64,000 nucleotides of DNA from Acetobacter suratthaniensis (GTDB lineage Bacteria; Pseudomonadota; Alphaproteobacteria; Acetobacterales; Acetobacteraceae). The stretch spans positions 682,001 through 746,000 of the forward strand of contig NZ_JAFVMG010000001.1 of the NCBI RefSeq assembly GCF_017377745.1, written 5' to 3'. The notes under the pieces are model-generated. The model had not been told where the DNA came from. It did not search any database and was given only the letters and a program-made list of their open reading frames with translations. Position 1 is the first letter of the stretch, and every line of letters starts with the position of its first letter. Positions 1 through 64,000 of the stretch are shown piece by piece. The position numbers and the translations under genes are program-made.

Positions 1-758
1 TAGGTCATCATTTCAAGCAGGTATGGCCCCTTGCCTGCGCGGCAATGCGCAACGGCTTCGGCGGCGGCTTCATGTACGGCGGCAACATCCATGCCGTCCA
101 CCTGCCTGCCGGGAATGCCCCACGGTTCACCATTTTTGTAAAACTCGTGCCAGGCGGAGGCGCGCTCAACCGATGTGCCCATGCCGTAGCGGTTGTTTTC
201 AAGCACGAAGATGCAGGGCAGTTTGTGCAGGGCGGCAAGGTTGAAGCTTTCGTACACCTGCCCCTGATTGGCGGCGCCATCGCCAAAATATGCAACGGAC
301 ACTTCGTCCGTACCGCGATATTTATTGGCAAAGGCCAGCCCGATCCCAAGCGCGACCTGCGCACCGACAATGCCATGTCCACCGTAGAAATTTTTCTCGC
401 GGGAGAACATGTGCATGGAGCCGCCCTTGCCGTGGGAATACCCCGTGGCGCGGCCAGTCAGTTCGGCCATGACGCCACGAGCATCCATGCCAGCGGCAAG
501 CATCTGCCCGTGGTCACGATAGGAGGTGATGATCTTGTCACCTTCGCGCAGGCACATCTGGATGCCGGTTACGACGGCTTCCTGACCGATGTAGAGATGG
601 CAGAAGCCACCGATAAGGCTCATGCCATAAAGCTGGCCAGCCTTTTCCTCGAAACGGCGGATCAGCAGCATGTCATGGTAAGCCTGCATGAACTGCTCGC
701 GGGTCAGAGAGGGCTCATTGCGGCCCGCTTTGCCCACCTGTTTGTCTGTTGTTCCCAT
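1..758 (-). CDS. pdhA: Pyruvate dehydrogenase E1 component, alpha subunit (3' part cut by window edge)
   Basis: Minus-strand frame open from an ATG at 758 to the window edge (about 252 codons). The protein begins MGTTDKQVGK and carries the E1-alpha landmarks: the LIRRFEEKAGQLYGM N-terminal segment, the IGQEAVVTG stretch, and the thiamine-diphosphate motif GDGAANQGQVYESFN followed by LPCIFVLENN. By family it pairs with PdhB (expected just outside the window) to decarboxylate pyruvate and acetylate the lipoyl domain of E2. A Shine-Dalgarno AAGGA lies about 8 bases upstream of the ATG. About 123 bases separate it from moaC, so it probably has its own promoter. The C-terminal quarter of the usual ~340 residues is missing only because of the edge. 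Confidence 0.93.
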   Translation of the reverse strand, partial: MGTTDKQVGKAGRNEPSLTREQFMQAYHDMLLIRRFEEKAGQLYGMSLIGGFCHLYIGQEAVVTGIQMCLREGDKIITSYRDHGQMLAAGMDARGVMAELTGRATGYSHGKGGSMHMFSREKNFYGGHGIVGAQVALGIGLAFANKYRGTDEVSVAYFGDGAANQGQVYESFNLAALHKLPCIFVLENNRYGMGTSVERASAWHEFYKNGEPWGIPGRQVDGMDVAAVHEAAAEAVAHCRAGKGPYLLEMMT

Positions 759-881
759 GAATGGAGTCCTTAACTATACGCAACCATTTAATGCGACACC
801 TGGCTTTGATTGGGAGAAGACAGACATTTTATCCTGCGTCTTTGTTGGAGTGCATGAAAATCCGGTTCTTGGGCCGCGCCG

Positions 882-1358
882 TTATTCGGCGTTATATTCT
901 CCTGACTGTCCCCCGCTTTTGTGCAACAGCCTGATGTTGTCGATCTGCATGCCGCGATCCACCGCCTTGCACATGTCATACAAGGTCAGGGCAGCGACGG
1001 ACACAGCCGCCAACGCTTCTATTTCCACACCTGTTGCCCCCGTTGTTGTAACAACGGCGGTGATCACGACCTTGTCATTCCCGGCGGCAAAATCGACACT
1101 GATGCTGCTCAGGCTCAGCGGATGGCACAGCGGTATAAGATCGGCGGTTTTCTTGGCCGCCATAATGCCCGCTATGCGTGCTGTCGCGTAAACATCACCC
1201 TTGGGCATGTCTCCCGACTGGATCATGTCCAGTGTGCGAGATGCCATGAGGATTTCGCCGCATGCCACGGCCTTGCGCTGTGTCGCAGGCTTGGCGGAAA
1301 CGTCCACCATCCGGGCATGGCCAGCCATGTCCAGATGTGTCAGCCGTGATTGTGTCAT
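882..1358 (-). CDS. moaC: Cyclic pyranopterin monophosphate synthase MoaC
   Basis: 158 residues, the usual family length. MoaC converts the MoaA product (3',8-cH2GTP) to cyclic pyranopterin monophosphate in molybdenum-cofactor synthesis in the cytoplasm. Visible family motifs are [13 protein letters not shown] in the middle and [11 protein letters not shown] followed by [12 protein letters not shown] at the C terminus. I place the start at the ATG at 1358 ([10 protein letters not shown]), one base after the trpC stop, rather than at an upstream in-frame start inside trpC. It is the last gene of the ppiD-trpEGDC-moaC run and is probably translated by coupling to trpC. The other moa and moe genes are not in the window. 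Confidence 0.93.
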
Positions 1359-1359
1359 G

Positions 1360-2226
1360 TCAGTCCGTGCCCAGAAGCTTGCGCGCGGCCTCTCCGGGGT
1401 CGGGCTGGCGCAGCAGGGATTCCCCGACAAGGAAGCCGGTTACACCCTGAGCAGAAAGCTGTTCGATTTCAGCATGTGTCTTGATGCCGCTTTCCGAGAC
1501 AATGATCCGGTCAGGCGGAACAAGCGGCGCAAGCTGGCTGGTGGTGTTAACATCTGTCACCAGCGTCTTGAGATTGCGGTTATTGATGCCGATCAGAAAG
1601 GTATCCAGCGCCAGAGCACGGTTGAGCTCGTCCTCATCATGCACTTCCACCAGAACATCCATGTCTAGCCCTTTGGCATGGTCCACCAGTTCCAGTGCTT
1701 TTTCGTCGCTCAAAATACCCATGATGAGCAAGATGCAGTCTGCGCCAATCAGGCGGCTTTCATAGACCTGCCATGGGTCAAGAATGAAATCTTTGCGCAG
1801 AACCGGCAGCGAGCAGGCTGCTCGTGCTGCAATCAGGTCATCATTTGAGCCATGAAAGCAGGAGCTTTCGGTCAGTACGGACAGGCAGGCCGCGCCCGCC
1901 CGTTCATAGCTGCGCGCGATCTGGGCCGGGTCGTAGTGTTCTTGCAGAATGCCCGCCGAAGGGGAGGCTTTCTTGATTTCGGCGATAAGCCCGACAGCAC
2001 GGTCAGCAGCTTTTTCTTTCAGGGCACGTCCGAAGCCGCGAGGCGCGTCCTTCTGTTCCTGCACCTTGGCTGAAATTTCTTTCAGGGTCAGCAGGGTCGA
2101 GCGATGTTCTACTTCCAGTTTGGTTCTGGCACAGATACGGGCCAGAACGTCGGGGAGTTCATCAGCTCCAGCAGCGCAAACAGCGTCTGAAGGTGCAACC
2201 GTGGACGTGTTGGGTGTATCGCTCAT
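1360..2226 (-). CDS. trpC: Indole-3-glycerol phosphate synthase
   Basis: 288 residues. It closes the indole ring from carboxyphenylamino-deoxyribulose phosphate, the fourth chemical step from chorismate to tryptophan. The TIM-barrel motifs are clear: [13 protein letters not shown] near residue 80, the [15 protein letters not shown] segment, [30 protein letters not shown] and IIVSESGI. This is a monofunctional TrpC without a TrpF domain. The N-terminal ~20 residues are a less conserved extension. The gene lies 11 bases after trpD and 1 base before moaC, so it is operonic. Confidence 0.95.
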
Positions 2227-2237
2227 GATTGTCCTGT

Positions 2238-3350
2238 TTATCTTTCGGGCCGGTCGGCAGGCCGGGCCGCCCGTAACCCCTCAAGAACCGCCAGAGCGGC
2301 CCCGTTATCCAGCGTGTGCGCGGCTTCCGCCACGCCGTCTTTTAGCGCGTGCGGGTTGATCTGCCCTTCCCGCACAAGGTTGATCCGTCCCGCGACATGC
2401 AGCGCACAGGCCGCATTGAGCAGGACGGTGTCTCGGTACGCGCCGTGCGCACCGCGCAACAGGGCATTAAGCGCCTGTGCATTCTGCTGTGCATTTCCAC
2501 CTTGTATGGCACTCACAGGTGCGTATGCAAGCCCCGCCATTTCGGGCTCCACAACAAAGGAATGAATATGCCCGTTTTCAAGGGCTTCAACCTGTGTGGG
2601 GCCAGCCAGGGTCATTTCATCAATGCCGCCGTGGCCTATGCGCGGCAGGCCGCATACGGCCCATACCCGCTTGGACCCCAGCCTGCCCAGCACGTCCACG
2701 ACAGGGCGTAGCCATGAGGGCGAAAAAACCCCCACCAACTGCTGCGTGACGCCTGCGGGATTTACCAGCGGGCCGACAAGGTTAAACAGCGTGGGCAGGC
2801 CCAGCGCTTTTCTGGCCTGTGCGGCATGGCGCATGGCCGGGTGATGGTTGGGGGCGGCAAGAAAAATGGCCCGGTGCGCCTGCATCTGGCGTTGCAATGC
2901 CGGGACTTCCGCCAGCAGCGGCACACCGAGTGCGCCCAGCACGTCTGATGCCCCGGACAGTGAGGAAACCGCCCGGTTTCCATGTTTGGCAACGGGAACA
3001 CCAGCACCGGCCAGCACAAAAGCAACAGCCGTGGAGACGTTCAGCGTGCCGTAGTTATCGCCCCCAGTGCCGCAGACATCGACCGTATCGGACGGAAGGC
3101 CCGGCACGGCGTTCATGCGCTGACGCAGGGCCGTTACCGCGCCCAGAAGCTCATCTGGCGTTTCGCCCCGGACGCGTAGCGCCATCAGGAAAGCGGCAAT
3201 CCGTTCAGATGAAACGGCGCCATCCATGATAATCCCAAACGCGCTTTCGGCCTGTGCGGCGCTGAGGGATTCGCGGCGGGTCAGGCGCTCAAGAACGGAC
3301 GTAAACAGAGCATGACTATCGGCTGGTGTCTCAGTCAGGATGTCAGACAT
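2238..3350 (-). CDS. trpD: Anthranilate phosphoribosyltransferase
   Basis: 370 residues from the ATG at 3350 ([10 protein letters not shown]), which overlaps the trpG stop by 8 bases. A start five codons further upstream is possible but less likely. The enzyme transfers phosphoribose from PRPP to anthranilate. Family motifs seen are [17 protein letters not shown] (PRPP site), [19 protein letters not shown] and [19 protein letters not shown] with [12 protein letters not shown]. It is a stand-alone TrpD, not fused to TrpG. The gene overlap with trpG implies translational coupling. Confidence 0.95.
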
Positions 3351-3939
3351 GAGCCTGTCCGGCATTCCATTCCCGGGCGATGGTCAGAAAATTACGGAGC
3401 AGATCATGTCCGTATTCGGAGGCAATGCTTTCTGGGTGGAACTGCACGCCCGAAATCGGAAATTCACGATGGCGTACACCCATGATCACGCCATCTTCTG
3501 TCCATGCGGTCACTTCCAGATGTGCTGGTATGCTGGCAGGCTCAAGTGTCAGGCTATGATAGCGTGTGGCCTTGAACGGGCTTGGAAGGCCCGCGAATAC
3601 ATCCTTGCCATCGTGATAGACCGGGCTGATCTTGCCGTGCATAGGCGTTGGCGCGCGCACAACCTCGGCACCGAAGACCTGCCCAATGGCCTGATGCCCG
3701 AGGCATACGCCGAATACCGGCACCTTTCCGGCTGCTGCGGCGATCAGGTCGCAGCAGATGCCCGCTTCGTTAGGGGAGCATGGGCCGGGAGAAAGGACGA
3801 TAGCCTGCGGATTGAGTGCCAGAGCTTCATGGGCGCTCAGGGCGTCATTACGGACAACGTTACAGGTTTCCCCCAACTCGCCCAGATAGTGGACGAGATT
3901 GAAGGTAAAGCTATCGTAATTGTCGATCAGGAGGATCAT
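3343..3939 (-). CDS. trpG: Anthranilate synthase component II (glutamine amidotransferase)
   Basis: 198 residues, normal for a stand-alone TrpG. It releases ammonia from glutamine for TrpE. The class I amidotransferase landmarks are present: [21 protein letters not shown] at the N terminus, [13 protein letters not shown], the nucleophile in [16 protein letters not shown] (Cys near residue 79) and the His/Glu pair in GVQFHPESI. There are 57 bases between trpE and trpG with no obvious terminator. PabA, which shares the fold, is an alternative name in some species, but the setting between trpE and trpD argues for tryptophan synthesis. Confidence 0.95.
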
Positions 3940-3996
3940 GGTGAAATGATGGCCTTTTAAAGTGCCGCGGTCAATTAATGCGAAACGGACACGGTA

Positions 3997-5526
3997 TTAC
4001 CCCCTGCCCGCTTCTTCCCGAGCCTGCTCCATGGCGGTTTGAGCCGCACGGAAAACAGCCCGCGCCTTGTGCTGGGTTTCTTCGTATTCGCTTTCAGGCT
4101 GGCTGTCCGCAACGACGCCACAACCTGCCTGCACATGGATCATGCCGTCCTTGATAACGGCCATGCGTAGGCCGATGCAGGTGTCCATATCGCCCCCGGC
4201 CCCGAAATACCCGATGCAGCCTGCATAGGTGGCGCGGCGCGTGCGCTCGATTTCGTCAATGATTTCCATGGCGCGGATTTTGGGTGCCCCTGTCAGGGTG
4301 CCAGCCGGGAAAGCCGCTACGAGTGCGTCGAGTGCGTCAAGGTCAGGTCGCAGCGCTCCTTCCACATTGGAGGAGATGTGCATGACATGGCTGAACCGCT
4401 CGATAACGAACCGCTCCGTAACCGTGACAGAACCGGGCTGGCTGACCCTGCCCACATCGTTGCGGCCAAGGTCTATGAGCATCAGGTGCTCGGCTATTTC
4501 TTTTTCGTCGGCCAGCAGTTCCTGCTCAAGTTGCAGGTCTTCTTCCACTGTCTGCCCACGTGGGCGTGTGCCTGCCAGAGGCCGAACTGTCATTTTGCCT
4601 GCGCGCAGGCGCACCAGAATTTCAGGCGATGAGCCAACGAGGGCAAACCCGCCAAAATCAAGGTGGAACAGGAACGGAGCCGGGTTAATCCGCCGTAGTG
4701 CCCGGTAAAGGTCAAGCGACGGGAGTGGGAACGCCGTGGAAAAGCGCTGGCTGGGCACGACCTGAAAGGCATCGCCCGCCGCGATATAGTTCTGGATATG
4801 CCTGACGGCATCACAGAACTCATCACGGCTGAAGGTTGAAACCGGTTCACTGAAGGTCGGTATATTTTGTATTGCCTGCGTGGCGGGCAATGCGCCAGCC
4901 AGACAGGTGCGTGCGCGGGCCAGCAGAGCATGCGCACGATCCCATGCGATGCCTGCGCTTTCTCCTGCGGCCGGGCGCACGGGGGCCGCCAGAATGAGTT
5001 CGTCCGTGACCGTGTCAAAAACAGCGAACAGGCTGGGGCGCATCAGCACGGATTCAGGCAGATCCAGATCATCGGGTGGGGCATCTGGCAGGTGCTCCAT
5101 CTGACGCACCATGTCGTAGCCCAGATAACCGAAAAGCCCTGCGATCATGGGCGGCAAGCCCGGCGGTAACGTCAGGCGCGTTTCCTGAATGAGCTGGCGC
5201 AGGCTGTCTAGCGGGCGTTCCAGTGGCGTGGTGTTATGGCCATCGGCCTCTATGTTCACGCGGCCACTATGGCAGGTCCAGATCAGATCTGGCAGGAGTG
5301 CGATAACGGAATAGCGGCCACGGGAGACCCCGCCCTCCACGCTTTCCAGCAGCAAGCTGTGTCGCTTTGCGCCAGTATGCAGGTGGGTGAGGCGCATATA
5401 GGCAGAAACCGGCGTAAGTAGGTCGGCGGCCTCAACCGAAAACACAACGGAAGCCTCACCATTCTGCCATGCCGCTTCGCATGCGGCGCGGGAGGGCGAG
5501 GCCGAGGAGTGCAGTTTTATGGTCAT
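3997..5526 (-). CDS. trpE: Anthranilate synthase component I
   Basis: 509 residues. It makes anthranilate from chorismate with ammonia supplied by TrpG. The C-terminal chorismate-binding domain shows PLAGTRPRGQTVEEDLQLEQ, LLADEKEIAEHLMLIDLGRNDVGRV, FSHVMHISSNVEG and FPAGTLTGAPKIRAMEIIDEIE. The N-terminal LLESVEGG corresponds to the LLES element that forms part of the tryptophan feedback pocket, so allosteric inhibition is expected. The start ATG overlaps the ppiD stop (ATGA), so there is no room for a trp leader peptide directly before trpE. Confidence 0.95.
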   Translation of the reverse strand: MTIKLHSSASPSRAACEAAWQNGEASVVFSVEAADLLTPVSAYMRLTHLHTGAKRHSLLLESVEGGVSRGRYSVIALLPDLIWTCHSGRVNIEADGHNTTPLERPLDSLRQLIQETRLTLPPGLPPMIAGLFGYLGYDMVRQMEHLPDAPPDDLDLPESVLMRPSLFAVFDTVTDELILAAPVRPAAGESAGIAWDRAHALLARARTCLAGALPATQAIQNIPTFSEPVSTFSRDEFCDAVRHIQNYIAAGDAFQVVPSQRFSTAFPLPSLDLYRALRRINPAPFLFHLDFGGFALVGSSPEILVRLRAGKMTVRPLAGTRPRGQTVEEDLQLEQELLADEKEIAEHLMLIDLGRNDVGRVSQPGSVTVTERFVIERFSHVMHISSNVEGALRPDLDALDALVAAFPAGTLTGAPKIRAMEIIDEIERTRRATYAGCIGYFGAGGDMDTCIGLRMAVIKDGMIHVQAGCGVVADSQPESEYEETQHKARAVFRAAQTAMEQAREEAGRG

Positions 5527-7442
5527 GGTGCGTTTCCGCCAAATCCAGCTTCCGACAGGGCGGCATTCACGCCCGCTTCGCTGATATGAGGTGGAGTGCG
5601 GCGCGCTAGAGCATTGATATAGCTTGCGGCAATATCTTCCCCCACGGCTTGTGAAAGGCCGGCGCGAAGCTTGCTGATGGCCTGCTCGGGGGCTGGTGGG
5701 TTCGGAACGAATACGCGTGTAACCACGGCAACAAAAAAGGCTTTGTCATCCTCGGCCATGAACGCCTGCCCCGGTTTCAGGGTGGGCAGAGCGGTCATGA
5801 GTTCGGCCGGAATATTTTTGTTGGGTGCTGCTAGAGCGAAAGAGGCACCGCGCGTGGTCTGCGCCCCAGCGATTGCGGTTGTCCCCAGAGCGCCCTTGGT
5901 TTTTGCTGCGGTGTAGAGACCCGTTGCAGCCAGATCAGCCGCATGGCGCCGGTTTTCTGCCTGCCATGCGGCGAGAACCTGCTCGCGCGCGTTTTCAAAG
6001 CTGAGGGGGGAGGATGGCTTGATCGTGTCCACCACAACAGCGAACCAGCTATTGCCAGGCCCTTGGGTCAGGAAGGGGGGTGCCCCTTCTTTCTGGGTGA
6101 AAATCTGGTGGATGATCGCCTCACGCACGCCGCCAGCGGCTGGAATCGGTGCGGGTGTGCCATCTGGGGTCAGGCCCTGCGCGCTGAGCGTGCCAGAAAT
6201 GGCGGCAGCCCCCAGCGTATCGGGAATGGCGTCCAGCCCTTTGGCGGCAATCGCATCCTGTAGGGGGCGCAAACGCTCGCTGATAGCTGAATCGCTAACG
6301 GCCTTGCGGTATTCATCAAGAATTTGCCCGCGAGCGGTTTCGTAAGGAACGACCTGAGCTGCCGGTTTGATGTTCGATACACGAAAAACGGCCCAGCCAG
6401 ATTCGGTCTTGAGCGGAGCGCTGACAGTCCCTGCCTGAGCGCTAAAAACGGCTTTGCGCAGGGTTTCGGACGGAATGGCGGCCGCGCGAGTGCCCGGCAT
6501 ATCCGCCGAGGCTGCTCCACCGGCTGCTTTTTGCGCGGCAGCCCAGTCGCCTGACGCCTGCCATGCCGTGCTGACGCTTTGCGCCTGTTCCTGAGAGGGG
6601 AAGGTAATGAGCTGCACATCGCGCGTTTCAGGCGTATTGAAACGGCTGGTTGGCTCATCATAAATCTGCCGGATCCGGTTTTCATCCAGCGTCAGGGTAT
6701 CGGCTATGGTCTGGGGCGACAGAACGACAATGCGGGCATGGCGCATTTCTGGCACGCGGAACATCCACGGATGATTGGCGTAATACCGGCGCAGCACGGT
6801 TTCATCTGGTGTGGCCGGTGTTGGCTGTGCGGCAAACGGTATGCGGATGAAATCTACCACATGTGTGCGGGCGCCAAAGGCAATAAAGCGCTGTAGCATG
6901 GTGTCCGGTACGCTTGCCCCTTCGGTCATGGGGAGCAGCACCGCCCGCACAGTCAGATCATCACGGACAAGCTGGATAACGTGCTCTTCTGTGAGTTGGC
7001 GCTCGCGCAGGGTGGCGTTGAAAATGGCGCGGTCAAACTGACCGTTAGACCCTTTAAAATTGGGGAGCGAGAAGATTTCGTCGCGCACGGCTGTATTAGG
7101 AACAATCAGCCCCATTGTGCGTGCGGCTTCCAGCACCTCGGCCCGGCCGGTCAGGCGCTGGAGAATCTGCAACGTCATCTGACGACGCATGATGGGGGAA
7201 AGCTGCGAAGGATCGTTTACACCAGCCTGACGCGCGGCCGCAGGCAGTTCAGCCTGCAACGCGGAGGCAAGCGAGCCCGCCGTTACGGTCTGCTTCCCGA
7301 CACGGGCAGCTACATCCTGCCCTTCGCCCGTATGGCTGATGACATCGCCCACGCCCCAGCCAACAAAGGCTATAAAGACAAAGGCGGCGGTCACACGACC
7401 CAACCACGATTCAACAAAAACTCGCCGCAGGTAGGAAATCAT
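5523..7442 (-). CDS. ppiD: Membrane-anchored peptidyl-prolyl cis-trans isomerase, PpiD/SurA-like
   Basis: 639 residues from the ATG at 7442 (MISYLRRVFVESW). Residues ~12-32 form one transmembrane anchor with a short cytoplasmic N terminus. The rest is expected in the periplasm: a SurA-N-like chaperone region (RQMTLQILQRLTGRAEVLEAA), then a parvulin-like domain around residues 250-370 with MRHARIVVLSPQTI, and a long C-terminal region. By family it is a folding factor for exported proteins at the Sec translocon exit. The open frame extends about 100 codons upstream, but that extension is low-complexity and overlaps the spacer towards tpiA. Its stop overlaps the trpE start, so trp genes are co-transcribed with a chaperone gene. 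Confidence 0.85.
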   Translation of the reverse strand: MISYLRRVFVESWLGRVTAAFVFIAFVGWGVGDVISHTGEGQDVAARVGKQTVTAGSLASALQAELPAAARQAGVNDPSQLSPIMRRQMTLQILQRLTGRAEVLEAARTMGLIVPNTAVRDEIFSLPNFKGSNGQFDRAIFNATLRERQLTEEHVIQLVRDDLTVRAVLLPMTEGASVPDTMLQRFIAFGARTHVVDFIRIPFAAQPTPATPDETVLRRYYANHPWMFRVPEMRHARIVVLSPQTIADTLTLDENRIRQIYDEPTSRFNTPETRDVQLITFPSQEQAQSVSTAWQASGDWAAAQKAAGGAASADMPGTRAAAIPSETLRKAVFSAQAGTVSAPLKTESGWAVFRVSNIKPAAQVVPYETARGQILDEYRKAVSDSAISERLRPLQDAIAAKGLDAIPDTLGAAAISGTLSAQGLTPDGTPAPIPAAGGVREAIIHQIFTQKEGAPPFLTQGPGNSWFAVVVDTIKPSSPLSFENAREQVLAAWQAENRRHAADLAATGLYTAAKTKGALGTTAIAGAQTTRGASFALAAPNKNIPAELMTALPTLKPGQAFMAEDDKAFFVAVVTRVFVPNPPAPEQAISKLRAGLSQAVGEDIAASYINALARRTPPHISEAGVNAALSEAGFGGNAP

Positions 7443-7678
7443 CGCCGTAAGTATCCGCCGCTTGTCAAACACTATGCCATTATCATATTCAGGCGCGGCA
7501 CCATAAGCGCAGGCGTGGCGCTTGACCAGCCATAACCGTGGCGCAGGATATGGCGGTTGTGGTTTCCGGCCTGTTCTGTCAGGGATGTCCTGCGTGCAAA
7601 GACGCGCATTTGCACGCACGCTACAGGCGGACATAACGATGGATATGGCTGAAATTAACGCGTGATGGGGAGCAGGGT

Positions 7679-8419
7679 ATGAGCAGGCAGATGATCGTCG
7701 GCAACTGGAAGATGAATGGCACACGCCAGGCCGCGCAGGCGCTGGTAGCAAGCCTTGTTGACCGCTTGCCGCAAGGTAGCGCTGATGTGGTGATCTGCCC
7801 GCCCTTTACGCAACTCGCCCCCGTGGCTGACAAGCTTGCCGCCTCCCCTATTGGTCTGGGTGCGCAGGACTGCCATCAGGCGGTTAGCGGCGCCTATACG
7901 GGTGATGTCTCGGCGGCCATGCTGGCTGATCTGGGTGTTGGGCATGTTATTCTGGGCCATTCCGAGCGGCGGCAGGGGCATGCCGAGCTTGATGAGACCG
8001 TGCGGGAGAAGGCTGTCGCGGCCATCCGTGCCGGGCTGGTGCCTGTCATCTGTATTGGTGAAACCGCCGAACAGCGTGATGCCGGGCAGCATGAAGATGT
8101 TCTGGGCTGGCAGATTGAAGGCTCTTTGCCCGAAGGTTTTGGCGGTGTTGTGGCGTATGAGCCGATCTGGGCCATTGGTTCGGGGCGTGCCGCGACAGAG
8201 GAGCAGATCGCCCAGACAATGGCTTTCTTGCGTGCTGAGCTGATTCGTCAGTTCGGAGAGACTGGAAAAGCTGTCAAAATCCTGTATGGAGGGTCCGTAA
8301 ACGCGGGGAACGCGCCGTCCATCCTGTCCATTCCCGAGGTGGCGGGCGCTCTGGTTGGCGGTGCCAGCCTGGACGCGGATGCGTTTCTTTCCATTGTGGG
8401 CGCGGCTTCGGCCTCCTGA
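7679..8419 (+). CDS. tpiA: Triosephosphate isomerase
   Basis: 246 residues. It interconverts dihydroxyacetone phosphate and glyceraldehyde 3-phosphate. The catalytic residues are visible: Lys in GNWKMNG, His in ILGHSERR, Glu in AYEPIWAIGSG, and the phosphate loop LYGGSVNAGN. A strong purine-rich ribosome site (GGGGAGCAGGG) precedes the ATG. It is divergent from ppiD across a 236-base spacer in which I see no clear feature beyond possible weak promoter hexamers. secG follows after 26 bases, the common tpiA-secG pairing. Confidence 0.96.
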   Translation: MSRQMIVGNWKMNGTRQAAQALVASLVDRLPQGSADVVICPPFTQLAPVADKLAASPIGLGAQDCHQAVSGAYTGDVSAAMLADLGVGHVILGHSERRQGHAELDETVREKAVAAIRAGLVPVICIGETAEQRDAGQHEDVLGWQIEGSLPEGFGGVVAYEPIWAIGSGRAATEEQIAQTMAFLRAELIRQFGETGKAVKILYGGSVNAGNAPSILSIPEVAGALVGGASLDADAFLSIVGAASAS

Positions 8420-8445
8420 CCCGCTGCACTGATCTGGAACCTGAT

Positions 8446-8763
8446 ATGACTACAGCCCTGCTGATCCTGCATTTCTGTGTCACTGTAGCTCTGATTGGCG
8501 TTGTGCTGATTCAGCGCAGCGAAGGGGGCGGTCTGGGCATTGGCAGCAGCCAGGGCATGGGGGCTTTCATGTCCGGTCGTGGCACAGCCAACCTGCTCAC
8601 CCGTACCACGGCCGTTCTAGCTGGCCTGTTCATGCTGCTGTCTCTTACCCTCGCCCTTCTCTATCGTGGTGGCGTCAGTGGTGTCGGCCATGACATTCTG
8701 GCCCAGCCGCCGCAAGGCGCTGTTTCCGCTCCGCAGCCCGCGCCGGCAACGCCCAAGCCCTGA
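8446..8763 (+). CDS. secG: Protein translocase subunit SecG
   Basis: 105 residues. SecG is the small accessory subunit of the SecYEG channel in the inner membrane. Two hydrophobic segments (about residues 3-22 and 48-70) flank the conserved cytoplasmic loop VVLIQRSEGGGLGIGSSQGMGAFMSGRGTANLLTR (shown here only as its family hallmark, key part IQRSEGGGLG). The C-terminal ~25 residues are Pro/Ala/Gln-rich, typical of alphaproteobacterial SecG. The gene is co-directional with tpiA and upstream of pyrG. Confidence 0.93.
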   Translation: MTTALLILHFCVTVALIGVVLIQRSEGGGLGIGSSQGMGAFMSGRGTANLLTRTTAVLAGLFMLLSLTLALLYRGGVSGVGHDILAQPPQGAVSAPQPAPATPKP

Positions 8764-8807
8764 AGGCTTGTTCCGGTGCTCCACCTGCTGGCACGGGTGG
8801 AGTATAG

Positions 8808-11374
<2,567 letters not shown>

Positions 11375-11416
11375 AGCGTTCATATTTTTTGGGTACATGC
11401 CCATATCACGGTCTTT

Positions 11417-11452
11417 AAAGCCCGCCTTTGTATCAAAAGGCGGGCTTTTTTT
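11417..11452. terminator. Bidirectional intrinsic terminator between kdsA and gyrB
   Basis: The segment holds an inverted repeat with arms AAAGCCCGCCTTT and AAAGGCGGGCTTT around a short loop, followed by a T-run on the plus strand; A residues on the left side serve as a shorter U-run for the minus strand. It lies between the convergent kdsA and gyrB genes and can stop transcription from both. Confidence 0.85.
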
Positions 11453-11455
11453 ATT

Positions 11456-13939
<2,484 letters not shown>

Positions 13940-13988
13940 TTATACCGCGCGCAGTCAGTGGCGACCAGCATATACGGCGTGTTTTTGT

Positions 13989-15101
13989 TCAGGATGGCAA
14001 AAAAGCGCTCTGTTGCAGAACGCAGAAACGGGCCTGTGATTTCAGGCTGGCAAATGGCTCTGCATCGGTGCCGGTCAGAATGACCGTTGTGCGGAATGTC
14101 CGCACGCTTTCCAGCAGGGTTTCGCGTCGGCCCGCATCAAGATGCACGAGTGGTTCATCCAGCAGCATAAGGGGGGCGGCATTGCGGCGGTCTTCAACCA
14201 GACGGGCATGTGCCAGAATAACCCCCAGCAACAGGGCTTTCTGCTGGCCTGTGCTGGCAAGGGCGGCCTGTTGGCCCGACTGAAAATCGGCCAGCAGGAA
14301 GTCGCTGCGGTGCGTGCCAAATGTCGTGCGGCCGCGTATGCGGTCTTGTTCTCGCAGGCTTTCCAGCCGGGCGCGCAACCACTCTTCTACCGCTAGGGCG
14401 GGCTGTTGCAGTAGCTTGTCGCTTACGGGGCAGTCCATGCGCACCTGTATGGCGGGGAAAGCGCCCAGTGCCGTGCTGGCGTAATGGGAGAGCAGATGCA
14501 CCACATCATTACGCGCGGCGGCCACGGCTACGGCATGCTGCGCCATGGTGGCTTCCAGTGCGCTCAGCCACGATTGCTCGGTAAAGCGGGTTTGCAGCAA
14601 GCGGTTGCGTTGGCTCATGGCGCGGTCATAAGCCGCCAGTTCACGGGCATGCTGCGGCGTGACAGCAATAACCAGCCGATCCAGAAAGCGCCTGCGACCA
14701 GATGTTCCCTCGCTGAACAGGCGATCCATCTGCGGGGTAATCCATACGGCGGATGGCGTTTCTTCCCACCCGGCGGTACTGCGGCTCTGTCGGCCATTGA
14801 GCAGGAAGCTGCGGCGCGCACCCTCTGCCCCCGGCTGCGTGCCGGTGCCAATTTCAACCGGACAACCGTCAATTTCAAAACTGGCGGAAATACCCCATGC
14901 CTCGCTGCCATTACGGCCAAGCTGGGCCAGAGGGGCAGCGCGCAATCCGCGTCCGGGTGAGAGTAGGGAGATGGCTTCCAGCAGGTTGGTCTTGCCGCTG
15001 CCATTTGTGCCGGTCAGCACCAGAAGCGGGTTGTCGGGCTGCCAGATCAGGCGTTCGTAATTACGGAACTGCGTGAGCGTAAGCTTCAGGAGCCGTGGCA
15101 T
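13989..15101 (-). CDS. recF: DNA replication and repair protein RecF
   Basis: 370 residues from the ATG at 15101 (MPRLLKLTLTQFRNYERL). RecF is an SMC-like ATPase that helps load RecA at gaps through RecOR. The Walker A motif is in LTGTNGSGKTNLLEAISLLSPGRGLR; the signature-like region and Walker B are in TGQQKALLLGVILAHARL and APLMLLDEPLVHLD. The protein ends FASLKSQARFCVLQQSAFLPS. It sits between dnaN and gyrB, its classical place. An in-frame upstream start would add 15 residues, but the conserved N-terminal MPRL...NYE argues for 15101. Confidence 0.93.
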   Translation of the reverse strand: MPRLLKLTLTQFRNYERLIWQPDNPLLVLTGTNGSGKTNLLEAISLLSPGRGLRAAPLAQLGRNGSEAWGISASFEIDGCPVEIGTGTQPGAEGARRSFLLNGRQSRSTAGWEETPSAVWITPQMDRLFSEGTSGRRRFLDRLVIAVTPQHARELAAYDRAMSQRNRLLQTRFTEQSWLSALEATMAQHAVAVAAARNDVVHLLSHYASTALGAFPAIQVRMDCPVSDKLLQQPALAVEEWLRARLESLREQDRIRGRTTFGTHRSDFLLADFQSGQQAALASTGQQKALLLGVILAHARLVEDRRNAAPLMLLDEPLVHLDAGRRETLLESVRTFRTTVILTGTDAEPFASLKSQARFCVLQQSAFLPS

Positions 15102-15206
15102 GGCCCAGCTTTTCTGCGGTGCTCTAATACAAACACGCCAGCCCACGCATGGTAAAGGAATGGGCTGGCGGTCATGTAAGGTAGGGTATTATGCGTTGTC
15201 AGAAGC

Positions 15207-16331
15207 TCACACGCGCATGGGCATGAGCACGTAAAGAGCCGCAGGGCTGTCTACATCCCGCACGATGGTGGGGGAAGCGCTATCCGCGAAAACGAACTCC
15301 ACTTCCTTTTCAACCTGATCGGTTACATCATTGAGGTAGCGGGCCTGAAAGCCGATTTCTAGTGCTTCGGCCGTGTAGGCTATGCGGCTGTCGTCCAGCT
15401 CTTCCTTGGCGACGCCCTGCTCGGCGCTGGAGGCGGAAAGGGTCAGAAGGCCGGGTTCAAGTGCAAGTTTGACGGGGCGAGAACGCTCCTGACTAATAGC
15501 GGCCACACGCGCTACGGCATCGGAGAAGTCTTTTTTACCTACCCGCAGCACGCGGTTGTTGTTGCGCGGGATGACACGCTCGTATTCGGGGAATGTGCCG
15601 TCAATCAGCTTGGAGGTGAGGACAACCGCCCCGACCGTGAACTGGATGCGGGTTTCCGACAGGGCTACAGCAATTTCTTCCGGCGCTTCATCAATGAGCT
15701 TACGCAGTTCGCTTACGGTCTTGCGCGGGATGATAACCCCCGGGATACCCGCAGCCCCTGCGGGTAAGGGAGCCTGCACACGGGCCAGACGATGGCCATC
15801 GGTTGCGACCGCGCGTAGCAGGGCTTCGCCATCCACATCGGCTGCATGCAGGTAAATGCCGTTCAGGTAGTAACGGGTTTCTTCGGTCGAAATGGCAAAG
15901 CGCGTGCGGTCAATCAGGCTGCGCAGGGTAGCAGATGCGAGATTGAAGCTATGAGGGAAGTCTCCCGCGCCCATGGACGGAAAATCATCTACACCCAGTA
16001 CGTTCAGGCGCGTGGCGTAGCGGCCGGCACGCAGATGAAGCTGACCGTCTTCACCGCTCTGATCCAGCTCAACAGCAACGCCATCGGGCAGCTTGCGTAC
16101 GATTTCGTACAGAACGGCAGCAGGAGCGGTGGTGGCCCCTTCCCGGCTGACATCGGCCGGGACGTGTTCCACAACCTCGATTTCCATATCCGTCGCTTTA
16201 AGGCTGAGCCGCCCTTGTGCCGCCTGAATCAGGACATTGGCCAGAATGGGAATGGTGTTGCGCTTTTCTGCGACGCTCTGGATATGGGCCAATGCCTTGA
16301 GCAGCGTTGCGCGCTCCGCCGAAAATTTCAT
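15207..16331 (-). CDS. dnaN: DNA polymerase III sliding clamp, beta subunit
   Basis: 374 residues with the threefold repeated clamp architecture. Typical segments are MKFSAERATLLKALAHIQSVAEKRNTIPILANVLI at the start (key part EKRNTIPIL), FAISTEETRYYLNGIYLH, LRAVATDGHRLA and the C-terminal YVLMPMRV. It tethers polymerase III to DNA and docks repair and regulatory proteins. The 115-base spacer from dnaA contains a plausible own promoter and a GC-rich hairpin, so dnaN can be expressed separately from dnaA. Confidence 0.96.
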   Translation of the reverse strand: MKFSAERATLLKALAHIQSVAEKRNTIPILANVLIQAAQGRLSLKATDMEIEVVEHVPADVSREGATTAPAAVLYEIVRKLPDGVAVELDQSGEDGQLHLRAGRYATRLNVLGVDDFPSMGAGDFPHSFNLASATLRSLIDRTRFAISTEETRYYLNGIYLHAADVDGEALLRAVATDGHRLARVQAPLPAGAAGIPGVIIPRKTVSELRKLIDEAPEEIAVALSETRIQFTVGAVVLTSKLIDGTFPEYERVIPRNNNRVLRVGKKDFSDAVARVAAISQERSRPVKLALEPGLLTLSASSAEQGVAKEELDDSRIAYTAEALEIGFQARYLNDVTDQVEKEVEFVFADSASPTIVRDVDSPAALYVLMPMRV

Positions 16332-16355
16332 CTGGTTCTCGTTCCCTGCACATGG

Positions 16356-16378
16356 GCGCCCCCCTTGGCCGGGGGCGC
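16356..16378 (-). other. GC-rich hairpin in the dnaN leader
   Basis: An 8-bp perfect inverted repeat (GCGCCCCC / GGGGGCGC) with a short C/T/G loop begins 25 bases before the dnaN ATG on the transcript side. There is no U-tract, so it is not a canonical terminator. It could affect mRNA stability or translation of dnaN; this is inference. Confidence 0.45.
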
Positions 16379-16394
16379 GGCATCATCCCATAAA

Positions 16395-16422
16395 AAAGTA
16401 ACAGTCGGCAATAATCAGTCAA
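16395..16422 (-). promoter_or_regulatory. Putative sigma-70-type promoter of dnaN
   Basis: Read on the minus strand, TTGACT (16422-16417) and TACTTT (16400-16395) are separated by 16 bases, a good -35/-10 arrangement 64 bases before the dnaN start. It lies just after a small CCCCCTCAGGGGG repeat near the end of dnaA. This is pattern recognition only. Confidence 0.45.
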
Positions 16423-16446
16423 TCCCCCTGAGGGGGTTATGTTTTT

Positions 16447-17874
16447 TCAGCTTTCAAGCATCCTGCGCAGCAGTTCCACATCTTCAGCGAAGGCGGCATC
16501 GCGTTCCATCAGTTCGCTTACCCGGCTGACAGCGTGCATGACGGTTGTATGGTCACGATTGCCGAATTTGCGACCGATTTCAGGCAGGGAGCGGCTGGTG
16601 AGCTGCTTGGCCAGATACATGGCCACCTGACGCGGGCGGGCGACATTGCGTGCGCGTCGGGCGGAGGACATGTCCGTCAGGCGGATATTCCAGTGCTCGG
16701 CGACTTTTTTCTGGATTTCTTCAATGGTGACGCGCCGGTCATGCGCTTTGAGAATGTCATGAAGAACATCCTGCGTCGCTTCGAGTGTGACCGGACGACC
16801 GAACAGGTTAGCATGCGCGATCAACCGGTTGAGTGCACCTTCGAGTTCGCGCACGTTGGATGTGATCTTGTGCGCCAGGAATTCCAGAACCTTGGCAGGC
16901 ACGACCACCCCGGATGTGGCGGCCTTGGATTCAAGAATGGAAATACGCAGTTCGAAGGTTGTAGCGTGAATATCCGCTACCATGCCGCAGCCCAGACGTG
17001 TGCGCAGACGATCTTCCAGCCCTGAAAGGTCTGAAGGCGATTTGTCGGCGGATACGACAATCTGGCGTCCAGCATCTACCAGCGCGTTAAACGTGTGGAA
17101 GAATTCTTCCTGCGTGTTGTCCTTGCCGATGAGGAACTGGAGGTCATCAATCATCAGCACGTCAACGGAGCGAAGCTGCTCCTTGAATTCGATGGTTGAT
17201 TGCGAGCGGATTGCCGCGATGAAGCGGTACATGAATTTCTCGGCCGACATATAGGCCACAGAAACCTGCCCGGTCTTGAGGAGTTCCGAGCCAATCGCGT
17301 GCATCAGATGCGTTTTGCCCAGCCCGACCCCGCCGTAAAGGAACAGTGGATTGAACCCGGCACTGGAGGGTTTTTCCGCCACGCGTCGCGCACAGGCATA
17401 GGCGAACTCATTTGGCTTGCCCACCACGAAGGTATCAAAGGTAAAACGGCTGTCGAGCGCGGTTACCAGATCGCTGTTTCTATCGGGTACAGCCGGGCGC
17501 GTAGGGGCGCTTTCTTCGGCCTGAACAGGAGCGCTGGGACGGCTTGCTGGCGGTGTGGGGGCTACGGGGTCGCCTGCGCGGGCAACCTGTAGCTCAACCC
17601 GGCGCAGGAAGGGGACTTCCTGATGCCACAGGTCACTCAGCCGATCGCCATACTGGCTGCGCACCCAGTCGCGCAGGAAGCGGGTCGGTAGCAGCAGCGT
17701 GATTTCGTCATCATCGACAGGGCCAAGGGCAATTTTTGTCAGCCAGGTCCGGTATTCGACTTCACCGACCTCATCCTTCAGCCGGGCGCAGATACGCAGC
17801 CACGATTCCTCAAGTCCTTCACCATTGTGCAGTCCGGAAAAGGCGCTTTCGTCATCGTCCACCCCGATTGTCAT
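16447..17874 (-). CDS. dnaA: Chromosomal replication initiator protein DnaA
   Basis: 475 residues. Domain I (about 20-95) begins after an acidic leader; a Pro/Ala-rich linker covers about 105-140; the AAA+ domain has Walker A LYGGVGLGKTHLMHAIG and Walker B DVLMIDDLQFL. The C-terminal DNA-binding domain carries RQVAMYLAKQLTSRSLPEIGRKFGNRDHTTVMHAV, whose core GNRDHTTVMHAV is the DnaA signature. A GGGAG ribosome site precedes the ATG by 6-7 bases. It leads the dnaA-dnaN-recF-gyrB series and lies downstream of rpsT, from which it is separated by a terminator. Confidence 0.96.
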   Translation of the reverse strand: MTIGVDDDESAFSGLHNGEGLEESWLRICARLKDEVGEVEYRTWLTKIALGPVDDDEITLLLPTRFLRDWVRSQYGDRLSDLWHQEVPFLRRVELQVARAGDPVAPTPPASRPSAPVQAEESAPTRPAVPDRNSDLVTALDSRFTFDTFVVGKPNEFAYACARRVAEKPSSAGFNPLFLYGGVGLGKTHLMHAIGSELLKTGQVSVAYMSAEKFMYRFIAAIRSQSTIEFKEQLRSVDVLMIDDLQFLIGKDNTQEEFFHTFNALVDAGRQIVVSADKSPSDLSGLEDRLRTRLGCGMVADIHATTFELRISILESKAATSGVVVPAKVLEFLAHKITSNVRELEGALNRLIAHANLFGRPVTLEATQDVLHDILKAHDRRVTIEEIQKKVAEHWNIRLTDMSSARRARNVARPRQVAMYLAKQLTSRSLPEIGRKFGNRDHTTVMHAVSRVSELMERDAAFAEDVELLRRMLES

Positions 17875-18194
17875 TTTTGCTCCCGAGCGGTTAAGGGGCG
17901 CGAATCACGCGCGTATTCAAAGGTGATAGAACGCGCCGGTTGCGGCGCGGTGTTCAGGTCAGCGGTTTATGGGGGCTATATGCCAGCGCGGCGATGCCAG
18001 CGCGGTCTGCCTCCGCAACCGAAAAAACATTCGACCAGAATAGGCGGCAGCGTCCTGCCCGGCAACGAAAAACTAACCCTTGCGGGGGAATTCGCTCTGG
18101 GGTGCTGGAGAAAAAACAAAGCCGAATCATCTGGCGATGATTCGGCTTTGCTGTGCATCTCAAGCGTGCCGGCCTTTTGGCCCGCCGTGAGGTC
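17875..18194. other. Spacer between rpsT and dnaA (320 bases)
   Basis: The spacer holds the rpsT terminator (18111-18149) and the dnaA 5' region. I looked for DnaA boxes (TTATCCACA-like) and AT-rich unwinding repeats and see none, so I do not call an origin here. Several direct GCCAGCGCGG-like repeats occur around 17981-18005 (two near-identical copies, the sequence GCCAGCGCGGCGATGCCAGCGCGG). No open frame here resembles a gene. Confidence 0.6.
18111..18149 (-). terminator. Intrinsic terminator of rpsT
   Basis: On the minus strand a 12-13-bp perfect stem (AAAGCCGAATCAT / ATGATTCGGCTTT) with a 6-base loop is followed by TTTG then six T residues. It lies 46 bases after the rpsT stop and insulates dnaA from rpsT transcription. 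Confidence 0.88.
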
Positions 18195-18464
18195 TCAGGC
18201 GGTTGCCAGAGCCTTCACGCGAGCGGACAGGCGGGAAATCTTGCGAGCCACGGTGTTGTGATGAACGACACCCTTGGTGGCAGCGCGCTGGATTTCAGGC
18301 TGAGCAACGCGCAGGGCTTCACGTGCGCCGTCGTGATCGCCAGCAGCAATTGCTGTTTCGACCTTCTTGATGAAGGTACGCATGCGGGATTTGCGGGCCG
18401 TGTTGCGTGCAGTCCGCTTCGCGGTCTGCCGGATGCGCTTACGCGCCGAAGCGATGTTCGCCAT
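18195..18464 (-). CDS. rpsT: 30S ribosomal protein S20
   Basis: 89 residues, very basic, with the S20 features [30 protein letters not shown] (key part [11 protein letters not shown]) and a C-terminal [19 protein letters not shown]. It binds 16S rRNA early in 30S assembly. It is flanked by its own promoter (18534-18563) and terminator. Location next to dnaA is conserved in many alphaproteobacteria. Confidence 0.96.
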
Positions 18465-18533
18465 GTGTTTCTGTTCTGTCCAGCACTGATATAAAAGAAG
18501 GCGGCCAACATGTCGGCCACAAGAGTAAGCGGG

Positions 18534-18563
18534 TCTGTAATGCAGGCAGGCATGTCACGTCAA
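18534..18563 (-). promoter_or_regulatory. Putative promoter of rpsT
   Basis: On the minus strand TTGACG (18563-18558) and TACAGA (18539-18534) are 18 bases apart, about 70 bases before the rpsT ATG. The leader between contains a GGCCGA-CATG-TTGGCC hairpin (18501-18516). S20 is autoregulated in other bacteria, but I see no proof of that here. Confidence 0.5.
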
Positions 18564-18588
18564 GCACGTTCGGTGTCTGCGGGCACTT

Positions 18589-19428
18589 TCATCCGTTTTT
18601 CTGATGGAGCGGGCAGTAAAAGCTCGAACGTCCTGATTGGGTCATACGCTGAACGCCTGCGCAGGCAGGTGGGCCGGGGCAACGTGGGCAGGGTTCGCCT
18701 TCCCGTCCGTATACCCGCCATGCGTGCTGGAAATACCCCATATCTCCTTCCGGGCGGACATAATCGCGCAGGCTGGAGCCGCCAGCCTCCACGGCTTCGT
18801 GCAGGACAGCACGGATGGCCTTGACCAACCTGCCCGCCGCAGGGCGTGTCAGGGCTTGCGCGGGGCATGCTGGGTGCAGGTCTGCCCGATATAGGGCTTC
18901 GGCTACGTAGATGTTGCCGAGACCCGCGACGATTTTCTGGTCCAGCAGCACGGATTTGAGGGGAGCTTTGCGGCCTGCGCAGGCGTTCAGCAGGGCTGTG
19001 GTAGTGAAATCTGGCCCCAGAGGCTCCGGCCCCATGCCGCGTAGCAGGGGGTGTGTATCTTCAACGGCGGTTTCAACGAGACCCAGCGCACCAAAGCGGC
19101 GGGGATCGACATAAGCGACACGGTCTCCCTCACGCATGAGAAAGGTCACATGCTCGTGTGGTGCGGGGGTGGATTCAGAATCGAGAACGATCTTACCGGA
19201 CATGCCCAGATGCAGCAGGATCGACACCTCGCCCGATAGGCGGACAAGAATATACTTTCCCCGTCGTCGGAAGCCCAGAATGCAGCGACCGCTGACTGTT
19301 TGCGAAAAATTGGCGGGAATCCGCCATCTCAGGTCATGACGATGGACGGTGGCGTGATGGATGACACGGTTTTGCAGCGCATTGGACATGCCGCGCATCA
19401 CCGTTTCGACTTCAGGGAGTTCCGGCAT
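18589..19428 (-). CDS. mutM: Formamidopyrimidine-DNA glycosylase (Fpg/MutM)
   Basis: 279 residues. It excises 8-oxoguanine and related lesions with AP-lyase activity. The catalytic N terminus MPELPEVETVMRGM (Pro2, Glu3) is intact. Other signs are HLGMSGKI, YVDPRRFGAL, the H2TH region LKSVLLDQKIVAGLGNIYVAEALYRADLHP and SSLRDYV. The C-terminal zinc finger is unusual: CPRC, 21 residues, then CPLH, where the family norm is CxxC-x16-CxxC, with one extra Cys inside the loop. It is divergent from ubiE with a 29-base gap. Confidence 0.94.
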   Translation of the reverse strand: MPELPEVETVMRGMSNALQNRVIHHATVHRHDLRWRIPANFSQTVSGRCILGFRRRGKYILVRLSGEVSILLHLGMSGKIVLDSESTPAPHEHVTFLMREGDRVAYVDPRRFGALGLVETAVEDTHPLLRGMGPEPLGPDFTTTALLNACAGRKAPLKSVLLDQKIVAGLGNIYVAEALYRADLHPACPAQALTRPAAGRLVKAIRAVLHEAVEAGGSSLRDYVRPEGDMGYFQHAWRVYGREGEPCPRCPGPPACAGVQRMTQSGRSSFYCPLHQKNG

Positions 19429-19457
19429 GGCTGCAAAGCAGGGTATAGAGGAAACCC

Positions 19458-20240
19458 ATGACCGACAACACTCATGCGCCCTCCCCTGTTTCTGCCGACG
19501 TAACGCCGGAAGAAACAGATTTTGGCTTCCGCTCCGTCAGGAAGGAAGAGAAGAAAAACCTCGTTCGCTCCGTGTTTGACAGCGTTGCTGGTAAGTACGA
19601 TGTGATGAACGACATCATGTCCCTCGGTATTCACCGGGTCTGGAAGCGGATTTTCGTGACCGAACTGGGTCCGCAACCCGGCCTGCGCCTGCTTGATCTG
19701 GCTGGCGGCACGGGTGACATCACCTTTGGGTGGCTTAAAGGCGGTGGCGGCCCCGCCATCATGACCGACATTAACAACAGCATGCTGTCCGTTGGGCGTG
19801 ACCGGGCCATTAATCAGGGTCTTGTGTCCGATCTGTCTTTCTGCGTGGTGGATGCTGAAGCCATTCCCCTGCGCGATATGTCGGTGGACCGGGTATCCAT
19901 TGCTTTCGGCCTGCGCAACTGCACCGACAAAATGGCCGTTATACGCGAGGCCCGGCGTGTTCTGCGCCCCGGTGGGCGTTTCATGTGTCTGGAGTTCTCC
20001 AAGGTGCAGGTGGCGGCACTGGCACCCATTTACGATGCGTGGTCCTTCAAGGTGCTGCCTGCCATGGGCGGTATGGTCGCGAAGGACAGGGAAAGCTATC
20101 AGTATCTGGCTGAAAGCATTCGCATGTTCCCCGATCAGGAGACACTGGCGAGCATGTTCCGCGAGGCCGGGCTGTCCCATGTACGGTATCAGTCGCTTTC
20201 CGGCGGGATTGCGGCCATCCACTCAGGCTGGCGTATCTGA
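19458..20240 (+). CDS. ubiE: Ubiquinone biosynthesis C-methyltransferase UbiE
   Basis: 260 residues. A class I SAM-dependent methyltransferase that C-methylates the demethyl-benzoquinol in ubiquinone synthesis. Motif I is LLDLAGGTGDITF; further family marks are VFDSVAGKYDVMNDIMSLGIHRVWK, IAFGLRNCTDKMAVIREARRVLRPGGRFMCLEFSKV and SLSGGIAAIHSGW. Acetic acid bacteria use ubiquinone for their periplasmic dehydrogenases, so the role is central. coaBC follows after 6 bases. The ubiB gene that sits between ubiE and coaBC in many relatives is absent at this spot. Confidence 0.95.
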   Translation: MTDNTHAPSPVSADVTPEETDFGFRSVRKEEKKNLVRSVFDSVAGKYDVMNDIMSLGIHRVWKRIFVTELGPQPGLRLLDLAGGTGDITFGWLKGGGGPAIMTDINNSMLSVGRDRAINQGLVSDLSFCVVDAEAIPLRDMSVDRVSIAFGLRNCTDKMAVIREARRVLRPGGRFMCLEFSKVQVAALAPIYDAWSFKVLPAMGGMVAKDRESYQYLAESIRMFPDQETLASMFREAGLSHVRYQSLSGGIAAIHSGWRI

Positions 20241-20246
20241 CAGCCC

Positions 20247-21488
20247 ATGACACGGCCTGATATGCCCCGTTCCGTTCTGCTTGTTATCAGCGGCAGTATT
20301 GCCGCCTACAAGGCTCCTGAACTGATCCGCCTGCTTCAGGCCGAGGGCATGCGGGTACGCTGTGTGCTGAGCAAGGGGGGCGGACAGTTCGTTACCCCGC
20401 TGACCCTTCAGGCGCTGACGGGAGCTGCCGTTGCGCAGGATCTGTTTTCCCTGACAGAAGAGCAGGAAATGGGGCATATCGCTCTGTCCCGCTGGGCGGA
20501 TCTGGTGTTGGTTTGTCCGGCATCGGCCAATTTGCTGGCCCGGATGGCTGGCGGGCTGGCTGAGGATCTGGCCAGCACGCTGCTGCTGGCGACAGATGCC
20601 CCGGTTATGGTGGCCCCTGCCATGAATGTCAGGATGTGGGAGCACCCCGCAACCCGCCATAACATGGCGCTACTGGCCGAGCGCGGGGTGGAAGTCCTTC
20701 CGCCCGACACGGGAGACATGGCGTGCGGTGAATTTGGCGCAGGCCGCCTGCCCTCACCCGTAGCCATACGGGATGCGGTGTTGGCCTTTTTCCTGCGCGC
20801 GGCGCGCGAAAATGGCCCTCTTTCAGGGCTGCGTGCGCTGGTGACGGCTGGCCCCACGCATGAACCACTCGACCCGGTGCGTTATCTGGCCAATCGGTCA
20901 TCTGGTCGTCAGGGTTACGCCATAGCTCAGGCACTGGCTGCGCTGGGGGCGGATGTAACGCTGGTTAGTGGGCCAGTTACGCTTGCAGCACCTGCGGCTA
21001 TCCGCCTTGTGCGGTGCGAGACGGCGCAGGAAATGCAGGCTCATGTCATGCAGGCCCTGCCTTGCGATGTTGCCGTGTGTACGGCCGCTGTGGCGGACTG
21101 GCGACCGGAAACGGAGGCCAGTCAGAAAATCAAGAAAACCGCCGATATGCGCGCTCCCGCTCTGACACTAGTGCCCAATCCAGATATTCTTGCCCAGCTT
21201 TGCGGCCATGCAACGGCCAGACCGGGGCTGGTCATAGGTTTTGCTGCCGAGACGGAAACTGTTGAAGCGCATGCACAGGCCAAGCGCCTGCGCAAAGGCT
21301 GTGATTGGCTGGTAGCCAATGATGTCAGCCCCCAGACCGGTATCATGGGGGGGGAAGAGAACGAAGTCCTGCTGATTACCCCAGATGGCACGGAAACATG
21401 GCCCCGTATGAGCAAGCAGGAAGTGGCCGCGCAACTGGCTGAACGGGTGGCGCGCTGGTGGTCTGCCCGCCCGGCCCGGCCTCTATGA
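20247..21488 (+). CDS. coaBC: Bifunctional phosphopantothenoylcysteine decarboxylase / phosphopantothenate-cysteine ligase
   Basis: 413 residues with two domains. The N-terminal CoaC flavoprotein (1-190) has VISGSIAAYKAPELIRLLQ, the active-site His in GHIALSRWADLVLVCPASANLLARMAGG and the PAMNVRMWEHPA loop. The C-terminal CoaB ligase (about 195-405) has VTAGPTHEPLDPVRYLANRSSG, KIKKTADMRAPAL and GFAAETE. It makes 4'-phosphopantetheine for coenzyme A. It is packed with ubiE and 29 bases before dut, a common alphaproteobacterial order. Confidence 0.95.
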   Translation: MTRPDMPRSVLLVISGSIAAYKAPELIRLLQAEGMRVRCVLSKGGGQFVTPLTLQALTGAAVAQDLFSLTEEQEMGHIALSRWADLVLVCPASANLLARMAGGLAEDLASTLLLATDAPVMVAPAMNVRMWEHPATRHNMALLAERGVEVLPPDTGDMACGEFGAGRLPSPVAIRDAVLAFFLRAARENGPLSGLRALVTAGPTHEPLDPVRYLANRSSGRQGYAIAQALAALGADVTLVSGPVTLAAPAAIRLVRCETAQEMQAHVMQALPCDVAVCTAAVADWRPETEASQKIKKTADMRAPALTLVPNPDILAQLCGHATARPGLVIGFAAETETVEAHAQAKRLRKGCDWLVANDVSPQTGIMGGEENEVLLITPDGTETWPRMSKQEVAAQLAERVARWWSARPARPL

Positions 21489-21517
21489 AATTTTATGAAT
21501 AACAGGAACGATCAGTT

Positions 21518-21988
21518 ATGCCTCTTTCCGGCAACAATGTGACCGGCACAGGAAACAACGTGCGTGTGCAGGTTCAGCGCCTGTCTCATGGGTATGCGAC
21601 TGCAGGGGCGGCAGGCATGGATTTTCTGGCTGCCGTGGAGCAGACGGTGGTGATCGAGCCGGGTGCTCGCGCTCTGGTGCCCACAGGGCTGAAAATCGCC
21701 CTGCCAGCGGGTTATGAACTTCAGGTGCGCCCGCGCTCGGGGCTAGCGCTCAAGCACGGTATTGTCCTGCCCAACGCTCCGGGTACGATTGACGAGGATT
21801 ACCGTGGAGAAATTGGTATTATTGTCATCAATGCCGGCGCGGAGCCTTTTATAGTAGAGCGCGGTATGCGGATTGCCCAAGGGGTGGTTGCTCCTGTTGT
21901 GCGGGCTATCTGGAGCGAATGCGCCAGCCTGGATAAAACCACACGCGGCGCAGGTGGGTTTGGCAGTACGGGAACGCGCACTTCATGA
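21518..21988 (+). CDS. dut: Deoxyuridine 5'-triphosphate nucleotidohydrolase (dUTPase)
   Basis: 156 residues, trimeric-type dUTPase. Conserved motifs are [11 protein letters not shown] (motif 1), [13 protein letters not shown] (motif 2), [17 protein letters not shown] (motif 3), [10 protein letters not shown] (motif 4) and the P-loop-like AGGFGSTG (motif 5). It clears dUTP and makes dUMP for thymidylate synthesis. Its TGA overlaps the ATG of the following ABC permease, so a nucleotide-hygiene enzyme is translationally coupled to a transporter. Confidence 0.95.
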
Positions 21989-23736
21989 ATGACCGGCAGC
22001 AGGGTTTTCCATCACAACCGGAGCTGTTTTCGTCGCTGGCCCAGCGTTACGTAAACAGTGCGGATGTTCTGCTGCTTGTCTGTGTGGCGGCCTGCGCGAT
22101 TGCCGCAGGGGCTGCTGTGCGCCATATGCTTGGCCCGCTGGCAGCTGTAACGGCGACCCCTGTTCACCTTGAGTTCAGTTACCTACCCGGCTACGCGCTG
22201 CGCACGACATTGCGTATGTTTGCCGCTTTGGGTGTGTCGCTGGTTTTTACTTTCTGTTACGCAACGCTGGCGGCGCGGAGCGCGCGGGCACGGCAGGTGC
22301 TCATCCCTTTGCTGGATGTGTTGCAATCTGTGCCAATCCTCGGCTTTCTGGCGTTTACGGTCACGTTCTTCCTTGCTCTGTTTCCCGGGCGTATTCTGGG
22401 AGGAGAGCTTGCGGCCATTTTTACCATATTCACCAGTCAGGCATGGAACATGACCTTGGGCATGTATCAGAGCCTGCGCACGGTGCCATCCGAGCTTGAT
22501 GAAGCAGCGCGTTGCTTTGGGCTGACATCGTGGCAGAAGTTCTGGCGACTGGATGTGCCCTGTGCGGTGCCCTCGCTGGTGTGGAACGCCATGATGTCCA
22601 TGGCGGGTGGCTGGTTCATGGTTGTGTATTCCGAAAGCATATCCGTGGGGAGCACCGAAGTCGTGCTGCCGGGCATTGGCTCCTATGTGGGGCGGGCGAT
22701 CGACCAGAAAGACATCGCGGCCATCGGGGCGGCTATCGCGGCCATGATGGGGGTGATCTTGCTGTATGATCAGCTTCTGTTTCGTCCTCTGGCCGCATGG
22801 GCTACGCGCTTCCGGCTGGGGGGAGCAGATGCGGGTGTGCAGGTTGTCGAGCCATGGTTTTTGCGATTTTTGCGCCGCACACGGCTGATCCGTACATTTG
22901 GGGATGCCCTGTTTCTTGCCGCCCGGAAAGTCAGCTATCTCAAGCTCGGACGCCCTGTCGGGGTGACCTCTCCCCCCTCGCCCACAGGCCATGTCGCTTC
23001 GGATTGGTTGTGGCGGAGTTTTCTGGGGACGGTTTTCCTTGCCGCTCTGTTTCTTGTTGGCCGTTATACATACGAAACCTACGCAATGTCGGAAGTGGGC
23101 CATGTGTTCATGCTGGGTGGCATTACCATGCTGCGGGTCATGAGCATGCTGGTTCTGGCTTCGGTTATCTGGGTGCCGCTGGGCGTGTGGCTGGGGCTCG
23201 ACCCTGTGCGGGCGCGGCGGGCACAACTGGCGGCACAATATTGCGCGGCGTTCCCGGCAAACCTGTTCTTCCCCGTTTTTGTGGTGGGCATTGTCCATTT
23301 TAATCTGGTGCCGGATGTGTGGCTGACCCCGCTCATGATTTTGGGGGCTCAGTGGTATATTCTGTTCAATGTCATTGCCGGGGCTTCATCCCTTCCGGCG
23401 GAATTGCTGGAAGTCTGCCGGAGCCTGAACGTGCGTGGCTGGTTCTGGTGGCGCAAGGTTCTGCTGCCCGGTATCATGCCCTATTATCTGGTTGGGGCGG
23501 TTGCCGCAGCCGGGGGAGCATGGAACGCGGCCATTGCTTCTGAAATGGCAGAATGGGGTAACGTGACGCTCGTAGCACATGGGCTGGGAGCCTATATTGC
23601 TCAGGCAACCCTGCGGGGCGACATTAACCAGATTGGGCTTGGCACGGTTATCATGTGCGTGCTGGTCATGCTGCTGAACACACTGTTCTGGCGGCCGTTG
23701 TCCGATTTCGCGGCGCGGCGCCTCAAACTCAACTGA
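21985..23736 (+). CDS. ABC transporter permease with two fused permease domains (NitT/TauT-like anion family)
   Basis: 583 residues, about twice a normal permease. Each half is a binding-protein-dependent permease domain: the first around residues 70-280 with the coupling loop [24 protein letters not shown], the second around 370-575 with [30 protein letters not shown]. Both have the EAA-type Glu/Ala-Gly pattern that docks on the ATPase. This matches the duplicated permease of anion transporters related to nitrate/sulfonate systems; the substrate cannot be read from sequence. The start overlaps the dut stop (ATGA). No periplasmic binding protein gene is nearby. Confidence 0.85.
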
Positions 23737-23752
23737 CCGGATCGTACATGCC

Positions 23753-25105
23753 ATGGAGTTTCTGACCCAACCCAGCCATGCCATGCCAGAAGGAACGGTT
23801 CTGGCGGAAGCCCGGCATGTCAGGCAGTTTTACCATAAGGACAGCGCAGCAGACGTGCAGGTGCTGGACGATGTAAACCTGTCGCTCCATGCGGGGGAAA
23901 TCGTAGGGCTTTTAGGGCGTTCCGGCTCTGGTAAATCGACTCTTTTGCGTATTCTGGCGGGCCTGCTCCCCCCGACCTCGGGCGAGGTGCTGTGGAAGGG
24001 GCAGAAGCTAAACGGCCCCATTAACGAAATTGCCGTTGTGTTTCAGTCTTTCGCCCTGTTCCCATGGATGACGGTTGAAGAAAATGTAGCCCTTGGGCTG
24101 GACGCCAATGGTGTGCCTGCGGCAGAGCGCGATGTGCTGGTCGAAAACGCGATCAGCCTTATCGGGCTGGGTGGGTATGAAAACGCATGGCCCAAGGAAC
24201 TGTCGGGCGGCATGCAGCAGCGTGTCGGGCTGGCCCGTGCGCTGGTGGTGCGCCCTGCCCTGCTGTTGATGGATGAGCCTTTTTCCGCCCTTGATGTCCT
24301 GACGGCCGAAAACCTGCGCACGGATCTGATCGAGCTGTGGTCGGAAAAAAAGCTGCCAGTCCAGAGCATGCTGATTGTGACGCATAATATCGAAGAAGCA
24401 GTTCTGATGTGCGACCGCATCGTGATTGCGTCATCCAATCCGGGGCGGGTGGCGCATGTGCTGCATGTTCCCTTCGCGCACCCCCGTAACCGCGAAGACC
24501 CCGCTTTTCGCCAGTTGGTCGACCATATCTATGCGTTGATGACGCAGCGGGCGCCTATTATTTCCGAAGCGGATCTGGCTGGCGGTGGACAGGCTGTCAC
24601 ACTGGCACCATCTTTCCGCGCGCTGGTACCGGTTTCTATCACCATGATGATCGGGATGATGGAGGCGCTGGCGGCCTCCCCCCTGAATGGGCGGGCCGAT
24701 TTGCCAGTGCTGGCTGAAAAACTTCAGCTTGAACTGGATGATTTGTTTCCCTTGGGCGAATCACTGGAGCTTCTGGCTCTGGCAGAACTGGAAGACGGCG
24801 ACATTCTGCTGACCAATGAGGGTGTGCATTTTGTTCTGAGCGATCTGGAGGAACGCAAGGCCATTATGGGCCATGCGTTGCGGCATTATGTACCGCTGGT
24901 CAAAACAATCTGCTCGACGCTGGATGAACGGCCAAGCCATGCCGTTAAGGCCGAACGTTTCCGGGATGAGTTGGAGGCCTGCATGTCGCCTGATTATGCA
25001 CGGCAGACCCTACAGACCATTATCGGCTGGGCGCGTTTTGCTGAACTGTTTGATTATGATGAGGAAAGCGACCGCTTTTTCCTCGAGGATGACGCCGGGG
25101 AATAG
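23753..25105 (+). CDS. ABC transporter ATPase of NitT/TauT type with C-terminal AAA-associated domain
   Basis: 450 residues. The N-terminal ~270 residues are a complete ABC ATPase: Walker A GLLGRSGSGKSTLLRIL, Q-loop VFQSFALFPWM, signature LSGGMQQRVGLARAL, Walker B LLLMDEPFSALD and H-loop VTHNIEEA. After about residue 290 comes a ~150-residue extension (LPVLAEKLQLELDDLFPLGESLELL ... LSDLEERKAIMGHALRHYVPL) resembling the domain called AAA-associated C-terminal, thought to be regulatory. It starts 17 bases after the permease and partners with it. Start chosen at 23753; a Met ten codons later is possible. Confidence 0.85.
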   Translation: MEFLTQPSHAMPEGTVLAEARHVRQFYHKDSAADVQVLDDVNLSLHAGEIVGLLGRSGSGKSTLLRILAGLLPPTSGEVLWKGQKLNGPINEIAVVFQSFALFPWMTVEENVALGLDANGVPAAERDVLVENAISLIGLGGYENAWPKELSGGMQQRVGLARALVVRPALLLMDEPFSALDVLTAENLRTDLIELWSEKKLPVQSMLIVTHNIEEAVLMCDRIVIASSNPGRVAHVLHVPFAHPRNREDPAFRQLVDHIYALMTQRAPIISEADLAGGGQAVTLAPSFRALVPVSITMMIGMMEALAASPLNGRADLPVLAEKLQLELDDLFPLGESLELLALAELEDGDILLTNEGVHFVLSDLEERKAIMGHALRHYVPLVKTICSTLDERPSHAVKAERFRDELEACMSPDYARQTLQTIIGWARFAELFDYDEESDRFFLEDDAGE

Positions 25106-25137
25106 CCACCCGTCGGCTGACGGAAGGTAAGGCGGGT

Positions 25138-25668
25138 CTAGCGGAACAGGGCGCCGAATACGGTGCGGGCCTTGGCGACCTTGGGGGCGATAACCACCTG
25201 ACAGTAACCGGCCTGTGGATTGCGGGCGTAGTAATTGTGGTGTTTTTCTTCCGCAGGCCAGAATGTAGTGGCAGGCATAATGGCTGTAACAGGTGGCCGC
25301 CCCCATAGGTTATCGCGGGTTATTTCGTCCATGACTGTACGCGCCGCCTGTTCCTGCTCGGCGGTCTGATAGAAAATGACGGAACGATACTGTGTGCCAA
25401 CATCATTGCCCTGCCTGTTCAGGGTTGTGGGATCATGCACGACAAAGAACAGGCGCAGCAGCGTTTCAAAGGAAAGAATGGCCGGGTCCCATTCCAGCCG
25501 GATGACTTCGGCATGGCCAGTCTGCCCTGAACAGACCTGTTCGTAGGTCGGGTGTTCTACGCTGCCGCCTGCGTAGCCGGGGGTAACGCTTTTCAGCCCT
25601 TTCAGCCCCTGAAAAGCGGCCTCCAGACACCAGAAGCACCCACCACCCAGAACTGCCGTTTCCATCAT
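25138..25668 (-). CDS. msrA: Peptide methionine sulfoxide reductase MsrA
   Basis: 176 residues from the ATG at 25668, which has AGGAG five bases upstream; the open frame extends further without conservation. MsrA reduces the S-epimer of methionine sulfoxide. The catalytic Cys lies in GGGCFWCLEAAF, followed by SVTPGYAGGSVEHPTYEQVCSGQTGHAEVI and HDPTTLNRQGNDVGTQYRSVIFY (key part QGNDVGTQYRS). It is downstream of valS on the same strand with an inverted repeat in the spacer. Confidence 0.95.
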   Translation of the reverse strand: MMETAVLGGGCFWCLEAAFQGLKGLKSVTPGYAGGSVEHPTYEQVCSGQTGHAEVIRLEWDPAILSFETLLRLFFVVHDPTTLNRQGNDVGTQYRSVIFYQTAEQEQAARTVMDEITRDNLWGRPPVTAIMPATTFWPAEEKHHNYYARNPQAGYCQVVIAPKVAKARTVFGALFR

Positions 25669-25679
25669 GATCACTCCTG

Positions 25680-25723
25680 TTCCATCGCGCAGGGCGTAAT
25701 GGTTAACGCCCTGTGTGATGGAA
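25680..25723 (-). repeat. Long imperfect inverted repeat between valS and msrA
   Basis: Arms TTCCATC and CAGGGCGT pair with ACGCCCTG and GATGGAA, giving 7 + 8 bp separated by a symmetrical 3-base internal loop, around an 8-base apical loop. It ends a few bases before the msrA ribosome site on the transcript. No U-tract follows, so it is either a weak terminator for valS, an RNA-processing site, or a translational control element for msrA. Confidence 0.5.
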
Positions 25724-25736
25724 GGTTGTGCGCAGT

Positions 25737-28436
25737 TCAGCCGATCCGCGCCAGTGCTGCACGCAGGCGAACACACTCGCCCTGCTGGGTTTCCAGCCTT
25801 TCGCGCATTTCCTGCACGATTTCGGGTTTGGCACGGCTGACGAAATTCTCATTGCCGAGCTTTTTCTCGGTTTTGGAGGCTTCATCTTCAGCCTTGGCCA
25901 GATCTTTTGTCAGGCGGGCTTTTTCCACACCCAGATCAATCAGCCCTTCAAGCGGCAGAATAAGGGTCGCTTCGTCTACGATCATCTGGGCTGCCCCATT
26001 GGGGATTTCTCCCGCGAGGGTCGTAATTTCAGAAATACGCGCCATGCGACTGACGGAATCCGACCAGCGGGTAACGCGATCCATTGTTTCTGCGCTGGCA
26101 TCCTTAAACAGAACGGGCGCCATGAGAGACGGCGGAATGTTCATTTCCGAACGAACCGTACGGATTTCCGTGATCAGACGAATGATATGGTCACATTCGC
26201 GCTGGGCATCCTGTGCCTCAAGCGGCTGCGGGGGCAGCGGCCACGGGGCGTTGATCAGGCTGCCTTCTTCGCCAAAGCCGAATGCGTGCCACAGCGTGTC
26301 AGTAATAAATGGCACGACAGGCTGGAGCAGGCGCAGGATCATGCCCAGAACATGGGCTGCTACAGCCCGGATTTCGGCGGCTTCTTCGGCATTGTCAGAG
26401 TTGAAGACCGGCTTGGCAAATTCAAGGAACCAGTCGCAGAAACGGTTCCAGACAAAGCGGTAGCTGGTCTGGGCGTATTCATCAAAACGATAGGTTTCAA
26501 GCGCGTTTGTGGCTTCGATAATGGCGGCTTCGGCTTCGGCAATAATCCAGCGGCCAAGGGGCGAGCGTACGGTGTGCGGGTCGAAACCGGGCAGCGGGGC
26601 TACCTTGTTCATTTCGCAAAAGCGTGCGGCATTCCACAGCTTGGTCATGAACGCACGGTAGTCTTCCACCCGCTTGCGGCCGAGTTTGACATCGCGCCCG
26701 ATACCCGTGAGAGCGCAGATGGTAAAGCGCATCGCATCAGCGCCGTAATCATCGATCAGCTCAAGCGGATCAATGCCGTTGCCTTTGCTTTTGGACATTT
26801 TCTGGCCGTGCTCGTCGCGCACAAGACCGTGGATGAAAACATGCCGGAACGGCACGTCTTGCATGAAATGCTGGCCCATCATCATCATCCGGGCAACCCA
26901 GAAGAAGATGATGTCAAAACCCGTTACCAGCACATCGGTCGGGTAGTAGCGGTTGAGTTCGGGAGTTTTCTCGGGCCAGCCGAGAGTGGAGAACGGCCAC
27001 AGGGCAGAAGAGAACCACGTGTCCAGCACGTCTTCATCCCGCCGCAGGGGCTGTGCTTCGCCGTAGTGCTGGGTGGCCAGCTTTTGGGCCTCGGCCTCGT
27101 CATGCGCGACAAAAACATGCTCATCCGGGCCATACCAGGCGGGAATGCGGTGCCCCCACCAGAGCTGACGGGAAATGCACCAGGGCTGGATGTCACGCAT
27201 CCACGCGAAAAAAGTATTTTCCCACTGTTTGGGGACAAATTCAGTTTTGCCGGAGGTGACGGCTTCCATCGCCGGGCCAGCCAGTTTGCCGGCATCGCAG
27301 TACCACTGCGTTGTCAGGCGCGGTTCGATGACGGCTCCACCGCGTTCCGCATGGGGAACCTGATGGCGGTGTGGTTCGATTTTTTCCAGCCAGCCGGTTT
27401 CTTCCAGTTTGGCTACGATTGCCTTGCGGGCTTCTTCACGCGGCAGGCCGGAGAGGGAGCGCACGAAGGCCGGGTCGGCCAGACCGTCCTGTGCGCTCAG
27501 TTCCGCCTCGATTTCATCGAGCATGACGCGGGCCTGATCGTCCAGAATCGAGAGCATGGGCAACGCGTGACGGCGGCCCACCTCGAAGTCATTGAAGTCA
27601 TGAGCCGGGGTGATCTTGACCGCACCGCTGCCCTTTTCGGGGTCTGAATGCTCATCCGCTACGATCGGGATCAGGCGGCCGGTCAGCGGCAGGCGCACAA
27701 AGCGACCGATCAGCGCCTTGTAGCGTTCGTCTTCAGGGTGAACGGCCACGGCCGTATCGCCCAGCATGGTTTCCGGGCGGGTGGTGGCAACGGTAATGGT
27801 GACATCGTCCAGACCATCCACCGGGTAGCGGATATACCACAGATTGCCTGCGACATCCTTGCTTTCCACCTCAAGGTCGGAAATGGCGGAGCGGAACACG
27901 GGGTCCCAGTTGACCAGACGGCGGTCACGGTAAATCAGACCATCGCGGAACAGGCTGACAAAAACCTCGCGCACCGAGCGTGACAGACCTTCGTCCATGG
28001 TAAAGCGCTCACGCGGCCAGTCGAGCGAAGCGCCCAGCCTGCGGAGCTGGCGGGTAATGCCACCGCCGGACTCTTCTTTCCATTTCCATACGCGTTCAAC
28101 AAAGGCTTCGCGGCCCATTGCCTGTCGGGAAGAGCCTTCCGCTCCGACTGCGCGCTCCACCACCATTTGCGTGGCAATGCCCGCGTGGTCGGTGCCCGGC
28201 TGCCAGAGCGTATCAAAACCCTGCATGCGTTTCCAGCGGATGAGCGTATCCTGCAGCGTCATGGTCAGGGCATGGCCCATATGCAGGGTGCCGGTCACAT
28301 TGGGCGGGGGGATCATGATGGTGAAGGGCTGCCTGTCGCTGCCCGGCTGTGCCGAAAACGCCTTGCGGCTTTCCCATAGGTCGTAAAGGCGTTTTTCGGT
28401 CTGAGCGGGTTCAAAGGTCTTGTTGAGCATCTTCAT
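25737..28436 (-). CDS. valS: Valyl-tRNA synthetase
   Basis: 899 residues from the ATG at 28436 (MKMLNKTFEPAQTEKRLYDLW); a second Met two codons later is an alternative. It charges tRNA-Val and edits misactivated threonine. Class I motifs are PPPNVTGTLHMGHAL (HIGH) and KMSKSKGNGIDPLEL (KMSKS); the editing domain has TTRPETMLGDTAVAVHPED. The C terminus is a coiled-coil (LTKDLAKAEDEASKTEKKLGNE). The 261-base leader shows no T-box or other recognisable regulator. Confidence 0.95.
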   Translation of the reverse strand: MKMLNKTFEPAQTEKRLYDLWESRKAFSAQPGSDRQPFTIMIPPPNVTGTLHMGHALTMTLQDTLIRWKRMQGFDTLWQPGTDHAGIATQMVVERAVGAEGSSRQAMGREAFVERVWKWKEESGGGITRQLRRLGASLDWPRERFTMDEGLSRSVREVFVSLFRDGLIYRDRRLVNWDPVFRSAISDLEVESKDVAGNLWYIRYPVDGLDDVTITVATTRPETMLGDTAVAVHPEDERYKALIGRFVRLPLTGRLIPIVADEHSDPEKGSGAVKITPAHDFNDFEVGRRHALPMLSILDDQARVMLDEIEAELSAQDGLADPAFVRSLSGLPREEARKAIVAKLEETGWLEKIEPHRHQVPHAERGGAVIEPRLTTQWYCDAGKLAGPAMEAVTSGKTEFVPKQWENTFFAWMRDIQPWCISRQLWWGHRIPAWYGPDEHVFVAHDEAEAQKLATQHYGEAQPLRRDEDVLDTWFSSALWPFSTLGWPEKTPELNRYYPTDVLVTGFDIIFFWVARMMMMGQHFMQDVPFRHVFIHGLVRDEHGQKMSKSKGNGIDPLELIDDYGADAMRFTICALTGIGRDVKLGRKRVEDYRAFMTKLWNAARFCEMNKVAPLPGFDPHTVRSPLGRWIIAEAEAAIIEATNALETYRFDEYAQTSYRFVWNRFCDWFLEFAKPVFNSDNAEEAAEIRAVAAHVLGMILRLLQPVVPFITDTLWHAFGFGEEGSLINAPWPLPPQPLEAQDAQRECDHIIRLITEIRTVRSEMNIPPSLMAPVLFKDASAETMDRVTRWSDSVSRMARISEITTLAGEIPNGAAQMIVDEATLILPLEGLIDLGVEKARLTKDLAKAEDEASKTEKKLGNENFVSRAKPEIVQEMRERLETQQGECVRLRAALARIG

Positions 28437-28697
28437 CCAACCATAAGCCACGTAAAAAAGGCGGCAGGCATATACTGCCCCGCCATGCAGGACTGTCATT
28501 CTCGCGCCGGGACGTATAGGACACGCCCAGCTTAATGGGTATGTCCACAACGTTCCTGCCCCTGTAATGCGCCTGTTGTGTCAGGCTACGGAAACAGCCG
28601 CCTGCACCCGAACAGGATTATTGCTCTTTTACCGTGAGAGCGCGGGGCTTGTCACCCTCCCGTACAATGTTTCAGACGCGCTGGTGCGGAGACCCCG

Positions 28698-29399
28698 TTA
28701 AAGGGCAAAGCTGCGGGGCGGAACAAATTCGGGAAGAAGCGGGCATCTGGCTTCTGAAAGACGGGTGAGGATAAAACCATTTGTTCCATCTGGTGCCGGT
28801 GTGGCGACAAACAGTTCAGACAGATCGCCCGCCTTGTGGATCAACCCGACCACACGGCCACCAGCGGCAAGCTGCGTATGGCAAAATGCTGGCAGAGTGG
28901 GTACGGCACCATCGAAATAGATCAGGTCATAGGGTGCGCGGCTTTCGTCCCCTAGCGGCATGGGGCCGCAGATCCAGTGAATGGAAGGGGTTGCGGCGCA
29001 GACCTGCTGCCCCTGTTGGCAAAGGAGAGTATCCGATTCCAAGGCTGTGACCGTAAGGCCTAGCGATGCCAGAAGTGCTGCGCTGTAACCCGTGCCTGCC
29101 CCGATAACCAGAGCATGCTGGCCGGGTAGCGGATTGGCTGCCTGCAGGAGCCGTGCCGTAACCAGCGGTTGCAGCAGCACCCTGCCCTCACCCAATGGCA
29201 AGCTGACATCGGCATAGGCCAGAGCCTGATGAGCGGGGGGAACGCAGGCCTCCCGGGCAAAAAGGCGCATGGCTTTGAGAATGCGTGGATTGCTGATTTC
29301 AGAGGGGCGGAGCTGATCATCCACCATCAGGTTACGCGCCTCGTCCCATTCCTGCGTGCTGGCGGTTGGGTCAATCCTTGTGGCGGCGGGTAACGTCAT
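28698..29399 (-). CDS. Protein-L-isoaspartate O-methyltransferase-like protein
   Basis: 233 residues. The fold is a SAM methyltransferase of the Pcm family: NLMVDDQLRPSEISNPRILKAMRLFAREACVP, then VSLPLGEGRVLLQPLVTARLLQAA and the SAM-binding ALVIGAGTGYSAALLASLG. The alphaproteobacterial group to which this belongs departs from classical Pcm: the family VGTGSGY motif reads VIGAGTGY. True isoaspartate repair is therefore likely but not certain. In relatives such genes often precede a TolC gene; none is present here, and valS follows after 261 bases. Confidence 0.78.
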   Translation of the reverse strand: MTLPAATRIDPTASTQEWDEARNLMVDDQLRPSEISNPRILKAMRLFAREACVPPAHQALAYADVSLPLGEGRVLLQPLVTARLLQAANPLPGQHALVIGAGTGYSAALLASLGLTVTALESDTLLCQQGQQVCAATPSIHWICGPMPLGDESRAPYDLIYFDGAVPTLPAFCHTQLAAGGRVVGLIHKAGDLSELFVATPAPDGTNGFILTRLSEARCPLLPEFVPPRSFAL

Positions 29400-29501
29400 G
29401 GGCGGCCCCTTCTGGTTTTCGCTATTTCATCCAACCCCGGTGGGCGGCATGAATCAACGACTATGTGACATAATGGAAAAAAAAACGCACAACACAACGT
29501 C

Positions 29502-29530
29502 TTGACCAATCAGGCGGAACAGTGGATAAG
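29502..29530 (+). promoter_or_regulatory. Promoter of tRNA-Cys
   Basis: TTGACC (29502-29507) and GATAAG (29525-29530) are separated by exactly 17 bases and end 17 bases before the tRNA, as expected for a strong sigma-70-type promoter with a short 5' leader. Confidence 0.6.
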
Positions 29531-29547
29531 GCACGGACTGCACCGAT

Positions 29548-29621
29548 GGTCCGGTGGCAGAATGGTGATGTAGCGGACTGCAAATCCGCGTATGTGGGTT
29601 CGATTCCCGCCCGGACCTCCA
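29548..29621 (+). tRNA. tRNA-Cys (anticodon GCA)
   Basis: The 74-base segment folds as a cloverleaf. The acceptor arm GGTCCGG pairs with CCGGACC, followed by discriminator T and an encoded CCA. The anticodon stem GCGGA/TCCGC encloses the loop CTGCAAA with anticodon GCA. The T arm GTGGG-TTCGATT-CCCGC is standard. It is the only tRNA found in the window and stands alone between pcm and the aldehyde dehydrogenase gene. Confidence 0.95.
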
Positions 29622-29643
29622 TTTTCTTCATGAAAATGGTTTT
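29619..29643 (+). terminator. Terminator overlapping the CCA end of tRNA-Cys
   Basis: CCATTTTC and GAAAATGG form an 8-bp stem with a 5-base loop, followed by four T residues. The left arm begins with the CC of the encoded CCA end, so hairpin formation would hide the mature 3' end until processing. Confidence 0.6.
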
Positions 29644-29770
29644 GCCCAAAGTGGCAGGCACGACAGTGCATAAAACATTCTTCCAGAAATCTTAAGTGTA
29701 ACAGCACCTCAGGCGCACTCGCTCTGTGGCCGTATTTCTACGCGGTTTTCCGCCATGTGGGTGATGGTAA

Positions 29771-29802
29771 TAAAAAAGGCCGCCCCGGAGAGGGGCGGCC
29801 TT
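29771..29802 (-). terminator. Intrinsic terminator of the aldehyde dehydrogenase gene
   Basis: A perfect 11-bp stem (AAGGCCGCCCC / GGGGCGGCCTT) with a 5-base loop lies 14 bases after the stop codon at 29816. On the minus strand it runs into a T-tract (TTTTTTA). Confidence 0.88.
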
Positions 29803-29815
29803 CTGAGCGTAAAGC

Positions 29816-31204
29816 TCAGAACGGTGCGTCGATATCCACAACGTCGATCAGCTTGTGATTGACGAACTCCTTGATACCAAGTCCGATCAGTTCACGGCCA
29901 TGCCCGGAGCGGGCCACGCCGCCGAACGGCAGGTCTGCCTTGACCATGGTGGGATGGTTGATGAACACCATGCCGGTATAGATGCGCCGTGCAACGGCCA
30001 CGCCGCGCTCGGTATCACGAGTGAAGACAGAGCCGCCAAGGCCGTAGGGCGAATCATTGGCGATTCGGATGGCATCTTCCTCGCTCTTGGCCCGGTAAAG
30101 CTGGGTAACGGGGCCGAAGAACTCCCAGTGACGCGCCGCGTTGTTTTCAAGCCCGGTCACCAGCAGCGGCTGGAAGAACGAACCCTTTTCGGGCACTGGC
30201 GCACCGATAACTTCAACCGTAGCGCCCAGCTTGCGGGCTTCTTCCACCTGATTACGCAGATCGTCTGCAGCTTTCTGAGAGGAAAGTGGTGCCAGCGTGG
30301 TTTCGGGGGACAGCGGGTCACCTGCACGCAGTTCGGCAACGCCTTTCTTGTACAGTTCCACAAAGCGATCATAGATGGCGTCAGCCACGATCAGACGCTT
30401 GGCGGAAACGCACACCTGCCCGGCGTTCCAGTGGCGGCCGAACACGGCCCACTTGACGGCTTTTTCAAGGTCGGCGTCTTCCAGAACGATGAAGGCATCT
30501 GCCCCACCGAGTTCCATGGTGGCCTTTTTCAGAGCCTTGCCAGCCGTTGCCGCAACGATGGAGCCAGCGCCTTCGGAGCCGGTCAGCGCCACACCGCACA
30601 CGCGGGGGTCGTTCAGCACGGTTTCCGTATGGTGGCGGGCGAGGTAGAGGTTGCGGAACGCGCCATCCGGCAGACCAGCTTTTTTCATCAGGTCATCGAA
30701 AATGGCAGCGCACTGCGGCACGTTGGACGCATGCTTGAGAAGAACCGTATTACCAGCGGAAAGCTGCGGCGCGATGATACGGGCGATCTGGTAGTATGGG
30801 AAGTTCCATGGCTCGATAGCCAGAACAATGCCCTGCGGCTCATGCACCAGCACGGCCTTGCCTTCTTCGGGGTTTTTGACCGGCAGGGCTTCGCTTTTCA
30901 GCAGACGCTCGGCATGCTCGGCATAGTATTCGAAGATTTCAGCCGACAGGATCACTTCTGCACGGGCTTCGGTCAGCAGCTTGCCCATTTCGAGGGTGAG
31001 CAGGCGTGCATAGTCATCCAGATTGTCACGCAGGATGGTGGCTGCTGCCGTCATGATCTTCGCGCGTTCAGCGAAGGAGGTCTCACGCCAGTTCAGAAAC
31101 GCGGCATAAGCACCATCAAGGGCGGCCTGCACTTCCTGATCGGTCGCATCGGGAAAAACCTTGAGGGTTTCGCCTGTGTAGGGGTTTGTTGTGGCGTAAG
31201 CCAT
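29816..31204 (-). CDS. NAD(P)-dependent aldehyde dehydrogenase, succinate-semialdehyde dehydrogenase-like
   Basis: 462 residues from the ATG at 31204 (MAYATTNPYTGE). The aldehyde dehydrogenase superfamily residues are visible: IEPWNFPYYQI near the cofactor site, the general base Glu in TMELGGADAFIVLEDADL and the nucleophile Cys in NAGQVCVSAKRLIV. The overall sequence and shorter N terminus resemble GabD/YneI-type enzymes (usual name NAD-dependent succinate-semialdehyde dehydrogenase). Specificity is not proven; oxidation of other aldehydes is possible. It is divergent from an AraC regulator that is a good candidate for its control. Confidence 0.85.
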   Translation of the reverse strand: MAYATTNPYTGETLKVFPDATDQEVQAALDGAYAAFLNWRETSFAERAKIMTAAATILRDNLDDYARLLTLEMGKLLTEARAEVILSAEIFEYYAEHAERLLKSEALPVKNPEEGKAVLVHEPQGIVLAIEPWNFPYYQIARIIAPQLSAGNTVLLKHASNVPQCAAIFDDLMKKAGLPDGAFRNLYLARHHTETVLNDPRVCGVALTGSEGAGSIVAATAGKALKKATMELGGADAFIVLEDADLEKAVKWAVFGRHWNAGQVCVSAKRLIVADAIYDRFVELYKKGVAELRAGDPLSPETTLAPLSSQKAADDLRNQVEEARKLGATVEVIGAPVPEKGSFFQPLLVTGLENNAARHWEFFGPVTQLYRAKSEEDAIRIANDSPYGLGGSVFTRDTERGVAVARRIYTGMVFINHPTMVKADLPFGGVARSGHGRELIGLGIKEFVNHKLIDVVDIDAPF

Positions 31205-31442
31205 GCTGTTTTGCTCCGTCTTGGTATAACGTAGTGGCAGCATGCGATACTCACGCCGGATACGGTATGGCAAATTCTGTCCCGTTATTGCCTGATCCTG
31301 TCACGCAGGAGAGTTTTTTGTGGTAAAATCCGTTTGATTTTACGCCACGCCGTTGCCTTATTGTATCTGTGGCGTGAAGATATGCGCGATTCAGGCAATT
31401 GCATGGATGGCGCCTGTCAGGCCATGCCACAGTAGGCGGAAC

Positions 31443-32351
31443 ATGATGGATAATCTGGGCGCGTTGCAGTCTCTTGTCCGGCGACACTGTCACCAGCATC
31501 GGGTGGCGACCGCTATTCCTGAACTGACCCTGTATAGTGCCGAGGCCGTAAGCGAGCCGCTGACCTTTGTTTCAGAACCGCAGGTGTACGTGATCGTGCA
31601 GGGGCGTCAGCAGGTCATGTTGCGCGACAAGGTGTTCGATTACGATGCCAGCCATTATCTGGTGACCGCTGTCGATCTGCCAGTTGCGGGCTGTATTACG
31701 CAGGCGACCCCCGAAATGCCATATCTGGCCCTGTGTCTGGCGCTTGACCCGGCCCAGATTGCGGAACTGCTTCTGGTTGTTAATGACAGGCAGGTTGACC
31801 CGTATCAGGCCTGTATCATGGGTATGGGGCTCAGTCCGCTCAACAGCAATATTACCGACCCGCTGCTGCGCCTGCTGCGCCTTCTGGATCAGCCAGAGGA
31901 TATTTCCATCCTTAAACCCATGATCATGCGTGAATTGCTGTATCGTATTTTGCAGGGCGATCAGGGCTGCGCCCTCAAGCAGATCGCAACCGCTGGCAGC
32001 GCACTTTCGCAGATCAACCGTGCCATACACTGGATGTCACAGCATTATTCCGAACCCTTTGACATTGCCAGTGTGGCGGGGATAGCGGGTATGAGTCTTT
32101 CCACATTTCACCGGCATTTTAGGGCGGCCACCAATATGAGCCCGCTACAATACCGCACGCAGCGGCGCTTGCAGGAAGCGCGGCGGCGTATGGTGAGCGA
32201 GCATATTGATGCGGCCGAGGCCGCTTTTGCCGTCGGGTATGAAAGCCCCTCGCAGTTCAGTCGCGAGTATCGGCGTATGTTTGGTCGTCCGCCTGCACAG
32301 GACGCCCAATATGTTCGTGAGGCGCAGGAAAGCGCGCGCGACCCAAGATAA
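31443..32351 (+). CDS. AraC family transcriptional regulator
   Basis: 302 residues from the first of two adjacent ATGs at 31443. The N-terminal half matches the AraC-type effector region (ELTLYSAEAVSEPLTFVSEPQVYVIVQGRQQVML). The C-terminal ~100 residues form the double helix-turn-helix (INRAIHWMSQHYSEPFDIASVAGIAGMSLSTFHRHFRAATNMSPLQYRTQRRLQEARR, key part GMSLSTFHRHF; second helix VGYESPSQFSREYRRMFG). It probably regulates the divergent aldehyde dehydrogenase gene across the 238-base spacer. The effector is unknown. Confidence 0.88.
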   Translation: MMDNLGALQSLVRRHCHQHRVATAIPELTLYSAEAVSEPLTFVSEPQVYVIVQGRQQVMLRDKVFDYDASHYLVTAVDLPVAGCITQATPEMPYLALCLALDPAQIAELLLVVNDRQVDPYQACIMGMGLSPLNSNITDPLLRLLRLLDQPEDISILKPMIMRELLYRILQGDQGCALKQIATAGSALSQINRAIHWMSQHYSEPFDIASVAGIAGMSLSTFHRHFRAATNMSPLQYRTQRRLQEARRRMVSEHIDAAEAAFAVGYESPSQFSREYRRMFGRPPAQDAQYVREAQESARDPR

Positions 32352-32375
32352 TATCGCGCGCAGCGGGGTGGCTGT

Positions 32376-33212
32376 TCAGGCCCGGTCTTTCTGCCCTACG
32401 GCCAGTCCAAGCAGGATACGTTCACGTAGGCTTTGCGGCACCAGCCGTGTCAGCACTTCCAGAACACGGAACGGCCATGGGAAAACATAGACAGGAAGTT
32501 TGCGTTCGATCGCACGGGCGCAAAGCCTGGCTGCTTTTTTGGGGGACACAAGGAAAGGCCGTGGGCCTTCAAGGCGCTGGCTCATGGGGGTATCGACAAA
32601 CCCCGGGGCAAGCAGCGTGACAGCAATCTCATGCTGCCGCCAGCCCAGTCCGGCGGCTTTGGCAAAAAAGGCCAGCCCTGACTTGGAACTGCTATACGAA
32701 GCCGCGAAAGGCAGTTCATAAAACGCCGCAACAGAACCGAACAGCGCGATACGCCCGCCCCCACGCTGCGCCATGCCCTGTGCCGCAGCCGTAGCCAGAG
32801 CGACAGGCGTAGAATAATTGACCTGAGCCAGTTGCAGAACTTTTTCTGGGTCTTCCGTTGTGGTGTCCGGGGTTTGAATGTCGGAAAGACCGGCTCCCAG
32901 AATAACCAGATCTGGTGTGCTGGCAGCATCATCCGCGCGATAGGCGTTTAAAGCCGCCTGCCCATCACACAAATCCACCTGTCGGGTTTGAACGCTCGCC
33001 CCCATGCTACGGCACTGTGCTGCAAGGTCAGCCAGTTTCTGGCCGTTGCGCCCCCATAAAAGCAGCGTGCGGCCGGGGGCCGCATAGTGGTGTGCAAGCT
33101 CTGCCCCAATGCCGCCAGAGGCACCGGTAATCAGGATAACACGGGGGGCATAAGGCGCAGTTGTATCGGATTTCAATATTTTTTCCTTTCCCATCGAGGC
33201 GGAATAAGGCAT
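32376..33212 (-). CDS. Short-chain dehydrogenase/reductase
   Basis: About 278 residues from an ATG at 33212; the ATG at 33194 (MGKEKILKS) is an equally possible start since neither has a good ribosome site. Rossmann motif VILITGASGGIGAELAHHYA, then a catalytic Tyr-x3-Lys in AASYSSSKSGLAFFAK, place it in the classical SDR family. Substrate is unknown; similar proteins are often simply called SDR oxidoreductases of lipid metabolism. The C terminus (about 240-278) is hydrophobic and basic (FPWPFRVLEVLTRLVPQSLRERIL), suggesting membrane association. Divergent from the GNAT-like gene. Confidence 0.85.
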   Translation of the reverse strand: MPYSASMGKEKILKSDTTAPYAPRVILITGASGGIGAELAHHYAAPGRTLLLWGRNGQKLADLAAQCRSMGASVQTRQVDLCDGQAALNAYRADDAASTPDLVILGAGLSDIQTPDTTTEDPEKVLQLAQVNYSTPVALATAAAQGMAQRGGGRIALFGSVAAFYELPFAASYSSSKSGLAFFAKAAGLGWRQHEIAVTLLAPGFVDTPMSQRLEGPRPFLVSPKKAARLCARAIERKLPVYVFPWPFRVLEVLTRLVPQSLRERILLGLAVGQKDRA

Positions 33213-33250
33213 CACCCCTGAGGTTTTTACCCGCAGATGACGGAGTGGCA

Positions 33251-34396
33251 ATGTCTTCCCCGATTCAGATCACCGTATCTCCTGTTTCGGGATCTCGTCA
33301 GCTTTCGACCTTTATAAAGCTTCCGCGCCGCCTTTACGATGGCCTGCCCGGTTACGTGCCGCCGCTGGATATGGAAGAGCGTGATCTGCTCTCCCCCCGC
33401 AAATCGGCGTTTTATGATCATGGCTTTGGCTGTTATTTTCTGGCTTGGCGCAATGGCGTGCCGGTCGGGCGTATTTCCGCTCAGATCGATGCGCTGGTGC
33501 TGCGTCAGCCCGGCCCGCGTACCGGCTTTTTTGGCGCGTTGGACACGGTTGATCCTGATTGTGTTGCCCCTCTTCTTCAGGCGGCAGAAGCATGGCTGAA
33601 AACGCGGCAGGTCGAGCGTATTCGTGGGCCGTGGACCCTGAATAGCAACGGGCAGTCCGGTATCATGGTCGAAGGTCAGAACGAAATTCCCATGATCAGC
33701 ACGCCCTGGCACCCGGCCATGCTGGGTGATGCGGTGGAAAAGGCGGGCTATGCTCGCGCTATGGATCTTCTGTCCTATCGGATGGAAACCGGCCCGGCGG
33801 CGGAGCAGGCCAACCAGCTCCCCCCGCGCCTGCGTGACCGGATGGGCAATATCCGCATGCGTGGTCTGCGGATGGACCATATTAATGAAGATGCCGAAAT
33901 CCTGCGCGATATCTATAACGATGCGTGGTCTGATACGTGGGGCAACGTACCATTGACCCAGCGTGAAGTGCAGGGTCTGCTCAAGGCGCTCAAGCCTATT
34001 TTGCGTTCAGAGCAGTATGTTCTGGCCGAAGTGGATGGAGAGCCTGCGGCTATCGCACTGGTTGTGCCCAACATGTTTGATGTTGCGGGCGATCTGGGCG
34101 GCTCGCCTTCGCCTTTTGGCTGGCTGCAACTCGCCACCCGTGTTGCTCGGCATGAATTCTCGTCGGCCCGCGTTGTGCTGCTGGGCGTGCGTAAGAAGTA
34201 TCTTGGCACGGCGCTACGGGCCATGCTGCCAGTTCTGATTATTGACGAGCTGATGCGTCGTGGTCATGCCCTGCCCTATCGTACGATTGAACTGGGTTGG
34301 GTGCTGGAAAGCCATGAGGGCCTGCGCGCCCTTATCGAGCGGATTGCGCCGCAGCCGTACAAGCGTCATCGTATGTATGAAAAGCTGCTCGCCTGA
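33251..34396 (+). CDS. GNAT-like acyltransferase family protein of unknown substrate
   Basis: 381 residues from the ATG at 33251 (MSSPIQITVSPVSGSRQL). I recognise a widely distributed family in which the first ~200 residues (FIKLPRRLYDGLPGYVPPLDMEERDLLSPRKSAFYDHG, key part LPGYVPPLDMEE) precede a GNAT-like acetyltransferase core (YVLAEVDGEPAAIALVVPN, ending GWVLESHEGLRALIERI). Members are annotated variously as N-acetyltransferase or dATP pyrophosphohydrolase without solid evidence. The start lies only 39 bases from that of the divergent SDR, so the two may share control. Function is not established. Confidence 0.7.
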   Translation: MSSPIQITVSPVSGSRQLSTFIKLPRRLYDGLPGYVPPLDMEERDLLSPRKSAFYDHGFGCYFLAWRNGVPVGRISAQIDALVLRQPGPRTGFFGALDTVDPDCVAPLLQAAEAWLKTRQVERIRGPWTLNSNGQSGIMVEGQNEIPMISTPWHPAMLGDAVEKAGYARAMDLLSYRMETGPAAEQANQLPPRLRDRMGNIRMRGLRMDHINEDAEILRDIYNDAWSDTWGNVPLTQREVQGLLKALKPILRSEQYVLAEVDGEPAAIALVVPNMFDVAGDLGGSPSPFGWLQLATRVARHEFSSARVVLLGVRKKYLGTALRAMLPVLIIDELMRRGHALPYRTIELGWVLESHEGLRALIERIAPQPYKRHRMYEKLLA

Positions 34397-34418
34397 ACGG
34401 ATCGTCGCGGGAACTATC

Positions 34419-34443
34419 GGAGCCACCTACTAAAGGTGGCTCC
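34419..34443. terminator. Stem-loop overlapping the thiL stop codon
   Basis: A perfect 9-bp repeat (GGAGCCACC / GGTGGCTCC) with a 7-base loop lies between the convergent GNAT-like gene and thiL. The thiL stop codon sits in the loop. No T-run follows on either strand, so it is either a weak, possibly Rho-assisted terminator or an mRNA 3'-end stabiliser. Confidence 0.45.
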
Positions 34444-35428
34444 ACCCTCCCCGGCTGAAAGCCACGGGAACGCCTTCCTCATCAATAACCTGAACGCCTG
34501 ATTGCCCGTGATCTGGTGCGCTAAATGCGCCAATGCGGGTTAGGGTAACCGGCCCATGTGGTGTCTGCACGCAGCCGCTCTTAAGGAGTGCTGGTTCGTG
34601 CTCGGGCGGAATCGCCATCAGAATTTCGTAATCATCCCCACCAGTCAGGCAGGTTTCGCGCCATGTCTGGCCGGTTGCGCGTGCAGCATGGGAGAGCGGT
34701 ACATCCGCCGCCCGGATTGTAACGGTCAGCCCGTTTTCGCGTGCCAGATGTCCCGCATCCTGCACCAGCCCGTCAGAAACATCCATGGCGGCTGAAGCCA
34801 AGCCGTAAAGCGGCAGGCCAATACGGGGTTCGGGGGTATGGTAGCGCCGCGCCAGCACCCCGTCGGGATCAGCCAGCTTGCCGAGCAATGCCTGTAGGCC
34901 GAGGGCGCCATCGCCAATTGTGCCCGTAACCCACAGCCCATCTCCAGCCTGCGCGCCGCGCCGCTGGATGGCCTGCCCCGGAATGACAGAACCGATGATG
35001 GTCAGGGAAAGAACCAGTGGTCCTTTTGTGGATGTGGTGTCCCCCCCCATGAGGGTCAGGCCAAACCGCTCCTGATCGGCTTTCAGGCCGCGACTGAATG
35101 CTTCAAACCACGCATCGGTAATGTGCGGAGGGCGCGCCAGTGTCAGCAGCCAGCCTTCAGGCCGTGCACCCATGGCCGCCAGATCCGACAGGTTGCAGCG
35201 CAGTAGCTTGCCGCCGATCGTATCCGGTGGGTCTGAAGAGAGGAAATGCACATTTTCGACCATTGCATCGGCCGCCATGACCAGTTCACGCCCCTGTGGT
35301 GGGGTGAACAGCGCGGCATCGTCGCGCAGATCAAGGGCGGCGGGGCCAGCTAGCCCCGCGAAGCAACGGCGGATAAAACTGAACTCTCCGGGGAGGTCAG
35401 TCAGGCTGGCTGTCCGCTGTTGTGTCAT
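34430..35428 (-). CDS. thiL: Thiamine-monophosphate kinase
   Basis: 332 residues. It phosphorylates thiamine monophosphate to the active diphosphate. Family motifs: GEFSFIRRCFAGLAGPAALDLRDDAALF, LMGGDTTSTKGPLVLSLTIIG, MDVSDGLVQDAGHLA and TGGDDYEILMAI. The ATG at 35428 overlaps the nusB 3' end by 32 bases. This is the last gene of nrdR-nusB-thiL, a common alphaproteobacterial grouping, although the rib genes often found with it are absent. Confidence 0.94.
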   Translation of the reverse strand: MTQQRTASLTDLPGEFSFIRRCFAGLAGPAALDLRDDAALFTPPQGRELVMAADAMVENVHFLSSDPPDTIGGKLLRCNLSDLAAMGARPEGWLLTLARPPHITDAWFEAFSRGLKADQERFGLTLMGGDTTSTKGPLVLSLTIIGSVIPGQAIQRRGAQAGDGLWVTGTIGDGALGLQALLGKLADPDGVLARRYHTPEPRIGLPLYGLASAAMDVSDGLVQDAGHLARENGLTVTIRAADVPLSHAARATGQTWRETCLTGGDDYEILMAIPPEHEPALLKSGCVQTPHGPVTLTRIGAFSAPDHGQSGVQVIDEEGVPVAFSRGGWSHL

Positions 35429-35921
35429 GACCGTCTGCCGCGTTCATCTGCTTGAAGACCGTATCCAGCACGCCATTGATCAGGCGTGGCTCGTCTCCTG
35501 AAAAGAAGCCGTGCGCAACATCCATGTATTCGTTGATCAGCACTGCTGCGGGGGCATCGCCGGAGCGGGCTTCCGCAATGGCGGCCATCAGCAGGGCGCG
35601 CAGGACGGGGTCAAGCCGTTCGATAGGCCATGTAGCCGGCAGCGTTTCGCTGATGGTCTGGGTCAGGCTGGTGTGGGCTGAGACCGTATCGCGTACAATC
35701 GTGTTGAACAGGCGCGTATCCGCTTCGGGAATGCAGCCATCATCATAGCTTGAACCGTCAAGCGTTGTGCCGAACCGGTGCAGCAGAAACTGTTCGATGA
35801 CACTATCGGGACGATCACCATTCTGTTCAATCTGGAACAGTGCCTGTACAGCCGCCAGCCGCGCGGCGGTGCGTGGCCTGCTGGCTGGTGTCAGCCGTGG
35901 TTGATCTTGTAATCCTGTCAT
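35397..35921 (-). CDS. nusB: Transcription antitermination factor NusB
   Basis: 174 residues. Typical NusB signs are TAARLAAVQALFQIEQ near the N terminus, VRDTVSAHTSLTQTISETLP, WPIERLDPVLRALLMAAIAEA and the C-terminal APAAVLINEYMDVAHGFFSGDEPRLINGVLD. With NusE (S10) it binds boxA RNA to prevent early termination in rRNA operons. The C-terminal ~15 residues overlap the start of thiL. Confidence 0.94.
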   Translation of the reverse strand: MTGLQDQPRLTPASRPRTAARLAAVQALFQIEQNGDRPDSVIEQFLLHRFGTTLDGSSYDDGCIPEADTRLFNTIVRDTVSAHTSLTQTISETLPATWPIERLDPVLRALLMAAIAEARSGDAPAAVLINEYMDVAHGFFSGDEPRLINGVLDTVFKQMNAADGHDTTADSQPD

Positions 35922-35973
35922 CCGTCTCTCCTGCCGCGTGGGTGCGTTTCATGACGCTTTTATGCCGCAAGGT

Positions 35974-36450
35974 CTAGCTTTTTTCTGCATCATGCTGCGG
36001 ATGGGTTTCCATCAGGTTGAGAATTTCCGAGAAATCCCGCGCCTCACGAAAATCCCTGTAAACGCTGGCGAAGCGGACATACCCGACACTGTCAACTTCC
36101 TTGAGGGCATCCATGGCCAGTTCCCCTACTTGCGCAGTCGTGACTTCGGTTTCGCCGCTGGCTTCAAGCTGGCGGACAATGCCGGTAACAATCTGTTCGA
36201 TCTGCTCTTCCGAAACCGGGCGTTTACGCAGGGCGATGCGGATCGAGCGTACGAGCTTTTCGCGTTCGAACGGAGTTCGGCGGCCGTCATGTTTGACGAT
36301 AACAAGTTCGCGAAGCTGTACGCGTTCAACCGTGCTGAAACGCTGCCCGCAGGAAAGGCAGGCCCGCCTGCGCCGGATGGCCGAGCCTTCCTCGTTCGGG
36401 CGGCTGTCTTTAACCTGACTGTCGTGGTGTCCGCAGAAGGGACAACGCAT
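35974..36450 (-). CDS. nrdR: Transcriptional repressor NrdR
   Basis: 158 residues, the family length. It has an N-terminal zinc ribbon ([17 protein letters not shown] ... [12 protein letters not shown]) and an ATP-cone domain ([31 protein letters not shown]). NrdR senses ATP/dATP and represses ribonucleotide reductase genes; its target genes are not in this window. It leads the nrdR-nusB-thiL group, 52 bases before nusB. Confidence 0.95.
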
Positions 36451-36564
36451 GATGATGACACCCTTTCCTTAGGCTGGTGCCCAGAGCATTTCCCGACGAG
36501 GCGTGAAACGTTAGAAACCTATCAGATAAGGGGTTTGGCCTGATGCGTCCATAGTGGACTGCTG

Positions 36565-38460
36565 TTACAGCCCATGCATGGCAAGGACGTCCAGCACGGC
36601 CTCGCCATAGCGTTCGAGTTTGGAGCGCCCGACCCCTTTTATGTCGCCCAGCATATCAAGATCCTGCGGTTTTTCCATTGCGATGTCCCGCAGGACGGAA
36701 TCGTGGAAAATGACATAAGGCGGAATTTCCTGTTCCTGAGCTTCTTCCCGGCGCCATTTGCGCAGGGCGTTGAACAGGGCCTGGCTTTCCGGTTCAAGCT
36801 CGGGGCCATCGCCCGCGCCACCCGTGCGCCGGGTATTCTGTTCGGCTGTCGGGCGCAGGGGATCGGCCCTGAGGTGGATGGCTTCTTCTCCGCGCAGGAT
36901 AGGCCGGGCGACAGGCTGGTTGAGGGTCAGCCCACCAAACCGTCCTTCGGTTTTCAGCGCCCCTCTGGCAATGAGCTGACGGGTGATGCTGCGCCAGTAG
37001 GTTTCGCTCTCTTTCTGGCCGATGCCCCAGACCGAGAGCTTGTCATGTCCATGTTTTTGCACGCCTTCTGTCATCCGGCCCCGCAGCACACTGATAACAT
37101 GCAGTGCGCCAAAGCATTCTCCTGTCCGGTAAACGGCGGACAGGAGCTTGCGGGCGGCTTCTGTGCCGTCGAAAGTCAGAACCGGGTGGAGGCAGTTGTC
37201 GCAATGGCCGCAGGGCTGTTCCAGTTCTTCGCCAAAGCAGTGCAGCAAGGCCCGTGTGCGGCAACCGGTGGTTTCGGTCAGGGCAATCATGGCTTCAAGC
37301 CGCGCGCTCATGATGCGTTTTTCAGACTCAGGTGCTGCTGACTGATCCAGCCAGTAGCGGGCGCGGGCCATATCCTCGCCCCCGTAAAGCAGTACGGTTT
37401 CAGATGGCAGGCCATCACGCCCGGCACGCCCGATCTGCTGGTAATAGGCTTCGGGCGATGCTGGCATGTCCAGATGGATGACAGACCTTACATCTGGGCG
37501 GTCTATGCCCATGCCAAAAGCGACGGTGGCAACGATAACCAACGGTTCGCCTGAACGGAAACGGAGCAGGGCTGCCCGTTTTTCCTGCGGTGATAACCCC
37601 GCATGATAGGCCAGTGCGGCCCAGCCTTTTTCCTGTAGGGAGGCCGCAATCCGCTCCGTTCTGGCCCGACTGCCGCAATAGACGATGCTTGCTGCGTCTC
37701 TATGGCGTTCCAGCACGCTCGTAAGCTGTTTAATCTCGGAGCCTTTGGGTAGGGCTGCGATATTCAGGTTGGGCCGGTGAAAGCTGGAGACCAGAATTTC
37801 GGCCTGCGGCATATCCAGCGCGGTCAGAATATCTTCTCGCGTCCGCTCATCGGCGGTAGCCGTCAGGGCAATGCGTGGCACGGCGGGAAAGTGCCGTGGA
37901 AGCGCTGTCAGGGCACGGTATTCAGGCCTGAACTCATGCCCCCAGGCTGAAATGCAATGGGCCTCGTCAATAGCAATGACAGACAGCGGGATACGCGTCA
38001 GCCTGTCCAGCGTGCCAGAGGAGAGCAGGCGTTCGGGCGAGATGTAGAGAATATCCAAGCGGCCGGTCGCCATGTCCGCGCGGATTTGCGAGGCCTCATG
38101 GGCTTCAAGCTCGGAATGCAGGGCCGCTGCCTTCAGACCCAACTGGCGCAGGGCTGCAACCTGATCATCCATCAGGGCGATCAGGGGCGAGATCACCAGC
38201 CCCATGCCGGAGCGGCACAAAGCGGGTATCTGGTAGCATACGCTTTTGCCTCCCCCCGTAGGCATGAGTACCAGCGTGTCATGACCGCGCATGACGCTGT
38301 CCACGGCCTGCGCCTGAAGGCTGCGGAAGTCATGAAAACCAAAAACGGCCTGCAGAACTTCCTGTGGGGTCTTATCGGTAAACCGATCACGCCACGGCCC
38401 GGAGTAATCGGGTAAATTGTCAACCGGTTCGGTTGAAGCAGGGGGGATGTCGTCCAACAT
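36565..38460 (-). CDS. recQ: ATP-dependent DNA helicase RecQ
   Basis: 631 residues. Helicase motifs: I LMPTGGGKSVCYQIPAL, II VIAIDEAHCISAWGHEFRPEY, III-type ALTATADERTREDI, and VI HLDMPASPEAYYQQIGRAGRDGLPS. The RecQ zinc-binding region has four Cys in TTGCRTRALLHCFGEELEQPCGHCDNC. An HRDC domain (EIPPYVIFHDSVLRDIAMEKPQDLD) closes the protein. It starts 6 bases downstream of cydC on the same strand, so it may be read from the cydDC transcript, an unusual partnership. Confidence 0.95.
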   Translation of the reverse strand: MLDDIPPASTEPVDNLPDYSGPWRDRFTDKTPQEVLQAVFGFHDFRSLQAQAVDSVMRGHDTLVLMPTGGGKSVCYQIPALCRSGMGLVISPLIALMDDQVAALRQLGLKAAALHSELEAHEASQIRADMATGRLDILYISPERLLSSGTLDRLTRIPLSVIAIDEAHCISAWGHEFRPEYRALTALPRHFPAVPRIALTATADERTREDILTALDMPQAEILVSSFHRPNLNIAALPKGSEIKQLTSVLERHRDAASIVYCGSRARTERIAASLQEKGWAALAYHAGLSPQEKRAALLRFRSGEPLVIVATVAFGMGIDRPDVRSVIHLDMPASPEAYYQQIGRAGRDGLPSETVLLYGGEDMARARYWLDQSAAPESEKRIMSARLEAMIALTETTGCRTRALLHCFGEELEQPCGHCDNCLHPVLTFDGTEAARKLLSAVYRTGECFGALHVISVLRGRMTEGVQKHGHDKLSVWGIGQKESETYWRSITRQLIARGALKTEGRFGGLTLNQPVARPILRGEEAIHLRADPLRPTAEQNTRRTGGAGDGPELEPESQALFNALRKWRREEAQEQEIPPYVIFHDSVLRDIAMEKPQDLDMLGDIKGVGRSKLERYGEAVLDVLAMHGL

Positions 38461-38466
38461 TCCGGC

Positions 38467-40164
38467 CTAGGCTACGGCAGCTTTGGCAAGCCCGCCTGAA
38501 AGACGCCAGATCCTGTCGAGTTTTTCAACGCCGGTCAGCCTGTGTGCGATCAGGATTACTGTGCGGCCAACGGTCACAGCATTGAGCGTGGTCAGGAACT
38601 CCTGCTCGGTCTGGGCATCCAGACCGGTGGCGGGCTCATCCAGCACCAGAATGGGGGCTCGGGTCAGCAGAGTACGGGCGAGTGCAATACGCCTTCCCTG
38701 CCCGCCTGACAGGCGCAGGCCGCCTTCTCCCAGCCAGGTATCCAGCCCTTCAGGCAGGTTCCGCACGACATCGGCAATGGCGGCCTGTTCCAGTGCTTTC
38801 CAGAGATCGTCTTCCGATGCGTCCGGTCTGCCCAGCAACAGGTTGGCGCGGATCGTGTCATCAAACAGATGGGTGGCTTGTGATAGCCATGCCATCTGCG
38901 CCCGCAGTGCATCGGGGTGAATCTGGCTGATATCCACCCCGCCGAGGGTGATATGGCCCGCCTGTGGGGTGGCGGCACGCAGGAGCAGAGCAGCCAGACT
39001 GGACTTGCCTGCCCCGGACGGCCCCAGCAGGGCAATCCGGCTACCAGCCGGGATATCGAGTGTCAGGCCATCAAAAATCCACGGCCTGTCATCATTCCAG
39101 CGAAACCGGATACCCTCAAAACGGATGTCAGTGCCCTGTGGTACATTTTTGCGTTGCTGCGCCGCAGGCATGGGGGGGGCTGTTGTTGCAACTTCGACAA
39201 CACGGCGGGCGGCCGCTCCCATGGCACCGGCCTGCAAGCCTGCTCGTGTCAGGGTTGCAGCACTCTCAAAGGCGGCAACCGTCAGAAACAGTGCAGCCAC
39301 CCCACGGAGCGGAGAAATGGGGAAAATAATGCCCGCAATGGCGAGGAGGATAAGGAATGTGGCGAGCTGGGAGGCAATAAAGGCTCCAGCGCTGGCCAAA
39401 GCCATACGGCGGGCCTGCACCATCTGGCTTTTGAGCAGGGAAGAATCAGCCGCCTGCACATGGGCGAGCATACGCCCTTCCGCGCCAAAGGCCCGAATTT
39501 CACGCAGGCCGGAAACCAGATCCAGAACCGATATGCGCAAATGAGCCAGATCATGGGTCAGGCGCGCCGCTCCCTCTCGCCCGCTACGGGCGACAGCCCA
39601 CGGTACGACAAAGGCACAGAAAGCAAATAGAACGCCAATAACGCTAGCAAGAGCGGGGCTGCTGCCGCCAATCATGACAACAAGCACAGGAAGTGTCAGG
39701 CAGGCGCAGGTAAATGGGATGACAATCCGCAGATAAAGTCCGTCGAGTGTGCCAATATCAGAGACAAGGCGAGAAAGCATGTCGCCAGCGCGTCGGAACC
39801 CAAGCCCCGCAGCCGCTCCGCGCGCCAGAGAGCGGAAAAACCAGACGCGCAGCGCAGCAAGGGCGCGAAACATGGCGTCATGGGCAAAAAGCCGTTCGGA
39901 ATAGCGCAGGATCACGCGCCCGGCACCCACCCATTTTAGCAAAACTGTGGTGACCACCAGCTCACCCAGCACACAACCGGCCAACCGCAGGCCCGATGCG
40001 CGCATGAGCAGCAGGGCGCATAGCAGGCCCATAAGGGCAAGGCCACAGCCGATCAGCAGGCGTATGGACTGGCCGCGCCAGAGGTGAAAAATGCTCAGGA
40101 TGGCCTGACGGTCAGAAAGTGGGGCCGATCTGGTGCGCGGGGCGCTGTTTGTATCCGCGCTCAT
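38467..40164 (-). CDS. cydC: Heterodimeric thiol-exporter ABC transporter subunit CydC
   Basis: 565 residues. Six membrane helices (about residues 30-300) then an ABC domain: Walker A LLGPSGAGKSSLAALLL, signature LSGGQGRRIALARTL and Walker B ILVLDEPATGLD. With CydD it exports cysteine and glutathione to the periplasm, needed for cytochrome bd assembly in E. coli. The ATG overlaps the cydD stop (ATGA). cydAB are not in the window. The assignment of C versus D follows gene order and typical size, so the reverse is possible. Confidence 0.85.
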   Translation of the reverse strand: MSADTNSAPRTRSAPLSDRQAILSIFHLWRGQSIRLLIGCGLALMGLLCALLLMRASGLRLAGCVLGELVVTTVLLKWVGAGRVILRYSERLFAHDAMFRALAALRVWFFRSLARGAAAGLGFRRAGDMLSRLVSDIGTLDGLYLRIVIPFTCACLTLPVLVVMIGGSSPALASVIGVLFAFCAFVVPWAVARSGREGAARLTHDLAHLRISVLDLVSGLREIRAFGAEGRMLAHVQAADSSLLKSQMVQARRMALASAGAFIASQLATFLILLAIAGIIFPISPLRGVAALFLTVAAFESAATLTRAGLQAGAMGAAARRVVEVATTAPPMPAAQQRKNVPQGTDIRFEGIRFRWNDDRPWIFDGLTLDIPAGSRIALLGPSGAGKSSLAALLLRAATPQAGHITLGGVDISQIHPDALRAQMAWLSQATHLFDDTIRANLLLGRPDASEDDLWKALEQAAIADVVRNLPEGLDTWLGEGGLRLSGGQGRRIALARTLLTRAPILVLDEPATGLDAQTEQEFLTTLNAVTVGRTVILIAHRLTGVEKLDRIWRLSGGLAKAAVA

Positions 40165-41888
40165 GCCCGGGATGCTCCCTGCCTGTTAATGATTTGGCCG
40201 TGCTGCAGGTCTATCCGCCGCCCTTTGAACAGATGCGCCACGGCGGAATGCGTAGCCAGCACCACCGTACGACCGACAGCCAGACGCTGCAGGCTTTCAA
40301 ACACGTTCTTTTCGGTGGCGGGATCAAGATGGGCCGTTGGCTCATCGAGCAGCAGGACAGGTGTATTTTTCAGATAGGCACGGGCAATGGCGATCCGCTG
40401 GGCCTGACCGCCAGACAGGCCGAAACCGCCCTCCCCTATGCGCGTTTCAAGTCCATCGGGCAGGTCTTTGAGGAATGTATCGACCGATGCCGAGCGGATT
40501 GCAGCGTTCAGAGATTCTTCATCGGCATCAGGCCGGGCGAACAGAATATTGTCGCGCAGGGTACCCGCAAAGAGCACGGGCCGTTGCCCGATCCATGACA
40601 CCATGCGCGAGAGCGCATCCGGTACGATGGTAGCCAGCGGTGCGCCGTTGAGCAAAATGCGGCCTTCATCAGGTTCGATAAAGCCCAGCAGCAGTTCCAT
40701 GATGGTGGATTTTCCCGAACCGGAAGCCCCCGCCAGCACAAGGGTTTCTCCTGCCGGAACAGTAAAGCTGATATGCTGGAGTGCTGGGCCTCGGGCGGGG
40801 TCCCATGTAAAGCTGACATTATCAAACGCCAGCATAATGCCATGTGCCTGAACTGTGCGGGCACCATCGGGCGCGGGTACGGCACGGGCTTCTGGCAGGT
40901 CAAGAATGGCGGATGCGGCACCTTGGGCGTGGGCGCGATCCTGATAGGCCAGCGCCAGCGCGCGCAACGGGGCAAAGAACTCCGGCACCACCAGTAGCGC
41001 GAATAGTCCGGCGGTTACGCTGTGCTCAAAGCCCGGAGCAAAGCCCTGTGCCTGCATGCTCAGGGCAATTCTGCCTTCCATGATAGCCAGCAGGATAAGG
41101 GCTGTGACCATGGCGCAGTCGATCGTGGCTGAGGACAGGAAAGCAACCCGCAGCACTTTCATGGTGCGGACACGTAGTTCCTCGGCAGCCTGCGCTAGCT
41201 TGCGGGTTTCATCCTCCGCCCGGCCAGCCAGTACGATTGTGGCAATGCCGCGAACACGGTCAAGAAAACGGGATTGGAGGCGCGTCATGGCCAGAAACTG
41301 ATTGCGTGAAGCCACGGCGGCTCCAATGCCGAATAGAGCCTGCCCGACCGGGACAACAAGCCCGCATAGGCCAAGCACAAGGGCGGCACGGGGTTGTACG
41401 AGCCCGACAGGCACGAGAATGGCGAGAGGCGTTGCAATCCATAATGTGGAGGCCGGGATCCAGTGACCGAAGAAGCCGTCCAGCGCTTCAATGCGGTCAA
41501 CCACGGTCATGGCCAAAGCCCCGCTGGACGTGCGGCGTAAAAGAGCCGGGCCACCTGTGAGCACTGAGGCCAGAACAGAGGCGCGTAGGCGGCGGCGGGC
41601 TATTATGCCAGCACGCGCGGCGCTGATGTCCATTCGAATCGTCAGGAGCGCTCTTGTCAGGGCAAGAGCGGGAAACAGGACAAAAGGCCAGACAGGGAAA
41701 GCCCCTGTGGCCGCACCTGTGCGCCAGCCTGTCAGGGCGTGGGCCAGAATGACAGCCACACACCAGATTTGGCCAATGCCTGTAAGGCTGGAGAGCAGCC
41801 CGTAACAGACGACGGGGCGCGCCGCAGCCTTGCCCAGCCGTGTCTGCGCGCGTGTCCAGCCGCGTAATGCTGCTTTTTCAGTACTCAT
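40161..41888 (-). CDS. cydD: Heterodimeric thiol-exporter ABC transporter subunit CydD
   Basis: 575 residues, the upstream partner of cydC. The membrane part lies within residues 1-330. The ABC domain has Walker A LVLAGASGSGKSTIMELLLGF, signature LSGGQAQRIAIARAY and Walker B LLLDEPTAHLD. The N terminus (MSTEKAALRGWTRAQTRL) resembles CydD family starts. There is a 90-base spacer from the histidine kinase gene with no FNR-like box, which would otherwise be expected for a bd-oxidase system. Confidence 0.86.
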   Translation of the reverse strand: MSTEKAALRGWTRAQTRLGKAAARPVVCYGLLSSLTGIGQIWCVAVILAHALTGWRTGAATGAFPVWPFVLFPALALTRALLTIRMDISAARAGIIARRRLRASVLASVLTGGPALLRRTSSGALAMTVVDRIEALDGFFGHWIPASTLWIATPLAILVPVGLVQPRAALVLGLCGLVVPVGQALFGIGAAVASRNQFLAMTRLQSRFLDRVRGIATIVLAGRAEDETRKLAQAAEELRVRTMKVLRVAFLSSATIDCAMVTALILLAIMEGRIALSMQAQGFAPGFEHSVTAGLFALLVVPEFFAPLRALALAYQDRAHAQGAASAILDLPEARAVPAPDGARTVQAHGIMLAFDNVSFTWDPARGPALQHISFTVPAGETLVLAGASGSGKSTIMELLLGFIEPDEGRILLNGAPLATIVPDALSRMVSWIGQRPVLFAGTLRDNILFARPDADEESLNAAIRSASVDTFLKDLPDGLETRIGEGGFGLSGGQAQRIAIARAYLKNTPVLLLDEPTAHLDPATEKNVFESLQRLAVGRTVVLATHSAVAHLFKGRRIDLQHGQIINRQGASRA

Positions 41889-41978
41889 GGGCCGCCTTTA
41901 TATCGCCCTCGATATGCCCTCACCAGTCCGTAATGTCATAAACTGGTGCAAAGGGGGTATGAAAGAGACGATCAGGCT

Positions 41979-43766
41979 CTACGGTCTGTCATGCTCGGCG
42001 GCGTTATCATCCTCTTTCATCGGGATGGTCAGGGTAAACTGAACGCCATCACGGCCGGAATAATCCATGACGCCACGCAACTGGCGCACAAACCCTTGGA
42101 TCAACCGCAGGCCAATCCCCTGAGAGCGAGATTCCTCATTCAGGTCAAAACCCACGCCATCGTCACCTATATAGAGGGTGACTTGATGCTCATCACGGTG
42201 CAGGCGCATGGTGATGGTGCCGCGCCGCTTGTCGGGGAAGGCGTATTTTATGGCATTTGTCACCAGTTCCGTGACAATGAGCGCCAGCGGAACGGCCTGA
42301 TCCGGGTCCATCCAGAAATTATCACAGGCGATATCGAGCGTGACCCGCCCTTCCTCATACGCGCCTGCGATATGGAGGGTCTGCTCACACAGTTCCTTCA
42401 GAAAAACCGCCATGTTCAGGCTGGTGAGCGTATCTTCCGCGTAAAGAGTGCGGTGTAGCGTAGCCAGAGCGCGAATTCGGTCACGCGCAAGGGCGAATTC
42501 CGCGCGCGCTTCGGGGTTGGATATCTGGTTGGCCTGCAAATTCAGCAGCGATGCAACAATCTGAAGGTTGTTTTTGACGCGGTGGTGGATTTCTTTCATC
42601 AGCAACGCCTGATGCGCGACGGCTTTCTTCAGGCGGTTTTCCTGCCGGGAAAGCCTGCGCGTTGCTCTGGTGAAAGCCTGCCCAAGCCTTTGCAGTTCAA
42701 GCGGCATGCTGCGGGTTATGCGGGCATCAAACACTCCCTCCATCTGCCATTTCTGCACAGAATAGGTGAGCCTGCGTAGCGGCCAGACGAGCACGATATT
42801 GGCTGCCAGAGTAACCCCGACCAGACCGGCAGCCAGAGCAAACAGAATGGCTGCAATCTGGAATACCATGTTGCGCAGGGCTTCTTTTTCCAGAGGGGTT
42901 CTCTGGGTCGCGATCAGGATATCAGCCCCACCGGCAATGGGGCCGAGCGCATACCCCCCTTGGGGAGAGGACAGGGAAACCGTGCCGTGGCCCTTGATCT
43001 CGAGCTGTTCCTGCAATGTTCTGACGAGATCGGGTGGTGGTGTTTCCCATCGACAGTCTGTGCAGACTGGCGTCAGCTCCCCGTTATGCATGAGCAGCCA
43101 TGCCTGTACGGGGTTGGCATTGTCAGAGAAAACCTCCCACCCCGAACTGTTGCGTAGATAGGTGCTGGGGCGCGAAATCTGGATAATGCCCATCAGATAG
43201 CCATGAGATTCCGGCACATCGAGAAACTGTGCGGGCACAGTAATCCGCAGAAAAGCGCCGTTATCTTCCGTGTTGCCGCTTTTCTGTACGGCTTCAAGCA
43301 GGGTGCCATGTACCGTGCCCGGTGGGGCAAGTTGCCCGACATCCGCGCAGGACGGCCCCTGCGGTGCTACAGCGGCGATGACCTTGCCGCCTTCATCCAG
43401 AATGGAAAGAGAGCAGTAACGCTGACCGCTGATGGTTTCGGCCAGTTTCAGAGCATGCACGATCTGATCGGGGGTCAGATCCATGTTGCCGATGGTTTCC
43501 AGTGCGCTGCGTAGCCTGTCTGTATCATGCAGGAACTGCTGATCCAGATTTTGAATGGCATCGACAGCTCTCTGGGCACTACCGGTCATGAGTTCGCGGT
43601 AATTACGGAGCGCCAGCGTGGAGGCGATAACCATGACCGGGATAGCGGAAAGACAGATCAGCATGCGCATGCGTGCGCTTGTGGTGCTAAAAAACCGTCC
43701 GGGCATCGCCAGCATACTTTGCATGAAGTGCCTGATGACGACGAACAGGCATAGAAAAAATTTCAA
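41979..43766 (-). CDS. Membrane sensor histidine kinase, HisKA_2/HWE type, of the general stress locus
   Basis: 595 residues from a TTG at 43766 (Shine-Dalgarno GAGGG a few bases upstream); a Met start at residue 15, 18, 21, 33 or 35 is possible. A transmembrane helix at about 35-53, a periplasmic sensor region (about 60-298), a second helix at about 300-328 and a HAMP-like linker precede the dimerisation box KEIHHRVKNNLQIVASLLNLQ (His395 the likely phosphoacceptor). The ATPase region has LIVTELVTNAIKYAF, IGDDGVGFD and SQGIGLRLIQGFV. Located 6 bases downstream of nepR, it is a good candidate for the kinase phosphorylating PhyR. The signal is unknown. Confidence 0.85.
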   Translation of the reverse strand: MKFFLCLFVVIRHFMQSMLAMPGRFFSTTSARMRMLICLSAIPVMVIASTLALRNYRELMTGSAQRAVDAIQNLDQQFLHDTDRLRSALETIGNMDLTPDQIVHALKLAETISGQRYCSLSILDEGGKVIAAVAPQGPSCADVGQLAPPGTVHGTLLEAVQKSGNTEDNGAFLRITVPAQFLDVPESHGYLMGIIQISRPSTYLRNSSGWEVFSDNANPVQAWLLMHNGELTPVCTDCRWETPPPDLVRTLQEQLEIKGHGTVSLSSPQGGYALGPIAGGADILIATQRTPLEKEALRNMVFQIAAILFALAAGLVGVTLAANIVLVWPLRRLTYSVQKWQMEGVFDARITRSMPLELQRLGQAFTRATRRLSRQENRLKKAVAHQALLMKEIHHRVKNNLQIVASLLNLQANQISNPEARAEFALARDRIRALATLHRTLYAEDTLTSLNMAVFLKELCEQTLHIAGAYEEGRVTLDIACDNFWMDPDQAVPLALIVTELVTNAIKYAFPDKRRGTITMRLHRDEHQVTLYIGDDGVGFDLNEESRSQGIGLRLIQGFVRQLRGVMDYSGRDGVQFTLTIPMKEDDNAAEHDRP

Positions 43767-43772
43767 AGACCC

Positions 43773-43940
43773 TCAGTCCTGCTTTTCGCGATCTTCCTGA
43801 ATAAGGCGAAGCAGTTCTTCCGGCATGGGTTCATTCACAACATCATCAAACAATTGGTGCAGGCCACGCTTGAGCCAGACATCAAAGGCCTGATCGCCCT
43901 GCTTTTTTTTTGTTTTTCGGGCGGGAGGCGTGTCTGTCAT
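43773..43940 (-). CDS. nepR: Anti-sigma factor NepR
   Basis: 55 residues from the ATG at 43940 (MTDTPPARKTKKKQGD). The core WLKRGLHQLFDDVVNEPMPEELLRLIQED matches the conserved NepR helix pair, most clearly DDVVNEPMPE. By the known mechanism, NepR holds EcfG until phosphorylated PhyR captures NepR. A longer in-frame start at 44057 would add 39 unconserved residues. It lies between the sigma gene and the kinase gene on the same strand. Confidence 0.88.
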   Translation of the reverse strand: MTDTPPARKTKKKQGDQAFDVWLKRGLHQLFDDVVNEPMPEELLRLIQEDREKQD

Positions 43941-44061
43941 GCGTGTTCTCAACCTGAACTCCAGCCTGTGCTCTTCCGGTGGTGCCGAATTGCCCCACCC
44001 CGCCCCCGGGGCGCAGAATGCCACAACTTCTCTGGTTTGGAGCCCTGCTCTGGCCATGGTG

Positions 44062-44688
44062 TTAGATCCCCGCCGCTACAGCGCCGGTTCTGCTTTGTTC
44101 AAGTGTGCCATGCTTCAGTCCGTTTCGCACGGGGCTGAGGCATTTTTTTTCGCGAGGAAGTCCTTTTCCCGCCATATTTTTCACATTTTCACGTCGACCC
44201 GTAGCAGGCGAATCCGCTGTCAGCCATGTTTCAAGCTGGCGGCGTGCGCGAAACACTCGGCTTTTGGCAGTACCTACGGCGCAGCCCGAAATTTCGGCCA
44301 GTTCCTGATAGCTCATGCCTTCCAGCACGCCCAGCACCAGCGCTTCGCGCTGGTCATCAGGCAGCCGGGCCAGAGCGGCATCAAGCTCCTGCAGGGCCAG
44401 GCGGTCATCATGCCGGGCACCAACGGCCAGCAGGGACTGGGGCGTATCATCAATATCGGTTGTTTCGCGCTTTTTGCGCAGGTCTGAAATAAAGCGGTTT
44501 CTGAGAATACGGTGCATCCATGCACCAAAATTCGTGCCGGGAATGAAGCTCGCCTGTGCGGAAAGCGCATTGCAGACAGCGTCCTGCACCAAATCTTCAG
44601 CCATGGCGCGGTTGCGGGTTAGTGCCAGAGCCTGCACGCGCAGCTTTGGCAGAATATTAACGATCTGGTCGTGAAAGGTATCCGACAT
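44062..44688 (-). CDS. ecfG: ECF sigma factor, EcfG-like (general stress)
   Basis: 208 residues from the ATG at 44688 (MSDTFHDQIVNILPKL). Region 2 has LALTRNRAMAEDLVQDAVCNAL and FIPGTNFGAWMHRILRNRFISDLRKKRE; region 4 has ALARLPDDQREALVLGVLEGMSYQELAEISGCAVGTAKSRVFRARRQL (key part LPDDQREALVL). This is the EcfG/ECF15 pattern. About 45 residues follow region 4 (VKNMAGKGLPREKKCLSPV...), an extension beyond the family end. Neighbours nepR and phyR support the assignment; that it is the sigma NepR sequesters is inference. Confidence 0.86.
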   Translation of the reverse strand: MSDTFHDQIVNILPKLRVQALALTRNRAMAEDLVQDAVCNALSAQASFIPGTNFGAWMHRILRNRFISDLRKKRETTDIDDTPQSLLAVGARHDDRLALQELDAALARLPDDQREALVLGVLEGMSYQELAEISGCAVGTAKSRVFRARRQLETWLTADSPATGRRENVKNMAGKGLPREKKCLSPVRNGLKHGTLEQSRTGAVAAGI

Positions 44689-44790
44689 TGTTGTGTTCTC
44701 CGGAATTTCGTTCCTTCTGGAAAAGAAATGCCCGGCACGGCGCAAAGGTTACATGCGGCAAAAAAATATTTTGAACGGAGGCGCACCTCC

Positions 44791-45285
44791 TTACTCCGTA
44801 AGCGTTTTATCCTGTCCCGGTCGCGTTTCATCCAGCAGGGTGCGTAGCGTGGCCCGTGCGCGCGAAACGCGGGCTTTCATTGTGCCGATTCCAACACCAC
44901 ATATGGCTGCGGCCTGCGCGTATGTCATTTCCTGTGCGCCAATCAGAACCAGAGCCTCGCGCAACAGGGGGGAGAGTTGCCATAAAAGCTGTTCGAGTTC
45001 GTTCAGGCTGTCCGCCTGTCCGCCTTCATCATGAGTGGCCGTGTTGGCGTCATGGGCATAATGTTGAAGGAGCGCAGTTTCTTTTTTTCCGCGCCGGACC
45101 TGTTGGAGAAAAAGGTTACGCAGGATCGTGAAGCACCAGCCCCGCATATTGCTGTCAGGCCCGGGCTGGAAGCTGTGCATGTTCGACAGGGCGCGCAAAA
45201 CCGTTTCCTGCACCAGATCGTCCGCCAAAGCGGGATCGCGCGCGCAAAAGCGTGCAAAGCCCCGCAAAGCAGGCACAAGAGCCAT
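44791..45285 (-). CDS. Second EcfG-like ECF sigma factor
   Basis: 164 residues from the ATG at 45285 (MALVPALRGFARFCARD). Region 2 has PALADDLVQETVLRAL and SNMRGWCFTILRNLFLQQVRRG; region 4 has LSPLLREALVLIGAQEMTYAQAAAICGVGIGTMKARVSRARATL. The open frame continues upstream without an ATG until a TGA, and the in-frame residues before the Met (SSQAFRAEL) look like the usual EcfG N terminus, so a non-ATG start is possible. The gene is divergent from phyR. Two EcfG-type sigmas in one locus suggests specialisation or a dominant/auxiliary pair. Confidence 0.82.
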   Translation of the reverse strand: MALVPALRGFARFCARDPALADDLVQETVLRALSNMHSFQPGPDSNMRGWCFTILRNLFLQQVRRGKKETALLQHYAHDANTATHDEGGQADSLNELEQLLWQLSPLLREALVLIGAQEMTYAQAAAICGVGIGTMKARVSRARATLRTLLDETRPGQDKTLTE

Positions 45286-45435
45286 AAGTTCGGCCCGAAA
45301 TGCCTGTGAAGACAGCGGAAATGGCGGGTTGGTGTCATGTGTCAGAGCGGATACCTCTTTCAGCAGAGTGCTTGCCGTGTCATCATTGCGTCAACGAATA
45401 TAAATGTCTTGACCCTTTGCAGCAGGAGAATCGCC

Positions 45436-46185
45436 ATGTCAGAGTCGCTACGAGACGGCCTGATTCAGGCCCTCCCTTATGGCAGACGTTATGCGCGGGC
45501 GCTAACGGGTAGCCAGCCAGCAGGAGATCTGCTGGTAGCGGAAAGCCTGCGCGGGTTGTCCCTGCAGCGGCCTATGGATGGGCTTTCCCCCCTGCAGCAG
45601 CTTTATTGGGCAATTTCACGGCAATATGAGCCCGCCTCCCACGCCCGGGCGCCCTATGCCAGCGCGCTTTCCTTACGTCAGCGCCAGTTGTTGCTTCTGA
45701 CTACGCTGGAAGAAGTTGCGGTGGATGTGGCAGCACAGGTGTTGGAAATTTCTTCAGACACGGCTCGGGCCGAACTGGATGAGGCTCAGGCCCAACTGCA
45801 CAAAGGGGTGCAGACATCCGTGCTGATTATCGAGGATGAGCCGATTATCGCCATGGATATCGAACAGCTTGTCCTGCAATGCGGGCATAAGGTTGCTGGT
45901 GTTGCACACACGCAGGCCGATGCGGTGCAGATTGCTCTTAAGACCCGACCGGGTCTGGTTCTGGCTGATATCAACCTCGGCCCCGGCGGTGATGGTATGG
46001 CTGCTGTCATGGAAATTACCACCGGTTTTGAAGTGCCGGTCATATATGTAACAGCCTATCCTGAGCGTCTGCTGACCGGCGAGACCATGGAGCCCTGCTT
46101 TGTCATAACAAAGCCTTTTGATCCGCTGACCCTTGCCGTGGCGACCTATCAGGCCGTAAGCAGTGCGAGCCTGACCCAGGCCTGA
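45436..46185 (+). CDS. phyR: General stress response regulator PhyR
   Basis: 249 residues from an ATG at 45436 with AGGAG upstream. The N-terminal half (1-125) is a sigma-factor-like domain (RDGLIQALPYGRRYARALTG, then LSLRQRQLLLLTTLEEVAVDVAAQVLEIS). The C-terminal receiver has acidic pocket EDEP, phosphoacceptor Asp178 in LVLADIN, the conserved Thr in VTAYPERL and Lys in TKPFD. On phosphorylation PhyR binds NepR by sigma mimicry and frees EcfG. Divergent from the second sigma gene across about 150 bases. Confidence 0.93.
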   Translation: MSESLRDGLIQALPYGRRYARALTGSQPAGDLLVAESLRGLSLQRPMDGLSPLQQLYWAISRQYEPASHARAPYASALSLRQRQLLLLTTLEEVAVDVAAQVLEISSDTARAELDEAQAQLHKGVQTSVLIIEDEPIIAMDIEQLVLQCGHKVAGVAHTQADAVQIALKTRPGLVLADINLGPGGDGMAAVMEITTGFEVPVIYVTAYPERLLTGETMEPCFVITKPFDPLTLAVATYQAVSSASLTQA

Positions 46186-46245
46186 AACATCAGGTGCCGG
46201 GCGGGTTTGTAGTCACAGAACCCGTTACCGGCAGGCGATACTTTC

Positions 46246-48051
46246 ATGGCGGCACCCCCTCTTCTGTCCTTGCAGGACATCTCCCTTACCCTTGGCGGCA
46301 AGCCGTTGCTTGCTGGAGCTGGCTTTGCCGTCGGGCGGGGTGAAAGGCTGTGTCTTGTCGGGCGGAACGGGTCTGGCAAATCCACCTTGCTTAAAATAGC
46401 CGCGGGGCAGATCCAGCCTGATTCAGGTGTGGTGTTCCTGCAACCGGGGGCTCGTCTCAGCTACCTGCCACAAGAACCAGACCTGAGCACTCACCCAACG
46501 ACGCTTGATTATGTGCTTGCGCAGATTGCCGACCCTCAGCAGGAGTGGCGGGCTACGGCCATGTTGGGGGCATTGGGGCTGAGCGGACAGGAAAATACCT
46601 CTACCCTTTCGGGTGGTGAGGTGCGCCGTTGCGCTATTGCAGGGGTGCTGGCTGCCGCTCCGGATGTACTGCTGCTGGATGAACCAACCAACCATCTGGA
46701 TATGCCCAGCATCGAATGGCTCGAGCGTGAGTTGTTGGAACTCGGTACGGCCCTGGTTATCATCAGTCATGACCGTCGTCTGCTGGCCACGCTATCGCGG
46801 TCGGTTATCTGGCTTGATCGCGGTATCAGCCGCAGGCTGGATGAGGGCTTCGCCCGTTTTGAAGCATGGCGTGAGGAGTTGCTGGAGCAGGAGGAGCGTG
46901 ATGCTCACAAGCTCAACCGGCAAATCGCGCGTGAAGAAGACTGGATGCGCTATGGTGTGACCGCCCGACGCAAGCGCAATGTCCGGCGCGTACGCGAACT
47001 GGCTGGCCTGCGTGCGACACGGCGTGAAACCGTGCGGGCAGCGGGCACTATTACGCTCAACGCACAGATGGCAGGCCCATCAAGCAAGCTTGTGGCTGTC
47101 GCTGAGGAAGTTAACAAGACGTGGGGCGAGAAACAGGTCGTTCGCAATCTTGACCTGCGTGTGCTCCGAGGCGACCGGCTGGGTATTGTGGGGGCGAATG
47201 GCGCTGGAAAAACAACCCTGCTGCGCCTGCTGACCGGGCAGGAAGAACCCGATAGCGGAAAAATTATGCGCGGGCCATCGCTTGAAATGGTGACACTCGA
47301 CCAGCAGCGCCGAGCGCTCGACCCGTCACGCACTCTGGCAGATACGCTGACTGAGGGCGGTGGCGACATGGTGCAGGTCGGCTCTGAAAAGCGGCATGTC
47401 ATCGGGTATATGAAAGACTTCCTGTTCCGCCCAGAGCAGGCCCGCACGCCAGTCGGCGCTCTTTCGGGTGGGGAGCGCGGCCGACTTATGCTGGCTTGTG
47501 CGCTGGCCAAGCCCTCCAGTCTGTTGGTGCTGGATGAGCCAACGAATGATCTCGATCTTGAAACACTCGATATCCTTCAGGATATGTTGTCCACCTACGA
47601 AGGCACTGTTCTGCTGGTCAGCCATGATCGCGACTTTCTTGATCGGGTCGCGACATCTGTGGTGGCGACAGAAGGGGGCGGCGAATGGATCGAATACGCT
47701 GGCGGTTACAGCGATATGCTTGTGCAGCGGCAGCAGAAGCCCCTGACAGCAGAAGCGGTTGTGGCACCGGTAGCCAGCCCTAAAGGGGGAGCGCCCTCAC
47801 GGAGTGCCGCGAAAAAACTGAGTTATAAAGATCAGTACGCACTGGACCGCTTGCCGGAAGAAATGGCGCAGCTTGAAGGGCGGATTGTGGACCTGCGCGA
47901 GAAGCTACAGGATGCAACACTCTATAGCCGCGACCCTGCCCGTTTTGAACAATATACCGCCGCGTTGCAGGGGGCTGAAGCTTCGCTTGCGGATTGTGAG
48001 GAGCGCTGGCTGGAACTGGAAATGAAGCGCGAAGCCCTACAGGCTGACTGA
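46246..48051 (+). CDS. uup: ABC-F family ATPase Uup
   Basis: 601 residues with two ABC domains and no membrane segment. Walker A motifs are GRNGSGKSTLLKIAAG and GANGAGKTTLLRLLTG; signatures are LSGGEVRRCAIAGVL and LSGGERGRLMLACAL; Walker B strings are LLLDEPTNHLD and LVLDEPTNDLD. An inter-domain arm (MRYGVTARRKRNVRRVRELAGLR, about 235-260) and a C-terminal coiled-coil (about 525-600) mark the Uup subgroup, which acts on ribosomes or branched DNA. Its own terminator follows. Confidence 0.92.
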   Translation: MAAPPLLSLQDISLTLGGKPLLAGAGFAVGRGERLCLVGRNGSGKSTLLKIAAGQIQPDSGVVFLQPGARLSYLPQEPDLSTHPTTLDYVLAQIADPQQEWRATAMLGALGLSGQENTSTLSGGEVRRCAIAGVLAAAPDVLLLDEPTNHLDMPSIEWLERELLELGTALVIISHDRRLLATLSRSVIWLDRGISRRLDEGFARFEAWREELLEQEERDAHKLNRQIAREEDWMRYGVTARRKRNVRRVRELAGLRATRRETVRAAGTITLNAQMAGPSSKLVAVAEEVNKTWGEKQVVRNLDLRVLRGDRLGIVGANGAGKTTLLRLLTGQEEPDSGKIMRGPSLEMVTLDQQRRALDPSRTLADTLTEGGGDMVQVGSEKRHVIGYMKDFLFRPEQARTPVGALSGGERGRLMLACALAKPSSLLVLDEPTNDLDLETLDILQDMLSTYEGTVLLVSHDRDFLDRVATSVVATEGGGEWIEYAGGYSDMLVQRQQKPLTAEAVVAPVASPKGGAPSRSAAKKLSYKDQYALDRLPEEMAQLEGRIVDLREKLQDATLYSRDPARFEQYTAALQGAEASLADCEERWLELEMKREALQAD

Positions 48052-48058
48052 CATTTTT

Positions 48059-48084
48059 GGGCAGGGATTACCCCTGCCCTTTTG
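48059..48084 (+). terminator. Terminator of uup
   Basis: GGGCAGGG and CCCTGCCC form the stem with a short loop, followed by TTTTG. It lies just after the uup stop. Confidence 0.8.
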
Positions 48085-48103
48085 TTCCCTGCGCGGAAAG
48101 TAT

Positions 48104-48136
48104 AAAGCCCGCTCCGGTTTCCCGGAGCGGGCTTTA
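48104..48136 (-). terminator. Terminator of the BBP2 porin gene
   Basis: Arms AAAGCCCGCTCCGG and CCGGAGCGGGCTTT enclose a TTTC-type loop 35 bases after the porin stop. On the minus strand a short U-rich stretch (TTTATA) follows. It also acts as a back-up for uup. Confidence 0.82.
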
Positions 48137-48170
48137 TTACTTTATCTGGCGTCAGATCAGAGAGACCTGA

Positions 48171-49646
48171 TCAGAAGTTCCAGATCGCATCGGCGTTGAA
48201 CCACAGCATGTTATCCATACCGTTGTTGACAACGCCCTGCTGGAAACCACCGCTCGGAGCCTGGTTGAACGGGTGGGTGCCATTGAGCGACTTGTCCAGA
48301 CGGATTTCCGGCCGGAATGTGAACTGACCAAACGAGACGTGACGGTTGATGAAGTCGGGGCGATAGGTCGCTCCCACAGTCAGTTCGCCATATGTTGTCG
48401 GTGCAGCGCCGTAGTAAGGATAAGGCTGGTTCGAGATTGCTCGTGTGAAGGAGGTGAAGCTCGAATATTCAACAATCGTGCCGCCCGTATTGTCACGGAG
48501 AATTTCGCCACGAGCATTGAAAGTCAGGTTCGGATTCAGGTCATAAGCGAAGTAAGTGGTGACGCCATAAACGTCATCCCGCAAGGCATCATCATGCAGG
48601 TAAGTGCCATCAACAGTGACGGTCATTTTGTCGTTGATTTTATATGATGCCAGGAAGTCTGCATTATACTGCATCAAACCATTCGCATCGGGACCAAGCC
48701 CCGCGCTGACGGTGCAGCTTGGGATAACGCCGAGATTGCCCGAGTTGCCACCACAGCTGGGAGAATATTTCGCAAGGCTGTTGTTTTGCTGCGGCCCGAA
48801 GTGACCGATGATATGCATGTTCAGCTTGCCATCCATCAGGTTGTTCCAGGCAAAGCCGAAGTAACCCTTGGGACGGTTGTTGTTGCCGGACTGGCCAAAG
48901 GACGTGGAGTTACCGGCATCAATGCCCAAAATCCAGTCCATGTGGTCGGTCAGGTGCATGGTCGCAACGATACCGATCGTTTCGAACGGTACGATGTAAT
49001 CAGATGCATAGTTGAAGGTATAGAAGGGCCGTGTCAGTGCGCCTGTGCCTTCAGAGCCCATCAGGCCGTACATCTGACCAATCTGGACATCAATGCCGTT
49101 TTTGAAAATCCAGGGCAGCTTGAAGTCGATATGCGCCTGAGTGGGCACCCACTGGTACAGGCCGTTGAGCGCACCCGAAGCCATGCCGATTGTCGGATCG
49201 AAGCGACCGTCCGAACCATACATGCTTTCAAACACAAAACCGATGCCATAGCCATGACCGATCTCTTCCACCGGGTGGGAGAGAGATCCCATGATCTGGT
49301 TCATGGTTACGGTATTGGCGCGATCGGCATAGAACTGCCCGAAGTTGCGGCCTGAACTGGTCCAAGGGTTGCCCGTGACACCGGCTTCGACTGTCAAATG
49401 GCCTTCAAGGTTGTCCCAGTAGGAGTGCTTTGCACCCGGCTTGCGCTTGAAGATGTTGCCCGTCTGAGCCTTCTCTTCCACAATCTTGTCCTGTTCTGCC
49501 GGCGCGAGAGACACCATGGGGCGCTCAGCGTCGTTCAGAGGCTGATCGGGAATCTGCGCGAAGACAGCGGATGGCACGGCTGTAAACAGACTGCCAATAC
49601 AAAGAGCCAGCTTCAGTTTCCGTTGTTGCTTCACAACTTTATGCAC
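48171..49646 (-). CDS. Outer-membrane beta-barrel porin, BBP2/OmpL-like
   Basis: About 491 residues from a GTG at 49646 preceded by GGAAAGG at a good distance; a TTG three codons upstream is the alternative. A signal peptide (positively charged KQQRKLKLALCIGSLFTAVPSAVFA, cut before Q) is followed by many alternating amphipathic strands (DNLEGHLTVEAGVTGNPW, YGIGFVFESMYG, LTVGATYRPD) and the protein ends in Phe, the outer-membrane barrel signature. This matches the putative beta-barrel porin-2 family; the substrate is unknown. Divergent from a LysR regulator, with operator-like repeats between. Confidence 0.85.
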   Translation of the reverse strand: MHKVVKQQRKLKLALCIGSLFTAVPSAVFAQIPDQPLNDAERPMVSLAPAEQDKIVEEKAQTGNIFKRKPGAKHSYWDNLEGHLTVEAGVTGNPWTSSGRNFGQFYADRANTVTMNQIMGSLSHPVEEIGHGYGIGFVFESMYGSDGRFDPTIGMASGALNGLYQWVPTQAHIDFKLPWIFKNGIDVQIGQMYGLMGSEGTGALTRPFYTFNYASDYIVPFETIGIVATMHLTDHMDWILGIDAGNSTSFGQSGNNNRPKGYFGFAWNNLMDGKLNMHIIGHFGPQQNNSLAKYSPSCGGNSGNLGVIPSCTVSAGLGPDANGLMQYNADFLASYKINDKMTVTVDGTYLHDDALRDDVYGVTTYFAYDLNPNLTFNARGEILRDNTGGTIVEYSSFTSFTRAISNQPYPYYGAAPTTYGELTVGATYRPDFINRHVSFGQFTFRPEIRLDKSLNGTHPFNQAPSGGFQQGVVNNGMDNMLWFNADAIWNF

Positions 49647-50352
49647 GTTTATCAACCTTTCCCGGTTTCAGAGTGTGGCCAGGAACCTTCTGCCTTGCTT
49701 TGGCGTTGCCCCGTAAAGGCTGAAAGAAAATCTTCTCTCAACAAATAATGGGGTTCTCTCCAAGATTTGGCTCGGGTGCTCCGATAATTGAACGCTAGCG
49801 GTTTTGTTTCGGAACAGCAACACAAAGATGCCAGTCGAAATGAGGGAAAACCGTGGTTTTCGGTGTTTTTTTAATCGGACGACTAAAAATCGGCTGCTAT
49901 TTTTCGTGTTGTTGTAAATTTATCACGAAACGAGAAGGTTCTCTCTTGGTCGCGCGATGACAATAGTGCTGTTTGGCAGAAATCCTTGGTTTTCTCTCAT
50001 GTTTTGCCCGGCTGATCGCACTTGCTGCGACATGCGACCATTATGTCGCATGCCGTGCGGTAATGTCGCATTTAGGTTTGATTGAGCATTTTTTTTGTGG
50101 CTGAGATATTGGGTGTGCGCAATATTCACGATGATGATGTGGCTTTTTGTGTATTATCCATGCTGTGGTTGGATGCGGATTGATGGAAGTCAAACGCGCG
50201 ATCTGCTTCAGAAATAACAATAAAAATAAATTTAATCTAAAATATTTTATTGTATTGTTCCGAATAGTTTTTATTGAGAATTATTTATTAAAAAATTATA
50301 CTTAAGATGGAAATTTTTTCTTTGTGTGAAATTTTTTTTACAAAGCATCCTC
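49647..50352. other. Regulatory spacer between porin and LysR genes (706 bases)
   Basis: No credible gene is present; a 68-codon minus-strand frame at 49923-50129 has no family resemblance. The half next to the LysR gene (50200-50352) is strongly AT-rich with A/T-runs. Three octamers TGCGACAT/ATGTCGCA lie at 50026-50070. The leader of the porin shows a purine-rich site but no clear promoter. The length and composition differ from the compact spacers elsewhere. Confidence 0.6.
50026..50070. promoter_or_regulatory. Cluster of three octamer repeats, putative operators
   Basis: TGCGACAT at 50026-50033, then ATGTCGCA at 50043-50050 and 50063-50070. The first pair is an inverted repeat and the second pair a direct repeat with 20-base spacing, about two helical turns. 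This geometry fits cooperative binding by a dimeric regulator, such as the adjacent LysR protein; the binder is not known. Confidence 0.5.
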
Positions 50353-51213
50353 ATGATCACCGAGCTTCGTACCTTCCTTGTCGCCGGGCAGCTTGAAAAT
50401 TTTGCGGCAACCGCAGAGCGGATCGGACTGACACAATCTGCCATCAGCGCGCAGATTCGGCGGCTGGAGCAGGATTTTGGTTACGCGCTTTTTGAGCGCA
50501 CGGGCCGTTCTGTCCGTTTGAGCCGCGCCGGTGTTGTTGCCATGGAGCAGGCGCGGGAGATTGTCGCGCGGTATGAGCGCATGCGCGATATTGCCCGGAA
50601 CGAGGCAATCAAGGGGGATCTCGAAATTGGTGTGGCCTCTGCGGGCTATGCCTCGCTGCTGGCAATGGCCATGGAGGAGTTTCTAAAGGTTTTTTCAGAA
50701 GTCCATTTTTCCGTCACGGTTGATCGGGAGCAGGCCCTGCTTGCACGGTTGGCGGAGGGCGGGCTTGATATGGCCATCATGGCGCGGCCAGAAGCGCATC
50801 TGATGCAAAATCTTGAGTGGCGTCTGCTGCACGCACAACCCTACGTACTTGCTGTACCGCAAAGCACCGGCCCCCTGCCCTGGCGGCACATTCTTCAGAC
50901 TTATCCGCTCATCCGTTATGCCTGCCGCTCTTTTGCGGGGGATAAGGTGGATGCTTTTCTTAAGGCGCAGAACCTGACAGTGCATGACATCGCCCAGACA
51001 GAGGAGATCGGCCTCATTCTGGATATGGTGGCCAAAGAGGCAGGTGTTGCGATTGTTCCATTTTTTTCCAACCTGAGCGGGCACGAGAATATCAGGTTTA
51101 TTTCCATTCCAGAATTTGTGGAAAAAAAGGAAGTGGGCGTGGTCATGGCGCGCAAAAAGAAAAGCATCGCATTAAAAAAATTTCTCGAATTTCTGACCGA
51201 TTTTGGCCGTTAA
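50353..51213 (+). CDS. LysR family transcriptional regulator
   Basis: 286 residues from the ATG at 50353 (MITELRTFLVAG); an upstream in-frame start is in the AT-rich leader. The N-terminal winged helix-turn-helix is NFAATAERIGLTQSAISAQIRRLEQDFGYALFERTGRSVRLSRAG (key part TQSAISAQIRRLE). The remaining ~200 residues are the effector domain. Located opposite the BBP2 porin, it is likely its regulator, but that is inference. The effector is unknown. Confidence 0.9.
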   Translation: MITELRTFLVAGQLENFAATAERIGLTQSAISAQIRRLEQDFGYALFERTGRSVRLSRAGVVAMEQAREIVARYERMRDIARNEAIKGDLEIGVASAGYASLLAMAMEEFLKVFSEVHFSVTVDREQALLARLAEGGLDMAIMARPEAHLMQNLEWRLLHAQPYVLAVPQSTGPLPWRHILQTYPLIRYACRSFAGDKVDAFLKAQNLTVHDIAQTEEIGLILDMVAKEAGVAIVPFFSNLSGHENIRFISIPEFVEKKEVGVVMARKKKSIALKKFLEFLTDFGR

Positions 51214-51313
51214 TTCCTGCCCGCATCAGTATGTTTTTTCGTCGTCAGGTGTTTGCGGCGTTCGATCCTCTCTTGGCGATAGGTTAGGGAACGCACTAAA
51301 CAGGCTATCTGGG

Positions 51314-51319
51314 TATAAT
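51314..51319 (+). promoter_or_regulatory. Putative -10 element upstream of grxB
   Basis: A perfect TATAAT hexamer preceded by GGG lies 28 bases before the grxB TTG start. A clear -35 at the ideal distance is not visible. Confidence 0.4.
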
Positions 51320-51347
51320 AAAGACGACAGCAGATGGGAGACGGAAA

Positions 51348-51992
51348 TTGGACACGCTTTATGTGTACGAGCATTGCCCTTTCTGCATTAAAGCCAGAAT
51401 GATTTTTGGCCTGAAAGGTAGCCCTGTTCAGCTTGTGGTGCTGATGAATGACGATGAGCAGGCTCCGGTTGACATGGTGGGGCGAAAGGTCGTCCCTATT
51501 TTGCAGACCGGTGGACAGTTTATGCCCGAAAGCCTTGATATTGTGGCGTTGATCGACGGACGCGGCGCACCGGTTCTGACTGGCGCACGCAATGCAGCCG
51601 TTGCAGCGTGGATGGATCGTGGGCGTGGCCTGCTTTATCGGGAGTTTCTGCCCCGTGCGGCTATGGCTCCCTTCCCTGAGTTTGCCACGACAGCAGCGCG
51701 CGCCTATTTCCTGACTCATAAGGAAAAGTCGTCCGCACCTTTTGTTACAGTGCTGGAAAACTCTGAGGAAGCGGTGGCGGCCCTTACAGCTTGGGTGCAG
51801 GAGCTTGCCCCTCTTGTGCAGAGCCCCAATGCGGTTAATGGCGTTCTGTCCTATGACGACATTGATCTTTTTGCTGCGCTGCACAGTCTGTCTCTTATTC
51901 GTGGGGTGCAGTATCCCGCTTCGGTTCAGACTTACCGTCAGACACTCTCCAAGCTTTGTGGTATCCCGTTGCTGGATCCGGTTGCCATCTAA
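51348..51992 (+). CDS. grxB: Glutaredoxin 2 (GrxB)
   Basis: 214 residues from a TTG start with GGGAG upstream. The thioredoxin-fold N terminus has the active-site CPFC (YEHCPFCIKARMIFGLKG) and a cis-Pro in RKVVPILQTGG, followed by an all-helical glutathione-transferase-like C-terminal domain. It reduces protein disulfides with glutathione. Its TAA shares one base with the ATG of the following peptide-transporter ATPase gene, so the two are tightly coupled. Confidence 0.88.
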   Translation: MDTLYVYEHCPFCIKARMIFGLKGSPVQLVVLMNDDEQAPVDMVGRKVVPILQTGGQFMPESLDIVALIDGRGAPVLTGARNAAVAAWMDRGRGLLYREFLPRAAMAPFPEFATTAARAYFLTHKEKSSAPFVTVLENSEEAVAALTAWVQELAPLVQSPNAVNGVLSYDDIDLFAALHSLSLIRGVQYPASVQTYRQTLSKLCGIPLLDPVAI

Positions 51993-52996
51993 TGGCGCAT
52001 TGTGGCCCCCTGCTGGATGTGCGTGAACTCAGCGTGGGCTTTCGTGCTGGTGGGCGGATTGTGCCGCTGGTGGAGCGTGTTTCCTTTGCGGTGCATGAGC
52101 GTGAGATCATGGGGCTGGTGGGTGAATCCGGCTGCGGTAAATCGGTTACCGCCATGGCGCTCATGGGGTTACTCGATAGCCCCGGTATGAGGGTGGAAGG
52201 CTCTATCCGTTTTCGGGGGCAGGAGCTGGTTGGCCTTGCCCCCCGACATTTCAGGAAATTGAGGGGGCGTTCCATCGCCATGGTGTTTCAGGACCCCATG
52301 ACGGCTTTTACCCCGGTCTATACCGTAGGCTGGCAGATTGATGAGCAGATCATGGTACATGAGGCGCTCCCGCGCAGGCAGGCGCGGCAACGGACGCTTG
52401 GGCTGCTGGCTGATATGGGCGTGCCTGATCCGCAAAGAACGGCGGATAGCTATCCTCATCAGCTTTCGGGGGGGCTACGCCAGCGGGCCATGATTGCCAT
52501 GGCCTTGTCCTGCAAACCGCAGCTTCTGATTGCTGATGAACCGACAACCGCGCTGGATGTAACCGTGCAGGCCCAGATACTGGACCTGCTTCGTGGCCTG
52601 CGTGAAGAGCATGGTTCTTCAGTGCTGATGATTACCCATGACATGGGCGTTGTAGCCGAAACCTGTGATTCGGTTGCAGTTTTTTACGCGGGGCGGGTTG
52701 CTGAAACTGGTCGGGCGCGGGATGTGTTTGTCAGTCCTGCACATCCTTATACAGCCGCCCTGCTGGCCTCTATTCCACCGTTGAGCGGGGAGCGGCCTTG
52801 TCGCTTGCCTGCTATTGCTGGCGCGCCGCCCGTTCCGGCACAACGGCCCGCAGGGTGCGCTTTCCTGCCTCGATGCTCTTTTGCGCAGGCAATCTGCGCT
52901 CAGCCACAGGCATTGCGTGATGTGGGGGCTGAGCATCTGGCGGCTTGTATTTTGTCCGGTGGCGGGTTGGCCTCCCCTGTTACCTGTGCGCGTTGA
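51992..52996 (+). CDS. Oligo/dipeptide ABC transporter ATPase, DppD/OppD-like
   Basis: 334 residues from the ATG at 51992. Motifs: Walker A GLVGESGCGKSVTAMALMGL, Q-loop VFQDPMTAFTPVYTVGWQI, signature LSGGLRQRAMIAMAL, Walker B LLIADEPTTALD, H-loop ITHDMGVVAE. The C-terminal HPYTAALLASIPPLSG and Cys-rich CAFLPRCSFAQAIC are the peptide-transporter oligopeptide/dipeptide motif region, which binds an iron-sulfur cluster in DppD. No permease or binding protein gene adjoins it. Confidence 0.88.
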   Translation: MAHCGPLLDVRELSVGFRAGGRIVPLVERVSFAVHEREIMGLVGESGCGKSVTAMALMGLLDSPGMRVEGSIRFRGQELVGLAPRHFRKLRGRSIAMVFQDPMTAFTPVYTVGWQIDEQIMVHEALPRRQARQRTLGLLADMGVPDPQRTADSYPHQLSGGLRQRAMIAMALSCKPQLLIADEPTTALDVTVQAQILDLLRGLREEHGSSVLMITHDMGVVAETCDSVAVFYAGRVAETGRARDVFVSPAHPYTAALLASIPPLSGERPCRLPAIAGAPPVPAQRPAGCAFLPRCSFAQAICAQPQALRDVGAEHLAACILSGGGLASPVTCAR

Positions 52997-52997
52997 T

Positions 52998-53969
52998 ATG
53001 GCACCTTCTGCCATAGTGCTGTCAGCACATAATCTGGTCAAAACCTATGGGCTGGCGGATGGGCGCAAGGTTCATGCGGTGGATGGTGTTTCCCTGACAG
53101 TGCATGCTGGCGAAGTGCTGGGGTTGGTAGGGGAATCAGGATGCGGAAAGTCCACGCTTGGGCGGTGCCTGCTTCGGTTGATGGATGTCTCTGACGGACA
53201 GATTGTTTTTGAAGGTCAGGATATTACCCACGTTGGTGAGGCGGCGCTGCGTCCTGTAAGGCAGCGCATGCAAATGGTTTTTCAGGACTCTCATGCCTCT
53301 CTCAATCCGAGGCGGCGGGTAGGAGACCTTCTGGCGGAGCCGTTAAAAGTGCATCGCCGACCGGACGGGAAGCGGCGTTCCGCAACGGAGATTGCGGAGC
53401 GCCTGTCCGAGCTGATGGATCTGGTGGCGCTCCCTCTCGTAGCCCTTAATCGTTATCCGCATGAATTCTCTGGGGGGCAGCGCCAGCGCATCAATATCGC
53501 AAGGGCGCTGGCGCTCTCTCCCCGGCTGCTTGTCGCGGATGAGCCGGTCTCGGCGCTGGATGTATCGGTGCAGGCTCAGGTTGTGAATTTGTTTGCAGAC
53601 CTGCGTGAGCAACTGGGACTGACCTATCTTTTTATTGCGCATGATCTGGCTGTGGTGCGCCAGCTTTCAACGCATGTGGCTGTCATGTATCTGGGAGCTA
53701 TTGTGGAAACCGGGGTGACTGATGTTGTCTTGCATCGACCTGCGCATCCTTATACGCGCGCCTTGATGCAGGCTGTGCCGCGCCCGGTCGTTGGGGCGCC
53801 GCGTCCACTTTTGTTGGGGGGAGATGTTCCTAGCCCTACCGTAAGGCAGGCAGGTTGCCGTTTTCATAAGCGTTGCCCTGTTGCGCAACTCTCGTGCGGC
53901 ACAAACGTTCCAGTTTTGCGCAAGCTGGATGATGGGCGCACAGTCGCCTGTCACTTTCCATTGTCATGA
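52998..53969 (+). CDS. Oligo/dipeptide ABC transporter ATPase, DppF/OppF-like
   Basis: 323 residues from the ATG at 52998, one base after the preceding gene's stop. Walker A GLVGESGCGKSTLGRCLLRLM, Q-loop VFQDSHASLNPRRRVGDLL, signature FSGGQRQRINIARAL, Walker B LLVADEPVSALDVSVQAQV and H-loop IAHDLAVVRQL. The C-terminal HPYTRALMQAVPRP and CRFHKRCPVAQLSC are the matching family tail. It pairs with the previous ATPase; the partners in the membrane are elsewhere or absent. Confidence 0.88.
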   Translation: MAPSAIVLSAHNLVKTYGLADGRKVHAVDGVSLTVHAGEVLGLVGESGCGKSTLGRCLLRLMDVSDGQIVFEGQDITHVGEAALRPVRQRMQMVFQDSHASLNPRRRVGDLLAEPLKVHRRPDGKRRSATEIAERLSELMDLVALPLVALNRYPHEFSGGQRQRINIARALALSPRLLVADEPVSALDVSVQAQVVNLFADLREQLGLTYLFIAHDLAVVRQLSTHVAVMYLGAIVETGVTDVVLHRPAHPYTRALMQAVPRPVVGAPRPLLLGGDVPSPTVRQAGCRFHKRCPVAQLSCGTNVPVLRKLDDGRTVACHFPLS

Positions 53970-54432
53970 TAGAAACCCGTTTTTACGGATGTGATCCTGC
54001 GGGTATGCTTTTTTATAAAGTGCTGATTTACAAGCGCTCTATTTTCCTTAAAATTGCCGAAAATTTTCATAAACTGTTAAAGTTTTTTTCCGAGAGCGTT
54101 TGGCGGCATATGATTTAAGACTGTTGTCAGAGTGTATGAGGCATATCTGTAAAATGGTGGCGTGGCTTGGAAGATAGATTTGTTGACTGTGTGATAATTA
54201 TTTCTAAACAAAATTGAAAAAGCGTAAAAACCAAATAAATATTTTGATGCAATGAGTTTAAAGCTCATAATGCAAAGTAAATAACTTATAAGTATTTTAT
54301 TAAAAAAGTTCACTGCATTGATAATATTTTTATTTAAAATGGAAATACCATTTTAATATTTTGCGTATTATGTATAGTCACATCCTGTGTGTAATCGGGT
54401 CGTAATGCAGCGATACGACCCCGACTGAAAGT
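53970..54432. other. AT-rich spacer before the GGDEF-EAL gene (463 bases)
   Basis: This stretch is far more AT-rich than its surroundings and shows no convincing gene; a 78-codon minus frame at 54077-54313 is compositionally plausible only because of the AT bias. A small ATGAG-tttaaag-CTCAT palindrome lies near 54249-54265, and the hairpin at 54397-54421 stands just before the gene. No mobile-element ends were found. Confidence 0.6.
54397..54421 (+). other. Hairpin 11 bases upstream of the GGDEF-EAL start
   Basis: GGGTCGTA and TACGACCC form a perfect 8-bp stem around a 9-base loop, ending 11 bases before the ATG. With no good Shine-Dalgarno between hairpin and ATG, it could control translation. 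Confidence 0.5.
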
Positions 54433-55851
54433 ATGGCAAACATGGTGTACCCAGTTGAGGCGCTGTCGATCGCAGGGCTGGTGCTTTCGCCCTGCGTATC
54501 CGGGGCAGCCTATTTTGGTTTGCATCATCGTACCCGGCGCAGAGCTATGCTGCCGGTTTCCCCGCGCTGCCTGACAGATGCTCTGACAGGTCTGCCCAAT
54601 CGGCAGGCTTTTTCGGAGTGGATGGAAAAAAATCTTTCTACCCGCCAGCAGCCTATCGGGCGCAAGGCGCTGCTCATGATCGACCTTGACCGGTTCAAGG
54701 AGATTAATGACGACAGAGGCCATTCAGTAGGCGACGAAATCCTGCGCGTGTTAGGGCGGCGGCTGCGGCACTGCATGGATGAAAAAAAGGGCGAATTTAT
54801 AGCCCATGCCGGGGGCGACAAGTTTTTTGCCTGCTGTTCGTTTTCCAGTCAGCGCGGCGTTATGGATTTTCTGGCGCGTATGCGCCGAGTTCTGGCCCGC
54901 CCTGTGCGCTTGCAGGGTGGTAGTGTTGCGGTTGGTGCCAATTTTGGTGTCGCTTTTTGGGTTGATGGTGCGCCCGGCCGGGATGCGCTGCTGACCAGGG
55001 CCGAACTGGCCATGAACTGTGCCAGAAGTTCGGATCAGCAGGATGTCTGCTATTACGATCCCGCCATGGATCAGGCGCTCAGGCATAGGCTCAATATCGT
55101 TGATGAACTGCGCCACGCTATTGCGCGCAACCAGCTTAGCCTGTGCTATCAAGCACAAAAGCAGATTAGCGATAAAACCATTGTGGGGTTTGAAGCGCTC
55201 TTGCGCTGGGAGCACCCAATGTTGGGCGCAATTTCGCCTGTGGTGTTCATACCCGTCGCGGAAGAAACCGGACTGATACAGGAAATCGGCGAGTGGGTGC
55301 TGCGCACGGCCTGCCATGCTGCAAGCCAGTGGGAGCAGCCTTACCGTATCAGTGTCAATGTGTCCGCCGAGCAGTTTCATCATCATGATCTGCCGGGGCT
55401 GGTGCGCGAGGTGCTGGAAACAACCGGGCTTGCGGCATCAAGGCTGGAGCTTGAGCTGACAGAAACGGCTATTTTTACAGATATGGCACGTGCCAGGGCC
55501 ATTTTGTACGAACTTAAGGATATGGGTGTTTCTATCGCCGTAGATGATTATGGCACCGGCCATTCATCCCTTGGGTTGATCCGCGATATTGTGTTCGACC
55601 GGATCAAGCTGGACAAGCTGTTTGTGCAGAATGCTCTTAGTAACGAAACGGACAGAGCTATTATCCGCGCTGTTATTTTCCTTGGCCATAGCTTGCAGGC
55701 TTCGGTGCTGGCCGAAGGCGTGGAAACGGAAGAGCAGTTTGCTTTTCTTGCAGCTGAAGGCTGTGATGAAATACAGGGCTTTTTGTTGAGCCGCCCTCTC
55801 CCGCTGGATCAGTTGGTGGCAACAGGCAAGGTGCGTCTGCTCGCTGCGTGA
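54433..55851 (+). CDS. GGDEF-EAL domain protein; probable c-di-GMP phosphodiesterase with degenerate GGDEF
   Basis: 472 residues. A short hydrophobic segment at about 8-30 could anchor the N terminus. The GGDEF domain (about 45-210) reads AGGDKF at residues 126-131, so the catalytic Glu of GGDEF is Lys. The EAL domain (about 225-465) keeps GFEALLRW (residues 252-259), Asn in ISVNVS, ELTET, DDYGTGHSSLG (Asp371-Asp372), Lys392 in RIKLDKL and EGVETEEQ. The likely activity is hydrolysis of c-di-GMP, with the GGDEF as a possible GTP sensor. No signal-input domain beyond the N-terminal helix is seen. Confidence 0.9.
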   Translation: MANMVYPVEALSIAGLVLSPCVSGAAYFGLHHRTRRRAMLPVSPRCLTDALTGLPNRQAFSEWMEKNLSTRQQPIGRKALLMIDLDRFKEINDDRGHSVGDEILRVLGRRLRHCMDEKKGEFIAHAGGDKFFACCSFSSQRGVMDFLARMRRVLARPVRLQGGSVAVGANFGVAFWVDGAPGRDALLTRAELAMNCARSSDQQDVCYYDPAMDQALRHRLNIVDELRHAIARNQLSLCYQAQKQISDKTIVGFEALLRWEHPMLGAISPVVFIPVAEETGLIQEIGEWVLRTACHAASQWEQPYRISVNVSAEQFHHHDLPGLVREVLETTGLAASRLELELTETAIFTDMARARAILYELKDMGVSIAVDDYGTGHSSLGLIRDIVFDRIKLDKLFVQNALSNETDRAIIRAVIFLGHSLQASVLAEGVETEEQFAFLAAEGCDEIQGFLLSRPLPLDQLVATGKVRLLAA

Positions 55852-56141
55852 ATAAGCCGGGCAGTGTCATATATAGCCATATAATTTACGTTTTTTATGA
55901 GCATTTAAAGTGCGACCCAATGTCGATTTTGGGTGTTTGCTCTGGTTTATGCGCATCCTACGGGATGCCCTCATCCAGAAAAGTGTGTCTTTTTATATAC
56001 ACCCAATAAACGCGTATTATTAATGACACATATTTCCATCGTAAATTATTGACTTGCACGGGCATGGGTGATTGAAATCGCTCAGGACGGCAGGCGAACA
56101 CACTCTGTTTCGCGCCATAAAATTAAGGAAGTATTCAGGAG
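55852..56141. other. Spacer upstream of the leader peptide of the sulfate-uptake genes
   Basis: A mostly AT-rich spacer of 290 bases. TTGACT at 56049-56054 could be a -35, and TTGAAA at 56072-56077 a weak -10 at 17 bases distance, which would give a leader transcript carrying the short ORF at 56142. No other element is evident. Confidence 0.4.
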
Positions 56142-56216
56142 ATGGATATTCTGTTCGCACAGATTATGCGCCACCAGCCTGCCCCGGCATTTGTTCAGGG
56201 CATGTGTTGCCGCTGA
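56142..56216 (+). CDS. Putative 24-residue leader peptide ending Met-Cys-Cys-Arg
   Basis: ATG at 56142 opens a 24-codon frame ending QGMCCR then TGA; the tandem Cys codons (TGT TGC) are next to the stop. A purine run AGGAG touches the ATG and AAGGAAG lies ~12 bases further upstream, so translation is plausible but not ideal. It sits 118 bases before the porin start and is followed by several hairpins. Short ORFs with adjacent Cys codons act as cysteine-responsive leader peptides in other bacteria; the downstream sulfate uptake genes fit that role. It could also be chance; only conservation can decide. Confidence 0.45.
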   Translation: MDILFAQIMRHQPAPAFVQGMCCR

Positions 56217-56334
56217 GCCCATATGCTGGGTGATTAACGCGGAGCTACAGTTTCCGCGAAAGATATTGTCAGACAATACGGTTCATGATGCCTGATGGAT
56301 CAGGCGAAAGACCACTATTCATAAAGAACTCGCC
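56217..56334 (+). promoter_or_regulatory. Row of hairpins between leader peptide and porin, possible attenuator
   Basis: Three inverted repeats follow the leader stop: CGCGGA/TCCGCG (56238-56258, 9-base loop), TATTGT/ACAATA (56264-56278, 3-base loop) and GCCTGAT/ATCAGGC (56290-56305, 2-base loop, or a 6-bp stem with TGGA tetraloop). A shorter CCCA/TGGG pair (56218-56230) overlaps the end of the leader region. None has a strong U-tract, so any attenuation may be Rho-dependent or translational. Confidence 0.4.
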
Positions 56335-57948
56335 ATGCGTCTTTTTTCCCGCTCCAGTGTGCTTTTGGGTAGCGCCGCATCCGCTCTTTTTTTCTCTCCT
56401 GTTTCCGCACAGGCTTCGAGCGACCCTGAAATGGTTGCTTTGCGGCGTGAAATGCAAAGCATGAGAAGCGAAATCCATCGCCTGCAGTCCCGGGTGGCCA
56501 AATACGAACAGACCAGTCCGGTGAGTGAAACCCCGCACAAGCATGTGCCGCGGCATTTGCGTGTGGCGGGGGCTGATGAACCTCAGCCGGTTTTCAATGA
56601 ACCAGCGCCTGTACATACGGGGCCACGCACCCTTGCGGAAAGCCGTGTTGCTGTACCCGAAGGCCCGGCCATGTCATGGAAAGACTTCAAGGCTGCGTCC
56701 TCCAAGGAAGAAAGCGTGCATGTTGGCGGGATCCAGATCGGTTTCCCGAACGGACGCCCGACCATTGCCTCTGATGACAAAGCCTATGCGTTTTCCATCG
56801 GCTTGTTGGCTCAGGAAGATTTTGGTGGCTTCATGGGTGTGAGCCCCTCGCGCGCTGGTGGTAATTTCAATAATTTCACCCAGAATGCCCGCCGACTGCG
56901 CCTGTATTTCTCATGGCGTTATAAGGATTGGGTCGTCAACGTGACCCCGGATTTCGGTTCAAGCACGTTTGATGGTTCAGCCAGCTTGTTTGAAGCCAAC
57001 GTCAATTACACAGGCCTGCGGCATACCACGCTGACAATCGGTTATTTCCAGCCCAGAATGGAAGAAGAAAGTGCCGAGCGTTCAGGGGCGTTTGAGTTTC
57101 TGGAGCGCCCGGCCATTGTTGACCTCGTGCGTAATATTGCTGGTGGTGTAGGCCGATTCAGTGTTGGTGGCGAACATTACGAAAAACGCTGGCTGGTTGC
57201 AGGTTATTTCACCGGCCAGAAATATGGTGATCGTAGCAAGGATAACACCATAACCGACAGCCAGACCGGTGCGGTCGTGCGTGCTGTCGGCCGTCCTTAT
57301 GTCACCAAGGATATTGATGTGTTTGCCGGGGTCGGCGCCACGGCGGCCTTTAAGGTGAATAACGGCAGCAAGGGACGTCGTTATACCGCTTCGGACAACA
57401 CGAATATTCCTTTGGGTGAAACCAGTCTGCTGACATCGGGCGTCCTGTCCAATGTTTCGCAGATATGGGCTGCCGGGCCGCAGCTTGCGCTACGTTGGAA
57501 GCGTTTCCTGCTTAAAAGTGAATACTACCATATTGGTGTGCAGCAGGGCGCATCTGTCGAGGCGCCATCGGTGCTGCGCTCTTTCGGGTTTGACGGGTGG
57601 TATGTTGCCGCAAACTATACGCTGCTTGGCAACCCGCGTGCCTATAACGAAAAAATCGGCGCGTTTACGACGCCGGGTGTGGTGTACGACTTTGATCCTG
57701 CCCACAATCACTGGGGTGCGCTTGAGCTTTCCGGTCGCTGGAGCGTAACCAACCTGCGTGATGGAGAGACAGGTAACCAGCAGACAACATGGGAAGGCGG
57801 GCTGAACTGGTACCCCAACCGTCATTTCCGTTTCATGCTGGATTATCAGCGTTTCATTATCTCTCGTGACCCCAATACAAAGGCTACCGTCAACCTGTTC
57901 GGCACGACAGGCAATGCCGTGGTCGGGCGTGTGCAGGCCGCCTTCTGA
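56335..57948 (+). CDS. OprO/OprP-like anion-selective porin
   Basis: 537 residues. A signal peptide (RLFSRSSVLLGSAASALFFSPVSAQA) is followed by a coiled-coil (about 30-60, MVALRREMQSMRSEIHRLQSRVAKYEQ) typical of this porin family, a flexible Pro-rich region, then a beta-barrel with GGFMGVSPSRAGG, FNNFTQNARRLRLYFSWRYKDW, YTGLRHTTLTIGYFQPRMEEESAERSGAFEFLERPAIVDL and YPNRHFRFMLDYQRF; it ends with Phe. OprP family channels carry phosphate or other oxyanions; next to a sulfate-binding protein the likely cargo is sulfate. It is followed by sbp after 54 bases without a terminator. Confidence 0.9.
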   Translation: MRLFSRSSVLLGSAASALFFSPVSAQASSDPEMVALRREMQSMRSEIHRLQSRVAKYEQTSPVSETPHKHVPRHLRVAGADEPQPVFNEPAPVHTGPRTLAESRVAVPEGPAMSWKDFKAASSKEESVHVGGIQIGFPNGRPTIASDDKAYAFSIGLLAQEDFGGFMGVSPSRAGGNFNNFTQNARRLRLYFSWRYKDWVVNVTPDFGSSTFDGSASLFEANVNYTGLRHTTLTIGYFQPRMEEESAERSGAFEFLERPAIVDLVRNIAGGVGRFSVGGEHYEKRWLVAGYFTGQKYGDRSKDNTITDSQTGAVVRAVGRPYVTKDIDVFAGVGATAAFKVNNGSKGRRYTASDNTNIPLGETSLLTSGVLSNVSQIWAAGPQLALRWKRFLLKSEYYHIGVQQGASVEAPSVLRSFGFDGWYVAANYTLLGNPRAYNEKIGAFTTPGVVYDFDPAHNHWGALELSGRWSVTNLRDGETGNQQTTWEGGLNWYPNRHFRFMLDYQRFIISRDPNTKATVNLFGTTGNAVVGRVQAAF

Positions 57949-58002
57949 GTTCCTGCTTTCCAAAATATTTTTTGTAAACGCATTCTCGTGGAGCATACTC
58001 CC

Positions 58003-59040
58003 ATGACACAGTTTTCTGGTATTACACGTCGTTCCGTTTTCCGTGGTGGTTTTGCGCTTGGCGCGGGGTTGGTCGCTGGCAGTCTGGTCGGGCGTCAGGC
58101 TCAGGCAGCGTCCTATTCCTTGCTGAATGTTTCCTATGATCCCACCCGTGAACTCTATGCTGATGTTGGCAAGGCATTCAGCACGCATTGGACGCAGGAG
58201 CACCCGGGCGATGTGGTGCGCGTACGCTCCTCTCATGGTGGTTCGGGTGCGCAGGCCCGTTCCGTTCTGGATGGTGCCCCGGCTGATGTCGTAACATTGG
58301 GCCTTGCCTATGATATCGACATTCTGGCGCAAAAAGGCCTGCTGGCGGCAGACTGGCAGAAGCGCCTGCCACATAACTCAACGCCCTATACCAGCACCAT
58401 CGTTTTTCTGGTGCGCAAAGGTAATCCCAAAAACATTCACGACTGGCCCGATCTGATCCGTGGCGATGTGCAGGTTATTACCCCCAACCCCAAGACTTCA
58501 GGCGGGGCGCGGTGGAATTATCTGGCGGCATGGGGCTGGGCGTTGCAGCAGCCCGGTGGCTCGGAAGCAACGGCGCGTGAATATCTGAAGTCGCTCTATG
58601 CTCATGTGCCTGTGCTCGATACCGGTGCACGTGGGGCGACCAACAGCTTCGTTCAGCGTGGATTGGGTGATGTTCTGCTGGCATGGGAAAACGAAGCCCT
58701 GCTGGCAACGCGCGAACTGGGGCCGGACAAGTTCGATATTGTCGTTCCCCCCAAAACCATTCTGACTGAACCCCCTGTGGCCGTTGTGGACAAAAATGCT
58801 CAGGCGCATGGGACAACAGATGTGGCGCGCGCGTATCTGGACTTCCTGTTCTCTCCTGAGGGGCAGCATATCGGGGCTCGCCATTACTTCCGGCCTGTGG
58901 ATCCGGCGGTTAAGGCAGAAACGGCTGCGTCTTTCCCGCATACGGACACGTTCGATATTGCCAGCCTTGGTGGATGGCAGAGTGTCCAGAAAAAACATTT
59001 TGCCGATGGCGGTATCTTCGATCAGATTTACGCCAAATAA
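58003..59040 (+). CDS. sbp: Periplasmic sulfate-binding protein of an ABC transporter
   Basis: 345 residues from the ATG at 58003 with TGGAG upstream; a GTG five codons before is in frame. A Tat-type signal (TRRSVFRGGFALGAGLVAGSLVG, twin Arg at the start) leads into LLNVSYDPTRELY, SHGGSGAQARSVLDG, DVVTLGLAYDIDILA, NSTPYTSTIVFLVRKGNPKNIHDWPDL, VITPNPKTSGGARWNYLAAWGW and GDVLLAWENEALLA, all hallmarks of Sbp/CysP. The ABC permeases and ATPase are not in the window. A terminator follows, so it is an orphan binding protein with the porin. Confidence 0.94.
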   Translation: MTQFSGITRRSVFRGGFALGAGLVAGSLVGRQAQAASYSLLNVSYDPTRELYADVGKAFSTHWTQEHPGDVVRVRSSHGGSGAQARSVLDGAPADVVTLGLAYDIDILAQKGLLAADWQKRLPHNSTPYTSTIVFLVRKGNPKNIHDWPDLIRGDVQVITPNPKTSGGARWNYLAAWGWALQQPGGSEATAREYLKSLYAHVPVLDTGARGATNSFVQRGLGDVLLAWENEALLATRELGPDKFDIVVPPKTILTEPPVAVVDKNAQAHGTTDVARAYLDFLFSPEGQHIGARHYFRPVDPAVKAETAASFPHTDTFDIASLGGWQSVQKKHFADGGIFDQIYAK

Positions 59041-59058
59041 TCGCCCCTGATGGCGTGC

Positions 59059-59095
59059 AGGCCGGGTAGCCCATGAGGCTCCCGGCCTTTTTTTT
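59059..59095 (+). terminator. Terminator of the porin-sbp transcript
   Basis: AGGCCGGG and CCCGGCCT pair around a 14-base loop and are followed by eight T residues, 20 bases after the sbp stop. It also separates the convergent aminotransferase gene. Confidence 0.85.
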
Positions 59096-59098
59096 ATG

Positions 59099-60436
59099 TT
59101 ACGCGTTCAGGTGGCTCAGGCACTGATCGAGTGCGCCTACCAGCCAGTCTATGTCATGATTTTGGAAAGCCAGCGGCGGGCGTAGTTTGAGAATATTGCC
59201 GTATGGCCCGGCCACGGATGTCAGCACGTGCGCATTGCGCAGGGCTTCGATCAGATCTAAAGCCAGCGCGCGGGCAGGTTCTTTTGTCTGGCGGTTGGTT
59301 ACCAGTTCCAGCCCGATAAACAGACCGGCCCCGCGTACATCTCCAATACAAGAGTGTCTGCTCTGCAGGGCGCGGAGTTCAGATAGGAGCCTTTGACCGA
59401 CATTTCGGCTATGTTCGAGAAGGTTTTCATCATGGATCACATTCAGCACGGCCTGTGCAGCAGCAATGGAAACCGGATTGCCGCCGAATGTATTGAAATA
59501 TGGTGTGCTTGCGCTAAAGGAGGCCAGCACTGAGGCTTTGGCCATCAGGCCGGAAACCGGCATGCCATTGCCCATGGGTTTTCCGGTTGTGACAATATCG
59601 GGCACAAGACCGTGTCGGCCAAAGCCCCAGAAGGATTCACCTGTTCTGGCAAAACCCGGTTGCACTTCATCAGCGATAAAAACGCCGCCATTGCTGTGGA
59701 CTGTCTGTAGCGCGGCCTGCAAAAAACCGGGCTTTCCCGGCAGAACCCCATCAGATGAAAAAATACTATCCGCAAGAAACCCGGCAAATTTCACGCCTTT
59801 AGAGGCCATATCGTCAATACAGGCCTGAATGCGTGCGGCAAACCATGCGCCTGTATCGGGTTCATCAACCCGATAAGCATCCGGCGCAGGCACCAGCCAT
59901 GTTGTGGCATCTACAGGCTGCGCTCCCCCCAATGCAGGTGAGGCGCCCGATGTCAGGGCGCTGGTGCCATGATAGGCTTCCCGTGTGACGATAAGGCCGG
60001 TTCCCCCCGTATGGGCGCGGGCGATCCGAATGGCCAGATCATTGGCTTCGGAGCCAGTGCACATATACATGACGCGGTCTATCTGCTCTGGCATGGTGGC
60101 CAGAATAGCATCGGAATAATCCAGAATACGCTCATGCAGATAGCGGGTATGGGTGTTGAGCGCCTGCATCTGGTCGTGCACGGCTGCGACTACCGCAGGG
60201 TGGCAATGCCCGAGACTGGCAACGTTATTGTAAACATCGAGATATTGTGTGCCATCGGCATCCCACAGATATTGCCCCTGCCCCCGCACCAGATGAACCG
60301 GGGTGCGGTAGAACAGTCGGTAAGCATCCCCCAGAACTGAACGCCGGTTGATCAGGCCTCGTGTTTTGTCATCCAGTGAGGCCGCATTATCCGGCTGAAA
60401 ACTGTTGGTATCCATGATGGTGGAACGCGGAATCAT
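59099..60436 (-). CDS. Class III aminotransferase-fold PLP enzyme, possibly a phospho-lyase
   Basis: 445 residues from the ATG at 60436 (AAAGGA upstream). PLP enzyme motifs: VYNNVASLGHCHPAVV, YMCTGSEANDLAIRIARAHTG, ADEVQPGFARTGESFWGFGRHGLVPDIVTTGKPMGNGMP, with the Schiff-base Lys in TTGKPMGNG. The overall string resembles the AGXT2L1/AGXT2L2 branch, whose members are O-phosphoethanolamine and 5-phosphohydroxylysine phospho-lyases, not true transaminases; a 4-aminobutyrate-like transaminase is the alternative. It is divergent from an APH-type kinase, which fits a kinase-then-lyase route. Confidence 0.82.
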   Translation of the reverse strand: MIPRSTIMDTNSFQPDNAASLDDKTRGLINRRSVLGDAYRLFYRTPVHLVRGQGQYLWDADGTQYLDVYNNVASLGHCHPAVVAAVHDQMQALNTHTRYLHERILDYSDAILATMPEQIDRVMYMCTGSEANDLAIRIARAHTGGTGLIVTREAYHGTSALTSGASPALGGAQPVDATTWLVPAPDAYRVDEPDTGAWFAARIQACIDDMASKGVKFAGFLADSIFSSDGVLPGKPGFLQAALQTVHSNGGVFIADEVQPGFARTGESFWGFGRHGLVPDIVTTGKPMGNGMPVSGLMAKASVLASFSASTPYFNTFGGNPVSIAAAQAVLNVIHDENLLEHSRNVGQRLLSELRALQSRHSCIGDVRGAGLFIGLELVTNRQTKEPARALALDLIEALRNAHVLTSVAGPYGNILKLRPPLAFQNHDIDWLVGALDQCLSHLNA

Positions 60437-60627
60437 GGGAAGTTTTTCCTTTTGTGCCAGAGAGAGGCAGCAGGAGTATCTAGGCAGGTTACCGATTTTT
60501 GTTTTTTAACCGGAATAACTTTCCTTGTCACGGGCGTATACCCTAGCCTACTGTGCTGAAAAGACCGGCAAGAGCAAATGATTTTGTTCGTGCTTCAAAT
60601 CATGAGACAGGGAGCCCGTGGGGCATC

Positions 60628-61638
60628 ATGGCCTCTTTGCATGCAGACCCGTTGGATGATAGCAGCCTGACGCATATGGCCCATCAGGCTATGGCGCGTT
60701 ACCCGTTGTGTTTCGGGGCGCAGATTACCTTGGTGACACGTTCTGAAAACGCTACATTTCGTGTAGAAACCGCGACACAGCGTTATGCGCTGCGTATTCA
60801 TCGTCCCGGTTATCATGCGCTTGTGGATATTGAAAGTGAACTGGCCTGGCTGGAAGCCTTGCAGCGCGATACCGATATTCCTGTGCCTCAGCCCGTGATG
60901 GATTGCGAGGGGCATCGGGTGCTGACGCTGCCTGCCCCTGATGGTAGCCAGAGACACGCTGTGCTTTTCCATTGGCTTGAAGGGGAAACCCCGACCGCCT
61001 GCGTTGATCCGCTTTCGTTTCGGCAGTTGGGGGCGCTCACGGCCCGGTTGCATCAGCATAGTCGTGACTGGTCTCGGCCAGAGCCGTTCAGGCGGCTCGT
61101 ATGGGATCATGAAACCATGGTGGGGCCGGCAGGGCATTGGGGGAACTGGCAGGAGACCCCCGGCCTGTCGGCTGCTGACAGGCATATTATTGCTCAGGCC
61201 ATGCAGCAGGCTGGGCAGGAGCTGGCAGCTTACGGCATGGCGGGGGAACGATATGGCCTGATCCATTCAGACCTGCGTCTGACAAACCTGATCCTGCACC
61301 CATCCGGCACGCGGATCATTGATTTTGATGATTGTGGCTTAGGTTGGTACATGCACGATCTGGCAGCGGCTATCAGTTTTGAAGAACATCATCCCGCTGC
61401 TTCGGCATGGGTGGAACACTGGCTTGATGGTTATGAACGGATTGCCCCGCTGTCGGAAGAGGATCGCGGCATCCTCCCCGCCCTTTTCGTGCAGCGGCGC
61501 ACGCAGCTGACAGCTTGGGTAGGCTCTCATGCGCAAACGGATATGGTGCGCAGTCTGGGGAGCGGTTGGCTGGCGCATACAGTACGCCTGTGCCGTTGTT
61601 ATCTGGATGGAAAAAGCTGGCCCATAGGCGTGAGTTAA
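60628..61638 (+). CDS. APH-family small-molecule kinase (amino-alcohol kinase candidate)
   Basis: 336 residues from the ATG at 60628 (MASLHADPLDD); an in-frame GTG at 60553 would add 25 residues. The kinase loop is visible as LIHSDLRLTNLILH and the metal-binding Asp in IIDFDDCGLGWYMHDLAAAI, with the Lys/nucleotide region ALRIHRPGYHALVDIESELAWLEAL. Its fold group includes homoserine kinase, choline/ethanolamine kinase and hydroxylysine kinase. Placement opposite a class III phospho-lyase-like gene suggests phosphorylation of an amino alcohol followed by elimination; the substrate is unproven. Confidence 0.8.
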   Translation: MASLHADPLDDSSLTHMAHQAMARYPLCFGAQITLVTRSENATFRVETATQRYALRIHRPGYHALVDIESELAWLEALQRDTDIPVPQPVMDCEGHRVLTLPAPDGSQRHAVLFHWLEGETPTACVDPLSFRQLGALTARLHQHSRDWSRPEPFRRLVWDHETMVGPAGHWGNWQETPGLSAADRHIIAQAMQQAGQELAAYGMAGERYGLIHSDLRLTNLILHPSGTRIIDFDDCGLGWYMHDLAAAISFEEHHPAASAWVEHWLDGYERIAPLSEEDRGILPALFVQRRTQLTAWVGSHAQTDMVRSLGSGWLAHTVRLCRCYLDGKSWPIGVS

Positions 61639-61690
61639 CGCCCTGCGCTATGGGGCCTGTCAACACGGATTCAGTTATGTTGGAGAGGCA

Positions 61691-61927
61691 TTATTGCTTG
61701 TTACGGTAATAAATGCCTGTGTTATCGCATCTGTAAATGGTCTGGGCGGAAGAAAAGAAACCTTCTTTGGGTTTTTCACCGATTACCCGGCAATGGGCCT
61801 GCTCTATGAATTGATCCCATTGCTGGTTCTTATAATTATCCAGCAGAATTTCAGCGCCCCACATTCCCAACCCGACCACAATCAGGGCAGCCAGGATAAT
61901 GCACACAGTCTTTATGTGCCTGAACAT
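61691..61927 (-). CDS. Small membrane-anchored hypothetical protein
   Basis: 78 residues with AAGGA seven bases before the ATG, which argues for a real gene. Residues about 5-25 form one hydrophobic helix (signal anchor); the following ~50 residues lie outside, with two Cys (AHCRVIGEKP and IYRCDNTGIYYR) that could form a disulfide. I do not recognise a family or function. Divergent from pntAA across the 396-base spacer. Confidence 0.6.
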   Translation of the reverse strand: MFRHIKTVCIILAALIVVGLGMWGAEILLDNYKNQQWDQFIEQAHCRVIGEKPKEGFFSSAQTIYRCDNTGIYYRNKQ

Positions 61928-62323
61928 GGTTTATTCCTTAAAGAACGGTTTTTTTAGCGGCAGCGTTTTTCTTGGGATTCTTTGTAGTCTACAGCTTTGT
62001 ATGACTCTGGCACTGTCCCGTAGGCCACGCAAGGGCGATGAGGCAGGTTCTGCATAACGTCATGTCACAATATTGAGCGGTGGGGCCTGCCATAAAACTG
62101 TAACCCCTTACGTGTGATAATGACCCTTGGGTTTGTAGCAGAGCAACCGGCTGCAACCGTATTCGTTGATTTATATCAAGGTCGGCCTGCCGATATTTTG
62201 CCAGTGTCTGGCAGCGCCCGGGCGACAGGGTGATCAGTAAAGTGTGGCCTGCAATAAAAGAAAAAAACCTGTCGTATGGCATGGCCCACTGCGTCTTGAT
62301 GTATTTGCTACAGGAAAACCGTC
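61928..62323. other. Spacer between the small membrane gene and pntAA (396 bases)
   Basis: No convincing gene is found. It carries the FNR-type box (62166-62179), a TGCCAG-TGT-CTGGCA inverted repeat at 62199-62213 and a GATATT at 62192-62197 that could be a -10 element. The promoter of the divergent small gene must also lie at its left end. Confidence 0.6.
62166..62179. promoter_or_regulatory. FNR/ANR-type binding site upstream of pntAA
   Basis: TTGATTTATATCAA is a perfect match to the FNR consensus TTGAT-N4-ATCAA and to the broader Crp/Fnr-family TTGA-N6-TCAA. Its centre lies about 151 bases before the pntAA ATG. Depending on the true start site it could activate or repress; the exact position relative to the promoter is not settled by sequence alone. 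Confidence 0.65.
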
Positions 62324-63511
62324 ATGGGTATAAAAGTCGCCGTTATCAAGGAAAGCGGAGCGCAGGAACGTCGTGTTGCCCTTGTGCCCTCTGTTGTCCC
62401 GCGCATTGCCAAGCTGGGATGCGACCTGCTGCTTGAGGCTGGCGCGGGAGAGGCTTCTTCCTACCCTGATGCCAGTTATCAGAATGTGACGATCCAGCCC
62501 GATCGGGCGGCTATGCTGAATGCCGCGGATATCGTTCTGGCGGTTGAACCGCCAGCGCTTGATGTCGTGCGCGCCATGAAGCCCGGCGCTATTCTGGTAT
62601 CGTTCCTGTACGGTCGGAATAATGTCGAACTGACCAAGACGCTGCGTGACGGAAAAATTACGACCTTTGCCATGGAGCAGGTGCCCCGTATCAGCCGCGC
62701 ACAGGCTATGGATGCGCTCTCCAGTCAGGCGACGCTTGCCGGATATTACGCCGTGCTTCTTGGTTCGGTCAGTATGCCCAAGATCCTGCCCATGATGACA
62801 ACGGCCGTGGGCTCCCTGCGTGCTGCACAGGTTCTGGTTATGGGGCTGGGTGTGGCCGGGTTGCAGGCCTTGGCAACCGCCCGCCGGTTGGGGGCCATAA
62901 CCGAAGGGTATGATGTACGCCCCGAAACGCGTGATGAGGCCCGCTCCCTCGGTGCGAAATTTGTCGATACCGGCGTGGATGCCACCGGTCAGGGAGGCTA
63001 TGCCCGTGAACTGACGGCGGAAGAAAAAGCCAAGGTGCGTGCAGTACTGACCGAGCACATCGCCAAGGCGGACCTGATTGTGACCACTGCGGCGGTTCCC
63101 GGTCGCAAGGCGCCCCGTCTGATTGATGCCGAGCAGATTGCAGGCATGAAACCCGGCGCCGTTATTGTTGATATGGGTGCCGAAGGCGGCGGTAACTGCG
63201 AAGGCACAAAACCGGGAGAAACAGTCAGGGTTGGCCCGACGACACTGATCGGCCCACTTAACCTGCCCTCTCGGCTGGCGGAGCAGGCCAGCGAGCTTTA
63301 CTCCAAAAACATTCTCAACCTGCTCGAACAGATCATAAAAGACGGCAAGGTTACGCTGGACATGACGGATGAGGTCATTGCCAAGACACTGGCCACCCAT
63401 GATGGCGCGATTACGGCCGATGCCGTGCGCGAGGCTGTTGAAGGTGTGCCTGCGGGTCAGGCGTCCACACCCACTGCCCCACCATCCGCCAGCCCGACCG
63501 CGAAAGGATAA
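62324..63511 (+). CDS. pntAA: NAD(P) transhydrogenase, alpha subunit part 1 (NAD-binding)
   Basis: 395 residues. Domain I of the proton-translocating transhydrogenase: MGIKVAVIKESGAQERRVALVP at the start, then the Rossmann segment VMGLGVAGLQALATARRLGAITEGYDVR and the mobile RQD loop region MEQVPRISRAQAMDALSSQATLAGY. The C terminus is Pro/Ala-rich linker. In three-subunit enzymes this soluble part binds NAD(H) and delivers hydride to NADP through PntB. It begins pntAA-AB-B, with 6 bases before pntAB. Confidence 0.95.
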   Translation: MGIKVAVIKESGAQERRVALVPSVVPRIAKLGCDLLLEAGAGEASSYPDASYQNVTIQPDRAAMLNAADIVLAVEPPALDVVRAMKPGAILVSFLYGRNNVELTKTLRDGKITTFAMEQVPRISRAQAMDALSSQATLAGYYAVLLGSVSMPKILPMMTTAVGSLRAAQVLVMGLGVAGLQALATARRLGAITEGYDVRPETRDEARSLGAKFVDTGVDATGQGGYARELTAEEKAKVRAVLTEHIAKADLIVTTAAVPGRKAPRLIDAEQIAGMKPGAVIVDMGAEGGGNCEGTKPGETVRVGPTTLIGPLNLPSRLAEQASELYSKNILNLLEQIIKDGKVTLDMTDEVIAKTLATHDGAITADAVREAVEGVPAGQASTPTAPPSASPTAKG

Positions 63512-63517
63512 CCCGCC

Positions 63518-63847
63518 ATGATTACGTCCATGACGTTCATCATCGCTCTCTATATCTTTGTACTGGCCGGTTTTACCGGTTATATCGTGATCAGCCGGGT
63601 GCCTTCCATCCTGCATACACCGTTGATGTCAGGCTCCAACTTTATCCATGGTATTGTTGTGGTTGGTGCGCTGAGCGTGCTGTTTTCCGCGACAAACATT
63701 GCCGAGCAGGTCATCGGTTTTTTCGGCGTGCTGCTCGGCGCAGGCAATGTCATGGGGGGGTATGTCGTAACCGATCGCATGCTGGCCATGTTCCGCCCAA
63801 GCGCCAAACCCGCCGCCACTTCGGATGAAAAGAAGGCCCAGTCATGA
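63518..63847 (+). CDS. pntAB: NAD(P) transhydrogenase, alpha subunit part 2 (membrane)
   Basis: 109 residues. About three hydrophobic helices (residues 3-23, 45-66, 70-90) with the family sequences FVLAGFTGYIVISRVPSILHTPLMSGSNFIHGIVVVGA (key part HTPLMSGSN) and VIGFFGVLLGAGNVMGGYVVTDRML. It is the membrane part of the alpha subunit and couples proton passage. The TGA overlaps the pntB ATG (ATGA). Confidence 0.95.
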   Translation: MITSMTFIIALYIFVLAGFTGYIVISRVPSILHTPLMSGSNFIHGIVVVGALSVLFSATNIAEQVIGFFGVLLGAGNVMGGYVVTDRMLAMFRPSAKPAATSDEKKAQS

Positions 63848-64000
63848 GTGCGATCGAGTATATCGTTGGCCTGAGCGGCCTTGTTGCCTCTGCGCTGTTT
63901 ATTTACGGCCTTAAGGATATGTCATCTCCCACTACGGCGGTGCGCGGCATCGTGGCGGCGGGCTGGGGTATGGTGTGTGTGGTTGCGGTCTGTTTCCTTG
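63844..64000 (+). CDS. pntB: NAD(P) transhydrogenase subunit beta (5' part, cut by window edge)
   Basis: The frame opens at the ATG at 63844 and continues to the window edge (52 codons: MSAIEYIVGLSGLVASALFIYGLKDMSSPTTAVRG). The hydrophobic helix and the SSPTTAVRG loop match PntB N termini. The remainder of the membrane region and the NADP-binding domain III lie beyond 64000. Confidence 0.9.
   Translation, partial: MSAIEYIVGLSGLVASALFIYGLKDMSSPTTAVRGIVAAGWGMVCVVAVCFL

Follow-up and report, generated by a model that had tools for sequence, protein, structure and literature searches.

The stretch of DNA analysed (the window) comprises 64,000 nucleotides of Acetobacter suratthaniensis. The leader and its signals, the two genes that follow it and the terminator behind them all lie on the forward strand. 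Direct reading of positions 56142–56216 gives an open reading frame (ORF) of 24 codons, with ATG at 56142 and TGA at 56214–56216, which encodes MDILFAQIMRHQPAPAFVQGMCCR and finishes with Met-Cys-Cys-Arg before the stop, 118 nt 5′ of an OprP-type porin gene. This agrees with what an earlier note on this DNA had described. The terminal block ATG TGT TGC CGC TGA (MCCR-stop, 56202–56216) contains the proposed sensing codons. ORFs of 23 and 24 codons occur at the same place and in frame in A. peroxydans and A. papayae, respectively. A Shine–Dalgarno (SD) sequence, AAGGAAG, is located 10 nt before the ATG (56125–56131); TTAAGGAAGT is identical here in the three species, and the duplex with the anti-SD amounts to −6.8 kcal/mol in each of them. 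Further upstream, TTGACT (56049–56054) and TTGAAA (56072–56077), separated by 17 nt, form a probable leader promoter (56049–56077). Its TTGACT segment is kept in both relatives, while TTGAAA matches poorly, and the pair was absent from the output of the promoter scan. Of the codons in 41 long ORFs of the window, chosen mechanically, 1.1% are for Cys, and adjacent Cys pairs occur only twice in 17,493 codons. Taken singly, the leader ORF would not be striking with respect to chance, while the pattern across species is.

A GGDEF-EAL gene (54433–55851) lies directly 5′ of the leader. The leaders of A. peroxydans and A. papayae also come after a similar gene, which is split over two frames in the A. 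papayae record, while porin-sbp loci elsewhere have, by eye, different upstream ORFs.

The porin gene (56335–57948) encodes 537 amino acids and matches Pfam Porin_O_P (PF07396, E 3.7e-27). After a gap of 54 nt it is followed by sbp (58003–59040), the gene for a Tat-type periplasmic sulfate-binding protein (NF008022, E 1.7e-137; TIGR00971, E 5.9e-133) with a twin-arginine N terminus, TRRSVF, recognized by eye, and then by an intrinsic terminator (59075–59095) composed of a stem-loop and a T run. The sbp gene had been called an orphan and it deserves the name, because the sulfate permease genes (CysT and CysW/CysA-like) are found about 110 kb away from it, together with cysH, cysD and a cysNC-like gene.

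Porin and sbp are adjacent in the window and in 24 of the 40 loci fetched, three of these 24 with partial or internally deleted porin matches. Six of the 40 contain sbp without this porin, and the remainder show the porin alone within the fetched stretch. At both loci tested (L126, G000:C34:49000-54500, and L131), one of them in the window's own genome, OprP-type paralogues follow a gene for the phosphate-binding protein PstS. In acetic acid bacteria, members of this porin family seem to be paired with substrate-binding proteins for different anions. The pairing of porin and sbp supports, from the neighbourhood of the genes, sulfate uptake as the job of the window pair. In locus L103 (G015:C36:14000-19200), the porin before sbp seems internally deleted, as only query residues 1–103 and 476–537 match, and they abut. 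Ten Acetobacter loci (L094, L095, L098, L101, L103, L107, L110, L111, L112 and L121) show by eye, before the porin, a gene with a common end like FYAAHESVQSLHN, a gene which is absent from that position in the three leader-bearing species.

Conservation of the leader in close relatives

The relatives compared were the two closest, A. peroxydans NBRC 13755 and A. papayae JCM 25143, i.e., three species of a single clade in all. Considering the 450 nt upstream of 35 other porin starts, both sbp- and PstS-type, two carry an ORF ending in MCCR-stop, 117 nt 5′ of the porin. The leader of A. peroxydans reads MESLFEQSIGRYHVPAMYRMCCR and that of A. papayae MGTLLLQTIRRDTARVLFGIMCCR, each followed by a stop, and the porins are 89% and 84% identical, respectively, to that of the window. 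The MCCR-stop ending is the same in the three species, while the first 20 codons have diverged (58–63% identical). In each species pair, 13 of the 15 nt of the MCCR-stop block are identical (87%), and the spacer after the leader stop is 73–82% identical. Since the fourfold-degenerate sites of the porin gene are only 44–47% identical among the same species (231 to 258 sites per pair), the better-kept leader is under selection.

Three columns of the MCCR-stop block vary: the third base of the second Cys codon, the third base of the Arg codon and the middle base of the stop, which is TGA, TGA and TAA in the three species. All these differences are synonymous. In a scan of 15-nt windows free of gaps in which three or more columns vary, 2 of 188 were fully synonymous in the forward direction and 0 of 188 in the reverse one, and the two forward cases were the MCCR-stop block and its one-codon-shifted overlap. 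In a stricter test, the three changes of the block were placed at random on matching bases, and 2 of 30 placements were also fully synonymous, which makes the synonymy test of this single block only modest. The leader ORF has one indel, of 3 nt, while the other indels of the aligned leader, its unaligned ends apart, are of single bases. On the other hand, when the observed differences are placed at random, the ORF stays open 41% of the time, so open first codons are weak evidence. Judged from the alignments as a whole, the leader is conserved and there is synonymous constraint on its MCCR-stop end. The earlier note had proposed, as a test, a QGMCCR-like end conserved with synonymous changes; its MCCR-stop portion is indeed kept in this way in the two closest relatives, while QGMCCR as such is not.

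Distribution of the leader and other cysteine-ending frames

A leader model (R1), which uses sequence only, was built from the three leaders and applied with strict filters. It finds the leader in 3 of the 51 sources given to it, and in 3 of 49 Acetobacter genomes with E below 1e-50. Matches in seven other genomes and at a second place of A. papayae, with E from 0.04 to 0.5, were taken as chance. No further close species turned up in the collections searched, and a search for plasmid copies gave no positive result. Conservation across the Acetobacteraceae, which had been put forward as a check, was not borne out by these figures nor by the 2 of 35 other porin starts: the leader is a small and narrow feature, confined to three related species. 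When the 49 Acetobacter genomes were searched with the 24-mer as a protein query, the window's leader was retrieved together with 37 weak matches (E 0.05 to 2.2), which were discarded; 30 of the 37 were checked by frame and none of them resembles such a leader. The leaders of the relatives were missed by this search because they are too diverged, and were recovered by synteny.

Concerning the nucleotide pattern itself, TGYTGYMGNTRR, which admits TGG besides stops, was found at 81 places in the window's own genome, versus 41 for the reversed pattern. ATG-TGY-TGY-CGN-TRA was matched in 158 of 397 Acetobacteraceae genomes, with a reversed-pattern control of 0 in most genomes. In 30 loci fetched from among the matches listed, the motif was found again in 27, considering both strands. 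A family-wide MCCR-stop leader was nevertheless rejected: the 26 loci other than the window all have the motif lying across longer open frames of 125 to 891 codons (in 14 loci that frame reads Val-Leu-Pro/Ser-Leu, in 10 it is on the reverse strand, and in 2 it is the third frame). The excess of the pattern in the 397 genomes is most plausibly explained by coding sequence read in another frame.

Short ORFs with two Cys among their last six residues were sought up to 1000 nt upstream in 105 regions, the window included, and gave no further MCCR-stop leader. In this set, three porin regions (L062–L064) were mis-cut and many sbp regions fall inside the porin gene. Other Cys-ending frames were seen scattered in the set. 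Two-Cys short ORFs before the porins of two A. okinawensis genomes (MMRLSCCE and MVCFSCFE, each with its stop) were set aside as mutually discordant. In other Alphaproteobacteria, sbp was present at threshold in 41 of 241 genomes, and 48 of 50 places were examined, leaving out the two of the own genome. A short ORF with two Cys in its last eight residues preceded sbp in 9 of these 48 places versus 5 of 48 on the reverse strand, with no clear enrichment. One pair ending in VCLLCR-stop (L243 and L244) was dismissed as a leader, having no common ATG start and being surrounded by equally conserved DNA, and was taken as promoter DNA.

The same three genomes contain other frames of this kind. At the second sbp copy (C34), a frame ending in SICCGPR-stop occurs in all three species, 39–40 nt 5′ of the neighbour gene that precedes sbp, which we take to be AlgH/YqgE-like. 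The frame (L162, about 5764–5800, and also L163 and L164) lies in some 45 nt of identical DNA. Its Cys-Cys columns are invariant, so synonymy is uninformative, and its start is not common to the three species. It lies upstream of a promoter-like TTGTCA..CATATT, which is conserved further out, and it is absent from 27 of 30 Acetobacter loci examined (of 47 places), the next relatives included. It was not counted as a second Cys leader, though it may be one: it looks like promoter DNA and probably lies 5′ of the promoter. In the three genomes, no conserved Cys-rich leader was found in front of the cysH operon. The frame MISCTNCKPCRITP, followed by a stop, in the window's genome was discarded, as it overlaps the cysH frame and was not listed in the relatives, and a frame ending in SVCCYG-stop before the divergent gene near cysH is present in A. 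peroxydans alone. By eye, the three species share upstream of cysH an identical palindrome-like GCATAAGATATATTATGC (L221, about 6210–6240, L222 and L223) and an ORF of 8–9 codons, MVKI(K/R)VV.., which are possibly a regulator site and another leader, respectively.

The spacer, the proposed mechanism and its alternatives

The 118 nt from the leader stop to the porin ATG (56217–56334) form an untranslated spacer, which has at its 3′ end a very weak porin SD. Its duplex amounts to −0.9 kcal/mol in all three leader-bearing species, which rank 32nd to 34th from the strongest among 36 porin starts, only L127 and L131 being weaker. Eight of the 36, all of Acetobacter, have a GGGGG site at −8.4 kcal/mol or stronger, and several Acetobacter sbp-type porins without leader are also weak (−2.5 to −4.4 kcal/mol). 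Because the three species are related, their weak porin SD counts as one evolutionary observation.

The several hairpins reported after the ORF are predicted in the spacer, but its folding is only modestly better than that of shuffled sequences: z is −1.87, −1.45 and −2.63 in the three species, with 10, 14 and 1 of 200 shuffles as good. A local hairpin (56201–56225) has as 5′ arm CATGTG, with the Met and most of the first Cys codon, and as 3′ arm CATATG past the stop, and encloses the codons for the second Cys, Arg and stop; all six pairs form in the three species. The spacer hairpins GCGGA/TCCGC (56239–56257) and GCCTGA/TCAGGC (56290–56305) keep 5/5 and 6/6 pairs, respectively, with no two-sided change. 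The covariation that had been proposed as a test did not appear: a single one of the 17 pairs is compensatory, a C-G to U-A change in the first hairpin, which is not significant with three sequences and is equalled in 168 of 500 shuffles. Folding in silico of the three species gave no stall-dependent opening of the porin start. From the fold after the stop to that with a ribosome at the first Cys codon, the mean openness of the porin ribosome site went from 0.46 to 0.46 in the window and from 0.28 to 0.28 in A. papayae; in A. peroxydans it went from 0.57 to 0.75, with no rise with respect to the full-leader fold (0.74). Pairing of the bases after the stop with the porin start was matched by 310 of 500 shuffles in the window, and by 19 and 103 of 500 in the relatives. 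Comparison of 56000–56400 with the Rfam families gave no match up to E = 1.

The sequence pattern combines a strong ribosome site with an N terminus that is free and, just before a conserved stop, with conserved codons for the end product of the pathway; it is of the amino-acid leader peptide type. We infer that the leader is translated in vivo, that ribosomes pause on it and that this has an output, probably at porin translation. The main reading, which from the sequences we consider about 50% probable, is that the translated peptide would serve to attenuate the porin-sbp operon in response to cysteine. With charged Cys-tRNA plentiful, ribosomes would move past both Cys codons and be released at the stop, after which the leader RNA would fold, and the porin, with its very weak SD, would be poorly translated. 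With charged Cys-tRNA scarce, a ribosome would pause at the Cys pair, covering the Met-Cys codons as well as the bases just past the stop. It would melt the 56201–56225 hairpin and alter the spacer, and the altered spacer would raise porin translation (or mRNA survival) and, with it, sulfate uptake. As the Met is conserved too, a general sulfur-amino-acid signal is possible. A more detailed version is offered tentatively: an independently evolved, SD-led sensor of cysteine (or of sulfur amino acids, through Met-Cys-Cys) in Alphaproteobacteria, which would control outer-membrane sulfate entry via porin translation; in the lineage where the leader was acquired, the porin's own ribosome site would have weakened strongly.

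The leader could matter instead by being translated, with no part for Cys-tRNA. A strong ribosome site and a termination event 118 nt upstream could determine how the porin mRNA folds, how stable it is or how ribosomes load on it; alternatively, the end of the nascent peptide, MCCR, could sense another signal, such as redox, a metal or release at the stop. This fits the strong, conserved leader SD, the conserved stop and the very weak porin SD. It also fits the Arg before the stop, which is conserved no less strictly than the Cys pair and shows a synonymous change, and a Cys-Cys pair may bind metal or become oxidised. However, the downstream genes serve sulfate uptake, a pathway whose product is Cys, and the sparing of only the stop-adjacent codons is the pattern of the Cys-codon leaders of actinobacterial cys operons (PMC1262725). 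We regard this explanation as rather unlikely.

It is improbable that the ORF is incidental, i.e., that a conserved RNA or DNA element (a structured leader, or a site for a small RNA or a protein) happens to hold an open frame. Such an element would account for the conservation of the non-coding spacer, for the three hairpins pairing in 51 of 51 cells (17 pairs in three species), one of them with the Met-Cys codons inside, and for first codons that are so often open by chance; moreover, the comparable SICCGPR-stop frame in these genomes resembles conserved promoter DNA. It would not account for three differences in the MCCR-stop block that are all synonymous, one of them turning TGA into TAA, as in no other window apart from the one-codon-shifted overlap, nor for an ORF whose sole indel is of 3 nt, amid single-base indels elsewhere, nor for the keeping of the leader ATG and SD.

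With respect to termination, the statement that there is no clear U-tract holds: 56142–56334 is free of terminator-like sites, and the only one in the scanned 55850–56400 is at 55915–55934, before the leader. Rho-dependent attenuation in the style of the tryptophanase operon, with a stalled ribosome masking a Rho site, had been suggested and would suit a Cys leader placed just 5′ of a long untranslated spacer without U-tract terminator, and was proposed for the actinobacterial Cys leaders (PMC1262725), but it is very improbable here, the spacer being neither C-rich nor G-poor (judged by composition only: over 60-nt windows, the excess of C over G peaks at +1, −3 and −1 in the respective species). 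Translational control is preferred over termination because the spacer has neither a U-tract terminator nor a C-rich, G-poor stretch, and because the porin SD is very weak.

Comparison with known leader peptides

In the leader peptides of the trp, his and leu operons, the informative part is a few codons for the amino acid of the pathway, and attenuators of this classical type rely on a U-tract terminator that competes with an antiterminator. The porin-sbp leader resembles the classical leaders in being a short ORF with a few codons for the amino acid of the regulated pathway, and differs from trp-type attenuators in that no U-tract terminator/antiterminator pair was found. The peTrpL attenuator of S. 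meliloti (PMC7298713), reportedly a leader ORF with informative pathway codons, is a comparable system.

Cys-codon leaders were described in 2005 for the cys operons of Mycobacterium and Propionibacterium acnes and for cbs of Bifidobacterium longum, with the Cys codons near the stop (PMC1262725). That report gives them no conserved terminator hairpin and leaves their mode of action open. The present leader is like them in being a short ORF, with Cys codons by the stop, before sulfur or cysteine genes. It is unlike them in having a single Cys pair rather than a run of Cys codons, in belonging to an alphaproteobacterium and in preceding a porin and sbp. Leaderless polycysteine short ORFs of mycobacteria were reported to respond to cysteine and to control operons (Canestrari et al. 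2020, PMC8764745). The likeness lies in ribosomes on the Cys codons of an upstream short ORF, which by hypothesis would have the same function here. The difference is that those ORFs are leaderless and polycysteine, as the title of that work states, while ours is preceded by an SD and probably by a 5′ leader, and carries just two Cys codons in all three species.

Literature searches, with most subscription papers outside their scope, found nothing on Acetobacter leader peptides or attenuation, nor on leader peptides with cysteine codons and sulfate; in the sources found, Cys-codon leaders are all actinobacterial. So far as can be judged from sequence, the porin-sbp leader is real and is a lineage-specific variant of the known kind of Cys-codon leader, for which we infer cysteine sensing. 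It is an unannotated ORF of 24 codons that can be recognized from four codons and a stop. If the reading as a cysteine-responsive attenuator is true, ribosome-based cysteine sensing also arose outside the actinobacteria, where it would be used for outer-membrane uptake.
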